A DNA stretch of 46,760 nt from positions 1-46,760 of the forward strand of contig CANSQL010000017.1 of the NCBI GenBank assembly GCA_947649125.1, written 5' to 3'. Source of the stretch: an uncultured Erysipelotrichaceae bacterium (lineage in GTDB: Bacteria > Bacillota_I > Bacilli_A > Erysipelotrichales > Erysipelotrichaceae). This document shows, piece by piece, positions 1 to 46,760 of this stretch (positions are counted from its first letter, which is position 1; each line of letters opens with the position of its first letter). The notes beneath the pieces are model-generated. The model made no database searches. It was given only the letters and a program-made list of their open reading frames with translations, and was not told the origin of the DNA. Position numbers and translations under genes: made by a program.

Positions 1-1
1 A

Positions 2-49
2 TCCCCACTAGATGGTGGTCAATTTTTTCAAGTCCCCACTAGATGGTGG
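2..49. repeat. 17-bp direct repeat, two copies, overlapping the ribF 3' end
   Basis: The 17-mer TCCCCACTAGATGGTGG occurs at 2-18 and again at 33-49, a period of 31 bp. Each copy has short CCAC/GTGG arms that could pair. On the minus strand the copies encode the last residues of RibF: the inner copy is read through and the outer copy supplies the TAG stop. The window edge cuts off any further copies. The spacing would suit subterminal transposase-binding repeats of an insertion sequence or a small tandem array; neither can be decided here. Confidence 0.75.
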
Positions 50-973
50 AGTCCCGTTAAAATATGCAAGTGTTGCTGCTTCATCTTGCTGCAGCTGCTG
101 CTTCAGCTGTTCCAAGCCTTGAAATTTAAAATCACCGCGCAAATAATGAAGGAAGGAAAATGCCACCGGCTGATCGTATATCATTTCATCGAAATCAAAG
201 ACATGCGCTTCGATTCGCTGAGTCAAGGTGCTTTGAACAGTCGGATTGCTGCCGACATTGATCATTGCTTGATAGCTGTTCCCGCAATAGTGCATCAGTC
301 CGACATAAACGCCTTCTTTGGGCATGACATAGGCAGTGTCAGGCTGTAGATTCACCGTCGGATAGCCCATTTTTCTGCCGTTTTTCAAGCCGTGAACCAC
401 GATACCCGTCATTGTATACGGACGTGATAATAATTCATTGGCTTTTTCGATATTCCCTTCCTTGATACATTGTTCAATTCGCGTTGAGCTGATTTTTTGT
501 GCTTCATTTTGTACCTGTTCAATGACCTGTACCGTAAAGCGATTTTGCGCCTGCAGTGATTGTGCATCGCCCTTGCCGTAATGTGCATAATGAAAATCAT
601 AGCCGCAGACAAGTGTCGCCAACGGCAGCGGATATAAAATTTGTTCATGAAATTCAGCGACCGACAACGCAGCCATTTCCTCGGTAAAATCTAAAATGAT
701 CCAATATTCGACGCCTAATTGTGCCGCCGATTGCTTGCGCTGCTCCATGCTTGTCAAATGAGCGATCTGCGTCAAACCCTTGATTACCGCCCACGGATCG
801 GGGTCAAAGGTAATTAAAGCTGCTGCACCGCCCTGTTCCTTCGCATGTTTGACAACTGCCTGAATCAGCTGTTGATGTCCGATATGAATCCCGTCAAAAT
901 AACCGATGCAGGCATGAATCGGATCATCGATCTCAGGGGTATCTTGATGTAATGATATATGTATTTCCTTCAT
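8..973 (-). CDS. ribF: Bifunctional riboflavin kinase / FAD synthetase
   Basis: RibF phosphorylates riboflavin to FMN and adenylylates FMN to FAD in the cytoplasm. The N-terminal nucleotidyltransferase domain shows IGYFDGIHIGHQQLI with the HxGH signature. The C-terminal flavokinase domain begins near PYTMTGIVVHGLKNGRKMGYPTVNL, with the conserved GxxxGYPTxN motif. I start at the internal ATG (MKEIHISL) because AGGAG lies just upstream; the open frame extends 10 codons further without a better ribosome binding site. That gives about 321 residues, normal for the family. The gene follows truB by 8 bp, the usual truB-ribF pair. The last roughly 15 residues (after LAYFN) are encoded by the short repeats at the window edge and look replaced. 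Confidence 0.95.
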   Translation of the reverse strand: MKEIHISLHQDTPEIDDPIHACIGYFDGIHIGHQQLIQAVVKHAKEQGGAAALITFDPDPWAVIKGLTQIAHLTSMEQRKQSAAQLGVEYWIILDFTEEMAALSVAEFHEQILYPLPLATLVCGYDFHYAHYGKGDAQSLQAQNRFTVQVIEQVQNEAQKISSTRIEQCIKEGNIEKANELLSRPYTMTGIVVHGLKNGRKMGYPTVNLQPDTAYVMPKEGVYVGLMHYCGNSYQAMINVGSNPTVQSTLTQRIEAHVFDFDEMIYDQPVAFSFLHYLRGDFKFQGLEQLKQQLQQDEAATLAYFNGTPPSSGDLKKLTTI

Positions 974-981
974 AGCCTCTC

Positions 982-1812
982 CTACCAAAGTCCTCTTACA
1001 CAACTGAAAACATCGTCTTCACTGCGACGATAAATTGCCATGACTTCATCCTTGTCACATACCGCAATTTCATCAGCCTCGCAGGAAAGCTTGATTTTCT
1101 TTCCTTGAATAATATCAGAAAGCGGCTCATATGCGACCTGCGGATAATGTGCCAAGGCCTTTGCGAGAGAAAACAGCGGCAGTTCACCGTTTTCAACTTG
1201 CTGCAAGGTTACGCAATCCGATAATTGAAAGCGCCCTACCCTTGTTCTTATGAGCGTATCCATACAGCCGATATTTCCGCTTTTTGCAGCGATATCGACA
1301 CATAAAGAGCGAATATACGTACCGCTGGAACAGGAAATGCGAAACTCATGCTTTGTTTCATCCAAGCATTCGATATCGTATATTTCAATATCACGCAAGG
1401 GTCGCTCAACGATTTTATGTTCTCGCGCATATTCATACAGCTTTCTGCCGTTGACCTTTACACTGGAAACCATCGGCGGAAGCTGCTTTTGTTTACCGAT
1501 AAACTGCTTTAACAGCTGCGGAAAATCACTTATTTCATTGATCGCTCTTGTTTCAATGATTTCACCGCTTGTATCATCGCTCCATGTACGCATACCGAGC
1601 TTCATCGTCGCAATATATTCCTTATCCGTATCCTCTAAAAAAGGCAGTGCCTTCGTAGCACGTCCGATCAGCACTAGCAGCACTCCGGTCGCATCCGGGT
1701 CCAAGGTTCCGCTGTGTCCGATTTTACTTATATGTAACAGCCTGCGTAAGCGCATCACTACATCGTGTGAGGTCATGCCGGCTTCTTTATAAACAGGTAA
1801 TATTCCATCCAT
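982..1812 (-). CDS. truB: tRNA pseudouridine(55) synthase
   Basis: TruB isomerises U55 to pseudouridine in the T-arm of tRNAs. The sequence begins MDGILPVYKEAGMTSHDVV and carries the catalytic-Asp motif in GHSGTLDPDATGVL, followed by GRATKALPFLEDTDKEY, all typical of TruB. The chosen ATG is preceded by GGTGAT at short distance; an in-frame ATG six codons upstream is possible. At about 276 residues it is slightly short for the family and has a reduced C-terminal PUA-like part. It is translated just ahead of ribF, an arrangement shared with many Firmicutes. Two extended -10 elements face each other in the gap to the divergent thiolase gene. Confidence 0.95.
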   Translation of the reverse strand: MDGILPVYKEAGMTSHDVVMRLRRLLHISKIGHSGTLDPDATGVLLVLIGRATKALPFLEDTDKEYIATMKLGMRTWSDDTSGEIIETRAINEISDFPQLLKQFIGKQKQLPPMVSSVKVNGRKLYEYAREHKIVERPLRDIEIYDIECLDETKHEFRISCSSGTYIRSLCVDIAAKSGNIGCMDTLIRTRVGRFQLSDCVTLQQVENGELPLFSLAKALAHYPQVAYEPLSDIIQGKKIKLSCEADEIAVCDKDEVMAIYRRSEDDVFSCVRGLW

Positions 1813-1875
1813 GTAATCACCATGAATCATTATAACATATTCCGATTGAAATAGCACTTGTCTGAGTCATTATGC

Positions 1876-1898
1876 TATAATATTATCACTTAGAGGTG
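1876..1898 (+). promoter_or_regulatory. Extended -10 promoter and RBS of the TtcA-GNAT gene
   Basis: TGCTATAAT (-10 at 1876-1881) is an extended -10 element with no good -35 at 17 bp. A GAGGTG Shine-Dalgarno at 1893-1898 sits five bases before the ATG, so the leader is very short. Confidence 0.55.
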
Positions 1899-1903
1899 AT
1901 ATT

Positions 1904-3100
1904 ATGAGAATACAGGAAATCTTACGCAATATTCGCAAGGCTGATGAGGACTATCATATGATTGAGGAAAATGATCGTATCGCTGTCGGTGTATCGGGCG
2001 GTAAGGATTCCATGGTTTTATTGGCTGCCCTGCATATGTATGCCAAATTCCCTGCCAAGCGCTTTGAGGTCGTCGGTATTCATATCGATCTCGGCTTTCC
2101 CGATATGGATTTTCGCTCAGTTCAAGCCTTTTGTGATGAAAACGACATTGAATTTCACAGTGAGCCCTCTAAGGTCTATGAGATATTAAAAAAGAACCGC
2201 GATGCTGAGGGAAAAATCAAATGCAGTCTGTGCTCTAAATTTAAGAAAGCAACGGTCATTGAGGCAGCTAAGAAATACGGCTGTAATAAAACGGCATTCG
2301 GACATCATGGAGACGATGCGGTTGAAACTCTGCTGCTGAACGCTATTTACGGCGGCAGAATTGCGACGTTCAAGCCGAAGATGTATTTAACGAATACACA
2401 GATGATGTTTATTCGCCCTTTGCTTTATTGCCATGAGGATGAAATCAACAATGCCCTGATCAACAATGCGATTCCTTTTGTGGTAAGTACCTGTCCCAAT
2501 GACGGCTATACGAAACGGCAGGATATGAAGGAAATGCTGCTGAAGCTGTATCAGGAATACCCGAGCGCCAAGGATAATCTGCTTTCCATGCTCAGTAATC
2601 ATAAGCAGGTGGAATTATGGAAAAAGGAAAGCAATCCGATCACCTATAAATTTCAGCCGTTGTCCAAACAACATGCATTAGAAATTGCGGAACAGTGGCA
2701 TTATGATAAGCCTTATGATTTTTATGACGCTGAAGCTGACCCTGAGGATTATGCAGAGTTAGTCAATGAAGACTTAAGAGAGAGCACCTATATGGAAGCA
2801 ATCTGTGAAAAAGAATTCGTCGGTTTTTTCACTTACGTTCAACAAGAGAACGGAATCGAAATCGGCATCGGACTTCGCCCCGATCTGTGCGGCAAGCATA
2901 TGGGTTATGAATTTTTAACACAGGCAGAGGCTTATTTGTATCAGCAGTTTCATCCGCGCTGCTTTCTGCTCAGTGTTGCCGCCTTTAATAAACGCGCAAT
3001 CAAGCTGTATTCCCAATGCGGTTATGAAATCACAGGCACACAAATGCGTAATACAAATAATGATATGTATGAATTTTATAATATGGTAAAATATGTATAG
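1904..3100 (+). CDS. TtcA-like tRNA 2-thiocytidine synthetase fused to a GNAT acetyltransferase
   Basis: Residues 1 to about 240 are a PP-loop ATPase of the TtcA family: SGGKDSM at 31-37, CSLC with Cys107 and Cys110, GHHGDDAVETLLLN near 133-146, and Cys197 in VVSTCPND. TtcA uses three such cysteines to hold a [4Fe-4S] cluster and thiolates C32 of tRNA. From about residue 250 to the end the protein is a GNAT-type N-acetyltransferase: KFQPLSKQHALEIAEQWHY, then GIGLRPDLCGKHMGYEF (acetyl-CoA site) and AAFNKRAIKLYSQCGYE. The frame is open throughout, with no internal stop or obvious restart. The acetyltransferase substrate is unknown; a tRNA or ribosomal target is a guess. The gene is transcribed alone, divergent from truB. 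Confidence 0.85.
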   Translation: MRIQEILRNIRKADEDYHMIEENDRIAVGVSGGKDSMVLLAALHMYAKFPAKRFEVVGIHIDLGFPDMDFRSVQAFCDENDIEFHSEPSKVYEILKKNRDAEGKIKCSLCSKFKKATVIEAAKKYGCNKTAFGHHGDDAVETLLLNAIYGGRIATFKPKMYLTNTQMMFIRPLLYCHEDEINNALINNAIPFVVSTCPNDGYTKRQDMKEMLLKLYQEYPSAKDNLLSMLSNHKQVELWKKESNPITYKFQPLSKQHALEIAEQWHYDKPYDFYDAEADPEDYAELVNEDLRESTYMEAICEKEFVGFFTYVQQENGIEIGIGLRPDLCGKHMGYEFLTQAEAYLYQQFHPRCFLLSVAAFNKRAIKLYSQCGYEITGTQMRNTNNDMYEFYNMVKYV

Positions 3101-3212
3101 GTACAGACTGAATATCGCTTAAAATCAGTTATTTTTAACGCTGATTATAAATAAAAACAAATGGAACAACAAAATAAAAAAAGTCAAGAGTATACATTAT
3201 CAAAATTCATGA

Positions 3213-3218
3213 TATACT
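3213..3218 (+). promoter_or_regulatory. -10 element of the 6S RNA gene
   Basis: TATACT lies 6 bp before G3225, where the RNA closing stem begins. No convincing -35 hexamer is visible 17 bp upstream. Confidence 0.5.
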
Positions 3219-3224
3219 AGAATT

Positions 3225-3384
3225 GTCCTGAGCGGTATAAATTTTTCCTACACTTAGAGATAAGGGAGACCGGACGTTATATCCTTGTGTTGAAGACCTG
3301 TTACGAGCAGGGATCCTAATGGGATGATACAGGTCACCCACCTGTACCTACAGGGAAAGATCTCTTCCGCTTCGGACTTTTTTT
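3225..3384 (+). ncRNA. ssrS: 6S RNA
   Basis: This 160-nt stretch has the plan of Firmicutes 6S RNA. The 5' end GTCCTGAGCGG pairs with the 3' end CCGCTTCGGAC (GTCC/GGAC and GCGG/CCGC with a small internal loop), and a T7 run follows directly as terminator. Between them are GGGAGACCG and CACCCACCTG, blocks I recall from Bacillus 6S RNAs, and the middle is self-complementary enough for the long hairpin with a central bubble. 6S RNA binds the housekeeping RNA polymerase by mimicking an open promoter. The location between two protein genes, with its own -10, fits a monocistronic RNA. A covariance-model hit would settle it. Confidence 0.85.
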
Positions 3385-3391
3385 GTAAAAC

Positions 3392-3423
3392 AAAAGGATG
3401 ACGATGGATTGTCGCATCCTTTT
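3392..3423. terminator. Bidirectional terminator between 6S RNA and the ABC operon
   Basis: AAAAGGATG (3392-3400) pairs with CATCCTTTT (3415-3423). T-rich tracts flank it on both strands, so it can end the minus-strand ABC transporter mRNA and back up the 6S terminator. Confidence 0.75.
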
Positions 3424-3454
3424 TCTTTATGAAATTATTTTTATTGAATTAAGG

Positions 3455-5275
3455 TCAAGACCGCATCATTTTCTCAATATTGATTCTCAACATAATCCAT
3501 AGTGTCAACAACACTGGCAGTAAATAGGTACCGACTACCATAAGCAGATATGCCATAGTCATAAAGCCGCTGTAAACAAACAGCTCACTGCCGAACATAA
3601 GCGTTATCAGCCTTGTCACAAGCAGTAAAATAAGCACAAGTCCCCCTGTTTTTAACATATCATTTATAAACACCCGAAGAATTACATGTGATACCTCTTT
3701 CTTAGATAAACCGTTTGCCCGCAACACGCATATTTCATACTTATGATTTTTAACCGCAAAATATTGACTTACTGACAGAAATAATACCGTCAAAATAAAT
3801 AATACACTGATAAAGGTTTCTAAATACTGATTGTATTTTTCCATACTTTCCATCTGTGTTAAATAATCGCTTTGTGCCAGATAAGCATGATGATTCGGCA
3901 ATATCTCATTAATATCATTAGTTATATCATAAAGAAACTCAAAGCTGTCCAAGTGGAGAATCGCATGATCCGTACTAACAGAAGGATATATTGATTGCGG
4001 AATATAGATTACATAGAGTGTCGACATGCCTTGTACTAACTGCTTATCCTGTTCAAGAATTCCGCCGATTTCAACTTTGATATCAACATCGCCCTCTTTT
4101 ATTTGAAGCTCAGTTCCCTTTTGAAGCCCGTAACGTTCCGCCAAATAGTAAGAGAGATAAGCGCCTTTTACACCTTCCTTATCTAAGTAACTGTTTTGAA
4201 AAGAATAATACGGTACTACCGTAACCGATTGAGTCAGGTCTATTCTTTTATGATCGATTTGAACGGAATCAAATTTTAACGGTGTAAAGGACTCTGCCGC
4301 ACTCACTCCTTCGATTTTTTTCAATGAATCAAGTGAAGAACCGGAAATATCATAATCACCGGTAATATAAACCTCATTCATTCCGTATTCATTCAATGAA
4401 TCATGGAAATGCTGAATCATTCCATCCTTGATTCCGATAAAAAACAAGCATATAAAGATAATGATCGAAGGCATAAAGATAAACATACGCTTTTCCCATT
4501 TCCGTTTACCGAGTGAAAATTTGCTGTACCAACGATAAAAGATACGCATACTGCTTCTTAGATTAATGGGATTGCTTAGCTTATTGTTCGTTTCTGAAAC
4601 CTGTGCAGCATCAAGCGTTGAATTTATGTTTTCCTTGATGATTTTTTGATTTGCCATTGTATAAACGACATCACACTTTGACAATATCTCTTTATTATGA
4701 GTAGCTAAAATAACCATTCTGCCCGATTGTGCAATTTCCTTCAGCATATCGATGATATGCTCACTATTCTGATGATCAAGCGCACTTGTAACCTCATCGG
4801 CTATAATCAAATCGGGATTTTTCATTAATGCACACGCTAACGATAAACGTTGATATTCTCCGCCCGACAATACGGATACTTTCGTATGAATATCCATCGT
4901 TAAGCCCATTGATTTCAATGTTGCTTCCGCTTGTTCTTGATGAAATTCATGGGCGCTGATGGTACAATACAGCTTCATATTATCGATCAGCGATAAATCA
5001 TCATGCAAATTATGTTCCTGAAAAACATAAGCGATTTTTGTTTTGCGCATATCGGCCTTCATTTGTTCATTTTTCGTATTTAAGACTTTTTCATCAAAAG
5101 TATACGTATAATCATGAAAGCCAGAAATTAGCCCGATTATATTCAACAGAGTCGTTTTCCCTACTCCGCTCGGACCGCAAACAGCTGTCAGCTTGCCTCT
5201 TTCGATTGTAATTTCTGCATCATGAAATAAGCATCGCTTTCCATATGCAGCATTTAAATGATTGATATGAATCAT
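3455..5275 (-). CDS. ABC transporter, fused ATPase-permease (MacB/FtsX type), second gene
   Basis: The first roughly 215 residues form an ABC ATPase: Walker A GPSGVGKTTLL, signature LSGGEYQRLSLACAL and Walker B LIIADEVTSALD. Next comes one membrane helix (FMPSIIIFICLFFIGI), an extracellular domain of roughly 200 residues, and three C-terminal helices, the four-helix plan of MacB/FtsX permeases. Such type VII transporters do mechanotransmission or extrude peptides rather than import nutrients. At 606 residues it is the shorter partner; with the gene 21 bp upstream it probably makes a heterodimer. AGGGTGA precedes the ATG. No precursor peptide, processing protease or two-component system lies alongside, so substrate cannot be assigned. 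The Walker B region reads ADEVTSALD rather than the usual DEPT. Confidence 0.9.
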   Translation of the reverse strand: MIHINHLNAAYGKRCLFHDAEITIERGKLTAVCGPSGVGKTTLLNIIGLISGFHDYTYTFDEKVLNTKNEQMKADMRKTKIAYVFQEHNLHDDLSLIDNMKLYCTISAHEFHQEQAEATLKSMGLTMDIHTKVSVLSGGEYQRLSLACALMKNPDLIIADEVTSALDHQNSEHIIDMLKEIAQSGRMVILATHNKEILSKCDVVYTMANQKIIKENINSTLDAAQVSETNNKLSNPINLRSSMRIFYRWYSKFSLGKRKWEKRMFIFMPSIIIFICLFFIGIKDGMIQHFHDSLNEYGMNEVYITGDYDISGSSLDSLKKIEGVSAAESFTPLKFDSVQIDHKRIDLTQSVTVVPYYSFQNSYLDKEGVKGAYLSYYLAERYGLQKGTELQIKEGDVDIKVEIGGILEQDKQLVQGMSTLYVIYIPQSIYPSVSTDHAILHLDSFEFLYDITNDINEILPNHHAYLAQSDYLTQMESMEKYNQYLETFISVLFILTVLFLSVSQYFAVKNHKYEICVLRANGLSKKEVSHVILRVFINDMLKTGGLVLILLLVTRLITLMFGSELFVYSGFMTMAYLLMVVGTYLLPVLLTLWIMLRINIEKMMRS

Positions 5276-5296
5276 AAAATCACCCTTTCATCAGGT

Positions 5297-7396
5297 CTAA
5301 TTAGAATGAAGCTCCTTTCTTACATCAAGACGTTTGAAATAACAATAGCTGATAATGTGATACAATACAAGCAGTAACACGATAGCTGCGATATCAAACA
5401 CCATCACCTTGCATAAGATTGAATCATCAGAATAGCCGTTTGCCCATACATAGGTCATTATAAATCCGATCACACCGGAAGGTACGATCACCATCACTTG
5501 ATTAATAAACGGGATTTTATGGGTTTTTGTAATTCCGTTGGCCTGTAAATAGGCAATTTCTTTCTTTCGTGCATGGAGTGTATAAAGATACAGAATCATC
5601 ATTAAAACAGCTGTTACGATAAATAATATCGCAGGCATCATTAATGACGTCATCGCTACTTCATTTAAAGAACCGTATAGCGATTCTTTTTCGGTATCCT
5701 TATTTTTCACATATACATTATCAAGTGTCTTATAGATTTGTTCAGTTACCTCTTCTGTATATTTGGGATCGTCTACTTGAATGATGTACATAGAGGAAGT
5801 ATCGTTTACATAGAAATCATGCCCCTCTAAAAAGTGCTCAGTATAAACGTTGTGAAATTGCTTCATCAATTCTTTATCTTTAACAATTTCATCATGATAT
5901 TTTTTAACCATTCGATAATCGATATAAATTTTTTCATCACCATAAATGTCATAATATCCATTTAACATAATATCTTTCTCAAAGATACCTTGAACAGTTA
6001 ATTTTGTTTTACGATACAATGCAGATAAAGGTCTTGTTTCTACGGTAACACTTCCATCCCATGTACCACCCGTACTGGTAGCGTAGCCCATATGAATCGG
6101 CATATAGACTTCGATTTCGGTTTGATTTAGTTTCTTAATACCTAACTCATCTGCTAAATCCTTTGAAATAAAGACTCCGCTTTCTACAGATTCATCTACT
6201 TTAATACTTTGTCTTTTCTTTACATCTTTATCACATGATGCAAATAACAGTTTGTTTGAAAATATATCATAAACATTAATCTTATTATTTTGATAAGCAA
6301 TTTCATTAAAAATAGGATCTATTTTGCTGCCTTGTTCAAGTCGCATCTTAATTGAGCCATCATCCTCTAATACAACGTAAGAAGTATCCATTAAAACCAT
6401 ATATGGATAAATATCTTTTACATGAGGTATTTTAGAGATTGCATCAATCTGTTCTTTTGTGAAAGGATGAAGATAAACTTGAAACTCATATTTATCATCA
6501 TTATCAATCAAGTCTTCGATATGATTTACAATCAATTCATCAGAAATGATTTCCCCCAGTCTTTCATCCATAAACTGTTTTGTCCCAAAGATATTCACCA
6601 TTCCTTTACTTACTTCATAAAAGGAAAAGCACATCGCTGTCAGTATAATGGCATAGATAATAAAATGGGTAACAAAATGCAGTCTTGCGTAAGCGAGATA
6701 CTTAAATCTCTTTCTGTTTTCTTTTTTTGTTTCTGATGCTTCTTGACTAGCTTCTGTTTTTCTTGTTTCAACGATTTTTTTATCTTTGATTTCATAAATA
6801 TGATCGGCATGATAACGATTCGGATGATGTGTCGCTATCGCTATCATAATATCCTGTTGTTTGATTCGATGTAAGATATTCACGATAATCTCACTGCTTG
6901 CTTCATCTAAATTCGCTGTAGGCTCATCCAACAACAATAGCTTCGGTTGTTTTACTAACGCTAACGCAATCGCTAAGCGCTGTCTTTCTCCGCCGGATAG
7001 GCTTTTTGCCTTTTGTTTTACAGACAATGATTCCAAAGATACCTCTTTTAACAGCTCCTGCATTCGTTCCTTTTGAAACGGCAAGCCTGCGATTTGAAAC
7101 ATCGCCTTAAAATTATCCTCTATATCAATATCAGCGATTATACTGTAATCTTGAAATACATAGGCAATTTCATATTGTTTCAATCTTTCACGCTCATTGG
7201 AATCAATTTCTTTATCATCCCAAAAATATTGAAAATGATTCTGATTGTCCAATAAACCGAGAATATTTAAAAGACTCGATTTTCCGCATCCGCTGATTCC
7301 CGTAAACAAGGTTATTTGATGCTTCTGCAGCGTAATTTCACCTTGTTCAATGATTGTTTCTCTGAATTTAATTTGAATATTTTTTAGTTGTATCAT
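5297..7396 (-). CDS. ABC transporter, fused ATPase-permease (MacB/FtsX type), first gene
   Basis: The N-terminal ATPase has Walker A GISGCGKSSLLN, signature LSGGERQRLAIALAL and Walker B KLLLLDEPTANLD. One helix follows (near residues 240-260), then an extracellular domain of about 300 residues, then three C-terminal helices beginning LMMPAILFIVTAVLMMILYLY. At 699 residues it is about 90 longer than its partner, mostly in the extracellular domain. It is the promoter-proximal gene of a two-gene operon. The leader contains an inverted repeat and a cre-like box, so the operon is probably controlled by carbon source and by a dedicated repressor. Family resemblance is to Gram-positive fused transporters annotated as bacteriocin or antimicrobial-peptide systems, but nothing here proves that role. 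Confidence 0.9.
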   Translation of the reverse strand: MIQLKNIQIKFRETIIEQGEITLQKHQITLFTGISGCGKSSLLNILGLLDNQNHFQYFWDDKEIDSNERERLKQYEIAYVFQDYSIIADIDIEDNFKAMFQIAGLPFQKERMQELLKEVSLESLSVKQKAKSLSGGERQRLAIALALVKQPKLLLLDEPTANLDEASSEIIVNILHRIKQQDIMIAIATHHPNRYHADHIYEIKDKKIVETRKTEASQEASETKKENRKRFKYLAYARLHFVTHFIIYAIILTAMCFSFYEVSKGMVNIFGTKQFMDERLGEIISDELIVNHIEDLIDNDDKYEFQVYLHPFTKEQIDAISKIPHVKDIYPYMVLMDTSYVVLEDDGSIKMRLEQGSKIDPIFNEIAYQNNKINVYDIFSNKLLFASCDKDVKKRQSIKVDESVESGVFISKDLADELGIKKLNQTEIEVYMPIHMGYATSTGGTWDGSVTVETRPLSALYRKTKLTVQGIFEKDIMLNGYYDIYGDEKIYIDYRMVKKYHDEIVKDKELMKQFHNVYTEHFLEGHDFYVNDTSSMYIIQVDDPKYTEEVTEQIYKTLDNVYVKNKDTEKESLYGSLNEVAMTSLMMPAILFIVTAVLMMILYLYTLHARKKEIAYLQANGITKTHKIPFINQVMVIVPSGVIGFIMTYVWANGYSDDSILCKVMVFDIAAIVLLLVLYHIISYCYFKRLDVRKELHSN

Positions 7397-7419
7397 AGCC
7401 TTATACTCTCCCTATAGAC

Positions 7420-7442
7420 AAGGTTAGCTATACCCTAACCTT
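7420..7442. promoter_or_regulatory. Perfect inverted repeat in the ABC operon leader (candidate operator)
   Basis: AAGGTTAG and CTAACCTT form 8-bp perfect arms around a 7-bp centre, 24 bp upstream of the first ABC gene and downstream of the promoter. It has no T-run, so a protein-binding operator is likelier than a terminator. The regulator is not encoded nearby. Confidence 0.55.
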
Positions 7443-7443
7443 A

Positions 7444-7459
7444 AGTAAAGCGCTTTCAT
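7444..7459 (-). promoter_or_regulatory. Candidate cre box (CcpA site) at the ABC promoter
   Basis: On the minus strand the sequence reads ATGAAAGCGCTTTACT, with a perfect AAAGCGCTTT core matching the CcpA catabolite-responsive element. It covers or directly follows the predicted transcription start, a position typical of repression. Confidence 0.7.
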
Positions 7460-7466
7460 TATAAAT

Positions 7467-7496
7467 ATAATAACATTTTATTGTGATTGATGTCAA
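7467..7496 (-). promoter_or_regulatory. Promoter of the ABC operon
   Basis: On the minus strand there is a consensus -35 TTGACA (7491-7496), an 18-bp spacer and a -10 TATTAT (7467-7472). Confidence 0.65.
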
Positions 7497-7524
7497 ATTT
7501 ATTCAAATCATTAATAAACAACCT

Positions 7525-7558
7525 AAAAAATCACAGAACCCGAAAGCTCTGTGATTTT
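7525..7558 (-). terminator. Terminator of the hisS-aspS operon
   Basis: AATCACAGA pairs perfectly with TCTGTGATT around a short loop. On the minus strand a run of six T follows, 40 bp past the aspS stop. Confidence 0.85.
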
Positions 7559-7596
7559 CAGCTCTATATTTAATTTATCGTAATTATCTGTAAGCT

Positions 7597-9333
7597 TTAC
7601 TTCAAATTCAAATGCAATTCATCCAACTGCTGCTCATACACCGGACTCGGTGCATCACTCATAAGATCGGCAGCACTGGCAGTTTTCGGGAATGCGACAA
7701 CATCACGAATATTATCCGTATTCGCCAACAACATCACCAAGCGCTCCAAGCCGATGCCTACCCCGCCGTGCGGCGGAGTTCCGTATTGAAACGCATCAAG
7801 GAAAAAGCCGAATTTATTATGTGCCTCTTCCATGCTCATGCCGATTGCCTCAAACACCTTTTCCTGTAAATCCTGATTGTGAATACGAATCGAACCGCTC
7901 AACAGCTCATAGCCGTTTACGACAAGGTCATAGGCTCTTGAGTAACAATGCTGAGGATCGCTCATCAGTTTATCAACATCCTCCTCATTCGGGGCAGTGA
8001 ACGGATGATGCGCCGCAACATAGCGATCTTCTTCCTCACTGTATTCAAACATCGGGAAATTCGTAACCCATAAAAAGCGATACGCATTCTTATCGATCAA
8101 TTCAAGCTGATGCCCGAGCTTTTGTCTCAGTGCTCCTAATGCAGTCTGTGCAGTACGCTTTTGATCGGCAATCATAAAGACAAGATCACCGTTATTCACA
8201 CCTAAGACTGATTGAATCGCATGCTTTTCCTCATCGCTTAATACCTTCGCAACCGAACCGCTGATTCCTTCTTCACCGTACTTCAAATAAGCAAGCGCCT
8301 TTGCGCCGTAAACCTTCACATATTCCTGAAGCTGATCAAGCTCTTTGCGTGAGAAGCGCTTTTCACCCTGTTCTACGACAAGCGCCTGTACGATACCGCC
8401 CTGTTCAAGGATTTGTTGAAACAGCTTAAACTCCGTATTCTGAAATACCTCACTGATATCATGACATCCCATCGCAAAGCGTAAATCAGGCTTATCACTG
8501 CCGTATTTTGCCATACATTCCTCATAAGGCAAGCGTAAGAACGGCTCTAATTCGATTCCCTTTACCGTATGGAAAATCTTACGCATTAAGCCCTCCGTCA
8601 TTTCCCACACATCATTTTCATCAACAAAGCTCATTTCAATATCGATCTGGGTAAATTCCGGCTGACGATCGGCACGCAGATCCTCATCTCTGAAGCAGCG
8701 GGCAATCTGGAAATACTTTTCCATTCCGGAAATCATCAACAGCTGCTTGTAAAGCTGCGGTGATTGCGGAAGCGCATAAAAGGTTCCCGGAGTAATACGA
8801 CTCGGAACTAAATAATCACGGGCACCCTCCGGAGTCGATTTACATAAAATCGGTGTTTCTACTTCAATAAAGCCTTCATCTGATAAATAATTTCTTGTGA
8901 TCATCGCTACCTGATGGCGCAGCTTCAAATTTTGTTGAAGCGGTCTGCGGCGCAAATCTAAATAGCGATACTTCAATCTTGTATCCTCTAACGCATCCGT
9001 TTCCTCGGCAATGATGATCGGAGTCGTTTTGGCACTGTTGATGATTTCAACCGCAGATACTTGAATTTCAATATCACCGGTCGCAAGCTTTGGATTTTTA
9101 TCCTGACGCTCTACGACGATGCCTGTTACGCTTAAGACATATTCATTTCTGACCTCAGTGATTGCCTCAGTCAGCTTTTCATCGAAAACAAGCTGTGTGA
9201 TTCCCTCGCGGTCTCTTAAATCGATAAAGACCAAGGAGCCGAAGTTTCTGCGCTTTGCGACCCATCCGACAAGCGTAACTGTTTGATTGACATGTTCAAT
9301 TCTTAATTCTCCGTTATTATGTGTTCTTTTCAT
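7597..9333 (-). CDS. aspS: Aspartate--tRNA ligase
   Basis: This 578-residue class II synthetase has the bacterial AspRS layout. An N-terminal OB-fold anticodon-binding domain (WVAKRRNFGSLVFIDLRDREG) comes first, followed by motif 2 (FRDEDLRADRQPEFTQID) and a GAD insertion domain. Motif 3 (GVGIGLERLVMLLA) lies near the C-terminus. It charges tRNA-Asp in the cytoplasm. It lies 14 bp after hisS and shares the T-box leader, the standard hisS-aspS operon of Firmicutes. GAGGAATTGT precedes the ATG. Length and motifs look normal. Confidence 0.97.
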   Translation of the reverse strand: MKRTHNNGELRIEHVNQTVTLVGWVAKRRNFGSLVFIDLRDREGITQLVFDEKLTEAITEVRNEYVLSVTGIVVERQDKNPKLATGDIEIQVSAVEIINSAKTTPIIIAEETDALEDTRLKYRYLDLRRRPLQQNLKLRHQVAMITRNYLSDEGFIEVETPILCKSTPEGARDYLVPSRITPGTFYALPQSPQLYKQLLMISGMEKYFQIARCFRDEDLRADRQPEFTQIDIEMSFVDENDVWEMTEGLMRKIFHTVKGIELEPFLRLPYEECMAKYGSDKPDLRFAMGCHDISEVFQNTEFKLFQQILEQGGIVQALVVEQGEKRFSRKELDQLQEYVKVYGAKALAYLKYGEEGISGSVAKVLSDEEKHAIQSVLGVNNGDLVFMIADQKRTAQTALGALRQKLGHQLELIDKNAYRFLWVTNFPMFEYSEEEDRYVAAHHPFTAPNEEDVDKLMSDPQHCYSRAYDLVVNGYELLSGSIRIHNQDLQEKVFEAIGMSMEEAHNKFGFFLDAFQYGTPPHGGVGIGLERLVMLLANTDNIRDVVAFPKTASAADLMSDAPSPVYEQQLDELHLNLK

Positions 9334-9347
9334 ACAATTCCTCTTTC

Positions 9348-10682
9348 CTATTCATGATGTTTGCCGCAGGTGCAGTTTCCCGGCTCACAGCTGCATTCAT
9401 GTGCTTCCTCAGCCTCAAACAGCCGATCGATTTCAGTAATCATATCATCAAGCGCAACTGTTTTCTGCAGCTTATCGGAAATACGCTTGATCGTTACACT
9501 GCCCTGTGCCGCTTCATCCTCACCGATAATTACGACCACCTTCGCTTTTTTACGATCGACAGTGCGATACTGTGCCTTTAACGAACGATTTTGATAATCA
9601 CATTCACAGCGATAGCCGTTCGCTCTTAACATAGTAGCTGCCGATAAGGCATATAAGCCGACATCGGCGGAAAGCGTCAGCACATACGCATCAAGCTCTG
9701 CCTTTTCACCGAGCGTGATTCCTTCCGCCTCACAAGCGATAATCAAACGCTCGATTCCCATTGCCCAACCGATACCGCTCATTTGCGGTCCTTCAAAGTA
9801 TTCGACAAGACCGTCATAGCGCCCGCCGGCAAATACGGTAGACTGCGCGCCCATTTCCTTGTTTTCACTTACGACCTCAAAAACCGTATGGGTATAATAG
9901 TCAAGCCCTCTTACAAGCGTATCATCGATTTCATACGGAATACCGAGTGCATCTAAGCCCTCCAGCACCTGTTTGAAATACGCTTGTGATTCCTCATTCA
10001 AATAATCCTTCATGCGCGGAACGGATTTCATCGCCTCACAATCCCGATCCACCTTACAATCAAGAATTCTGAGCGGATTTTGTTCATAACGGCGCTTACA
10101 ATCACCGCACATAGAATCAATATGATCCTTAAAATGCTCCTTCAAAGCCTCACGATAAGCATTTCGTGATTCATCATCACCTAACGTATTGATCAAGACC
10201 TTTAAGTCCTTTAAGCCGAGCGAATTGATAAACGACCAGCCGAGTGCAATACATTCCACATCCAACAACGGATTTTTTACACCGATGACCTCAACACCGA
10301 ACTGATGAAAGATACGCTGTCTGCCCTTCTGCGGGCGCTCATGACGACACATCGGTCCGACATAATACAGCTTAGCGGGCAGATCAGGCTCACCGAACAG
10401 CTTATGTTCAACAAAGCTGCGTACCACACCTGCTGTCATTTCCGGTCTTAAAGTTAAAGACGTGCTTGAATTCTCCAACTGAAAGGTATACATTTCCTTA
10501 TTGACCATATCGCTTGCATCATTGCCGCGCTTAAACACATTCGTATGTTCAAAAATCGGTGTACGAATTTCATCATAATCATACACATGACAAAACTGAC
10601 GAATTCGCTCCTCCAGCATTTGCCACTTTTCTACCTCACCGGGCAAGATATCCTGTGTTCCTCTTGGTACTTGATATTTCAT
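9348..10682 (-). CDS. hisS: Histidine--tRNA ligase with Cys/His-rich tail
   Basis: HisRS charges tRNA-His. The class II core is clear: motif 1/2 region TLRPEMTAGVVRSF, histidine-specific LVRGLDYYTHTVFEVV and FAGGRYDGLVEYF, motif 3 GIGWAMGIERL, then the anticodon-binding domain (DAYVLTLSADVGLYAL). The 444-residue length exceeds the usual 420-430 because of a tail ending ECSCEPGNCTCGKHHE, with CxC, a second CxC and two histidines. That looks like a small metal-binding patch absent from typical HisRS. AGGAGG lies six bases before the ATG. It is the first gene after the T-box leader. Confidence 0.96.
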   Translation of the reverse strand: MKYQVPRGTQDILPGEVEKWQMLEERIRQFCHVYDYDEIRTPIFEHTNVFKRGNDASDMVNKEMYTFQLENSSTSLTLRPEMTAGVVRSFVEHKLFGEPDLPAKLYYVGPMCRHERPQKGRQRIFHQFGVEVIGVKNPLLDVECIALGWSFINSLGLKDLKVLINTLGDDESRNAYREALKEHFKDHIDSMCGDCKRRYEQNPLRILDCKVDRDCEAMKSVPRMKDYLNEESQAYFKQVLEGLDALGIPYEIDDTLVRGLDYYTHTVFEVVSENKEMGAQSTVFAGGRYDGLVEYFEGPQMSGIGWAMGIERLIIACEAEGITLGEKAELDAYVLTLSADVGLYALSAATMLRANGYRCECDYQNRSLKAQYRTVDRKKAKVVVIIGEDEAAQGSVTIKRISDKLQKTVALDDMITEIDRLFEAEEAHECSCEPGNCTCGKHHE

Positions 10683-10700
10683 AAAATTCCTCCTGTCAAT

Positions 10701-10914
10701 AAAAAAACGCCCTGTATAAGGACGTAAATACGCGGTGCCACCTTACTTCACGACAAATGCCGTGCGCTTTCTTTCGTAACGTGAAATTGACGTCATTCCA
10801 TTTCCTGAATGATCCTAAACGCTGTCCGGTACAAGTCATACGATAGAAATGTTTCAGCAGCTCATTTCCTCTCTGATATCGCTGTTTCAATTACCTTTTC
10901 GTTATAACAGATAT
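10701..10914 (-). ncRNA. T-box leader (tRNA-sensing riboswitch) of hisS-aspS
   Basis: The leader contains the T-box antiterminator sequence AAGGTGGCACCGCG (complement of 10731-10746). It is followed by a terminator hairpin, ACGTCCT / AGGGCGT with TATAC loop, and a T7 run (10701-10707). A stem I can be drawn: GGTA pairs with TACC, GATA with TATC and GAAATG with CATTTC, with the conserved AGAGAG bulge on the 5' side. In the loop between the lower stems the 3' strand reads GTATGACTTG, whose only sensible specifier is GAC (Asp, 10835-10837); no His codon lies there. Uncharged tRNA binding would stabilise the antiterminator and allow expression of hisS and aspS. Confidence 0.92.
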
Positions 10915-10920
10915 GGCTAT

Positions 10921-10949
10921 AGTTTACCAGTGTGCCTTTAGATTGTCAA
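10921..10949 (-). promoter_or_regulatory. Promoter of hisS-aspS
   Basis: On the minus strand there is a perfect TTGACA (10944-10949), a 17-bp spacer and TAAACT (10921-10926), placing the start near 10914. Confidence 0.85.
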
Positions 10950-11006
10950 GCAAATCCTTGAAAACAAGGACTTGAAAAACAAATTCACCGCTTATCGCTT
11001 ACTTGA

Positions 11007-13214
11007 TTATTGAATGATTCGCTCTACCTGTGTAACCGAATTGATTTTGCGCAGATTCGCAATCAGCACCTGCAGATGACGAGCATCCTGTACTACCACG
11101 CTCATTTTGGTCGTTGCGGTTATCTTATCATCGTTCACCTTGGAATCCACATGATTCAAGCCTGCCTTGCATTGAGATACGATCGTTACGATATCACTCA
11201 ACAGGAAATTACGATCCATAGAATGAATCACAAGCTTGACCTCATATTGTTTCTGTTCGATATTTTCATCCCAATAAACAGGAATCAAACGCTCCTTTTC
11301 CTTTTGGATATTCGGACAATCAGCGCGGTGTACCTTGACTCCCTGCCCCTTGGACACATAACCGATGATTTCATCGCCGGGAACCGGTGTACAACATGAG
11401 GCAAGTGATACCTTCATCGTATCGACACCTGCCACATAAACACCGCTTTTACTGATCGTTTTACGACGATTTGCCTCTTGACGGTTAAACAGCTCAACCA
11501 AATCATTATTATCTAATGCGGCATTGGTCTTATGCTTCACTAAGCGTTCGATGACTGCCGGCAGACTGACGCTTTTTACCCCGATCGCATACATCAGATC
11601 GTTGTAATTGGAAAAAGACAGTGCGCCGGTAATGCTTTCAATCCGCTTTTTATCAAAATACTGTTCAAGCTCCAGATTTCTGCGCCGCAATTCCTCCTGT
11701 AACAGCTCCTCGCCCTTTTTGATGCCTTGGGCTCGCTGTTCGCTTTCCCGCCGCTGAAAGAACGAGCGAATCTTATTGCGGGCATGGGTGCTTTTCACAA
11801 ACTTGATCCAGTCCTCACTGGGCCCCGCTGATTGCTTAGAGGTGCGGATACCGACCACATCTCCCGTTTTTAAGCACGTGTTTAACGGCACCAGCACTCC
11901 GTTTACGGTAGCACCTACCGCATGATGTCCGATTTCGGTATGAATGCGATACGCAAAATCAATCGGTGTAGAACCGTTAGGCAATGCGATGACACGCCCT
12001 TTTGGGGACATGACGTAAACATTTGCTTCAAAGATATCGCGCTGCATCATATTCATAAATTCCATCGCATCATCATTGACTTCATCACTCATTATGCTGA
12101 AATCTCTGAACCAATGCAGCTGCTCCTCAATTTCCTTCTGCTGCGCCTTGGAATTATAATTCGCATTTTCCTTATAGCGCCAATGGGCGGCGATACCCTG
12201 TTCGGCAATGCGGTCCATTTCCTCGGTACGTATTTGTACCTCAAAAATATTGCCGCCGTCCGCAACGATCGTCGTATGCAGGGACTGATACATATTCACC
12301 TTCGGCATGGCGATATAATCCTTAAAGCGACCGGGAATCGGTCGATATTTCGCGTGAATATAACCGAGAATTTCATAACAGGCGCTGTCGGTATCCGTAA
12401 TGATACGAATTGCCAATAAATCCATAATTTCCTCAAAGCGCTTATTTTTCGTTCGCATTTTTTTATAAATACTGTAAAGATGCTTACTGCGTCCGAAAAT
12501 CCGATACGTAATATGATGCTCATCCATCATCGAACTGATTTCACGAATCATATTCTGTACTTGATCATCGCGCTCCACCTTACGCTTTTCGACCAAATGA
12601 GCGATTTCATGGTATTTATCCCGATCCAAATACATAAAGGACAAATCCTCAAGCTCATTTTTGATTTCACTGATACCCAAGCGATGCGCAATCGGAGCGT
12701 ACACCTCAAGTGTTTCCGCCGCAATCCGCTTTTGTTTCTCCTCACGCATAAACTCTAGCGTACGCATATTATGCAGGCGATCGGAAAGCTTGATCAAAAT
12801 AACGCGCACATCCTTAGCCATGGCGATAAAAATCTTGCGATGATTGCTTGCCTGATATTCCTTTTCATCACGAAATTTCAGATTGGAAATCTTAGTGACC
12901 GCCTCGACAAGCATTGTCACTTCCTCACCGAACATTGCCTTCATTTCATCGCTTGTAACATCGCAATCCTCAATCACATCATGAAGCAGACCGGCAGCGA
13001 TCGTTGTCGGCCCGGTACGAAGCTGAGCTAAAATATACGCAACCGAGGTCAAATGAACAAGATACGGCTCTCCGCTTTTGCGAAACTGCCCCTCATGCTG
13101 CTTTTTGGCACAAAGATACGCTCTTGTGATCAGATCGATATTTTCCTCTTTATGAAGATATAGCTTTGCCTCCTCAATGACATCATCAAAGGTATCTGAG
13201 GTATGTTTATTCAT
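11007..13214 (-). CDS. relA: Bifunctional (p)ppGpp synthetase/hydrolase (Rel/RSH)
   Basis: This 735-residue protein has the full long-RSH layout. The HD hydrolase domain has AAGLLHDVIEDC and KLSDRLHNMRTL. The synthetase domain has GRFKDYIAMPKVNMYQSLHT and EVQIRTEEMDRIAEQGIAAHW. A TGS domain near residues 390-450, a Cys-rich/helical region (SCCTPVPGDEIIGY) and a C-terminal ACT domain (VKLVIHSMDRNFLLSDIVTIV) follow. The RFKD motif in the synthetase marks the bifunctional class. It makes and degrades the stringent-response alarmone on the ribosome. AGGTGA precedes the ATG. It is probably cotranscribed with apt, 35 bp upstream. The dtd gene found next to relA in Bacillus is absent. Confidence 0.96.
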   Translation of the reverse strand: MNKHTSDTFDDVIEEAKLYLHKEENIDLITRAYLCAKKQHEGQFRKSGEPYLVHLTSVAYILAQLRTGPTTIAAGLLHDVIEDCDVTSDEMKAMFGEEVTMLVEAVTKISNLKFRDEKEYQASNHRKIFIAMAKDVRVILIKLSDRLHNMRTLEFMREEKQKRIAAETLEVYAPIAHRLGISEIKNELEDLSFMYLDRDKYHEIAHLVEKRKVERDDQVQNMIREISSMMDEHHITYRIFGRSKHLYSIYKKMRTKNKRFEEIMDLLAIRIITDTDSACYEILGYIHAKYRPIPGRFKDYIAMPKVNMYQSLHTTIVADGGNIFEVQIRTEEMDRIAEQGIAAHWRYKENANYNSKAQQKEIEEQLHWFRDFSIMSDEVNDDAMEFMNMMQRDIFEANVYVMSPKGRVIALPNGSTPIDFAYRIHTEIGHHAVGATVNGVLVPLNTCLKTGDVVGIRTSKQSAGPSEDWIKFVKSTHARNKIRSFFQRRESEQRAQGIKKGEELLQEELRRRNLELEQYFDKKRIESITGALSFSNYNDLMYAIGVKSVSLPAVIERLVKHKTNAALDNNDLVELFNRQEANRRKTISKSGVYVAGVDTMKVSLASCCTPVPGDEIIGYVSKGQGVKVHRADCPNIQKEKERLIPVYWDENIEQKQYEVKLVIHSMDRNFLLSDIVTIVSQCKAGLNHVDSKVNDDKITATTKMSVVVQDARHLQVLIANLRKINSVTQVERIIQ

Positions 13215-13249
13215 TTGCTCACCTGCTTTCCGAATGCTTTTAAATCATT

Positions 13250-13765
13250 TTATTCATAGCTTAATAAAGTGCACACATTATAATCCTTTAACAGCTCTCT
13301 GCCCTTTAAGGACAACAGCTCAATCAAAAACGCACAGCCGACGACCTCACCACCGAGCTGCTTTACGATTTGAATCGTCGCATCGACCGTACCGCCCGTA
13401 GCCAGTAAATCATCGATAATAAGCACTCTTTGACCCTTTTGAATACTGTCCGCATGTACGTGAAGCTCATTGGTACCGTATTCCAAATCATAGGTAACGC
13501 TGATTGTTTCCCTAGGCAGCTTCCCCGGCTTTCTCACCGGTACAAAGCCGATTCCAAGCTCATAGGCAACCGGACAGCCGAAGATAAAACCGCGGGATTC
13601 CGGTCCCAATATCACATCGGCTTTTACCTCACGCGCAAAATCACAAAGGCGCTTGCATGCCTCTTGAAATGCCGCCTCATTTGCCATTAACGGCGTAATA
13701 TCTCGAAACAGAATTCCTTCCTGCGGGAAATTCGGTATTGTCGCAATATAATCCTTTAAATTCAT
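13250..13765 (-). CDS. apt: Adenine phosphoribosyltransferase
   Basis: Apt salvages adenine to AMP using PRPP. The 171-residue sequence starts [27 protein letters not shown] and carries the PRPP-binding loop [16 protein letters not shown] plus [10 protein letters not shown], diagnostic of the family. A strong AAGGAGG lies nine bases before the ATG. The apt-relA neighbourhood is conserved in Firmicutes and links purine salvage with (p)ppGpp metabolism. Normal length, no oddities. Confidence 0.97.
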
Positions 13766-13795
13766 AGTTAAAAAAGCCTCCTTAAGAATAGTATT

Positions 13796-13804
13796 ATTAT
13801 AGCA
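13796..13804 (-). promoter_or_regulatory. Extended -10 promoter of apt-relA
   Basis: On the minus strand TGCTATAAT forms an extended -10 30 bp upstream of apt; the -35 (ATGCAA at 17 bp) is weak. Confidence 0.55.
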
Positions 13805-13951
13805 AATCCTTATTTAAATTGCATTATCAAACGCATCATCTGTTGAAATAAATTGCTTCATTTCATGAAAACAGTGTAAAATTATGCTTTGTTGCCTTTA
13901 TCATCATACATTTGTTTTCAATCACGAATCATACTTACGCAATCTCATACC

Positions 13952-13978
13952 ACAAAAAAAGAGCTGCTCGCTCTTTTA
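13952..13978 (-). terminator. Terminator of efp
   Basis: On the minus strand AAAGAGC and GCTCTTT pair around a short loop and a T-run follows. The hairpin overlaps the efp stop codon. Confidence 0.8.
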
Positions 13979-14539
13979 ATCCTTCGCTCTGCCGGAATAT
14001 TTTCCGTCTGCTGTATTCACGACAATCATTTCATCCTGTTCAATAAACAAAGGAACCTTGATTTCCAAACCGCTTTCCAGCTTTGCGTTTTTAGATGCAC
14101 TTGTTGCGGTATCACCCTTTACTGCCGGTTCACATTCAATTACCTGCAGAGTTGCCTTATCCGGTAAGATAACACCCAAGATTTCACCCTCAAACATAGA
14201 AATCGTCACATCATCATTCGGTTTGATGAAATTCATTTCCCATGTCAAGCGTTCCTTAGGAATCTCAATTTGTTCATACGTTTCATTATCCATAAATACC
14301 AAAGAATCCTCGGTATCATATAAATACTGCATTACTTTCTTATCGATACGAGCCGGCTGAATCTTATCGCCGCCGCCCCATGAAAGCTCTACATTTGAAC
14401 CTGTACGCAAATTACGCACCTTTGCCTTTACGACCATCGCAGAGCGTGCGGTTTTATTCTGGCTTTGTTCCAATACGACAAAGATGTTGCCGTCCTGTTG
14501 AATCGTCATTCCCGGTTTTAAATCATTTGAAGATATCAT
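13976..14539 (-). CDS. efp: Elongation factor P with an Arg-tip loop
   Basis: EF-P enters the ribosomal E site and relieves stalling at polyproline. The 187-residue protein starts MISSNDLKPGMTIQQDGNIF and has all three beta-barrel domains, with the signature IEIPKERLTWEMNFIKPNDDV and the C-terminal GLEIKVPLFIEQDEMI. The domain I tip loop reads QNKTARSAMV instead of KPGKGQAF. Aligning the following strand puts Arg32 where Lys34 (E. coli) or Lys32 (Bacillus) is modified, and no PG is present. I use the ATG preceded by AAAGGTG; a GTG three codons upstream is less likely. It has its own promoter but follows recJ on the same strand. Confidence 0.95.
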   Translation of the reverse strand: MISSNDLKPGMTIQQDGNIFVVLEQSQNKTARSAMVVKAKVRNLRTGSNVELSWGGGDKIQPARIDKKVMQYLYDTEDSLVFMDNETYEQIEIPKERLTWEMNFIKPNDDVTISMFEGEILGVILPDKATLQVIECEPAVKGDTATSASKNAKLESGLEIKVPLFIEQDEMIVVNTADGKYSGRAKD

Positions 14540-14573
14540 TATAATCACCTTTCTTTACCTTATTATCGCTATT

Positions 14574-14602
14574 ATTTTAATTCATTTTACGCTATCCGTC
14601 AA
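14574..14602 (-). promoter_or_regulatory. Promoter of efp
   Basis: On the minus strand TTGACG (14597-14602), a 17-bp spacer and TAAAAT (14574-14579) lie just after the recJ stop. Confidence 0.65.
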
Positions 14603-14637
14603 TTTATTTATTAGGAATCTGACGGAATTGTTTGAAA

Positions 14638-16287
14638 TTAAATAAGTGAAACGCTTTCTGTCTCAATATCGATATTCGTATTCGGGGAAGCAATTTCATC
14701 TACGATAATATTCACCTTTTTTATATTACGAAATTCATTTACGGAAAGTGAGCCTAAAAAAGACAGTCTTGTTTCGTTTTGATATTTTGCATAGACATCC
14801 TTCGCATTAAAATAAAGTGCATCGATATTTTCAAGACTTTCCCATTTTACATGCTTCCCGTTTGTTAAAGATTTCATTTCCTTTACACTGTAATTTTCAA
14901 TCAAAAACAGCGGTTTACTGAATTGTTCGCCGAACGGGGCAAGTGCTTCAAGCTCATGCACTGCCGCAAGCTCACATTCCTCGATCAGGCACGGAATTGC
15001 TTCCTGTATGATTTCATCGGTAACGGATACAGTTTTCATTTTCTTTTGTACATATTCATAAAAGGCAGGATAATCCTTTTGATGAAGGCTGATGCCTGCT
15101 GCGGCGGCGTGTCCGCCGTACGCAATCAGGGAGATCGGACAATCGCTGAAAAAGCTGCGCAAGTCGATCATATGATTGCTGCGGATACTGCCCTTCATTT
15201 CCTCACCTGCTTGGGAAAATACCATTGCCGGCTTATGATACTCCTCACAAAGCTTTGCAGCAATAATTCCTAACAATCCTTCATGAAAATCCTCATGCTG
15301 CAGCATTAAAAAGGCATCGTTGGGATTGACAAGCGTGCGGGCAAATTCAGTCATTTTGCCGCTCATGGTACGGCGCTTTTGATTCAATGCATCGATCTGC
15401 TGCGCAAACAACAGAATATCGGCTTTCCTGTTCATCAATAAAAATTTAACGGTATTATTCGCATTTGCTAAATCCGCCAAACGACCGGTTGCATTCAGCC
15501 TCGGTACGACCTGAAAGGCAATCGTGCGCTCATCCCATTTATTGTCACTAGACAGTGCCTGAATCGGCTGGCAGATGCCCGCTTTTAAATAAGCAATGCC
15601 CTGCTTGACAATTTTTCTTGTTTCCTTCCACAGCGGCATGACATCACCGATTGCGGCAACAGCCGCCAATACGATATGTTCCTTGATTTCCCCCAACAAA
15701 GCGCGTGATATCATCAGTGCGATACCGGCACCGCATAAATTATCAAACTGCTCGCCCATCGTATGAGAATGTAATAAATGCGTACAAGGAACCGGTTGAT
15801 CCATCGCATGATGATCAGTTACGATCGTATCGATTCCAAGCTTTGCGCACTGATTGAGTGCTTCAAAGGCCTTTACCCCGTTATCGACCGTAATCAACAG
15901 TGAATATTCCTTTTGCTTCGCCAAATCCACCGTATTTCGATGCAGACCGTACCCTTCCTTAAAGCGATTGGGAATATAAAAGCCGCACGTGATTCCGTAA
16001 CGACTCAGCGCATCATATAAAATCGCTGTTGCGCAAATACCGTCCGCATCATAATCACCGCATATCAAAACCTTTTCCTTGGCTTCTCTTGCCTGCGTGA
16101 TCCGCTGTATTACTTCGCTCATTCCCTGTGCACAGAAAGGATCGATCATTTCACTATTGCTTAATAATTCCGTTATTTGCGCTTGGTTCAATGCTTTCGC
16201 AACACATACCTTTGCCGCCAAATCACTTAACCCGAATGTTTCTTTAATTGCTTCATAGCCTGAAACAGATAATGCTTTAATTTTCAT
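14638..16287 (-). CDS. recJ: Single-stranded-DNA-specific exonuclease RecJ
   Basis: RecJ degrades single-stranded DNA 5' to 3' in recombination and repair. The DHH catalytic motifs are present: CGDYDADGICA, ITVDNGV, VTDHHAMDQP and, in the DHHA1 domain, AYGGHAAAAGISL. An OB-like C-terminal region follows. At 549 residues it is near the E. coli size and lacks the long C-terminal extension of Bacillus RecJ. AGGAG precedes the ATG. Its place between apt/relA and secDF matches the Bacillus order, with efp and an ECF operon inserted. Confidence 0.95.
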   Translation of the reverse strand: MKIKALSVSGYEAIKETFGLSDLAAKVCVAKALNQAQITELLSNSEMIDPFCAQGMSEVIQRITQAREAKEKVLICGDYDADGICATAILYDALSRYGITCGFYIPNRFKEGYGLHRNTVDLAKQKEYSLLITVDNGVKAFEALNQCAKLGIDTIVTDHHAMDQPVPCTHLLHSHTMGEQFDNLCGAGIALMISRALLGEIKEHIVLAAVAAIGDVMPLWKETRKIVKQGIAYLKAGICQPIQALSSDNKWDERTIAFQVVPRLNATGRLADLANANNTVKFLLMNRKADILLFAQQIDALNQKRRTMSGKMTEFARTLVNPNDAFLMLQHEDFHEGLLGIIAAKLCEEYHKPAMVFSQAGEEMKGSIRSNHMIDLRSFFSDCPISLIAYGGHAAAAGISLHQKDYPAFYEYVQKKMKTVSVTDEIIQEAIPCLIEECELAAVHELEALAPFGEQFSKPLFLIENYSVKEMKSLTNGKHVKWESLENIDALYFNAKDVYAKYQNETRLSFLGSLSVNEFRNIKKVNIIVDEIASPNTNIDIETESVSLI

Positions 16288-16360
16288 ACCTCAATCTCCT
16301 AATGGCATTATTGTATCATAAAAGCCTTTTTCAAGATACTGTGATACTCATGAAATGAAG

Positions 16361-16386
16361 AAAAAGCGATAGTTTTTCACTATCAC
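16361..16386 (-). terminator. Terminator of the ECF sigma operon
   Basis: On the minus strand GTGATAGT and ACTATCGC pair around GAAAA and are followed by five T. Confidence 0.8.
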
Positions 16387-16409
16387 TTAATCAAATTATA
16401 ATAAGACAT

Positions 16410-17060
16410 TTATTTTAATACATCTAAGATAAAATAATCCTCAACCGTTGACTGTTCGAAATCGATTTCATCAGGATGCGTATTATACAAAATCCAAGAA
16501 CATTCACCCAAATCTTCCCATTCACCGCTTTGTGCATACCGACGAATCGATATAATGCTTTCCGCTAAGCTTAAATAACGATCTCTTGTATCATCCTTCA
16601 CTAAATAGATGCAATCACTTTTACTGTCATACAGCACATCGGCAATCACCAAATCACCCTCAACCGTTATCTGCGCGACTCTGATAAAGGCAGTCTGTTT
16701 ATTTTTTAGCTTCTCGTTAAATTCGTTATATAGTTTACGATTGGTTTTCGCATTGTCAAAAATACTGTTGATGTAGCAATGATCCTTTACTGCATCCTCA
16801 TACCTATAATTCTGCGGTAATTCACGGATATCCTGATATGCCTCTGTGGCTTTTGTTTGATAAATTTGATTTAACCATGTTTCTTTATCATCAAGAGTAA
16901 TCAGATTCATATTCTCAAGACCTGTTTCCGCTTGACTTTGTTGATTATTGTCTTTTTCTTTTACAGCCTTTGTTTGCGCACCTGTTTTCATTCCAAGCAT
17001 ACTTACAGCGATACAGATCAGTATAACTGCACTTCCGATAGATAACATTTTTTTACTCAT
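16410..17060 (-). CDS. Exported protein with DUF4362-like C-terminal half
   Basis: The protein starts MSKKMLSIGSAVILICIAVSMLGM, an uncleaved anchor or signal peptide with no lipobox cysteine. A polar linker follows, then a globular part. AFIRVAQITVEGDLVIADVLYDSKSDCIYLVKDDTRD resembles the DUF4362 family from memory. I chose the ATG eight bases after AAGGGAG; a GTG three codons upstream is less well placed. It is the last gene of the sigma/anti-sigma operon, 26 bp after the anti-sigma gene, so it is probably a target or sensor of that system. Its function is unknown. Confidence 0.75.
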   Translation of the reverse strand: MSKKMLSIGSAVILICIAVSMLGMKTGAQTKAVKEKDNNQQSQAETGLENMNLITLDDKETWLNQIYQTKATEAYQDIRELPQNYRYEDAVKDHCYINSIFDNAKTNRKLYNEFNEKLKNKQTAFIRVAQITVEGDLVIADVLYDSKSDCIYLVKDDTRDRYLSLAESIISIRRYAQSGEWEDLGECSWILYNTHPDEIDFEQSTVEDYFILDVLK

Positions 17061-17086
17061 ATTCAACACTCCCTTCCGTTATCCGA

Positions 17087-17821
17087 TCATTCCTTTGTGA
17101 TAGAATGCAATAATGCAATTAACTCACTTTCGGTAATATTTGCGGTTTCTACCGTTACATTCATTTGATTCAACCTAAGCTGAGCGATATATGAATTGTC
17201 ATAGCGGTAAATATACAGCTTTTGTTTATTCATAATCGAAGCCTTTCCTTCCTCAATGAATTCCGCATAAATCGATTGATTTTCCTTTGAATATTGTATC
17301 TTAATACTGCGCTCGTTGTCATCGTCTGTATATGACTTTTCATACTGAAGCAGATCCTCATTATTTTTATTCCTATCGGACTGTAAATGATAGATAGTAT
17401 TTCTCTCTGAGTCAATCAGATCATCAGGGATATCAAGTCCGCTTAAATCAAGACAATCAATCGCAGCATTCGCTTGTACGTTTGAAGCAGTATCAAGCGG
17501 TTCTCGATAACAGCCGCCGAAAATCAGCTCACCCTCAGTCTTTTTACAATCCTCTGCATCATTTTCAATGTAGATCAGCTTTGAAATCTCATTGATATGC
17601 AATATGACTTCTTTCTCCTTGGAAGCTGTCGGATTTCTTTGATCGTATAAAACATATGCCGCAGTAAGCACAAGCATACAAGCCGCTGCTAATTTCAGCC
17701 ATTTTCCGTAAACAACCTGCTTTTGCGGTTCACTTGTGATTCGCGCTAATATCCTTTGACGATTTTTCTCTTGACTCAGCTTGTCATGAAACAGCTTTTT
17801 CATCATTTCCTTATTTGTCAT
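17087..17821 (-). CDS. Putative membrane anti-sigma factor
   Basis: The 244-residue protein has a cytoplasmic N-terminus of about 40 residues (MTNKEMMKKLFHDKLSQEKNRQR). One membrane helix follows (WLKLAAACMLVLTAAYVLY), and the extracellular domain is about 180 residues. No zinc-binding HxxxCxxC motif is present. The gene overlaps the 3' end of the ECF sigma gene by 11 bp, which implies translational coupling. Position and topology support an anti-sigma role; the sequence alone does not identify a named family. Confidence 0.65.
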   Translation of the reverse strand: MTNKEMMKKLFHDKLSQEKNRQRILARITSEPQKQVVYGKWLKLAAACMLVLTAAYVLYDQRNPTASKEKEVILHINEISKLIYIENDAEDCKKTEGELIFGGCYREPLDTASNVQANAAIDCLDLSGLDIPDDLIDSERNTIYHLQSDRNKNNEDLLQYEKSYTDDDNERSIKIQYSKENQSIYAEFIEEGKASIMNKQKLYIYRYDNSYIAQLRLNQMNVTVETANITESELIALLHSITKE

Positions 17822-18359
17822 TGATATCACTTTCCTTTTCCATAAAACGTTGCAGCTCCTTCAATGTTCGATATAGGCAATTCTTTACATAGGATTCACC
17901 TACATACAGCGTCTCAGCAATTTCCTTGATTGTCAGCTCTGAGTTATAATACAAGAAAAAGATTCTTTGAATATTCGTTGATTTCGTATTTAAATAGCTC
18001 CAAACAGACTCTAAGTCGCATTTATCATATACAAGCTGTTCAATATCCGTTTCATCCTCAAGCTTATCAATTAATTCTATTTCATTCTTTTCCTTACTGA
18101 ACAATGAAATTGTCTTAAATCTGTATAAATAGCCGTAATATTGATAAATCTTATGCCTCGCAATACCGATAATATATGCATTCGTATGCTTGATTTTATG
18201 ATGCGTGATGATTTTCTTATATACCTCGATATATACCTCTTGTACGATATCATTTACATCAGCTAGATTTGCGCATTTACAAACAACGTATTTTAATACA
18301 CTTTGGTAGGTGTTCTCATATATCTCATTGAATTTCTCAAGGTTATTTTGACCGGTCAT
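17811..18359 (-). CDS. ECF-type RNA polymerase sigma factor
   Basis: At 182 residues this has only the two domains of ECF sigma factors. Region 2 includes NDIVQEVYIEVYKKI and AYIIGIARHKIYQYY. Region 4 is IQRIFFLYYNSELTIKEIAETLYVGESYVKNCLYRTLKEL, a helix-turn-helix. GAGGTG precedes the ATG. It heads an operon with an anti-sigma factor and an exported protein. Upstream on the minus strand are two TTGAAA repeats and a CGTC, reminiscent of ECF promoters, but the spacing is wrong for a firm autoregulatory promoter. Confidence 0.9.
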   Translation of the reverse strand: MTGQNNLEKFNEIYENTYQSVLKYVVCKCANLADVNDIVQEVYIEVYKKIITHHKIKHTNAYIIGIARHKIYQYYGYLYRFKTISLFSKEKNEIELIDKLEDETDIEQLVYDKCDLESVWSYLNTKSTNIQRIFFLYYNSELTIKEIAETLYVGESYVKNCLYRTLKELQRFMEKESDINDK

Positions 18360-18470
18360 CTTATCACCTCACTATATCTGTTGGGAATTATGACGAAAAA
18401 GTTTCAAGCATTTCAATTTATTTTAACATAATTTATTTTTATGATAATGCGTATTCCCTTTGAATCAATC

Positions 18471-18491
18471 AAAAAAAGGCAAATTGCCTTT
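18471..18491 (-). terminator. Terminator after the decayed regulator
   Basis: AAAGGCA and TGCCTTT pair and a T7 run follows on the minus strand, upstream of the ECF operon and downstream of the regulator remnant. Confidence 0.7.
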
Positions 18492-18504
18492 CTGTTTAAA
18501 CAAG

Positions 18505-18576
18505 CTATTTCGGTAAATCATCGATATCATAACCAAGCGCCTTCGCAAGATTGTTGACTACCTTGACCTGTGCTAC
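18505..18576 (-). pseudogene. C-terminal remnant of an XRE-type regulator or antitoxin
   Basis: The minus-strand frame ends QVKVVNNLAKALGYDIDDLPK then TAG. This looks like the last helix of an XRE (Cro/CI) domain, where a leucine-rich helix and an ALGYDIDDL-type end are common. No start codon or upstream HTH is present, and a stop lies just above the adjacent palindrome in this frame. A terminator still follows, so this is probably the leftover 3' end of a deleted gene. Confidence 0.5.
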
Positions 18577-18595
18577 TATCGTTATAACGATAGTA
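18574..18595. repeat. 22-bp perfect palindrome
   Basis: The half-site TACTATCGTTA is followed directly by its exact complement TAACGATAGTA. It abuts the regulator remnant at the point where homology to the XRE domain stops. It has no T-run and could be an operator or a deletion or insertion scar. Confidence 0.85.
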
Positions 18596-18614
18596 TGTCA
18601 ATAAATCAAAGGAT

Positions 18615-18653
18615 TAAAAAAACTGCCAAAGCACAATACAATGCTTCAGCAGT
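18615..18653 (-). terminator. Terminator of comN-secDF
   Basis: On the minus strand ACTGCTGAAGCA pairs with TGCTTTGGCAGT (two-base internal loop), followed by seven T, 14 bp after the secDF stop. Confidence 0.9.
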
Positions 18654-18667
18654 CAAATTCCTACTTA

Positions 18668-20953
18668 TTAATCGTTGACACCCGGAACGATCAATTCCTC
18701 GATATCATCAACCTTTTTACGCTTTGCCTTTTTCTTTTTCGGCTTCATATTGATTCGGATATAATACCACAGCTGAGCCGCGATAAATACCGATGAACCC
18801 GCACCTGCAAGCAAGCCGACGCACAGCGTCAGATTGAATGAGGTGATTGCGCCGCTGCCCATCAGCAACAGGCATACGACCGGCAATAAGGTCGTAAAGG
18901 TGGAAAGAATAGAACGAGCGAAGGTGCTCTGTAAAGCATCGTTCACAATCGTTTTATAAATTTCCGGAGTCAGCTTCTCATGTTTATGCAGACGAACATT
19001 ATCACGAATACGGTCGAATACGACAATCGAGTTATTGATTGAGTAACCGATAATTGCCAACATTACCGCAATAATATCCGTATTGATTTCCATTCTCAGA
19101 ATGGCACAGACTGCCAAGATGATGAATACATCATGAATCAAGGCTACGATACCTGATAATGCGTAATCCCATTTAAAGCGAACAGACACATAGATCAAGA
19201 CACCGATCCATGCCAATACGGAGATAATGATCGCATTACGCACAAGCTCACGACCGATAATCGGCTGAACGACATTATCGCTGACCTCAGCGTTATATGT
19301 CTTACCTAAGCTTGTTTTCGCCTTTTCCATTACCTCGGTATCAATCGCATCCTTACTGAATACAGATGCAATATTGTTTTTCTCACCGTTGATTTTGATA
19401 CTGTTAGCTTTAATGCCTAATTCCTTCAACTGCGTTGACAGCTGATCCTTGGCAATTTCCTTATCACTTTCGATCTGCAGCTTCGTACCGCTCGTAAAGT
19501 CGATACCCAGATTTAAGATACCGTTGCCGCTGAAACCGTTAAAGCCCATGAAGCAAACAGCCACACCTAAAATCGCCAATGAAGTATAGATGAAGTATTT
19601 TGCCTTAGCGACAAAATCAAACTTCGCAAAGCGTCCGTATTGACGACGCTCCTCACCCTTCATAACATCGGGAACATCACTTTGTTTTACGGCGAACCAT
19701 GCGTACTTGCCGTCGCATATACCGCTTTCAACCAAAAGCTTCAATAAGAATTTCGCAACGAATACGATTACCACCATCGTAGTAAATACGGAAATAATCA
19801 GCATTGTCGCAAAGCCCTTTACACTTCCCGTACCGAACATATAAAGAATCAATGCGGAAATAAAGGTCGTCAGCTGTGCATCCAAAATCGTTGTAAAGGA
19901 TTTTGAGCTTCCCTCATAGAACGCTGTTTTTACACTGCGTCCGCTGTGCATTGCATCTTTGATACGCTCAAAGGTCAAGATATTAGAGTCACAAGCCATA
20001 CCGACACCTAATACGAGCGCCGCAATACCTGACAGCGTAAATACCGCACCCATAGCGTTATAGACCAAGAATACGATAAATACATAAGCCGCAATCGTAA
20101 TTGCCGAAATGACACCCGGTAAACGGTAATAACCGATCATAAACAGCATGATCAATACGACACCGATCGCACCTGCAAGCATTGTCTTAGAGAATGCATC
20201 TACACCGTAATCGGCACTGACCGCATTGGAGTAAACCTCATTCATCTTTACCGGCAAGGAACCGCTGTTGATCAGATCCGCAAGCTCTCTTGCCTCTTCC
20301 TCGCTGAAATTACCTGAAATTTCAACATTCGGAGAATCAATTGTCTGTGATACTGTCGCAGCTGATATGTATTTCGGATTTTCACTTTTGCTTTGTTTCG
20401 CATAAGAATCGGTTGCTTCATCAAAATCAAGCCATGCAACAATCAGATTCTGTCCGCTGCTTCGCTTCGAAATCGTTTCCGTAACACTGCGGAAAACAGA
20501 TTGATCGGCCAGCTTTAAGGATACCTTGGCACGACCGTACTCGTCATAAGCTAACGATGCACTGCCCTCCTGTAGTACGGTAGCGTCCATCAACAGCTTA
20601 TCATCGACATCACGGAATGTTAAATTCGCTGTCGATGAAATCATTCTGCGGGCTGCCTCCGGATCATGTACATCCGCCAGCTGCACACGAATACGATTGT
20701 CACCCTCAACCTGAATCACAGGCTCATTGACACCAAGCGTATTGACACGCTTGCTGATGGAGCGCACAACTGCCTCCATACTCGGTAATTCATCTTTTTC
20801 ACTTAACGGCGTAACCTCGTATAAAATTTCAAAGCCGCCCTTTAAGTCAAGACCAAGTCGCATATTATCACGAATATCGCCAAAGAACGCAACAATAATT
20901 GCCATAATTGCGATCACGGTAATACCGAACATCGTTAAACGAGACTTTTTCAT
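18668..20953 (-). CDS. secDF: Protein translocase subunit SecDF (fused)
   Basis: SecD and SecF are fused in one 761-residue, 12-helix RND-type membrane protein, as in Bacillus. They use proton-motive force to help complete Sec export. The SecD half begins near MRLGLDLKGGFEILYEV and has the large extracellular P1 domain. The SecF half begins near residue 450 with LGIDFTSGTKLQIES. The C-terminus is Lys-rich (KPKKKKAKRKK). The ATG overlaps the comN stop as ATGA, so the two are probably translationally coupled. Confidence 0.97.
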   Translation of the reverse strand: MKKSRLTMFGITVIAIMAIIVAFFGDIRDNMRLGLDLKGGFEILYEVTPLSEKDELPSMEAVVRSISKRVNTLGVNEPVIQVEGDNRIRVQLADVHDPEAARRMISSTANLTFRDVDDKLLMDATVLQEGSASLAYDEYGRAKVSLKLADQSVFRSVTETISKRSSGQNLIVAWLDFDEATDSYAKQSKSENPKYISAATVSQTIDSPNVEISGNFSEEEARELADLINSGSLPVKMNEVYSNAVSADYGVDAFSKTMLAGAIGVVLIMLFMIGYYRLPGVISAITIAAYVFIVFLVYNAMGAVFTLSGIAALVLGVGMACDSNILTFERIKDAMHSGRSVKTAFYEGSSKSFTTILDAQLTTFISALILYMFGTGSVKGFATMLIISVFTTMVVIVFVAKFLLKLLVESGICDGKYAWFAVKQSDVPDVMKGEERRQYGRFAKFDFVAKAKYFIYTSLAILGVAVCFMGFNGFSGNGILNLGIDFTSGTKLQIESDKEIAKDQLSTQLKELGIKANSIKINGEKNNIASVFSKDAIDTEVMEKAKTSLGKTYNAEVSDNVVQPIIGRELVRNAIIISVLAWIGVLIYVSVRFKWDYALSGIVALIHDVFIILAVCAILRMEINTDIIAVMLAIIGYSINNSIVVFDRIRDNVRLHKHEKLTPEIYKTIVNDALQSTFARSILSTFTTLLPVVCLLLMGSGAITSFNLTLCVGLLAGAGSSVFIAAQLWYYIRINMKPKKKKAKRKKVDDIEELIVPGVND

Positions 20954-21243
20954 TCTTTTCCTCCTTCAATCAAATCATTAAAATCATGTAGCTTCATTTG
21001 TGAGCCAACAATTACCGCCTGACTCGATAAATATTGTACTACCTCATTGGCGCTGAGTTTGAATATATCATCGATTGCCTCATAAACACAGCGAGGACGA
21101 TGATGCGACCACTTTAAGCCCATCAGTGCACTCTCGACATGCTCATAAGTCAAAGAGGATAATTCTTCTCGCTTTAACTGGCTTGTTTTTAAAGCGATTG
21201 CCAATTTAATATGTTTATCCCGGGTCAATATCGGTTCACTCAT
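20950..21243 (-). CDS. comN: ComN-like post-transcriptional regulator
   Basis: This 97-residue protein (MSEPILTRDKHIKLAIALKTSQLKREELSSLTYEHVESALMGLKW...) matches the size and helical pattern of the Bacillus ComN (YrzD) family. It also sits at the same place, directly upstream of secDF and divergent from spoVB. In Bacillus ComN affects comE mRNA localisation; the role here is unproven. The start follows GAGGAGGATTTT. The frame extends 22 codons further upstream into the promoter and is not used. Its TGA overlaps the secDF ATG. Confidence 0.8.
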   Translation of the reverse strand: MSEPILTRDKHIKLAIALKTSQLKREELSSLTYEHVESALMGLKWSHHRPRCVYEAIDDIFKLSANEVVQYLSSQAVIVGSQMKLHDFNDLIEGGKE

Positions 21244-21307
21244 AAAATCCTCCTCAGTACCATAACATATATTATAAAACAAAATCAATGAAATGTGGAG
21301 ATAAAAC

Positions 21308-22606
21308 ATGAAAAAAACGATTATAAAATCAACATTTTATCTAATACTCCTGTCTGTAGCGGCAAAAATCCTCTCTTTTGCGGTCAGAATCCTGTTGGCA
21401 CGCTCCTTATCGGCCGATGCGATGAACCTTTATTCACTTGCGGCACCGACAATGGTATTTGTGATCACGATTGCGCAAATGGGAATTCCGGCTGCCTTAA
21501 GCAAGGTGATTGCCGAGCGAAGCAGTGCCAAGGAGCCGTTAAAGGTAAGCATTTTGATTTCCGTTTTGAACAATATCATTGTTACGCTTGCCTATGTTTT
21601 TCTCATTCCCTTTTTAGCGAAAAGTATTTTGAAGCAGGATCGATTGATTGAGGTTCTCTATGCGATCATACCGCTGATTCCCATGGTAACGATGTCCGGT
21701 ATATTAAAGGGCTATTTATTCGGAAAACAGCTTCATTTGGCCGCAACCTCATGTCAATTTTTTGAAGAAAGCACAAGAATTCTGTATTTACTGATCGCAT
21801 TTCAGATGAATCCGCAAATGGATGCGTTGACAATGGCAAAAACAGCAATGCTTTCCGTGACTGTCGGTGAAATCGGAAGCTCGATTTATATGCTTATTGT
21901 AACAGCGAAAAAAAGAAGCATAAAGCTTCCCTTCAGCGATCTGTTTCAAGATTTACACCGCAGATCCTTTGATGAGGTGCTGGCGATTTCCATTCCGATG
22001 ACAGGCAGTCGTTTGATCGGCTCCTTCACCTATTTCTTAGAACCGATCATTATGGTAATCGGTCTTCAGGCGATCGATGCTTCGGCAATGGTAAATGCCT
22101 ACGGACAGCTGAACGGATATGTGTTGCCGATATTAACGATGCCATCCTTTATCACTATTACCTTAAGCAACTTTTTACTGCCTTCCTTTACCTATCACCA
22201 TACAAGAGGCAACCACAGCACTGCCGGCAAGCTGTTTTCCTTGATTATTCTGACGTGCTTTGGGATCGGTCTTGTATGCTCCTTTTGCTGCTTCCGCTTT
22301 TCCAAAGAGCTGCTGCAGTTATTTTACCACAGCGATCGCGGAGCAAATTTATTGCGAATCCTTGCGTGGCCCTTTGCCCTTTATGCGCTGCAGCCGCCGC
22401 TTGCCAGTATGCTGCATGCCCTCTCCTATTCCCGCAATACGATGATCGATACACTCAGCGGCTCACTCATTCGCTTATTATGTGTTGCGTTTTTCACAAA
22501 GAGTCTCGGCATAGAAACGCTTCCATTGGCACTCACCGCAGGAATGATCATAACTACACTGATGCACGCAGTAAATGTTGCGCTTGCCTTACGAAAGCCG
22601 CACTGA
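21308..22606 (+). CDS. SpoVB/MurJ-like flippase (MOP superfamily)
   Basis: The 432-residue protein is hydrophobic throughout, with about 12 predicted helices. Its N-terminus, KSTFYLILLSVAAKILSFAVRILLARSLSADAMNLYSLA, is typical of polysaccharide-lipid flippases, as is GIPAALSKVIAE. In Bacillus the gene at this locus is spoVB, and the relatives MurJ and YtgP move lipid II. It is shorter than SpoVB (about 518). GTGGAG precedes the ATG. It is divergent from comN-secDF and meets DUF421 tail to tail with no gap. Family is sure, the exact substrate is not. Confidence 0.88.
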   Translation: MKKTIIKSTFYLILLSVAAKILSFAVRILLARSLSADAMNLYSLAAPTMVFVITIAQMGIPAALSKVIAERSSAKEPLKVSILISVLNNIIVTLAYVFLIPFLAKSILKQDRLIEVLYAIIPLIPMVTMSGILKGYLFGKQLHLAATSCQFFEESTRILYLLIAFQMNPQMDALTMAKTAMLSVTVGEIGSSIYMLIVTAKKRSIKLPFSDLFQDLHRRSFDEVLAISIPMTGSRLIGSFTYFLEPIIMVIGLQAIDASAMVNAYGQLNGYVLPILTMPSFITITLSNFLLPSFTYHHTRGNHSTAGKLFSLIILTCFGIGLVCSFCCFRFSKELLQLFYHSDRGANLLRILAWPFALYALQPPLASMLHALSYSRNTMIDTLSGSLIRLLCVAFFTKSLGIETLPLALTAGMIITTLMHAVNVALALRKPH

Positions 22607-23272
22607 TTATTTTGCCATTCGATCGGTTGAGGGAATCTCTCTTTTCAGCACAAACAAGCCGTCCTTTTGTAATATCGCTAAAAACACATCCTTAGCGGAT
22701 GTAATTCCCTGCTTTAACAGCGCTTCGCTGAGCCATACCTCATCCAGATGCAGATCCTTCAGCACTTCGTTATTGATCACTCCGTCATTGATGATCGGTA
22801 TCGGATGCTTTACCTTACATTTGCTTTTTTCCAATACGCTTAACGTACCGTTGGTTTCCATAATCGCAAATTCTACCTCTTGGGGAGATGCGATGTTTTT
22901 TTCATGCAGTTGAATCATCAAATCATCGATATTATAGCGTTCCTTACGCATGACCTCTTGATTGATATGACCGTTATGAATCAATATCACACTTTTACCG
23001 TCAAAGATATCACGTGATTTTTTGCTTTTCAGCAATACCCATGATACAAAAATCTGTAATAACGCTAAGGTCGCTATCGGAATCAATGATTTTAATATGC
23101 TTTCATCTAATTCCGTAATTGAAATCGCTAAAAGCTCTGACATTACTAAATAAATCACGATATCAAAGATACTCAATTCACCGATTTCACGCTTTCCCAT
23201 TACCCGCATTGCGATAATAATAATGAAATAGATTACGATACATTTATAAATCAGCGTAAAATATTCCTGCAT
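22607..23272 (-). CDS. DUF421 (YetF/YrbG-like) membrane protein
   Basis: About 221 residues: three N-terminal helices (TLIYKCIVIYFIIIIAMRVMG, IVIYLVMSELLAIS, LLQIFVSWVLL) then a soluble C-terminal domain with GKSVILIHNGHINQEVMRKERYNIDDLMIQLHEK and VEFAIMETNGTLSVLEK. This is the DUF421/YetF family, linked in Bacillus to spore or envelope processes. Bacillus carries yrbG, a member of this family, beside spoVB, so the neighbourhood is conserved. The function is not established. Confidence 0.9.
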   Translation of the reverse strand: MQEYFTLIYKCIVIYFIIIIAMRVMGKREIGELSIFDIVIYLVMSELLAISITELDESILKSLIPIATLALLQIFVSWVLLKSKKSRDIFDGKSVILIHNGHINQEVMRKERYNIDDLMIQLHEKNIASPQEVEFAIMETNGTLSVLEKSKCKVKHPIPIINDGVINNEVLKDLHLDEVWLSEALLKQGITSAKDVFLAILQKDGLFVLKREIPSTDRMAK

Positions 23273-23333
23273 TTTTATTTCCTCCTTGTACTAGAATATC
23301 ACTTCTTCACATACACTGAAGCGAGGTGATTTT

Positions 23334-23690
23334 ATGAAAGATAAGCTGCTTGCCGTATTGAAATCAGTGGCAGCCTTATGTGCATGTACGATATTATTTT
23401 CGCTTGTTTTAGCCGCTTTATACTATTTTCATATATTATCACAGACAGCATTTCATACCTTAAACTGGATTTTCGGAGCACTTGCGTATGGCTTTGCGGG
23501 CATATTGCTTGGGATTGAGGTAAAGAAAAAAGCGCTTTTACACGCTTTGATCGTTTTATCCGTATTTTTAATCATCGGTTTATTGTGTATGGACAGCTAT
23601 ACGCTGATGAACATCGTTGAATTTGCGTCTAAGCTGCTTGCTTATGCGCTCGGAACATTGTTTGTTGCGCTGAAGCGCGGTGAAGCCTAA
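23334..23690 (+). CDS. YrzE-like small membrane protein (TIGR04086 type)
   Basis: This 118-residue protein has four predicted helices ([75 protein letters not shown]). Size, topology and location near spoVB-DUF421 match Bacillus YrzE. GAGGTGATTTT precedes the ATG. Its TAA overlaps the ruvB stop codon on the opposite strand. The function is unknown. Confidence 0.75.
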
Positions 23691-24700
23691 TCCTGAGGGG
23701 TAAACAGCGTATCCTGATAAGAATAGCCGAGATGACGATAGGCCTTTTCGGTTACGATGCGACCGCGCGGTGTGCGGTTGATAAAGCCGATCTGCAGCAG
23801 GTACGGCTCATAAACATCCTCTAAGGTCATTGTTTCCTCACCGATGCTGCTGGCCAAGGCTTCTAAGCCCACCGGTCCGCCCTTGAAGCGCTCGATGATT
23901 CCCTTCAGATATTTATGGTCGACATGATCGAGTCCGAGCTGATCGACCTTTAGCTTATTCAATGCCATATCGGCAATTTCCTTTGAGATAACACCGTCAT
24001 TGATGACCTGCGCAAAATCACGAACACGCCGAAACAATCGATTCGCGATTCGCGGTGTACCGCGTGAGCGCAACGCAATTTCCGTTACGGCATCTGATGC
24101 GATTTCCGTGTCCATGACCTTTGCGGTACGACTTACGATACGACTGAGCTCCTCAAGCGTATAAAATTCCAACTGCGAAATGATACCGAAACGATCGCGC
24201 AGCGGTGCAGTCAGATCACCGGCACGTGTCGTAGCCCCAACCAAGGTAAAGGGCGGCAGATCCAAGCGAATCGATCTCACGCTTGCTTCCTTGCCTACGA
24301 CGATATCTAAACAATAATCCTCCATCGCGGGATAAAGGATTTCCTCCACCTGCTTGGAAAGACGATGAATTTCATCGATAAAAAGCACATCTCCGGCCTC
24401 TAAGGTCGAAAGAATCGCAGCCAAATCACCGCCCTTTTCAATTGACGGCCCACTGGCTGTTTTTATATTTCCGCCCATTTCATTGGCAAGAATATAGGAA
24501 AGCGTTGTTTTTCCGAGTCCCGGAGGACCGTATAACAGCACATGATCGAGCGCCTCATGACGCTGCTTTGCCGCTTCGATAAAGACAGCGAGATTTTCCT
24601 TCAGCTGCTGCTGCCCGATATATTCCTTTAAGGTCTGCGGACGTAAACCGGCATCCTCATCTGCAGTGATTGCTTCACTGCTCAGCATTCGCTCCTCCAT
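23687..24700 (-). CDS. ruvB: Holliday junction branch-migration helicase RuvB
   Basis: The 337-residue AAA+ motor begins with [21 protein letters not shown]. It has Walker [20 protein letters not shown], Walker [11 protein letters not shown]-type ([13 protein letters not shown]), sensor [18 protein letters not shown] and the winged-helix C-terminus ending [21 protein letters not shown]. RuvB hexamers pump DNA through the RuvA-bound junction. It follows ruvA by 2 bp, the usual pair. ruvC is not nearby, as in most Firmicutes, which use RecU. Confidence 0.98.
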
Positions 24701-24702
24701 GC

Positions 24703-25284
24703 CTATACCCCTTTCCGTTTCGCCAAAATCCCCAGCGCATGACGTATATATGCTTCGGTGCTGTCAAGCTCGCACAAGGAAAGCTCCTTGGCAATTCCCT
24801 GCAACTCCCCTGCCTTATATCCGAGTGAGCGTAAGGCCTCTAACGCTTCCTTGATCGTCGGGTTACCTTCCTCACCGGCTTCATTTTCCGTTTCGACAAG
24901 CTTGCCCTTTAAATCCAAGATGATCTGACCGGCCGTTTTCGCACCGATACCCGGCAAGCTTTTCATAAATTTCACATCATTCTGTTCGATTGCCGCAATC
25001 ATATCCTGTGCATCGCATACCGCAAGCATACCGAGCGCAGTACGAGGACCGACACCCTTGACTGAAATCAAGCGCAGAAAAAGGTCATGCCCTTCCACAG
25101 TCGAAAAGCCGTACAGCATAATGGCGTCCTCACGCACATACTGATACGTATACACCGTAGTTTCATTTCCGCTTTGAAATTTCAGCGGATTCGCTACATA
25201 AATTCGATATCCGATTCCATGATTTTCAACGACGATGCAGTCCTTGCCGCAGCTGCATACAATTCCCTTCACAAACGCTATCAT
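24703..25284 (-). CDS. ruvA: Holliday junction DNA helicase subunit RuvA
   Basis: The 193-residue protein has the three RuvA domains. The OB-fold begins [30 protein letters not shown]. Tandem helix-hairpin-helix motifs ([16 protein letters not shown] and [23 protein letters not shown]) follow, and a C-terminal domain ([25 protein letters not shown]) binds RuvB. GGTGGTG precedes the ATG. An extended -10 (TGATATAAT on minus, near 25415) probably starts the ruvAB transcript about 130 bp upstream. Confidence 0.97.
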
Positions 25285-25431
25285 AATTCACCACCAACTT
25301 AATCATTAAAATTATCATTAAAGATCAGCTTTCCTATCGATACATTTCGATTCTATATCCGCAATACAACACCGATAAAAATAAGCTTATCCTTTTTTTC
25401 AATCCATATTATTATATCATAACTGAATTCG

Positions 25432-26187
25432 TTAAGGTAGATTTATTTCAAGTGATACGGGACAATGATCGCTGCCCGTAATATCCGTATGAATATCAGC
25501 CTGCTTCAGCAAATCGCCTAAGCGCTTTGAAACGATAAAATAATCAATGCGCCAACCGGCATTGCGGGCTCTGGCATTAAAACGATAGCTCCACCATGAA
25601 TAAGCGATTTTTTCGGGATTCAAATAACGAAATGTATCAATAAAGCCGCTTTCAAGCAACTGTGTAAGCTTTGCGCGCTCCTCATCACTGAAGCCGGCAC
25701 TGTTTTGATTCGTCTTTGGATTTTTCAAGTCGATTTCCTTATGCGCAACATTTAAATCGCCGCATAAGATCACCGGCTTTTTTTCATCTAATTTATTTAA
25801 ATACGTACGAAAATCGTCTTCCCATTCCATACGATACGGCAAACGTGCCAATTCGTCCTTGGAATTCGGTGTATAACAGCCGACGAAATAAAAGCCTTCA
25901 AATTCTAAAGTAATCAATCGCCCCTCTTGATCGTGCTTTTCGATTCCCATACCGTAGCTGACTGACAACGGCTTTTGTTTCGTAAAAACCATAACACCGC
26001 TGTAGCCCTTTTTCACTGCACTGTTCATATATTGATAATAGCCTTCACTGATTATTTTCAGTTGATTCGGCTGCATTTTTGTTTCCTGAATACAAAAGAT
26101 ATCGGCATTCACTTGTTGAAAGAAGTCATAAAAGCCCTTCTGTACACAAGCGCGAATTCCGTTTACATTCCAAGATACAAGCTTCAT
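25432..26187 (-). CDS. exoA: Exodeoxyribonuclease III (AP endonuclease)
   Basis: ExoA cuts DNA at abasic sites. The 251-residue sequence carries the family motifs MKLVSWNVNGIRACVQKGF, IFCIQETKMQ (metal-binding Glu), ILCGDLNVAHKEIDLKNPKTN (catalytic Asp/Asn) and TGSDHCPVSLEINL (catalytic Asp-His). Length and start are standard, with GGAGGAATTGAT before the ATG. It has its own promoter 75-100 bp upstream and no clear strong terminator downstream. Confidence 0.97.
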   Translation of the reverse strand: MKLVSWNVNGIRACVQKGFYDFFQQVNADIFCIQETKMQPNQLKIISEGYYQYMNSAVKKGYSGVMVFTKQKPLSVSYGMGIEKHDQEGRLITLEFEGFYFVGCYTPNSKDELARLPYRMEWEDDFRTYLNKLDEKKPVILCGDLNVAHKEIDLKNPKTNQNSAGFSDEERAKLTQLLESGFIDTFRYLNPEKIAYSWWSYRFNARARNAGWRIDYFIVSKRLGDLLKQADIHTDITGSDHCPVSLEINLP

Positions 26188-26256
26188 ATCAATTCCTCCT
26201 TAATGATCTTATCGTCGCAGCGATCATCATCTTAACATTTCGTAAGTTACAGCTAT

Positions 26257-26285
26257 AGTATAAATAATTTTAAATAAATTGTCAC
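26257..26285 (-). promoter_or_regulatory. Promoter of exoA
   Basis: On the minus strand GTGACA (26280-26285), a 17-bp spacer and TATACT (26257-26262). Confidence 0.7.
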
Positions 26286-26390
26286 TGTTTATGCTTCCTG
26301 TCTATTTCTATAATGAATTTTTTTGACTTGCACTTATTTTTGATGATACATTGTTTCATGATTCTTTTATCACTGACTGTCCTATATTAG

Positions 26391-26421
26391 AAAAAGACAG
26401 AGAATTTTAAGCTCTCTGTCT
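26391..26421 (-). terminator. Terminator of the surface glycosidase gene
   Basis: AGACAGAG and CTCTGTCT pair around a loop and a T5 run follows on the minus strand, about 32 bp after the stop. Confidence 0.85.
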
Positions 26422-26452
26422 ATTATTCAGCTTCCTGCAGCATTTATTATTC

Positions 26453-29400
26453 CTATTCTTTTCTTATTACTCCGTCTGATTTTCTTATCATAAACGCAAT
26501 CATCATTCCTATCATTAGGAAGGAGAAGCCGTTAATATCAATGATCGGAGACGTTGTTGCCGTATCTACAATCGGTGCATCACTCGATACAATTGCATAA
26601 TAGGAATTGTGGTTCGTCGTAAATGTGATATAACCGTTTTGTACTTTAGAAGGAACCATAGTAACCGTTCCGTTATCGGCAATATAAGCAATTCCCAAAT
26701 AACGCTTAGCCGCTAAATCGTCATCTAATTTAATCTTAACTGAGTAATTACCCTTAGGTGTATAAGTTGCACCGTTACGAAGCATATAAATATCGAAGAT
26801 TTTTTCAAATGTATACTTTGCTACTACTTCCTTATTCACGATAGAGGCGATTGTATTTTCCTTTGCGTCCGATGGTAAATCTTCGATAATCAATTCAATA
26901 TCATCAGGGAATTTTCCGATGATACTGACTTTGTTATCTGCGCTGTTAAGCTGATTTACATAACCCGGCCGAAGCGGTTTGTTCGGTCCGATCGGATTAC
27001 TTGGTTTGTTTGGATTATTCGGCTTATCAGGTTTATTTGGGGTATCCGGTTTGTCAGGATTGTCCGGAGTATCCGGTTTATCAGAATCATCAGGTTTTCC
27101 CGGTTTATCAGGATTATCAGGATTGTCCGGTTGATCAGGTTTATCCGGATTATCCGGTTGGTTAGGGTTGTCCGGATCATTACCGTCATCCTTTTCTTGC
27201 AGGTCGGCAAGCGCCTTATTCACAGCATCTGCCGCTTGATCCACTTCAGCCTGTGTAGCTTTTTCGTTTGCTGCTACAACATTTGCATCAGCCAACACAT
27301 GATTCAAATTCTCCAGACTCTCATCTGTATATTTTGAAGAATCGATGTCAGCAGCATCTTTAATCGCTTTATTTAATGCAGTGAAGTCAGCTTTCACTGT
27401 TACATTGATTTGTGCAGTTGCGTTATTATCTGCGCTTGTAACAGTAATGATTGTTGAACCTGATTTTTTCGCTGTAACAGTACCGTTTACTACTTCAACA
27501 ATATCTGTGTCACCGCTTTCCCAAACTAATTCTTTATTAGTCGCATCTTCCGGATTGATTGTTACTTCAATCTCTTTGCTTTCATCTTTTTCTAAAATAA
27601 TTTCATCATCTGCGAATTCAATGCTGTCTACTAATACTTCATCAGGTGCCGACAATTCTTCATATTTCTTGCTTATTGTATAAAGCTGATCTTTGAAGTC
27701 GGAAACGTCTACTAATATTTGCTGTCTGCCTGCTTCGGTAATCCAGCGAGCAGGTTTTCCGCCGGCATATGCCCATCCCGGCTGATTGTTCACCAAGTCA
27801 AAAGCATAATTAGATTTTACAGTCGAGAATAATTGTTCAATATCTTGAGCTAATTCAGGATATGCTTCCTGCATGCGATATAATTTATTAATATCGCGGA
27901 TTCCTTCACCATATTTTTCACTTCTGATGGAAGCTTTTGTCACCTTTTTTTCAGCATCCTTCGGTGATGGATACACCATGAAACAATCGCCCGGCTGGAA
28001 GGAATAATGCGTTGTATCTACTAACGGATCTTCTACCCAAGCATCATAAGCCCAATCTAAGAATCCGTCTACACCTAAAGAACCTGAGAACATCATTGTC
28101 CAGTAACTCTCTGCCGGCAGAGAACGTAAGAATGAATTCGGGAATACATCTGTTCCGGTATAGAAAGTAGTGCTTAAACCTTTTTCTTTACGATCTGCCA
28201 AGAACGGTTTGAAGTCCGCAATATTGTTTCTTAATAAATTTAAGTTATAAGAAAGATCTTCCATTCTGGGCGGTACACCATCACCATTGAAAATATGGTT
28301 ATACGCGCCTTTTTTCTTGAATGACTTACCGTCTTTATTCTTCACTTCATCAATAAGATCAAAAACATTTTTCATCATCGCTCTTTCATCAAAGCCGATG
28401 GAAACCTTATCAAACCAATCCTTTGCATCAAGATGTGCTGTGAAGTCAATTAAGAAAGGTCTCCAATAAGAAGCATAATTGGTTTTATTGGAAATGCTGA
28501 CAGTATCTTTTTTCACTGTGCCTGAAGCTTCATCATAATAAATGATTCGATCGTTCCATGGAATCATACTGTATAAAACGATGTCATCGCCGATACCGAT
28601 TGATTCAGCTACTTCCACAAATTTATCGAAGTAATCATAATCAAATGACCATGTGCCATCAGCCTTTTTCGTCCATTTAATTAATGAAGGGCAACGAATA
28701 TCATCACCGTTTGCAGGATCGATTTCACCGTAAGTCTGTCCGCCCCATGCTTCTTCTACTAATGATGCGGTTAAGGTTACACCGCCATATTCCTTATATT
28801 GTAATAAGTGCGTTCTCAAAATATCGATATGTTCCGGAGAGAACGGTTCAACCTCATAATACTCTGCTGAACTGAAAGGATATGTCCAATAATTAGGTCT
28901 GAAGGTGTAATCTTCAGTATCATCAAATGTAAGATCAATAACCTCAAACGTATAATCGATTGTCTTACCCTCTGTCAATCCGTCAGCCGTAACAGTAATC
29001 TGTCCCGTATAAGTTCCCGGCTGTGTATCTTTACCGGCCTTGAAATCAAGCCATACCAACTGAACTCTGTCTTTACCTAATTGCGCTAAAGGCTCGCTTG
29101 TATCAATAATATCAAAATAGTATTCTTTAGGACCTGTTGGCATGATCGCATTCGGATTAATGGAATACCAGCCTGCATTACCGATAAAGCCCAGCGCTTC
29201 TGTGATAAAGGTAGCTTGTATTGCATCAGAATCAAGAACCGTACCTTTTTCATTTTCAAATTGGCCGATTTCGACTCTGACATTATTTAAATCTTCTGAT
29301 CCACTAAGAATCGCAATTTCCGAAATCGCCTTGTCGTTTTTCCAGCTCCATAAAGTATCCGTTGTCTCATTTACTTTCAGTAACGAATCATAAGCTTTTT

Positions 29401-30235
29401 GTTGAAACTGATCATTGGAATCTACAACAGTAACATGTAATTTATCTTTTTCCTTTACGGTAATTGTCATACTGTTATAGATACCTAGGCTTTGACAGTC
29501 ACCGCTGACCATAGCCGTGCCGCTTCCCTTTGCAGTTACCTTACCTGTCTCATCTACAGTCAAAATTGATTCATCCTCTGTCGCAAACACAAAATCTTCA
29601 GGTAAAGCTGCCCCCACAGGTTCAGTATCATATTCGATCTGATATTCTTGACCTACATAAATCTCTGCGCTTCTGTTTTTAAATGTTACATTAGAAGCTG
29701 TTGCTTTTGGTTTAAAAATATCTGCTCTGGTTACTTGGATATTAGCACCGCTGGCATTGGCGTTCTTTGTACCGGTTGCTTTACATTTCAATGTATGCTC
29801 TTTATTCTCCAAGTTCTTATACTCAACTAGTTTTAAAGCGGACGCCGGTCTGCTCGCAGCATAAGTATCCACTGTTTTAACATCTCCACCGTCAATAGAA
29901 AATTCTATGATGGCATGAGAAGGTGCTTTAAAGCCAAACACTTCAATTCCTGTTCCCTCGAATTTAATCGTATAATATACATCATTATTAGCCGGCTGAG
30001 AGGTATCTACAGTTGTAAAATACTCGTTTGCCGCTACCCCGGCTTTCCATTTTGTACTGGGGTAGTAATAAAATTTATTATTCTCATTTTCACCACCTGC
30101 ATCAAGTTTTGCATTAATTGATATTATATCTTCGGTGCCGCTTGCTGCAATAGTAATTCCGCTTGTAACCAATGAGGTAAGCGCCAATGCAGCAGCGAAT
30201 AAAGATAAACAAAGTTTTTTCAGTTTATTTTTCAT
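26453..30235 (-). CDS. Large surface glycoside hydrolase (GH123/DUF4091-like) with Big2 and FIVAR domains
   Basis: This 1260-residue protein starts with a signal peptide (KLCLSLFAAALALTSLVTSGITIAA). The domain order is a jelly-roll-like module (36-175), a Big2-like domain (175-262) and a beta domain (about 270-435). A catalytic-looking region similar to GH123/DUF4091 (445-860) has an adjacent Asp616-Glu617 in SIGFDERAMM. GH123 enzymes use a neighbouring Asp-Glu pair. A second Big2 domain (866-948), a FIVAR module (949-1015), a D-N-P-K linker (1017-1090), a terminal domain and one C-terminal helix with a short basic tail complete it. No LPxTG is seen. The likely role is removing N-acetylgalactosamine from host glycans. 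I start at the ATG after AAGGGAAG; the open frame extends 41 codons upstream without signal-peptide logic. Confidence 0.85.
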   Translation of the reverse strand: MKNKLKKLCLSLFAAALALTSLVTSGITIAASGTEDIISINAKLDAGGENENNKFYYYPSTKWKAGVAANEYFTTVDTSQPANNDVYYTIKFEGTGIEVFGFKAPSHAIIEFSIDGGDVKTVDTYAASRPASALKLVEYKNLENKEHTLKCKATGTKNANASGANIQVTRADIFKPKATASNVTFKNRSAEIYVGQEYQIEYDTEPVGAALPEDFVFATEDESILTVDETGKVTAKGSGTAMVSGDCQSLGIYNSMTITVKEKDKLHVTVVDSNDQFQQKAYDSLLKVNETTDTLWSWKNDKAISEIAILSGSEDLNNVRVEIGQFENEKGTVLDSDAIQATFITEALGFIGNAGWYSINPNAIMPTGPKEYYFDIIDTSEPLAQLGKDRVQLVWLDFKAGKDTQPGTYTGQITVTADGLTEGKTIDYTFEVIDLTFDDTEDYTFRPNYWTYPFSSAEYYEVEPFSPEHIDILRTHLLQYKEYGGVTLTASLVEEAWGGQTYGEIDPANGDDIRCPSLIKWTKKADGTWSFDYDYFDKFVEVAESIGIGDDIVLYSMIPWNDRIIYYDEASGTVKKDTVSISNKTNYASYWRPFLIDFTAHLDAKDWFDKVSIGFDERAMMKNVFDLIDEVKNKDGKSFKKKGAYNHIFNGDGVPPRMEDLSYNLNLLRNNIADFKPFLADRKEKGLSTTFYTGTDVFPNSFLRSLPAESYWTMMFSGSLGVDGFLDWAYDAWVEDPLVDTTHYSFQPGDCFMVYPSPKDAEKKVTKASIRSEKYGEGIRDINKLYRMQEAYPELAQDIEQLFSTVKSNYAFDLVNNQPGWAYAGGKPARWITEAGRQQILVDVSDFKDQLYTISKKYEELSAPDEVLVDSIEFADDEIILEKDESKEIEVTINPEDATNKELVWESGDTDIVEVVNGTVTAKKSGSTIITVTSADNNATAQINVTVKADFTALNKAIKDAADIDSSKYTDESLENLNHVLADANVVAANEKATQAEVDQAADAVNKALADLQEKDDGNDPDNPNQPDNPDKPDQPDNPDNPDKPGKPDDSDKPDTPDNPDKPDTPNKPDKPNNPNKPSNPIGPNKPLRPGYVNQLNSADNKVSIIGKFPDDIELIIEDLPSDAKENTIASIVNKEVVAKYTFEKIFDIYMLRNGATYTPKGNYSVKIKLDDDLAAKRYLGIAYIADNGTVTMVPSKVQNGYITFTTNHNSYYAIVSSDAPIVDTATTSPIIDINGFSFLMIGMMIAFMIRKSDGVIRKE
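26990..27190 (-). repeat. Low-complexity D-N-P-K-P linker repeat inside the surface protein
   Basis: The coding strand repeats short units encoding PDNPDKPDQPDNPD and variants, residues 1017-1090 of the glycosidase. Such stretches span the cell wall and often vary in copy number between strains. Confidence 0.85.
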
Positions 30236-30520
30236 ATGCTCTTCCCTTTCCTGTTTTTTGAAATATCCGATGATATTTCTTACATTATCTTGTGATTGTA
30301 CATTCTTGCTGAACTGCTTGATATTTACTTCAAACCATAACATCCATACCCCTTTCATACACTCTGATCAATATAACAAGTCGAATATATCAAATCGTAT
30401 ACTTTTGTAGACAGGATTTCAAATGGGAAATTCCTGCTTTTTTTATGCATAAAACATACTTTTTTAACTCTGTATTGTTTTGTTCCCAAAAGTATACGTT
30501 TTTATACATTAAAAGTATAC

Positions 30521-30534
30521 TGTGAGCGTTTACA
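30521..30534 (-). promoter_or_regulatory. Candidate cre box (CcpA site) upstream of the surface glycosidase
   Basis: On the minus strand the sequence is TGTAAACGCTCACA, which fits the cre consensus TGWAARCGYTWNCA with one mismatch. It lies about 290 bp upstream of the start codon between AAAAGTATAC sites. Confidence 0.55.
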
Positions 30535-30664
30535 TTACATAGTATACCTAATTATGGAAAAGTTGTATTTGCACTTTTAAGTAAGTTTTTTGTACTTTTC
30601 GGCATAACGATAAATAAATTTTATTATAAAACGGTATCCTATCTCATTGTTTTTGTTTTCTGTT

Positions 30665-30690
30665 ATAAAAAAAGACAAGAAATTCCTGTC
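30665..30690 (-). terminator. Terminator of obgE
   Basis: On the minus strand GACAGGA pairs with TTCTTGTC (one G-T), followed by seven T. It overlaps the intergenic edge directly after the obgE stop. Confidence 0.75.
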
Positions 30691-30694
30691 CTTT

Positions 30695-31981
30695 TTATTC
30701 ATCTTCAAATACAAATTCAATATTACAGATGACTACGGTATCACCGTTGACACAGCCTGCATCACGAAGCGACTGATCTACGTTCAGCTTACGCATTCTG
30801 CGGGCAAAGCGCATGATATCCTCATCATTGGTAAGCTTTGAAGCGGAAAAATTACGTTCAATGATCGGTCCGCTGACTTCCCATTCATGCTCGGCAAGCT
30901 TTTGAATCGTAAACGGTGCTTCCTCCGGCTTGAATTGATACAATACGCCCTCTGCGGTTGAATCCTCATCCTGAAATAACGGAAACTGCTCCGTCACTTC
31001 CAACAGATCGGCAGCGCGATATAACACCGGTTCTAAGCCCTCTGCGATAATCGTCGTTGCCTCAAAAACTTCAACATCGGGATATGCCTTGCGAAATCGG
31101 TTTAAATTTTCTGCGGCATCATCTAAATCCATCTTATTCGCAATCACGATCTGCGGGCGCTCCAACAAACGATATTCATACTGCTTCAATTCATCATTGA
31201 TCGTCTGATAATCATTTAGCGGATCACGTCCGTCATTGGCCCCCATATCGATCACATGGATTATGACACGACAGCGCTCGATATGGCGCAGAAACTGATG
31301 TCCCAAGCCCTTGCCCTGTGCGGCACCGGCAATCAATCCGGGCAAATCAGCCATCACAAAGCTGCGTCCGTCAGGCACCTGCACGACACCTAAATTCGGT
31401 GTAATCGTCGTAAAATGATAATCGGCAATCTCCGGTTTAGCCTTACTGACAACAGACAACAATGTCGATTTACCGACGGAAGGAAAGCCGACCAGTCCGA
31501 CATCTGCCAAAAGCTTTAATTCCACATCGACATCGCGTTCGATTCCCGGCTCACCGAGCTCACTGTATTGCGGCGCTGTGTTTTTGCTCGTACGAAAATG
31601 CCAGTTGCCACGTCCGCCTTTTCCGCCCTTCGCAATGATTTCCTGTTGATGATTTTTAGTTAAATCGGCTAAAATTGCGCCGGTTTCACTGTCCTTTACC
31701 AAGGTACCGATCGGTACCTTGACGATAAAATCATCACCGTCTGCTCCGTGCATCTTCTTTGTTTTTCCCTTGCCGCCGTCTTCTGCCTTCAGTTTGCGCT
31801 GAAAACGCAGATCCAACAGTGTAGACTTATGGGAATCCGCTTCAAAAATCACATTTCCGCCGCGTCCGCCGTCTCCGCCGCTCGGTCCGCCGTAGGCAAC
31901 ATATTTCTCATGACGAAACGCAACAATGCCGTCTCCGCCCTTTCCTGCCTTAATATGCAGCTTTACACGATCTATAAACAT
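30695..31981 (-). CDS. obgE: GTPase ObgE/CgtA
   Basis: Obg is an essential GTPase of 50S assembly and stress. The glycine-rich Obg fold (MFIDRVKLHIKAGKGGDGIVAFRHEKY...GGPSGGDGGRGG) comes first. The G domain has G1 GFPSVGKST, G3 DLPGLIAGAAQGKGLG and G4 NKMD. The C-terminal OCT domain ends RMRKLNVDQSLRDAGCVNGDTVVI. It is 428 residues. I use the ATG preceded by GAGGTG six bases upstream; a GTG three codons before it is less likely. It lies after rpmA, separated by a terminator. Confidence 0.98.
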   Translation of the reverse strand: MFIDRVKLHIKAGKGGDGIVAFRHEKYVAYGGPSGGDGGRGGNVIFEADSHKSTLLDLRFQRKLKAEDGGKGKTKKMHGADGDDFIVKVPIGTLVKDSETGAILADLTKNHQQEIIAKGGKGGRGNWHFRTSKNTAPQYSELGEPGIERDVDVELKLLADVGLVGFPSVGKSTLLSVVSKAKPEIADYHFTTITPNLGVVQVPDGRSFVMADLPGLIAGAAQGKGLGHQFLRHIERCRVIIHVIDMGANDGRDPLNDYQTINDELKQYEYRLLERPQIVIANKMDLDDAAENLNRFRKAYPDVEVFEATTIIAEGLEPVLYRAADLLEVTEQFPLFQDEDSTAEGVLYQFKPEEAPFTIQKLAEHEWEVSGPIIERNFSASKLTNDEDIMRFARRMRKLNVDQSLRDAGCVNGDTVVICNIEFVFEDE

Positions 31982-32006
31982 GCTTGGCACCTCACTTCCA
32001 AAAATA

Positions 32007-32027
32007 AAATCCCCGATACGGGGATTT
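32007..32027 (-). terminator. Terminator between rpmA and obgE
   Basis: AATCCCC pairs with GGGGATT around GATAC, and T-rich tracts lie on both sides (TTTTATTTTT on the minus strand). It would separate the ribosomal protein operon from obgE or attenuate read-through. Confidence 0.85.
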
Positions 32028-32032
32028 TTTTA

Positions 32033-32317
32033 TTACGCTGCCGGATAAACGGAAACCTTTTTACGGTCCTTACCCATACGCTCATATTTCACAACACCGT
32101 TTACGGTTGCGAATAAGGTATCATCACCGCCGCGCTTTACATTCGTACCCGGATGAATCTTAGTCCCACGCTGACGATAAATGATACTGCCGGCATGACA
32201 TTTCTGTCCATCTGCAAGTTTTGCTCCCAAACGCTTGGAATGAGAATCACGACCGTTTTTTGTAGAACCTACTCCCTTTTTAGAAGCGAATAACTGAATA
32301 TCTAATACAAATTTCAT
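32033..32317 (-). CDS. rpmA: 50S ribosomal protein L27 (with cleavable N-terminal extension)
   Basis: The sequence [33 protein letters not shown] is bacterial L27. The N-terminal extension ending IQLF before ASKKG is the Firmicutes form that is cut by Prp, whose gene lies directly upstream. Mature L27 reaches the peptidyl-transferase centre. AGGAGGTG precedes the ATG at five to six bases; an in-frame GTG two codons upstream lies inside that ribosome binding site. About 94 residues. Confidence 0.97.
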
Positions 32318-32319
32318 AA

Positions 32320-32634
32320 TCACACCTCCTGATCTGTTACTTGAATATAGTTTTTATAAGATTCCTGCATCGTAATAAGCTGTACGCGAAGCATTTCCAG
32401 CATCACTTGTACATCATGCTCACTCAACAGGTGATTTGTGATTTGAATGAAGCCCTCCTCCATTCGTAAATCACAGTTTGGATGTTGTTCATTCAGTGCA
32501 TTTAATGCACCGATTGCGATACAGGATACTCCGGCACAAACCAAATCCTTGCCCTTGACATCCGCATTCGCATGACCCGATATCGTTATTTTTGATATCA
32601 TCTGCTGCCTGCGCTCAATGTCGATCCTGATCAT
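32320..32634 (-). CDS. prp: Ribosomal-processing cysteine protease Prp
   Basis: The 104-residue protein begins [38 protein letters not shown], with the catalytic His in SGHA and Cys in VCAGVS that define Prp (YsxB). It removes the L27 N-terminal peptide in Firmicutes. It sits between rplU (6 bp) and rpmA (2 bp), the standard order. The ribosome binding site is weak, suggesting coupling to rplU. Confidence 0.95.
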
Positions 32635-32640
32635 ATCGGA

Positions 32641-32952
32641 CTAAGCCTCGATAGAAGTAACAGTCAGTTTTGTATATGGCTGACGATGACCTTGTTTACG
32701 ACGGCTGCTGCCTTTTTTCGCCTTGTATTTGAAAATAGTGATTTTCTTACCTTTACCCTGCTTTTCAACCTTGGCATTTACCTTAACACCCTTTACATAA
32801 GGTGTACCTACACGAGTCGTTCTGTTTGCGTATACTACAACCTTGTCAAACACAACTTCTTCGCCTTCCTGTGCATTCAGTTTCTCAACGAAAATGGTTG
32901 CACCTTCTTCAACACGGATTTGTTTTCCGCCTGTTTCGATAATTGCGTACAT
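32641..32952 (-). CDS. rplU: 50S ribosomal protein L21
   Basis: L21 begins [26 protein letters not shown] and ends [11 protein letters not shown], with [15 protein letters not shown] near the C-terminus. It binds 23S rRNA near L20. At 103 residues it is normal. GGAGGT seven bases upstream sets the start; a 12-codon in-frame extension runs into the leader and is ignored. First gene of rplU-prp-rpmA. Confidence 0.98.
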
Positions 32953-33058
32953 TTGTCGCACCTCCTTCTTTTGCTTAAGACTCGCCACATACGGAGATGA
33001 TTACTCATACTTACTGCCCGTATTATGTGCGGTTGTAAGTCCGAAAGGACATACAACA
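32953..33058 (-). ncRNA. L21 leader RNA (rplU 5' leader)
   Basis: The transcript begins near 33058 and immediately forms a hairpin. GTTGTA/TACAAC and GTCC/GGAC stems (33032-33057) enclose TTTC, with a T-T mismatch. This resembles the L21 leader family of Firmicutes (recalled from memory), thought to give autogenous control by L21. No terminator follows, so translational control is more likely than attenuation. Confidence 0.7.
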
Positions 33059-33064
33059 CGTAGT

Positions 33065-33093
33065 ATATTACCATAAAATTACTGTAATTACAA
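33065..33093 (-). promoter_or_regulatory. Promoter of rplU-prp-rpmA
   Basis: On the minus strand TTGTAA (33088-33093), a 17-bp spacer with extended TGG and TAATAT (33065-33070). Confidence 0.7.
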
Positions 33094-33110
33094 GTTTTTT
33101 ATTTCATTTG

Positions 33111-33130
33111 CGCTTAATTGCGCTTAATTC
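33111..33130. repeat. Two tandem copies of GCGCTTAATT
   Basis: A 10-bp unit is repeated exactly twice, 18 bp upstream of the rplU -35, between dnaE and rplU. It could be an upstream activator site or chance. Confidence 0.6.
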
Positions 33131-33166
33131 ATTGTCCGTAGCTGTAAAAGACTGTTTGACTATGCA

Positions 33167-36100
33167 CTATTCTGCTTCCTGACGCTTTTCATCGATCGGA
33201 ATATAAACGATTTTATTGACGATACAAGATTGCTCCTCTTTTTTCATCGCATCGATCAACAGATAATTGCCCTTTATTAATATATCTCGATACTGCTGAT
33301 AGATTTTCGGAAAAATCACCAAATCGATTTTACCGCTGTCATCTGCCCCTACACCGAACATCATCAGTTCGCCGTTTTTCGTTCGATGCTCGCGTGTTCG
33401 CTCTAAATAGCACAAAAGCTGAATATATCCGCGCTTTGCGCTTAAGCTGATGATCGGCTGCAGCTTTCCGTCGATGTCCTTTCTCAGCTCCTCAATCGGA
33501 TGCTTGGAAAGATAAAAGCCGATTGCTTCACGCTCTTTCATGGAGCGAAGCGTCGCATTTTCACGCATTGTTTTCACAGCCGGCTTGCTGACTAAATCAA
33601 ATTTGATCATGATCTGATTTTCATCCTCGACTTTGACCAAATCACCGTAGCGAAATGCATCATCCATTGTCGCGAGCAGTGATGCACGATTGATTTTAAA
33701 GCAATCCAAGGCACCTGCATGAATCAAAGTCTCCACTGTTTTTTTATTGACCTTTTTCGTTATCATGCGGGCAATAAAATCAAAGTAATCATTAAACTCA
33801 CCGTTTTGATTACGCTCTGCAACGATTGTCGCACAAACCGCTGAACCGATATTCTTAATCGCAGTCAAAGGAAAGCGCAAGGCCTTGTCCTCAATCACAT
33901 AATGATCGAAGGACGCATTGACGGAAGGCACCAGCACCGCAATTCCCCGCTTCTTTGCTTCAAAGATATATTCACTTGATTTTGTTTCCGAGCCGATCAC
34001 ACTGTTTAGTAAGGAACAAAAGAAATACAGCGGATAATTTGCCTTTAAATAAACAAGCTGATACGCAACAAGCGCATAAGCAACCGAATGAGAGCGATTA
34101 AAGCCGTAATTCGCAAACTTCATGATCAATTCATATACATGCTTTGCCAAATCCTTCGTATAGCCTTGTTTTACGGCACCTTCAATAAATTCGGTCTCCA
34201 GCTGTCGTATTTCATTGCTGTGCTTTTTACTGATCGCCTTACGCAGATTATCCGCCTTGGCAAGTGAAAAACCGGCCATTTTCTGTGATATCTGCATAAT
34301 CTGTTCCTGATAGATCATAATGCCGTAAGTATGCTCTAAAATCGGCTTTAAGCTCGGATGAATATAATCGATATACTGCGGATTCTTTTTACGCTTTAAG
34401 TATTCGGGGATATTTTCCATCGGACCGGGACGATACAGCGCTATCGTCGCAACGATATCCTCAAATTCACGAGGCTGCAGCTGTCGAATCAGATTTTTGA
34501 TTCCTTCGGATTCTAACTGAAAGATACCGATCGTATCGCATTGACAAAGCAAGTCGTAGCATTTTTTATCATTTAAAGGAATTTTCATGATATTCAACGG
34601 TTCCTTACGCTCTGCATTGATCGCATGTACGATTTCATCAATGATCGTAAGATTTCTGAGTCCTAAAAAGTCCATTTTGATCAAGCCGAGTTCCTCTAAG
34701 TATTCCATTGTGAATTGAGTGGCGCACATGCCCTCATCCACTTCGATCAACGGACAGATCGTAGTGATTGGTTCGGCCGAAAACACAATACCGCCGGCAT
34801 GCAGCGAGGCGTGTCTTGGAAGTCCTTCCAGCTTTAATGCCTTTTCATAAATATGGCGCAGCTGATTCGAGGAATTTACCATTTGTTTAAAGCGTGGATT
34901 TTGTTCATATGCGTATTTCAAAGTAACCTTAGGCAAAAACGGAATCTGCTTACAAAGCATATCGATATCACGCTGATTGACACGCATGACCTTGCCGATA
35001 TCACGCAGCACCTGCTTCGCACCCAGCGTATTGAACGTAATAATATGAGCGACATGCTCCTTGCCGTATAAATCACGCACATAATCGATGACCTCATTAC
35101 GGCGGTTATCGGGAAAATCGGTATCGATATCGGGCATGGAAATACGCTCGGGATTCAAAAAGCGTTCAAACAACAGCTGATATTGAATCGGATCAACATG
35201 GGTAATTCCCAAACAGTAGGCAACAAGCGAGCCGGCAGCACTTCCCCTGCCCGGTCCGACATAGATATCCTGAGTTCGCGCATAGCGGATAAAGTCATAA
35301 ACGATTAAGAAATAATCGGCATAGTTCATTGATATAATTACTTGAAGCTCATAGTCAAGTCGTTGCTTATATTCAGCAGGAATACTCTTAAAATTCATAC
35401 GCTTCGCTAAGCCTTTATAGCACAGCTTGCGCAAATACTCCTCACTGGATATATCAAGCTTATTTTTGAAATGCGGTAAATGTACATGATTAAACTGAAA
35501 GCTGACCTGACATTGACTCGCAATCGTATCGGTCATCTGTAAATCATCTGCTTCATATAAGCCCTGCATTTCCTCGGGATTTCTGAAATAACGCCGCGGA
35601 GCATAATTCAGCGTTTTATCCTGTAAAGCAACTCCCTGATCGATCGCACAGAGAATTTTATAGCTTTCCTCATCATCCTTGCTTCCGTAATAAACGCGTG
35701 ATAACGCACAGGTGGAGATATTCAGTTCCTGTGCACATTTTTTCAACAACAGATTTTTGATCCGTAATAAGCCCGAATCATTACAGGCAATCGCACAATA
35801 AAAGGATACAAAGCTGTCCTTATACAGTGTCAAAAGCTCTTTGATCAGTGCTTCGTCCTCTTTGACGATTGCCGCTTCTAAGGTTGAATTATCCCCGCCG
35901 TTCAAGACGATGCAGTGCTCTGTATATTCCTTCAGTTCCTCTAAAGTGACCGGTGTTCGATTGGTATTATAGCGAGTGGATAATGCCAATAAGCTTTGAT
36001 AGCCGATATCATCACGTGCCAATACGATCAGGTTGCATACAGTATCACCGTGAGTACAATCACATTCCATGCCGAAAATCGCATGTATGCCCTGTTTTTT

Positions 36101-36259
36101 CGCTTCATGATAAAAAGCTGCCGCACCATGCATGACCTGTTTATCGCATAACGCAACCGATGTATAGCCGCACAATTTCGCATGTGATACGATATCGGGT
36201 ATTCTTAATGTGGAATTCAACAGCGTATAACAGCTTCTGACATGAAGATGAACACTCAC
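33167..36259 (-). CDS. dnaE: DNA polymerase III subunit alpha DnaE
   Basis: The 1030-residue protein has a PHP domain at its start (VHLHVRSCYTLLNSTLRIPDIV), the catalytic PDIDTDFPDNRR motif with three aspartates and GPGRGSAAGSLVAYCLGIT. A finger/thumb core, the HhH motif (HAGALDCFKINR) and an OB-fold near the C-terminus follow. In Firmicutes DnaE extends primers before PolC takes over. The start codon is GTG, six bases after AGGTG. It is some 85 residues shorter than Bacillus DnaE. A -10 with TGA extension (TATAAT on minus) lies just upstream. Confidence 0.96.
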   Translation of the reverse strand: MSVHLHVRSCYTLLNSTLRIPDIVSHAKLCGYTSVALCDKQVMHGAAAFYHEAKKQGIHAIFGMECDCTHGDTVCNLIVLARDDIGYQSLLALSTRYNTNRTPVTLEELKEYTEHCIVLNGGDNSTLEAAIVKEDEALIKELLTLYKDSFVSFYCAIACNDSGLLRIKNLLLKKCAQELNISTCALSRVYYGSKDDEESYKILCAIDQGVALQDKTLNYAPRRYFRNPEEMQGLYEADDLQMTDTIASQCQVSFQFNHVHLPHFKNKLDISSEEYLRKLCYKGLAKRMNFKSIPAEYKQRLDYELQVIISMNYADYFLIVYDFIRYARTQDIYVGPGRGSAAGSLVAYCLGITHVDPIQYQLLFERFLNPERISMPDIDTDFPDNRRNEVIDYVRDLYGKEHVAHIITFNTLGAKQVLRDIGKVMRVNQRDIDMLCKQIPFLPKVTLKYAYEQNPRFKQMVNSSNQLRHIYEKALKLEGLPRHASLHAGGIVFSAEPITTICPLIEVDEGMCATQFTMEYLEELGLIKMDFLGLRNLTIIDEIVHAINAERKEPLNIMKIPLNDKKCYDLLCQCDTIGIFQLESEGIKNLIRQLQPREFEDIVATIALYRPGPMENIPEYLKRKKNPQYIDYIHPSLKPILEHTYGIMIYQEQIMQISQKMAGFSLAKADNLRKAISKKHSNEIRQLETEFIEGAVKQGYTKDLAKHVYELIMKFANYGFNRSHSVAYALVAYQLVYLKANYPLYFFCSLLNSVIGSETKSSEYIFEAKKRGIAVLVPSVNASFDHYVIEDKALRFPLTAIKNIGSAVCATIVAERNQNGEFNDYFDFIARMITKKVNKKTVETLIHAGALDCFKINRASLLATMDDAFRYGDLVKVEDENQIMIKFDLVSKPAVKTMRENATLRSMKEREAIGFYLSKHPIEELRKDIDGKLQPIISLSAKRGYIQLLCYLERTREHRTKNGELMMFGVGADDSGKIDLVIFPKIYQQYRDILIKGNYLLIDAMKKEEQSCIVNKIVYIPIDEKRQEAE

Positions 36260-36390
36260 GACAACACCTGCTTTCTTTGTATCATTATATCATATCTTTA
36301 CCTGTTTCGTTTCCTTATATACAAAATTAAATACTGTTTACGGTTGACTTCTGTATTTCACCTGAATAATACTTGTGTACTCACAGGTCA

Positions 36391-36759
36391 TCACCTTATC
36401 TTTTTACCTATCTGCTTCTCAATGCGCCATTTCGGTGCACTGCCGTCATCTGCCCAGTATTCATCAACCGATTGTATTTTATCGTCCTTTATTTTGAAAA
36501 ACGATGTAACATGAAAAGAAGCAGCTTGATTCTTCGGATAAACTCGCACCACTGTTATCATCAAATCATTTAATGTTTCTATGCGTTCGATTTCACCGTC
36601 CCAATCACCGGGATATTCACAGTTCGCAATCATAAATTCATCAACGGTAAAGTGTTCATTCGTACAATGCCAGTTGATATACGCTTCTTTATGAAAATAT
36701 TTTCTGATTTCTTGTTCCCTCTGTGCTAAAACTGCTTTCCAAAATGCTTGTATATTCAT
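36391..36759 (-). CDS. NTF2-like (SnoaL-type) protein
   Basis: This 122-residue protein has the cone-like NTF2 fold pattern: an N-terminal helix pair (FWKAVLAQREQEIRKYFHKEAYINWH) followed by strands ending FFKIKDDKIQSVDEYWADDGSAPKWR, typical of nuclear transport factor 2 family proteins. The domain serves as a small-molecule pocket in varied enzymes. No catalytic residue can be named. It is a single-gene unit on the minus strand between dnaE and nrnA. Confidence 0.7.
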   Translation of the reverse strand: MNIQAFWKAVLAQREQEIRKYFHKEAYINWHCTNEHFTVDEFMIANCEYPGDWDGEIERIETLNDLMITVVRVYPKNQAASFHVTSFFKIKDDKIQSVDEYWADDGSAPKWRIEKQIGKKIR

Positions 36760-36863
36760 AGGAATACCTCTCTTTTCAACATTATAACATGAATTTTCAA
36801 AGCATTCTATACATCAATATCATACAGCGATATTAAAAAGCACATTTCACTAAATGAGATAAT

Positions 36864-36896
36864 AAAAAAGAGATACTGCCGTTCGGCAATTATCCC
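36864..36896 (-). terminator. Terminator of the smc-ftsY-ylxM/ackA-nrnA operon
   Basis: On the minus strand GGGATA/TATCTC and TGCCG/CGGCA form a stem, with six T following. It overlaps the nrnA stop codon. Confidence 0.85.
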
Positions 36897-37840
36897 TTAT
36901 TGTTGATACGCTGTGAAAGCTGTTCTAGCAACTCCGTGATTTGTGCTTCGGTTAAATTTTTCGCACCGCAGGCATAACGATGCCCACCGCCGTTAAAATT
37001 CATCGCAATATCATTGATAATCACATTGCGAGAACGAATCGAAGCGTTATATAACGGCATTTCATTGCTACTGTCTGTGCTTTCCACAAACAATATCCAT
37101 GCATGAAATTCATTCACATGACTTAACGCATAAGTTTTTTCCTTGGCTTCATTATAAGTCAAATCAAACTGCTCATACTCCGCTTTGGTTATTTTACAGA
37201 AAGCGATATGCTCATGAAACAGCTGTACATGCTCCCTGATATACGTTTCATAGCGATATTCCTTCAGGCTCTTAGAAAAATTCATTTCATTAACCTTCGC
37301 AACATCTACACCCTGTTCAACCAAATAGGCCGCTGTTCTTAACATCTGCGGTGTTGTCGCATTGATTGAAAACTGAAGCGTATCGGCAATTAAGCCGCTG
37401 TACAGATATTCCGCACATTGCTTAGAGAGCGTTTCTCCTCTTTGTTGAAACATATTTGCTAAGATTTCACAGGTTGCACCCTTTTTATCCTCGATATATT
37501 CAATGTCGGCATACGCATCGACAAAGATATGATGATCGATCTTGATTTTAAAGGCAGCACTTAAACAGCGTGAATCGTCAATGCGTGAAGCATTGGCCGT
37601 ATCTAAGATGATCGCCAATGAGCTTTGGATCGTTTCATCATCTGCTTCATCAATGCTTGGATAATGAACCGCAATCGAGCCTACGGAAGCACCGAGTGCA
37701 TATACCCTTTTCTGCGGATAATTCTCATAGATCCACTGCTTTAAACCAAACTGCGCACCGAGTGCATCTGCATCCGCACCGATATGGCGAAACAATGTAA
37801 TCGTATCGTATTCGGCGATACAATCAAACAGTCGCTGCAT
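36890..37840 (-). CDS. nrnA: NrnA-like DHH phosphoesterase (oligoribonuclease / pAp phosphatase)
   Basis: The 316-residue protein has DHH signatures: RHIGADADALGAQFGL, ILDTANASRIDD, KIDHH and C-terminal DHHA1 FNGGGHRYACGA. NrnA degrades short RNA oligonucleotides and dephosphorylates pAp. Length fits. It begins 2 bp after the ackA stop and its ribosome binding site lies inside ackA (GGGCTTC). Last gene of the operon. Confidence 0.93.
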   Translation of the reverse strand: MQRLFDCIAEYDTITLFRHIGADADALGAQFGLKQWIYENYPQKRVYALGASVGSIAVHYPSIDEADDETIQSSLAIILDTANASRIDDSRCLSAAFKIKIDHHIFVDAYADIEYIEDKKGATCEILANMFQQRGETLSKQCAEYLYSGLIADTLQFSINATTPQMLRTAAYLVEQGVDVAKVNEMNFSKSLKEYRYETYIREHVQLFHEHIAFCKITKAEYEQFDLTYNEAKEKTYALSHVNEFHAWILFVESTDSSNEMPLYNASIRSRNVIINDIAMNFNGGGHRYACGAKNLTEAQITELLEQLSQRINNKG

Positions 37841-37842
37841 GT

Positions 37843-39036
37843 TTAGAAGCCCAATAAACGCTGTGTATCACGCGCAATCACAAGCTCCTCATTTGTCGGT
37901 ACGAGCCATACGCTGACCTTGCTTTCCTCAGTGCTTAACAGTTGCTCCGTACCGCGAGTCTTAGCGTTGAGTTCTTTATTGATTTTTACTCCCAATGCGC
38001 TTTCGAGCTTTTCGCACACTAAGCGGCGAATCTTATGATCGTTTTCGCCGATACCGCCCGCAAATACGATCGCATCAACTCCGCCGAGCTGTACGAAATA
38101 TCCGCCGATGGTGTTGATAATGCGATTGACATAAAGGTCGGTCGCGATGATGGCGCCTTCCTTGCCTTCTTCACATGCCTGCTCAATATCACGGGCATCA
38201 CTGGAGATTTCACTGATTCCCAGCATACCGCTTTCCTTATTCAATACATTATCCATTTCCTCAGCGCTCATTCCTGTTTTCTTCATCATATAACAAACGA
38301 TCGCAGGATCGATATCACCGCAGCGAGTTCCCATCATAATACCTGCCAACGGTGTAAAGCCCATTGAGGTATTAATGCACTTACCGCCGTCAACCGCAGA
38401 GATACTTGCGCCGTTTCCTAAATGACAAGTGATGATTTTTAAATCCTCGACATTCTGATTCATCAGCTGGGCACAGCGCTGAGATACATACTGATGACTG
38501 GTTCCGTGATAGCCGTAACGGCGAATCTTATAATCACGATACCATTTCATCGGCACCGGATATAAATAGCTTTCCTGTCCCATCGTCTGATGAAATGCCG
38601 TATCAAATACAGCGACATGACCGGCATTCGGCAACGCTTCCTTAAATGCACGATAGCCGACAAGACCGGCCGGATTGTGCAGCGGTGCCAATTCTGACAT
38701 ATCAACGATCACCTGTTCAACCGCATCATCGATCACGCGGCTGCTGCTGAAATCACCGCCCTGTACGACACGATGACCCACGCCCTTGATTTCATCAAGG
38801 GATGCAACGATTTTGTGCTCTACCAGTGCTTCCATCAATAAGCTGACTGCCTTCGCATGATCCGCAATCGGCAATCGTTTCGTAATCTTTTCCCCGTTCA
38901 CCTTGATCGTAAAGATTCCTTCCTCAAGACCGATGCGCTCCATATTACCGCTTGTTAAAACCGTTTCCTGCGGCATTTCAAATAACTGAAATTTCAAAGA
39001 TGAGCTTCCTGCGTTTACCGAAATAATTTTTGTCAT
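37843..39036 (-). CDS. ackA: Acetate kinase, in-frame continuation of ylxM
   Basis: Acetate kinase makes ATP from acetyl phosphate. The 397-residue region starts MTKIISVNAGSSSLKFQLF, the classic N-terminus, and has HRVVQGG, FDTAFHQTM, RRYGYHGTSHQYV, ITCHLGNGASISA, GTRCGDIDP and FAGGIGEND. A perfect AGGAGG lies seven bases upstream of the ATG, so it can be made alone. The reading frame, however, is open through the whole of ylxM with no stop between them. A 508-residue fusion is thus also possible. No pta gene is near, and the position after ftsY-ylxM, where ffh is expected, is unusual. Confidence 0.97.
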   Translation of the reverse strand: MTKIISVNAGSSSLKFQLFEMPQETVLTSGNMERIGLEEGIFTIKVNGEKITKRLPIADHAKAVSLLMEALVEHKIVASLDEIKGVGHRVVQGGDFSSSRVIDDAVEQVIVDMSELAPLHNPAGLVGYRAFKEALPNAGHVAVFDTAFHQTMGQESYLYPVPMKWYRDYKIRRYGYHGTSHQYVSQRCAQLMNQNVEDLKIITCHLGNGASISAVDGGKCINTSMGFTPLAGIMMGTRCGDIDPAIVCYMMKKTGMSAEEMDNVLNKESGMLGISEISSDARDIEQACEEGKEGAIIATDLYVNRIINTIGGYFVQLGGVDAIVFAGGIGENDHKIRRLVCEKLESALGVKINKELNAKTRGTEQLLSTEESKVSVWLVPTNEELVIARDTQRLLGF

Positions 39037-39369
39037 AATATCCTCCTGATTATCTATCGCTTCCAGCGCTTTTATAAACTGATCTAATTGCTTGTTTTTC
39101 ATGCTTCTCATTGCATCATACAGCTTGCTTCGCCGTTTATTTGCCGCAACAAGCTGAAGTCTTTCCTCATAATCTGTCAAAGCCTTCTCACTGCGCTTTA
39201 AATGATCGCTTACTGCCGCTCTTGAAATCTTCAGTATTTCGCTGATTTCCGATAAGGAAAAATCCTCCTCATAATACAGCTGTAAAATTTCCTGCTGCTT
39301 CGTTGTCAACAGCGTTTTATAAGCGTCCAGCAGCTCATTCATGCGCAGATTTTTATCAAGCGGCTCCAT
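39037..39369 (-). CDS. ylxM: YlxM-like SRP-associated HTH protein, no stop codon (fused to AckA)
   Basis: These 111 residues (MEPLDKNLRMNELLDAYKTLLTTKQQEILQLYYEEDFSLSEISEILKISRAAVSDHLKRSEKALTDYEERLQL...) match the UPF0122/YlxM family in length and sequence. In Bacillus ylxM precedes ffh and stimulates SRP GTPase activity in some species. The end of the domain, FIKALEAIDNQED, leads straight into IMTKIISVN of AckA without a stop. The ATG overlaps ftsY by 14 bp. A one-base change of frame near the end would hit a TAA or a TGA overlapping ATG, so recent stop loss is plausible. Confidence 0.9.
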
Positions 39370-40333
39370 CGTCCAAAATACCCTCGCATAAGCCGTAAAG
39401 ATACGCATTGATATCAAACGGACGCAGATCGTCAACACCCTCGCCCAATCCGATATAAGTTACCGGCAGGCCCAACAGATCGCGGATTGCGATTACGATG
39501 CCGCCCTTGGCCGTACCGTCCGTTTTCGTCAAGATTATACCGCTGACATCGGTCGTTTCCATAAATACCGATGCCTGCGAGATTCCGTTTTGACCTGTTG
39601 TCGCATCGATCACAAGCCATACCTCATGCGGTGCTCCCGGAATTTCCTTCGCTACCACACGCTTCATCTTTTCCAGTTCCTTCATCAGATTCGCTTTATT
39701 TTGAAGCCGTCCTGCGGTATCACCGATCACGATATCGGCATGATGCTCCTTGGCATAGCGACAGGCATCCACCAACACCGCACTGGGATCGCCGTTTTCT
39801 CTCCCCTTGATGCAGGGCAGATCTAAACGCTGAGCCCATTTGGCGAGCTGATCGACAGCTCCGGCACGAAATGTATCAGCTGCCGCAAGCACGACGCTTT
39901 TATTTGCTTCCGTAAAGCGCTTGGCAAGCTTGGCGGTCGTCGTCGTTTTTCCGCTGCCGTTGACACCGACCATCAAAATCACGGTAGGACCGTCTGCATT
40001 CTCTTGAAAAGGACGATCCTCATGCGCATTGTACAGCTCAGCCATTTGTTCCACCAAGCACTCGCTGATTTCCTGAAATGTTTTCAAGTGACGATCCATT
40101 GCTTCGTTTTCAACCGCATCAACGATTTTTTGGGCCGTTTTGATTCCGATATCGGCCTCCAACAGCGCAATCATCAGCTCCTCTAAAAATTCCTCATTGA
40201 CACCGCGAAAGCCTAAGGCCAGCTTACGAATTCGCTGTGAAAATGATTTTTTACTTTTATCTAATCCGCTGAGATAGCGATCCTGATCCTCATTAGAACC
40301 GAACGCCTGCTTCAGCTTTGAAAATATACCCAT
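39356..40333 (-). CDS. ftsY: Signal recognition particle receptor FtsY
   Basis: FtsY docks SRP at the membrane. The 325-residue protein has a short N-terminus without an acidic A domain, an N domain (LALGFRGVNEEFLEELMIALLEADIG), and the G domain with GVNGSGKTTTTAKLA, DTAGRLQNKANLMKEL and TKTDGTAKGG. Its ATG overlaps the smc TAA by one base and its stop overlaps ylxM. The smc-ftsY pair is conserved in Firmicutes. Confidence 0.98.
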   Translation of the reverse strand: MGIFSKLKQAFGSNEDQDRYLSGLDKSKKSFSQRIRKLALGFRGVNEEFLEELMIALLEADIGIKTAQKIVDAVENEAMDRHLKTFQEISECLVEQMAELYNAHEDRPFQENADGPTVILMVGVNGSGKTTTTAKLAKRFTEANKSVVLAAADTFRAGAVDQLAKWAQRLDLPCIKGRENGDPSAVLVDACRYAKEHHADIVIGDTAGRLQNKANLMKELEKMKRVVAKEIPGAPHEVWLVIDATTGQNGISQASVFMETTDVSGIILTKTDGTAKGGIVIAIRDLLGLPVTYIGLGEGVDDLRPFDINAYLYGLCEGILDDGAA

Positions 40334-43284
40334 TATGCTTCCACTTCCTTCTGTTGATCATTTTCCTGATCCACCATATTGATCGCATCCTGAAGGCGTA
40401 CCTTCAACAGCTGCGATACTCCGTTTTGCTGCATCGTAACACCGTACAGGGCATCACACTGCGCCATCGTACCGGGACGATGCGTTACGACGATAAACTG
40501 ACTCTCACCGCGGAAACGCGCAATATATTTCGCAAAACGCTCTACATTCGCCTGATCGAGTGCAGCCTCAACCTCATCAAAGATACACAGCGGCATCGTT
40601 CTTGCCTTCAGAATTGAGAATAAGACGCAAATCGCAATCAATGCCTTTTCCCCACCGGAGAACAAACGAATGTTCTGTACCGTTTTGCCCGGAGGCTGAA
40701 CATCGATATCAATGCCCGTATTCAACACATCCTGCGGGTCGACCATATATAAGCGTGCCTTACCGCCGCCGAACAACGTGCGAAATACATCATTCAGCTC
40801 ACCGTTGATACGATCGAACATCTCCTGAAACTGAGTAATCATGACCTCATCCATTTCATCGATTGCCTCTAATATTTTATCCTTGGCCGATAACAGATCG
40901 TCACGCTGCTTCGTTAAGAAAGTGAAGCGCTCGCTTACCTCCGCATATTCCTGCGGTGCATCTAAATTCACATTGCCCAGCTGTTGAATCTCCTTGCGCA
41001 ATATGAGCACTCGCTGCTTTGCTTCGACAATATCGATTTCCTGCTTCTGCGTCAGTGCATATTCATAAGTCATCTCATAGGTTGAGCTTAAACGCTCCAA
41101 AGCATTTTCCAGCTGAGTTTCGGCCTTGACCTTATTTTCTCCGACTTCGCGCTCTTCATTCTGTAAAATGTTTAAATCGCGGCGCAGCTGACGGATTGTT
41201 GCCTCTTTTCGTTCTACCTCACTGCCGCAGCGCATTCTGCGCTCTCGCTTGTTTTGAATCGATGACAACGTTTCATCACGCTTAGAATACAGCTTAGACA
41301 GCTGAATGACAAGATCATCCTGCATCGTTCCTTCATTTTCATCGATTTCATCGGGAGCGAGCTGTTCATAGTCCGCCTTTAAGCGATCCATTTTCGTGCG
41401 CTTTACCTCAACGATCGGCTCCAACTGGGCGATTGCTATCTGTAACTGTACCGCTTCATCCTGAAGCTTCTGCTGCTTCCCTTGCAACGCATACAGCTGA
41501 TTGCTTAAGGAATCTACTTTTAACTGCTGTCCTTCAAGACTCTGCAGAATTTGATTCAGCTCCTTTTGAATCGTCATCGGAGAACCGGCACTTTTTGTGC
41601 GACCGCCGCTCATGCTTCCGCCCTTATGTACGACATCACCGTCTAAGGTAACGATCTTATAATTATATTTTAATACCTTGGCCAGCTCATTCGCATTGAT
41701 CAGATTATCACAGACAAGCACATTGCCCAATAATGATTGCTTAACGATATCAAAGATTTCCTCATTATCGACAAAATCACAGGCACAGCCTAAAAAGCCT
41801 GCCGTATGCTGCGCCAGCATCAAATGATCATTGTTCATATGACGCGGCTTCAATACATTCAGCGGTAAAAAGGTTGCCCTTCCGCTCTGATTTTTCTTCA
41901 AGAAGGTAATCGCATGACGTGCCGCCGCTTCATCCTCGGTCACGATATGATACATCGCTCCGCCCAGTGCATTCGATATCGCATCCTCATAATTCATCTG
42001 CGGTTTCATGATCTGTGAAATAACACCTAATACACCCAACAATGCGCTTTGATTATGCAAGACTGCCTTGACTCCCTGTTGATGATTATACGGCTGCTTC
42101 GCAAGATTTTCCAATACCTCACGACGATTTTCCAAGCGATTCATCAAATTCATCGCCTGTGTATGCTCTCCTCTGCATTCACTGAGGCTTGCCTCTACCT
42201 CACTGAGCTGCTTTTTCTTTAAATCGATATCACGCAGTAAATCCTGTAAACGATTCATACGATCCTTATATTCATAGCTTGCTTCCTCAAGCATTGCCTT
42301 TAATTCCTTCAGCTTTTCCTTGCGATCGGCAAACTCCAGTGCATATTTACGCTTTTCATCTAATTCGGCCTTTCGTGTTTCAAGTACCGATATTTCATTG
42401 ATGACCTTGGTATAAGCCTCTTGAAGCTGATTGATTTCATGATCGAGCTGAAACATTTCTTTTCGTAAATCACTGTTTTTTAAATCCTCGACCTGAATCG
42501 TTGTTTCATGCATGGCCTTTTGCGTATCTAAATCAAAGGCTTTTTTCTTTAATATTTCAATACGCTCGTTCAGCTGTTCGATTTCATCCGCAATTACACT
42601 GATTTCGATTGCTTCCAGCTCACTGCGCTTTTCCAAATACTGTTCCGCCTTTTTCGCCTGACGCTTTAAAGGATTTACCTGTCGCTCTAATTCCGCGATA
42701 ATATCCTCTACACGCATCAGATTTTCCTGTGTGCGATTCAGCTTCGACAAGGACTCGTTTTTACGCTTTTTATATTTTGCCACTCCCGCAGCTTCCTCAA
42801 ATAATGCACGGCGCTCCTCCGGCTTGGCCTCCGCAAAGCTTGAGATATTGCCCTGTGTAATGATCGATAAGGAATCACGACCGAGCCCGCTGTCCATAAC
42901 GATATTGATGACATCCTTTAAGCGGCACGGTGTTTTATTGATAAAATATTCTCCTTCACCGCTTTGTCGATGCAGTCTTCGAGTAATCTCCACTTCCTCA
43001 TAATCCACATTTAAATAATGCTTGGAATTATCAAAAACAAGGGTAACCTCAGCGGTATTTACTGCCTTGCGCTGTGTCGAGCCGCTGAAAATAACGTCGC
43101 TCATACTGCTTCCGCGCAAGCTTTTTACACTTTGTTCACCCAAAACCCAGCGAATCGCATCATTGATATTGCTTTTGCCGCAGCCGTTCGGTCCGACAAT
43201 ACCGATCACATCGGAATCAAAATGAATCACCGATTTATCGGCAAAGGACTTAAACCCCTGCAGCTCGATTCGTTTTAAAAACAT
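40333..43284 (-). CDS. smc: Chromosome partition protein SMC (short-armed)
   Basis: SMC is the condensin ATPase. Walker A GPNGCGKSNINDAI is at 31-44, the coiled-coil arms at about 165-395 and 570-790, and the hinge at 399-565 (ending GGSMSGGRTKSAG). The signature LFSGGEKAL is at 874-882 and Walker B CIFDEVEAALDQ at 900-911. The total is 983 residues against about 1186 in Bacillus. Both heads and the hinge look full size, so each arm is about 100 residues shorter. I use the ATG with AGGAGG six bases upstream. The frame is open for 35 further codons, which read through the promoter and are not used. Confidence 0.97.
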   Translation of the reverse strand: MFLKRIELQGFKSFADKSVIHFDSDVIGIVGPNGCGKSNINDAIRWVLGEQSVKSLRGSSMSDVIFSGSTQRKAVNTAEVTLVFDNSKHYLNVDYEEVEITRRLHRQSGEGEYFINKTPCRLKDVINIVMDSGLGRDSLSIITQGNISSFAEAKPEERRALFEEAAGVAKYKKRKNESLSKLNRTQENLMRVEDIIAELERQVNPLKRQAKKAEQYLEKRSELEAIEISVIADEIEQLNERIEILKKKAFDLDTQKAMHETTIQVEDLKNSDLRKEMFQLDHEINQLQEAYTKVINEISVLETRKAELDEKRKYALEFADRKEKLKELKAMLEEASYEYKDRMNRLQDLLRDIDLKKKQLSEVEASLSECRGEHTQAMNLMNRLENRREVLENLAKQPYNHQQGVKAVLHNQSALLGVLGVISQIMKPQMNYEDAISNALGGAMYHIVTEDEAAARHAITFLKKNQSGRATFLPLNVLKPRHMNNDHLMLAQHTAGFLGCACDFVDNEEIFDIVKQSLLGNVLVCDNLINANELAKVLKYNYKIVTLDGDVVHKGGSMSGGRTKSAGSPMTIQKELNQILQSLEGQQLKVDSLSNQLYALQGKQQKLQDEAVQLQIAIAQLEPIVEVKRTKMDRLKADYEQLAPDEIDENEGTMQDDLVIQLSKLYSKRDETLSSIQNKRERRMRCGSEVERKEATIRQLRRDLNILQNEEREVGENKVKAETQLENALERLSSTYEMTYEYALTQKQEIDIVEAKQRVLILRKEIQQLGNVNLDAPQEYAEVSERFTFLTKQRDDLLSAKDKILEAIDEMDEVMITQFQEMFDRINGELNDVFRTLFGGGKARLYMVDPQDVLNTGIDIDVQPPGKTVQNIRLFSGGEKALIAICVLFSILKARTMPLCIFDEVEAALDQANVERFAKYIARFRGESQFIVVTHRPGTMAQCDALYGVTMQQNGVSQLLKVRLQDAINMVDQENDQQKEVEA

Positions 43285-43339
43285 AACAGTCCTCCTGTCA
43301 TTCGCATATAAATTTATATTACAGTTCAATCCAACATAT

Positions 43340-43382
43340 ATTATAACACAAAATTGATGTTTTGCGTATACTGTGTTACAAT
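43340..43382. promoter_or_regulatory. Divergent promoters of smc and the hemolysin III gene
   Basis: For the plus-strand gene, TTGATG (43354-43359), 17 bp and TACAAT (43377-43382). For smc on the minus strand, an extended TGTTATAAT (-10 at 43340-43345). The two core promoters overlap almost completely and may compete. Confidence 0.65.
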
Positions 43383-43409
43383 AGTGCAAACTTAAGGAGG
43401 CACCGACTT

Positions 43410-44069
43410 ATGACAAAGGAAGTAAAGACAATGCGCAATATGTTTCACCTGTCATTCGGCGAAGAGGTCGGCAATGCCGTTACGCATGGTGTTGCGGCAA
43501 TTTTATGTCTGTTGTTTTTACCTTTCGCGGCTGTTTATTCTTATTGTATCGCCGATGTATGGCGCTCATTCGGCGTTTCCGTATTCATTATCTGTCTGTT
43601 TCTGATGTTTCTGATTTCAACGATCTATCACAGTATGGCGTATGACAGTGAACAGAAATATGTATTTCGTAAATTGGATCATATTTGTATCCTGTTAGCG
43701 ATTGCCGGAAGCTATACACCGATTGCCATCACCCTTGTCAAGGGCTGGCAGGCTGTAATTCTGTTGATCATCGAATGGACGATGGTAATTGCCGGCATTT
43801 TATTGAAATCAATTTCAAAGCGCAGCTATCCGATTCTGTCAATGACGATCTATATGGTAATGGGCTGGACGGCAATCTTCTTTTTACCGAAGCTGTTGTC
43901 TGTCGCTTCCCCTTTGTTTCTCGCTTTGATCGTTTTGGGCGGTGTCCTTTATACGATCGGCGCCTTCTTTTACGCAAGACCGCAGCATCGTTATTTCCAT
44001 ATGATCTGGCATATCTTCATTATGCTGGCATCGATAGCCCATATCATCGCTATCGTGTTCCTGATGTAA
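43410..44069 (+). CDS. Hemolysin III family (PAQR/YqfA) membrane protein
   Basis: About 219 residues with seven helices. The family motifs are visible: EEVGNAVTHGVAAILC near the start, STIYHSMAYDSEQKYVFRKLDHICILLAIAGSYTP, GWTAIFF and the C-terminal HMIWHIFIMLASIAHIIAI with clustered histidines. These His/Asp residues bind zinc in PAQR relatives. AAGGAGG nine bases upstream sets the start. Its own terminator hairpin was the insertion site of the adjacent IS. The physiological role is unknown; the name does not prove haemolysis. Confidence 0.9.
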   Translation: MTKEVKTMRNMFHLSFGEEVGNAVTHGVAAILCLLFLPFAAVYSYCIADVWRSFGVSVFIICLFLMFLISTIYHSMAYDSEQKYVFRKLDHICILLAIAGSYTPIAITLVKGWQAVILLIIEWTMVIAGILLKSISKRSYPILSMTIYMVMGWTAIFFLPKLLSVASPLFLALIVLGGVLYTIGAFFYARPQHRYFHMIWHIFIMLASIAHIIAIVFLM

Positions 44070-44073
44070 ACAA

Positions 44074-44094
44074 AAAGCTTCGCAAGGAAGCTTT
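44074..44094. terminator. Left copy of the terminator hairpin (IS target duplication)
   Basis: Twenty-one bases consisting of AAAGCTTC, a GCAAG loop and GAAGCTTT. It is identical, in direct orientation, to 45782-45802. On the plus strand its T-run is cut short by the IS (TTTCAGA). On the minus strand TTTTTG follows, so it can terminate the transposase mRNA. Confidence 0.85.
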
Positions 44095-45587
44095 CAGATT
44101 GTTGACAAAGTGGTACTCCAAAAAGAGTATCGCTTTTCATTTGCTTCATAAATTTTAAAAACGCTGAAAATTATTCGTTTTATAATGACTTTAGAAGAAG
44201 TTTTCCAACTCCATCTTGCCATTCTTTTCAGATTATGACACGCAAAAATCATCAGCGATTGATGCTGATTTTTTTGTAATCCTTTCAACCTTGTATATCT
44301 CAAATTGTGATGCTCCTTACAGTCTCCAAATACACGTTCTATACTCTCTTTACGCAGTGGATATAATTCTTTCCATTCGGGTGTATGTCGTATCTCTTCC
44401 ATGACTTCTTCTCGATATTCTTCCCATACATGACGAGTAACTACTTTTTGATGATTCTTCGATTGGGTACATTTATTTAAAAAAGGACATTTCTTACAGT
44501 CTTCCGGATTTGATTTATACTCTTTATATCCTAATTTGTTCGTATTACTGTATTCCAGTATTTTGATGTTGGGACATATATAACAGTCGTATCCTTCATC
44601 GTAAACATATTCATATTTTTTGAAGTTTCCTTTCTTTGTCATTGGTCTTTTATATGGCGCATACATTTTTTGTTTATGCTCCAATATCGTCTTACATATT
44701 GCCGGGGTTATATATCCCGCATCTAAACATATGTTTTTGATCTGATCTTTGTATTTATCACTTAAGATTTGGTATGCCGGAAAGAATGATACACTGTCAT
44801 GCACATTGCCGGGTACGCATAGACTTAATATCACAAAGCCGTTCTTATCACAGAATGTCTGGTGTGAATAGGCAAAACATTTTTCCTTTTCCCCTTTATG
44901 AAAACAGCCACTTTCCGGATCTGTTTTGCTTACTTTAATATGCTTTGTTTCTACGTCTTTTTTCAGTTTGCCGGTTTCTTCATCATAATTCAGTTCTTCT
45001 TTTTCATTTGTTTTTATTGGCTTTTTCCCATGTTTTTCACGGTCTTTATTAATCTCATCCAAAAGTTCATCTTCATATACTTTCTTTACGATGGCAACTT
45101 CTTCATCTGTATGTTTGTTTTTATTTGCGTTTGCTTTTTGGTGCGTGGAATCTCCGTACACTGTTTCCATATCCACAAATCCATAGGTAATCGCTTGTTT
45201 TAATATCTGATCAAATATCTGTTCAAATACTTGGCTGTCTCCATATCTTCTGATATAGTTTTGACTCCATGTAGAATAGTTAGGTACCTGTTCATCCATT
45301 GAGATTCCCAGAAACCAGCGATATGCCAGATTTACCTGTATTTCTTTACAGGTTCTTCTCATAGAGCCTATACCAAACACGATATTTATAAAAATCATTT
45401 TGAAAAGTACCACAGGATCAATACTTGGTCTACCAAAATCACTGTATAGATGTTCAACTGATGGATAGATAAAACTCCAGTCTATACAGGATTCCAGTTT
45501 TCTCACTTCATGATCTTGTGGTACCAATCCTTCTATTGTATTCAATATGATATTATCATTTTTACTATTTCTTTTTGTCATTGCCAT
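44094..45587 (-). CDS. IS1182-type transposase
   Basis: This 497-residue protein has a DUF772-like N-terminal domain (VEHLYSDFGRPSIDPVVLFKMIFINIVFGIGSMRRTCKEI) and a DDE domain with VYGDSTHQKANANKNKH and LDAGYITPAICKTI. A C-terminal Glu region RKESIERVFGDCKEHHNLRYTRLKGL and a zinc-like CKKCPFLNKC cluster complete it, as is usual in the IS1182 group. It appears intact. The ATG (MAMTKRN) follows GGGAG, with extended -10 TGTTATAAT. The stop TGA uses bases 44094-44096: TG from the IS end and A from the flank if the IS begins at 44095. Confidence 0.92.
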   Translation of the reverse strand: MAMTKRNSKNDNIILNTIEGLVPQDHEVRKLESCIDWSFIYPSVEHLYSDFGRPSIDPVVLFKMIFINIVFGIGSMRRTCKEIQVNLAYRWFLGISMDEQVPNYSTWSQNYIRRYGDSQVFEQIFDQILKQAITYGFVDMETVYGDSTHQKANANKNKHTDEEVAIVKKVYEDELLDEINKDREKHGKKPIKTNEKEELNYDEETGKLKKDVETKHIKVSKTDPESGCFHKGEKEKCFAYSHQTFCDKNGFVILSLCVPGNVHDSVSFFPAYQILSDKYKDQIKNICLDAGYITPAICKTILEHKQKMYAPYKRPMTKKGNFKKYEYVYDEGYDCYICPNIKILEYSNTNKLGYKEYKSNPEDCKKCPFLNKCTQSKNHQKVVTRHVWEEYREEVMEEIRHTPEWKELYPLRKESIERVFGDCKEHHNLRYTRLKGLQKNQHQSLMIFACHNLKRMARWSWKTSSKVIIKRIIFSVFKIYEANEKRYSFWSTTLSTI

Positions 45588-45652
45588 CTCTAATCACTCC
45601 CAGTTCGCGTCTTTATTATAACATTTTTTGCTTGTGTTCAGACATATAAAAA

Positions 45653-45701
45653 GCAAGAAGAGCCTCAAGTTTTGCGAACTAGGACGAAGTCATCTTCTTG
45701 C
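45653..45701 (-). terminator. Hairpin upstream of the transposase (read-in terminator)
   Basis: GCAAGAAGA and TCTTCTTGC pair across a 31-base loop, and on the minus strand TTTTTATATG follows. It lies between the IS end and the transposase promoter, so it would block transcription entering from outside. Confidence 0.55.
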
Positions 45702-45741
45702 CTTTATATTTTATCATATTATTTTCTCTCAGAAAAGAAAA

Positions 45742-45779
45742 ACTGTTGACTTTGTTATTTTTATACTTTGTCAACAGTC
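45742..45779. repeat. Subterminal hairpin at the IS right end
   Basis: ACTGTTGAC and GTCAACAGT, the latter part of the terminal repeat, form 9-bp arms around an AT-rich loop. Only this end has the extra internal copy. Confidence 0.65.
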
Positions 45780-45781
45780 TG

Positions 45782-45802
45782 AAAGCTTCGCAAGGAAGCT
45801 TT
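45782..45802 (+). terminator. Right copy of the terminator hairpin (IS target duplication)
   Basis: Exact direct copy of 44074-44094. Here the plus-strand run TTTTTATTTG is intact, so this copy keeps the original terminator shape for transcripts leaving the hemolysin III side. The 103 bp to the next gene contain no feature I can support. Confidence 0.85.
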
Positions 45803-45905
45803 TTATTTGCGCCTTATACGCATCGATTTGATTGCCGCAGGTGCTTTCTTTCACATAAATAAAGATACACTGAAAAACGATCTGACTGCAGCACCCTTGA
45901 TTTTA

Positions 45906-46211
45906 TTACGACTTTCGTTTCTTTTTATTAGATTTCAACAGTTCCTGTAAAACCTCTAAAGCATATTCTGTCTGCAGTCGTTCTTTTTTACCGATATTTC
46001 TTTTTAATTGATTTTGAAATACTTCTATCTTTGATTTGATTTTATCAGTAATATCATTAGAAGTCGGTTTTATGATTATACTGCCGTCGCGGATATCGAT
46101 TTCTACATTTGAACTTGCCCCGATCCCAAGCTGATTACGCAGCTCAGAGGGAATACATATTCTTCCGAGGTCATCCACTTTTCTTTTTATACTCATAATA
46201 TCTACACCCAT
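45906..46211 (-). CDS. AbrB/SpoVT-like transition-state regulator
   Basis: The swapped-hairpin AbrB DNA-binding domain is clear: KRKVDDLGRICIPSELRNQLGIGASSNVEIDIRDGSIIIKP. A charged helical C-terminal part of about 50 residues rich in Lys and Gln follows, possibly coiled-coil. About 101 residues from the first ATG (MGVDIM) or 96 from the second, MSIKRKV; the second has GGGTG eight bases upstream, so the start is uncertain. It is divergent from an XRE regulator across a 20-bp inverted repeat that overlaps its promoter, which suggests autoregulation. Confidence 0.85.
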   Translation of the reverse strand: MGVDIMSIKRKVDDLGRICIPSELRNQLGIGASSNVEIDIRDGSIIIKPTSNDITDKIKSKIEVFQNQLKRNIGKKERLQTEYALEVLQELLKSNKKKRKS

Positions 46212-46229
46212 TCTCCTCTCTTCTCCTAT

Positions 46230-46260
46230 ATTATAACACACTTCGACTATTTGTCGGAGT
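46230..46260. promoter_or_regulatory. abrB-like promoter with overlapping inverted repeat
   Basis: On the minus strand TGTTATAAT gives an extended -10 (46230-46235). ACTTCGAC (46240-46247) and GTCGGAGT (46253-46260) are inverted arms with one mismatch around TATTT and cover the -35 zone. It is a good operator candidate for either flanking regulator. Confidence 0.65.
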
Positions 46261-46313
46261 ATAAATGTGTTATTTTATGAAAAAATATTACTGGGAAAAT
46301 TGGAAGTGAAAAT

Positions 46314-46574
46314 ATGAAGCATACAGAAACGGCCGACAACAATGTGATTTATATCATTGTCGGTAAAAACATACGTAAATATCGGAAGCAACAAGGTCTT
46401 AAGCAAGCAGAGCTTGCCGAGCTGTGCCATTTAAGTGAAGGCTTTATCAGTGATTTAGAAAGCAATACGTTCAGAACGATATCACTGAATACCTTATATT
46501 TGATTGCGAAAAAGCTCAATGTGCATATCAAGCAGTTATTTGATGATTTAGAAGAACATCAATCAAGTAAATAG
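46314..46574 (+). CDS. XRE-family transcriptional regulator
   Basis: The 86-residue protein is a single Cro/CI helix-turn-helix: IVGKNIRKYRKQQGLKQAELAELCHLSEGFISDLESNTFRTISLNTLYLIAKKLNVHIKQLFDDL. GGAAGTG precedes the ATG. It faces the AbrB-like gene and shares the intergenic inverted repeat. The target genes are unknown. Confidence 0.88.
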   Translation: MKHTETADNNVIYIIVGKNIRKYRKQQGLKQAELAELCHLSEGFISDLESNTFRTISLNTLYLIAKKLNVHIKQLFDDLEEHQSSK

Positions 46575-46760
46575 AAGCGGTAATAAGAAGCGTGATTTCT
46601 CTCTTGGATTTGCTTATTCACAGTGCTTTTCATGAAGCTGTTTCACGTTACCCTTTTATTAATATAAGAAAGATAATTATGATCGGCGGCAGTCTTGCAT
46701 AAGGAATAATCGAGTAGGAGATAAATAATTATTTTATTTATCGTCCTCTCACACCACCGT
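46575..46760. other. Non-coding end of window
   Basis: No gene is visible in the last 186 bp. GATAAATAA and TTATTTATC form a perfect 9-bp hairpin near 46720-46742. The final bases CCTCTCACACCACCGT recall sequence often found at group II intron/reverse transcriptase or mobile-element edges, but the window ends before this can be judged. Confidence 0.3.

What the first reader, a model, noticed from the sequence alone, without database searches (positions are those of the whole stretch)
13976..14539. EF-P with Arg at the tip and no PGKG loop
The loop is QNKTARSAMV. By alignment Arg32 replaces the lysine that other Firmicutes decorate with aminopentanol. Arg-tip EF-Ps of proteobacteria need the rhamnosyltransferase EarP. 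Here no modification gene is near, so the factor may work unmodified or carry an unknown modification, on Arg32 or on Lys29.
Basis: partly seen in the sequence, partly recalled or inferred. Interest (0 to 1): 0.6.

Follow-up and report, generated by a model that had tools for sequence, protein, structure and literature searches.

The report
EF-P with a probably unmodified arginine tip
This bacterium's only copy of the proline-helper translation factor EF-P carries an arginine where most bacteria carry a chemically decorated lysine, and it belongs to a wide family of relatives (including Ureaplasma) whose tip is arginine, methionine or glutamine, so this branch probably manages without any decoration.

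Summary
The gene is on the minus strand, 13976-14539. Its seven-residue loop is K29-T-A-R32-S-A-M35, with Arg32 at the tip by alignment and by model. The genome has one EF-P, no PGKG copy, no EarP, only LysRS in place of EpmA, and no SDR above the YmfI cut-off.

The protein is not an isolated oddity. It belongs to an order-wide EF-P lineage with an NKTA loop and a tip of Arg, Met or Gln (loop pattern found in 141 of 196 sampled genomes; Met-tipped in Ureaplasma and Malacoplasma). In 84 of the 141 no PGKG EF-P was found; 57 also carry one, usually beside an SDR gene. EarP occurs in one genome, on a contig that looks like contamination.

In 164 distinct loops, Arg32 never comes with a basic residue at 33/34, while Met32 or Gln32 always does. 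The residue before the tip is Ala, which nearly abolishes EarP action in Pseudomonas and also precedes the unmodified Arg of EfpL.

Best reading: an EF-P that works without modification. Arg tips without EarP and Met/Gln tips were already known; the lineage-wide pattern and the shifting arginine look new. No mass spectrum exists here to prove it.

The parts
13976..14539 (-). efp, translation elongation factor P, 187 aa, the only EF-P gene of the genome; NKTA lineage, Arg tip
14435..14455 (-). codons of the beta3-beta4 loop K29-T30-A31-R32-S33-A34-M35
   Evidence: translation; strands 18-28 and 36-43 in the model
14444..14446 (-). codon of Arg32 (CGC), the loop tip, in place of the modified Lys of PGKG EF-Ps
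   Evidence: alignments; matched DNA
14638..16287 (-). recJ, upstream neighbour (context only, not a modification gene)
13250..13765 (-). apt, downstream neighbour (context only, not a modification gene)

Best explanation
This is a working EF-P that most likely acts without post-translational modification. Shown: it has the full EF-P fold and domains, keeps the C-terminal Tyr and Arg that touch the ribosome and tRNA, is the only EF-P of the cell, and has Arg32 at the apex of a canonical seven-residue loop. Also shown: its lineage swaps Arg, Met and Gln at the tip, and loops with Met or Gln always carry a basic residue (usually Arg33) next to it. [quoted passage not shown]
For: One EF-P and no EarP/EpmA/YmfI in the genome. 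In the order (196 genomes): EarP in one genome only, on a contig with a proteobacterial-type EF-P and a porin-like ORF, so probably contamination; EpmA hits are LysRS-sized and none passes the cut-off; no SDR passes the YmfI cut-off and the best ones inspected are FabG in fatty-acid operons. Close relatives have Met or Gln tips, 50 of those 83 genomes with no PGKG copy found. Arg is kept through synonymous codon changes CGT/AGA/CGC/CGA. Arg32 pairs with no basic residue at 33/34 in 44/44 loops; Met/Gln32 pairs with one in 120/120. Ala31: G31A in P. putida EF-P cuts rhamnosylation below 1% (PMC6544042). EfpL has PTAR and its Arg is unmodified by mass spectrometry (PMC11611912). Ribosome-contact Tyr181 and Arg184 are invariant in 52 sequences, matching E. 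coli Tyr183 and Arg186 (PMC11611912).
Against: Everything about modification is by absence of known enzymes; more than half of bacteria have no known EF-P enzyme (PMC6544042), so an unknown one is possible. In the E. coli frame an unmodified Arg tip gives about 20% activity and Met or Gln none (PMC6544042), and unmodified N. meningitidis EF-P works only weakly (PMC4739656). The Arg/basic-33 pattern rests on only about three changes on the tree, one well supported, so it is not statistically independent evidence.
Confidence: 0.68

Rival explanations
1. Arg32 carries an unknown modification made by an enzyme unrelated to EarP.
For: Many bacteria lack all known EF-P enzymes (PMC6544042). Arg is strictly kept in two subclades (30/30 second-family genomes with the pattern, 28 first-family genomes).
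Against: Met- and Gln-tipped members of the same lineage live in the same families, some of them as the only EF-P found, so an Arg-specific enzyme would have to be gained or lost in step. No gene is linked to efp across the Arg-tip members; efp even moved within the genus. Ala31 disfavours at least EarP-like recognition.
Confidence: 0.17
2. The factor is weakened or drifting, and other factors (ABCF ATPases such as YfmR, or low polyproline load) carry the work.
For: B. subtilis EF-P shares its task with YfmR and YkpA (title and abstract of PMC11381351). Tip residues vary within the lineage. 57 genomes carry an extra PGKG copy, as if the native one were not always enough.
Against: The window organism and its five congeners with efp keep one copy at 95-100% identity. 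The Arg tip is kept through synonymous changes and the ribosome-contact residues are invariant. Window proteins such as RuvB, AspS and TruB still contain PP motifs.
Confidence: 0.1
3. Lys29 carries the functional modification in place of the tip.
For: Lys29 is invariant in the lineage.
Against: It is equally invariant in PGKG copies with a tip lysine and corresponds to the first Lys of KPGKG. The model places it at the base of the loop. P. putida tolerates substitutions at K29 (PMC6544042).
Confidence: 0.03

Closest known systems
EarP-type EF-P (P. aeruginosa 3OYY, N. meningitidis)
   Same: Arg at the loop tip, seven-residue loop, no Pro two residues before the tip
   Different: Needs the rhamnosyltransferase EarP, normally next to efp; Gly before the tip (SGR/GGR) where this has Ala; separate branch of the tree; no EarP here
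EfpL / YeiP (E. coli 8S8U)
   Same: TAR at the tip; its Arg is unmodified by mass spectrometry (PMC11611912)
   Different: Nine-residue loop, Pro three residues before the Arg, a paralog that accompanies a lysine EF-P; this one has a seven-residue loop, is the only EF-P, scores 107.8 bits against the YeiP cut-off of 264 and lies far away in the tree
Arg-tip EF-P without EarP: Thermus thermophilus (1UEB, KLGRG loop), Borrelia burgdorferi
   Same: Arg tip. For B. burgdorferi the lack of EarP is stated in PMC4739656; for Thermus I rely on general knowledge and on the named control genome Thermus composti, which gave no EarP match
   Different: Different loop context and different lineage (for Thermus; Borrelia not compared)
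PGKG EF-P with 5-aminopentanol (B. subtilis, S. aureus)
   Same: Same fold; nearest solved structures by sequence and fold
   Different: Lys tip with Pro two before it and YmfI; none of these here
Met- or Gln-tip EF-Ps listed in PMC6544042 (0.77% and 0.6% of 1166)
   Same: Tip residues seen in this lineage's other members; none of them has Pro two before the tip
   Different: The window protein has Arg; the paper does not describe this lineage in the parts read

Membership tests
Elongation factor P | KOW-like N domain plus two OB domains, above curated cut-offs | tested here: met
   TIGR00038 219.5 bits (cut-off 185.8); PF08207, PF01132, PF09285 all over cut-off; Foldseek to EF-P structures, TM up to 0.91
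Elongation factor P | C-terminal Tyr and Arg that contact tRNA and 16S rRNA | tested here: met
   Tyr181 and Arg184 invariant in 52 sequences
Elongation factor P | relieves stalling at polyproline | not testable with these tools
   needs an assay
EarP-dependent (rhamnosylated) EF-P | Arg at the loop tip | tested here: met
EarP-dependent (rhamnosylated) EF-P | earP in the genome | tested here: not met
   no PF10093 match up to E 10 in the own genome; 1 of 196 in the order, on a probable contaminant contig
EarP-dependent (rhamnosylated) EF-P | Gly before the tip | tested here: not met
   Ala31; G31A gives under 1% rhamnosylation in P. putida (PMC6544042)
EfpL / YeiP | loop longer than seven residues | tested here: not met
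   seven residues 29-35
EfpL / YeiP | curated YeiP model | tested here: not met
   107.8 bits against a cut-off of 264
Lysine-type EF-P (EpmA or YmfI modified) | Lys at the tip with Pro two before it | tested here: not met
   Arg32 and Thr30
Lysine-type EF-P (EpmA or YmfI modified) | EpmA or YmfI in the genome | tested here: not met
   only a LysRS-sized match; best SDR 188 bits against the YmfI cut-off of 238

The most novel reading that the evidence does not exclude
The NKTA EF-Ps form a natural modification-free class, the native EF-P of Erysipelotrichales and related Mycoplasmatota-like lineages, in which a bare arginine does the work of the decorated lysine and can sit either at the tip (position 32) or one residue on (position 33) with Met or Gln at the tip.
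Probability: 0.45. Interest if true: 0.62.

Novelty: new variant of a known kind. Interest (0 to 1): 0.45.

Why it matters
EF-P is usually described as needing a chemical extension on its tip residue. A branch of bacteria that includes gut commensals and Ureaplasma, with Arg, Met or Gln at the tip and no known enzyme, would show a second route to the same task and make the open question of how an unmodified tip can work testable. Reporter assays with loop swaps (R32S33, M32R33, Q32R33) would test it directly.

Tried and rejected
YmfI: about 220-bit SDR matches in 72 genomes looked like YmfI candidates; the ones inspected sit in fabK-fabD-fabG-fabF-fabZ operons, so they are FabG. EarP in G177: a 354-aa EarP beside a KSGRN EF-P on a contig that also bears an outer-membrane-like ORF; treated as contamination. 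EpmA: 170 genomes matched, all below the cut-off, one match per genome in frames of about 500 aa, that is LysRS. A linked modification gene: no gene is constant beside Arg-tip efp; the window neighbours are recJ and apt, while relatives have com genes, an uncharacterised protein, cmk and der. Kinship to EfpL because of the shared TAR motif: rejected by loop length, model score and tree. Independent-contrast test of the Arg32/basic-33 pattern: too few independent changes to be significant. Paper searches for this lineage by name found nothing. Brewer and Wagner 2024 (msae180), which surveys EF-P tips, is not held, so part of the pattern may already be tabulated there.

Full report
What is there. 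The gene at 13976-14539 lies on the minus strand and encodes a 187-aa EF-P with an ATG start. It passes the curated EF-P model and has all three EF-P domains. The closest solved structures are EF-Ps of S. aureus, C. thermocellum and T. thermophilus. An AlphaFold2 model from 52 relatives (mean pLDDT 88.1, pTM 0.69) matches EF-P structures with TM scores up to 0.91.

The tip. The loop reads K29-T-A-R32-S-A-M35. It aligns without gaps to KPGKG loops and to the KSGRN loop of P. aeruginosa. The model has strands ending at 28 and starting at 36, so residue 32 is the middle of a seven-residue loop. Lys29 is the general first Lys of EF-P loops and is invariant in both PGKG and NKTA copies.

The genome. 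G000 (2.41 Mb, 93 contigs, 98.7% complete) has one EF-P, no EarP match up to E 10, no PGKG motif, a best SDR 50 bits below the YmfI cut-off, and a single EpmA-model match in a 500-aa frame, the size of LysRS. Absence from a draft genome is not proof, but all five other members of the genus with an efp gene also show only this one.

The lineage. In 196 genomes of the order, 185 have an EF-P N domain. A loop-pattern search found NKTA loops in 141 and PGKG loops in 81. By script the tips of the 141 are 73 Met, 58 Arg and 10 Gln; 57 also have a PGKG copy and 84 do not. Twenty genomes have an EF-P domain that fits neither pattern and were not read. In a wider sample of 392 genomes 108 matched. A scan of named genomes found the loop in Ureaplasma diversum, Malacoplasma, Erysipelothrix, Solobacterium, Sharpea, Allobaculum, Longicatena and others; the Mycoplasmataceae ones have Met. 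One Anaerolineales MAG has NKTARGG but groups outside the clade, so it is probably separate.

History. With loop columns left out, the NKTA proteins form one clade (SH-aLRT 92) apart from the PGKG copies of the same genomes, from EarP-type EF-P and from EfpL. In the second family (f2) the NKTA gene sits in a com - efp - spoIIIAH - asp23 - nusB - xseA - xseB - ispA neighbourhood, which from general knowledge resembles the ancestral Firmicutes efp locus. So the NKTA gene is probably the native EF-P and the PGKG gene an addition. The PGKG copy is followed by an SDR gene in 28 of 30 loci and preceded by a PnuC-like gene in 25. Because B. subtilis finishes its lysine modification with the SDR YmfI, this neighbour is a candidate enzyme for the PGKG copy only; it scores 164.6 bits, below the YmfI cut-off.

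The shifting arginine. In 164 distinct loop segments, all 44 with Arg32 have no basic residue at 33 or 34, and all 120 with Met32 or Gln32 have one, Arg33 in most and Lys34 in four. Arg32 is written by four different codons (CGT, AGA, CGC, CGA), so the amino acid is being kept. The tree needs only about three Arg gains or losses, one on well-supported branches, so the pairing is suggestive and not significant on its own.

Why unmodified is favoured. Known enzymes are missing. Met and Gln cannot take the known lysine or arginine modifications, yet such tips serve as the only EF-P type found in 50 genomes. Ala before the tip reduces rhamnosylation below 1% in P. putida and is not tolerated in E. 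coli EF-P (PMC6544042). [quoted passage not shown] Against this, an unmodified Arg in the E. coli frame gives only 20% activity and Met or Gln none (PMC6544042), and unmodified N. meningitidis EF-P is weak (PMC4739656). The rest of the loop differs in those proteins, so they are not a direct test.

What was known. Arg is the tip in 14.75% of 1166 EF-Ps, while 100 EarP proteins were found in that study, so many Arg tips lack EarP (my reading of the two numbers in PMC6544042). B. burgdorferi is named as Arg32 without EarP (PMC4739656). Met (0.77%) and Gln (0.6%) tips are listed, never with Pro two before (PMC6544042). I therefore file this as a new variant of a known kind, with moderate interest.

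Movement of the gene. In two congeners efp sits at com - efp - X - cmk - der; in the window genome and at least two others it lies between recJ and apt, and the old site of the window genome has no efp. This moves no known modification gene with it.

Noticed in passing
window 13250-16287; L249 (G000:C1), L240, L248: efp has changed place within the genus: between recJ and apt in the window genome and in G049 and G079, but at com - efp - X - cmk - der in G051 and G153. The old site in the window genome is empty of efp.
   Followed up: partly
L002-L031: The extra PGKG EF-P of many Erysipelotrichales sits in a conserved PnuC-like - efp - SDR cluster. The SDR is a candidate EF-P-modifying reductase unlike YmfI by score.
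   Followed up: partly
L061:5069-5932, L240:6979-8004 and relatives: An uncharacterised protein of about 290-340 aa, with no Pfam or NCBIfam match in the member tested, lies directly downstream of NKTA efp and upstream of cmk in many genomes.
   Followed up: no
L223 (G177:C126): EarP beside a KSGRN EF-P on a contig with an outer-membrane-like ORF in an Erysipelotrichales MAG; looks like proteobacterial contamination.
   Followed up: partly
L127:4774-5328: An Anaerolineales MAG has an EF-P with the loop NKTARGG, an apparently independent Arg tip in the same motif.
   Followed up: partly
G041 and G062: Two genomes rated 98-99% complete give no candidates at all for EF-P or for the EpmA model; this may be odd data and not loss of EF-P.
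   Followed up: no
window 44094-45587: An ORF that looks like an IS1182-type transposase (by eye), with a 94% identical copy near the efp locus of G077 (L243).
   Followed up: no
window 26453-30358: Large ORF with a GH123 catalytic domain, Big_2 repeats and a Pro-Asp-rich linker, probably a surface glycosidase.
   Followed up: no
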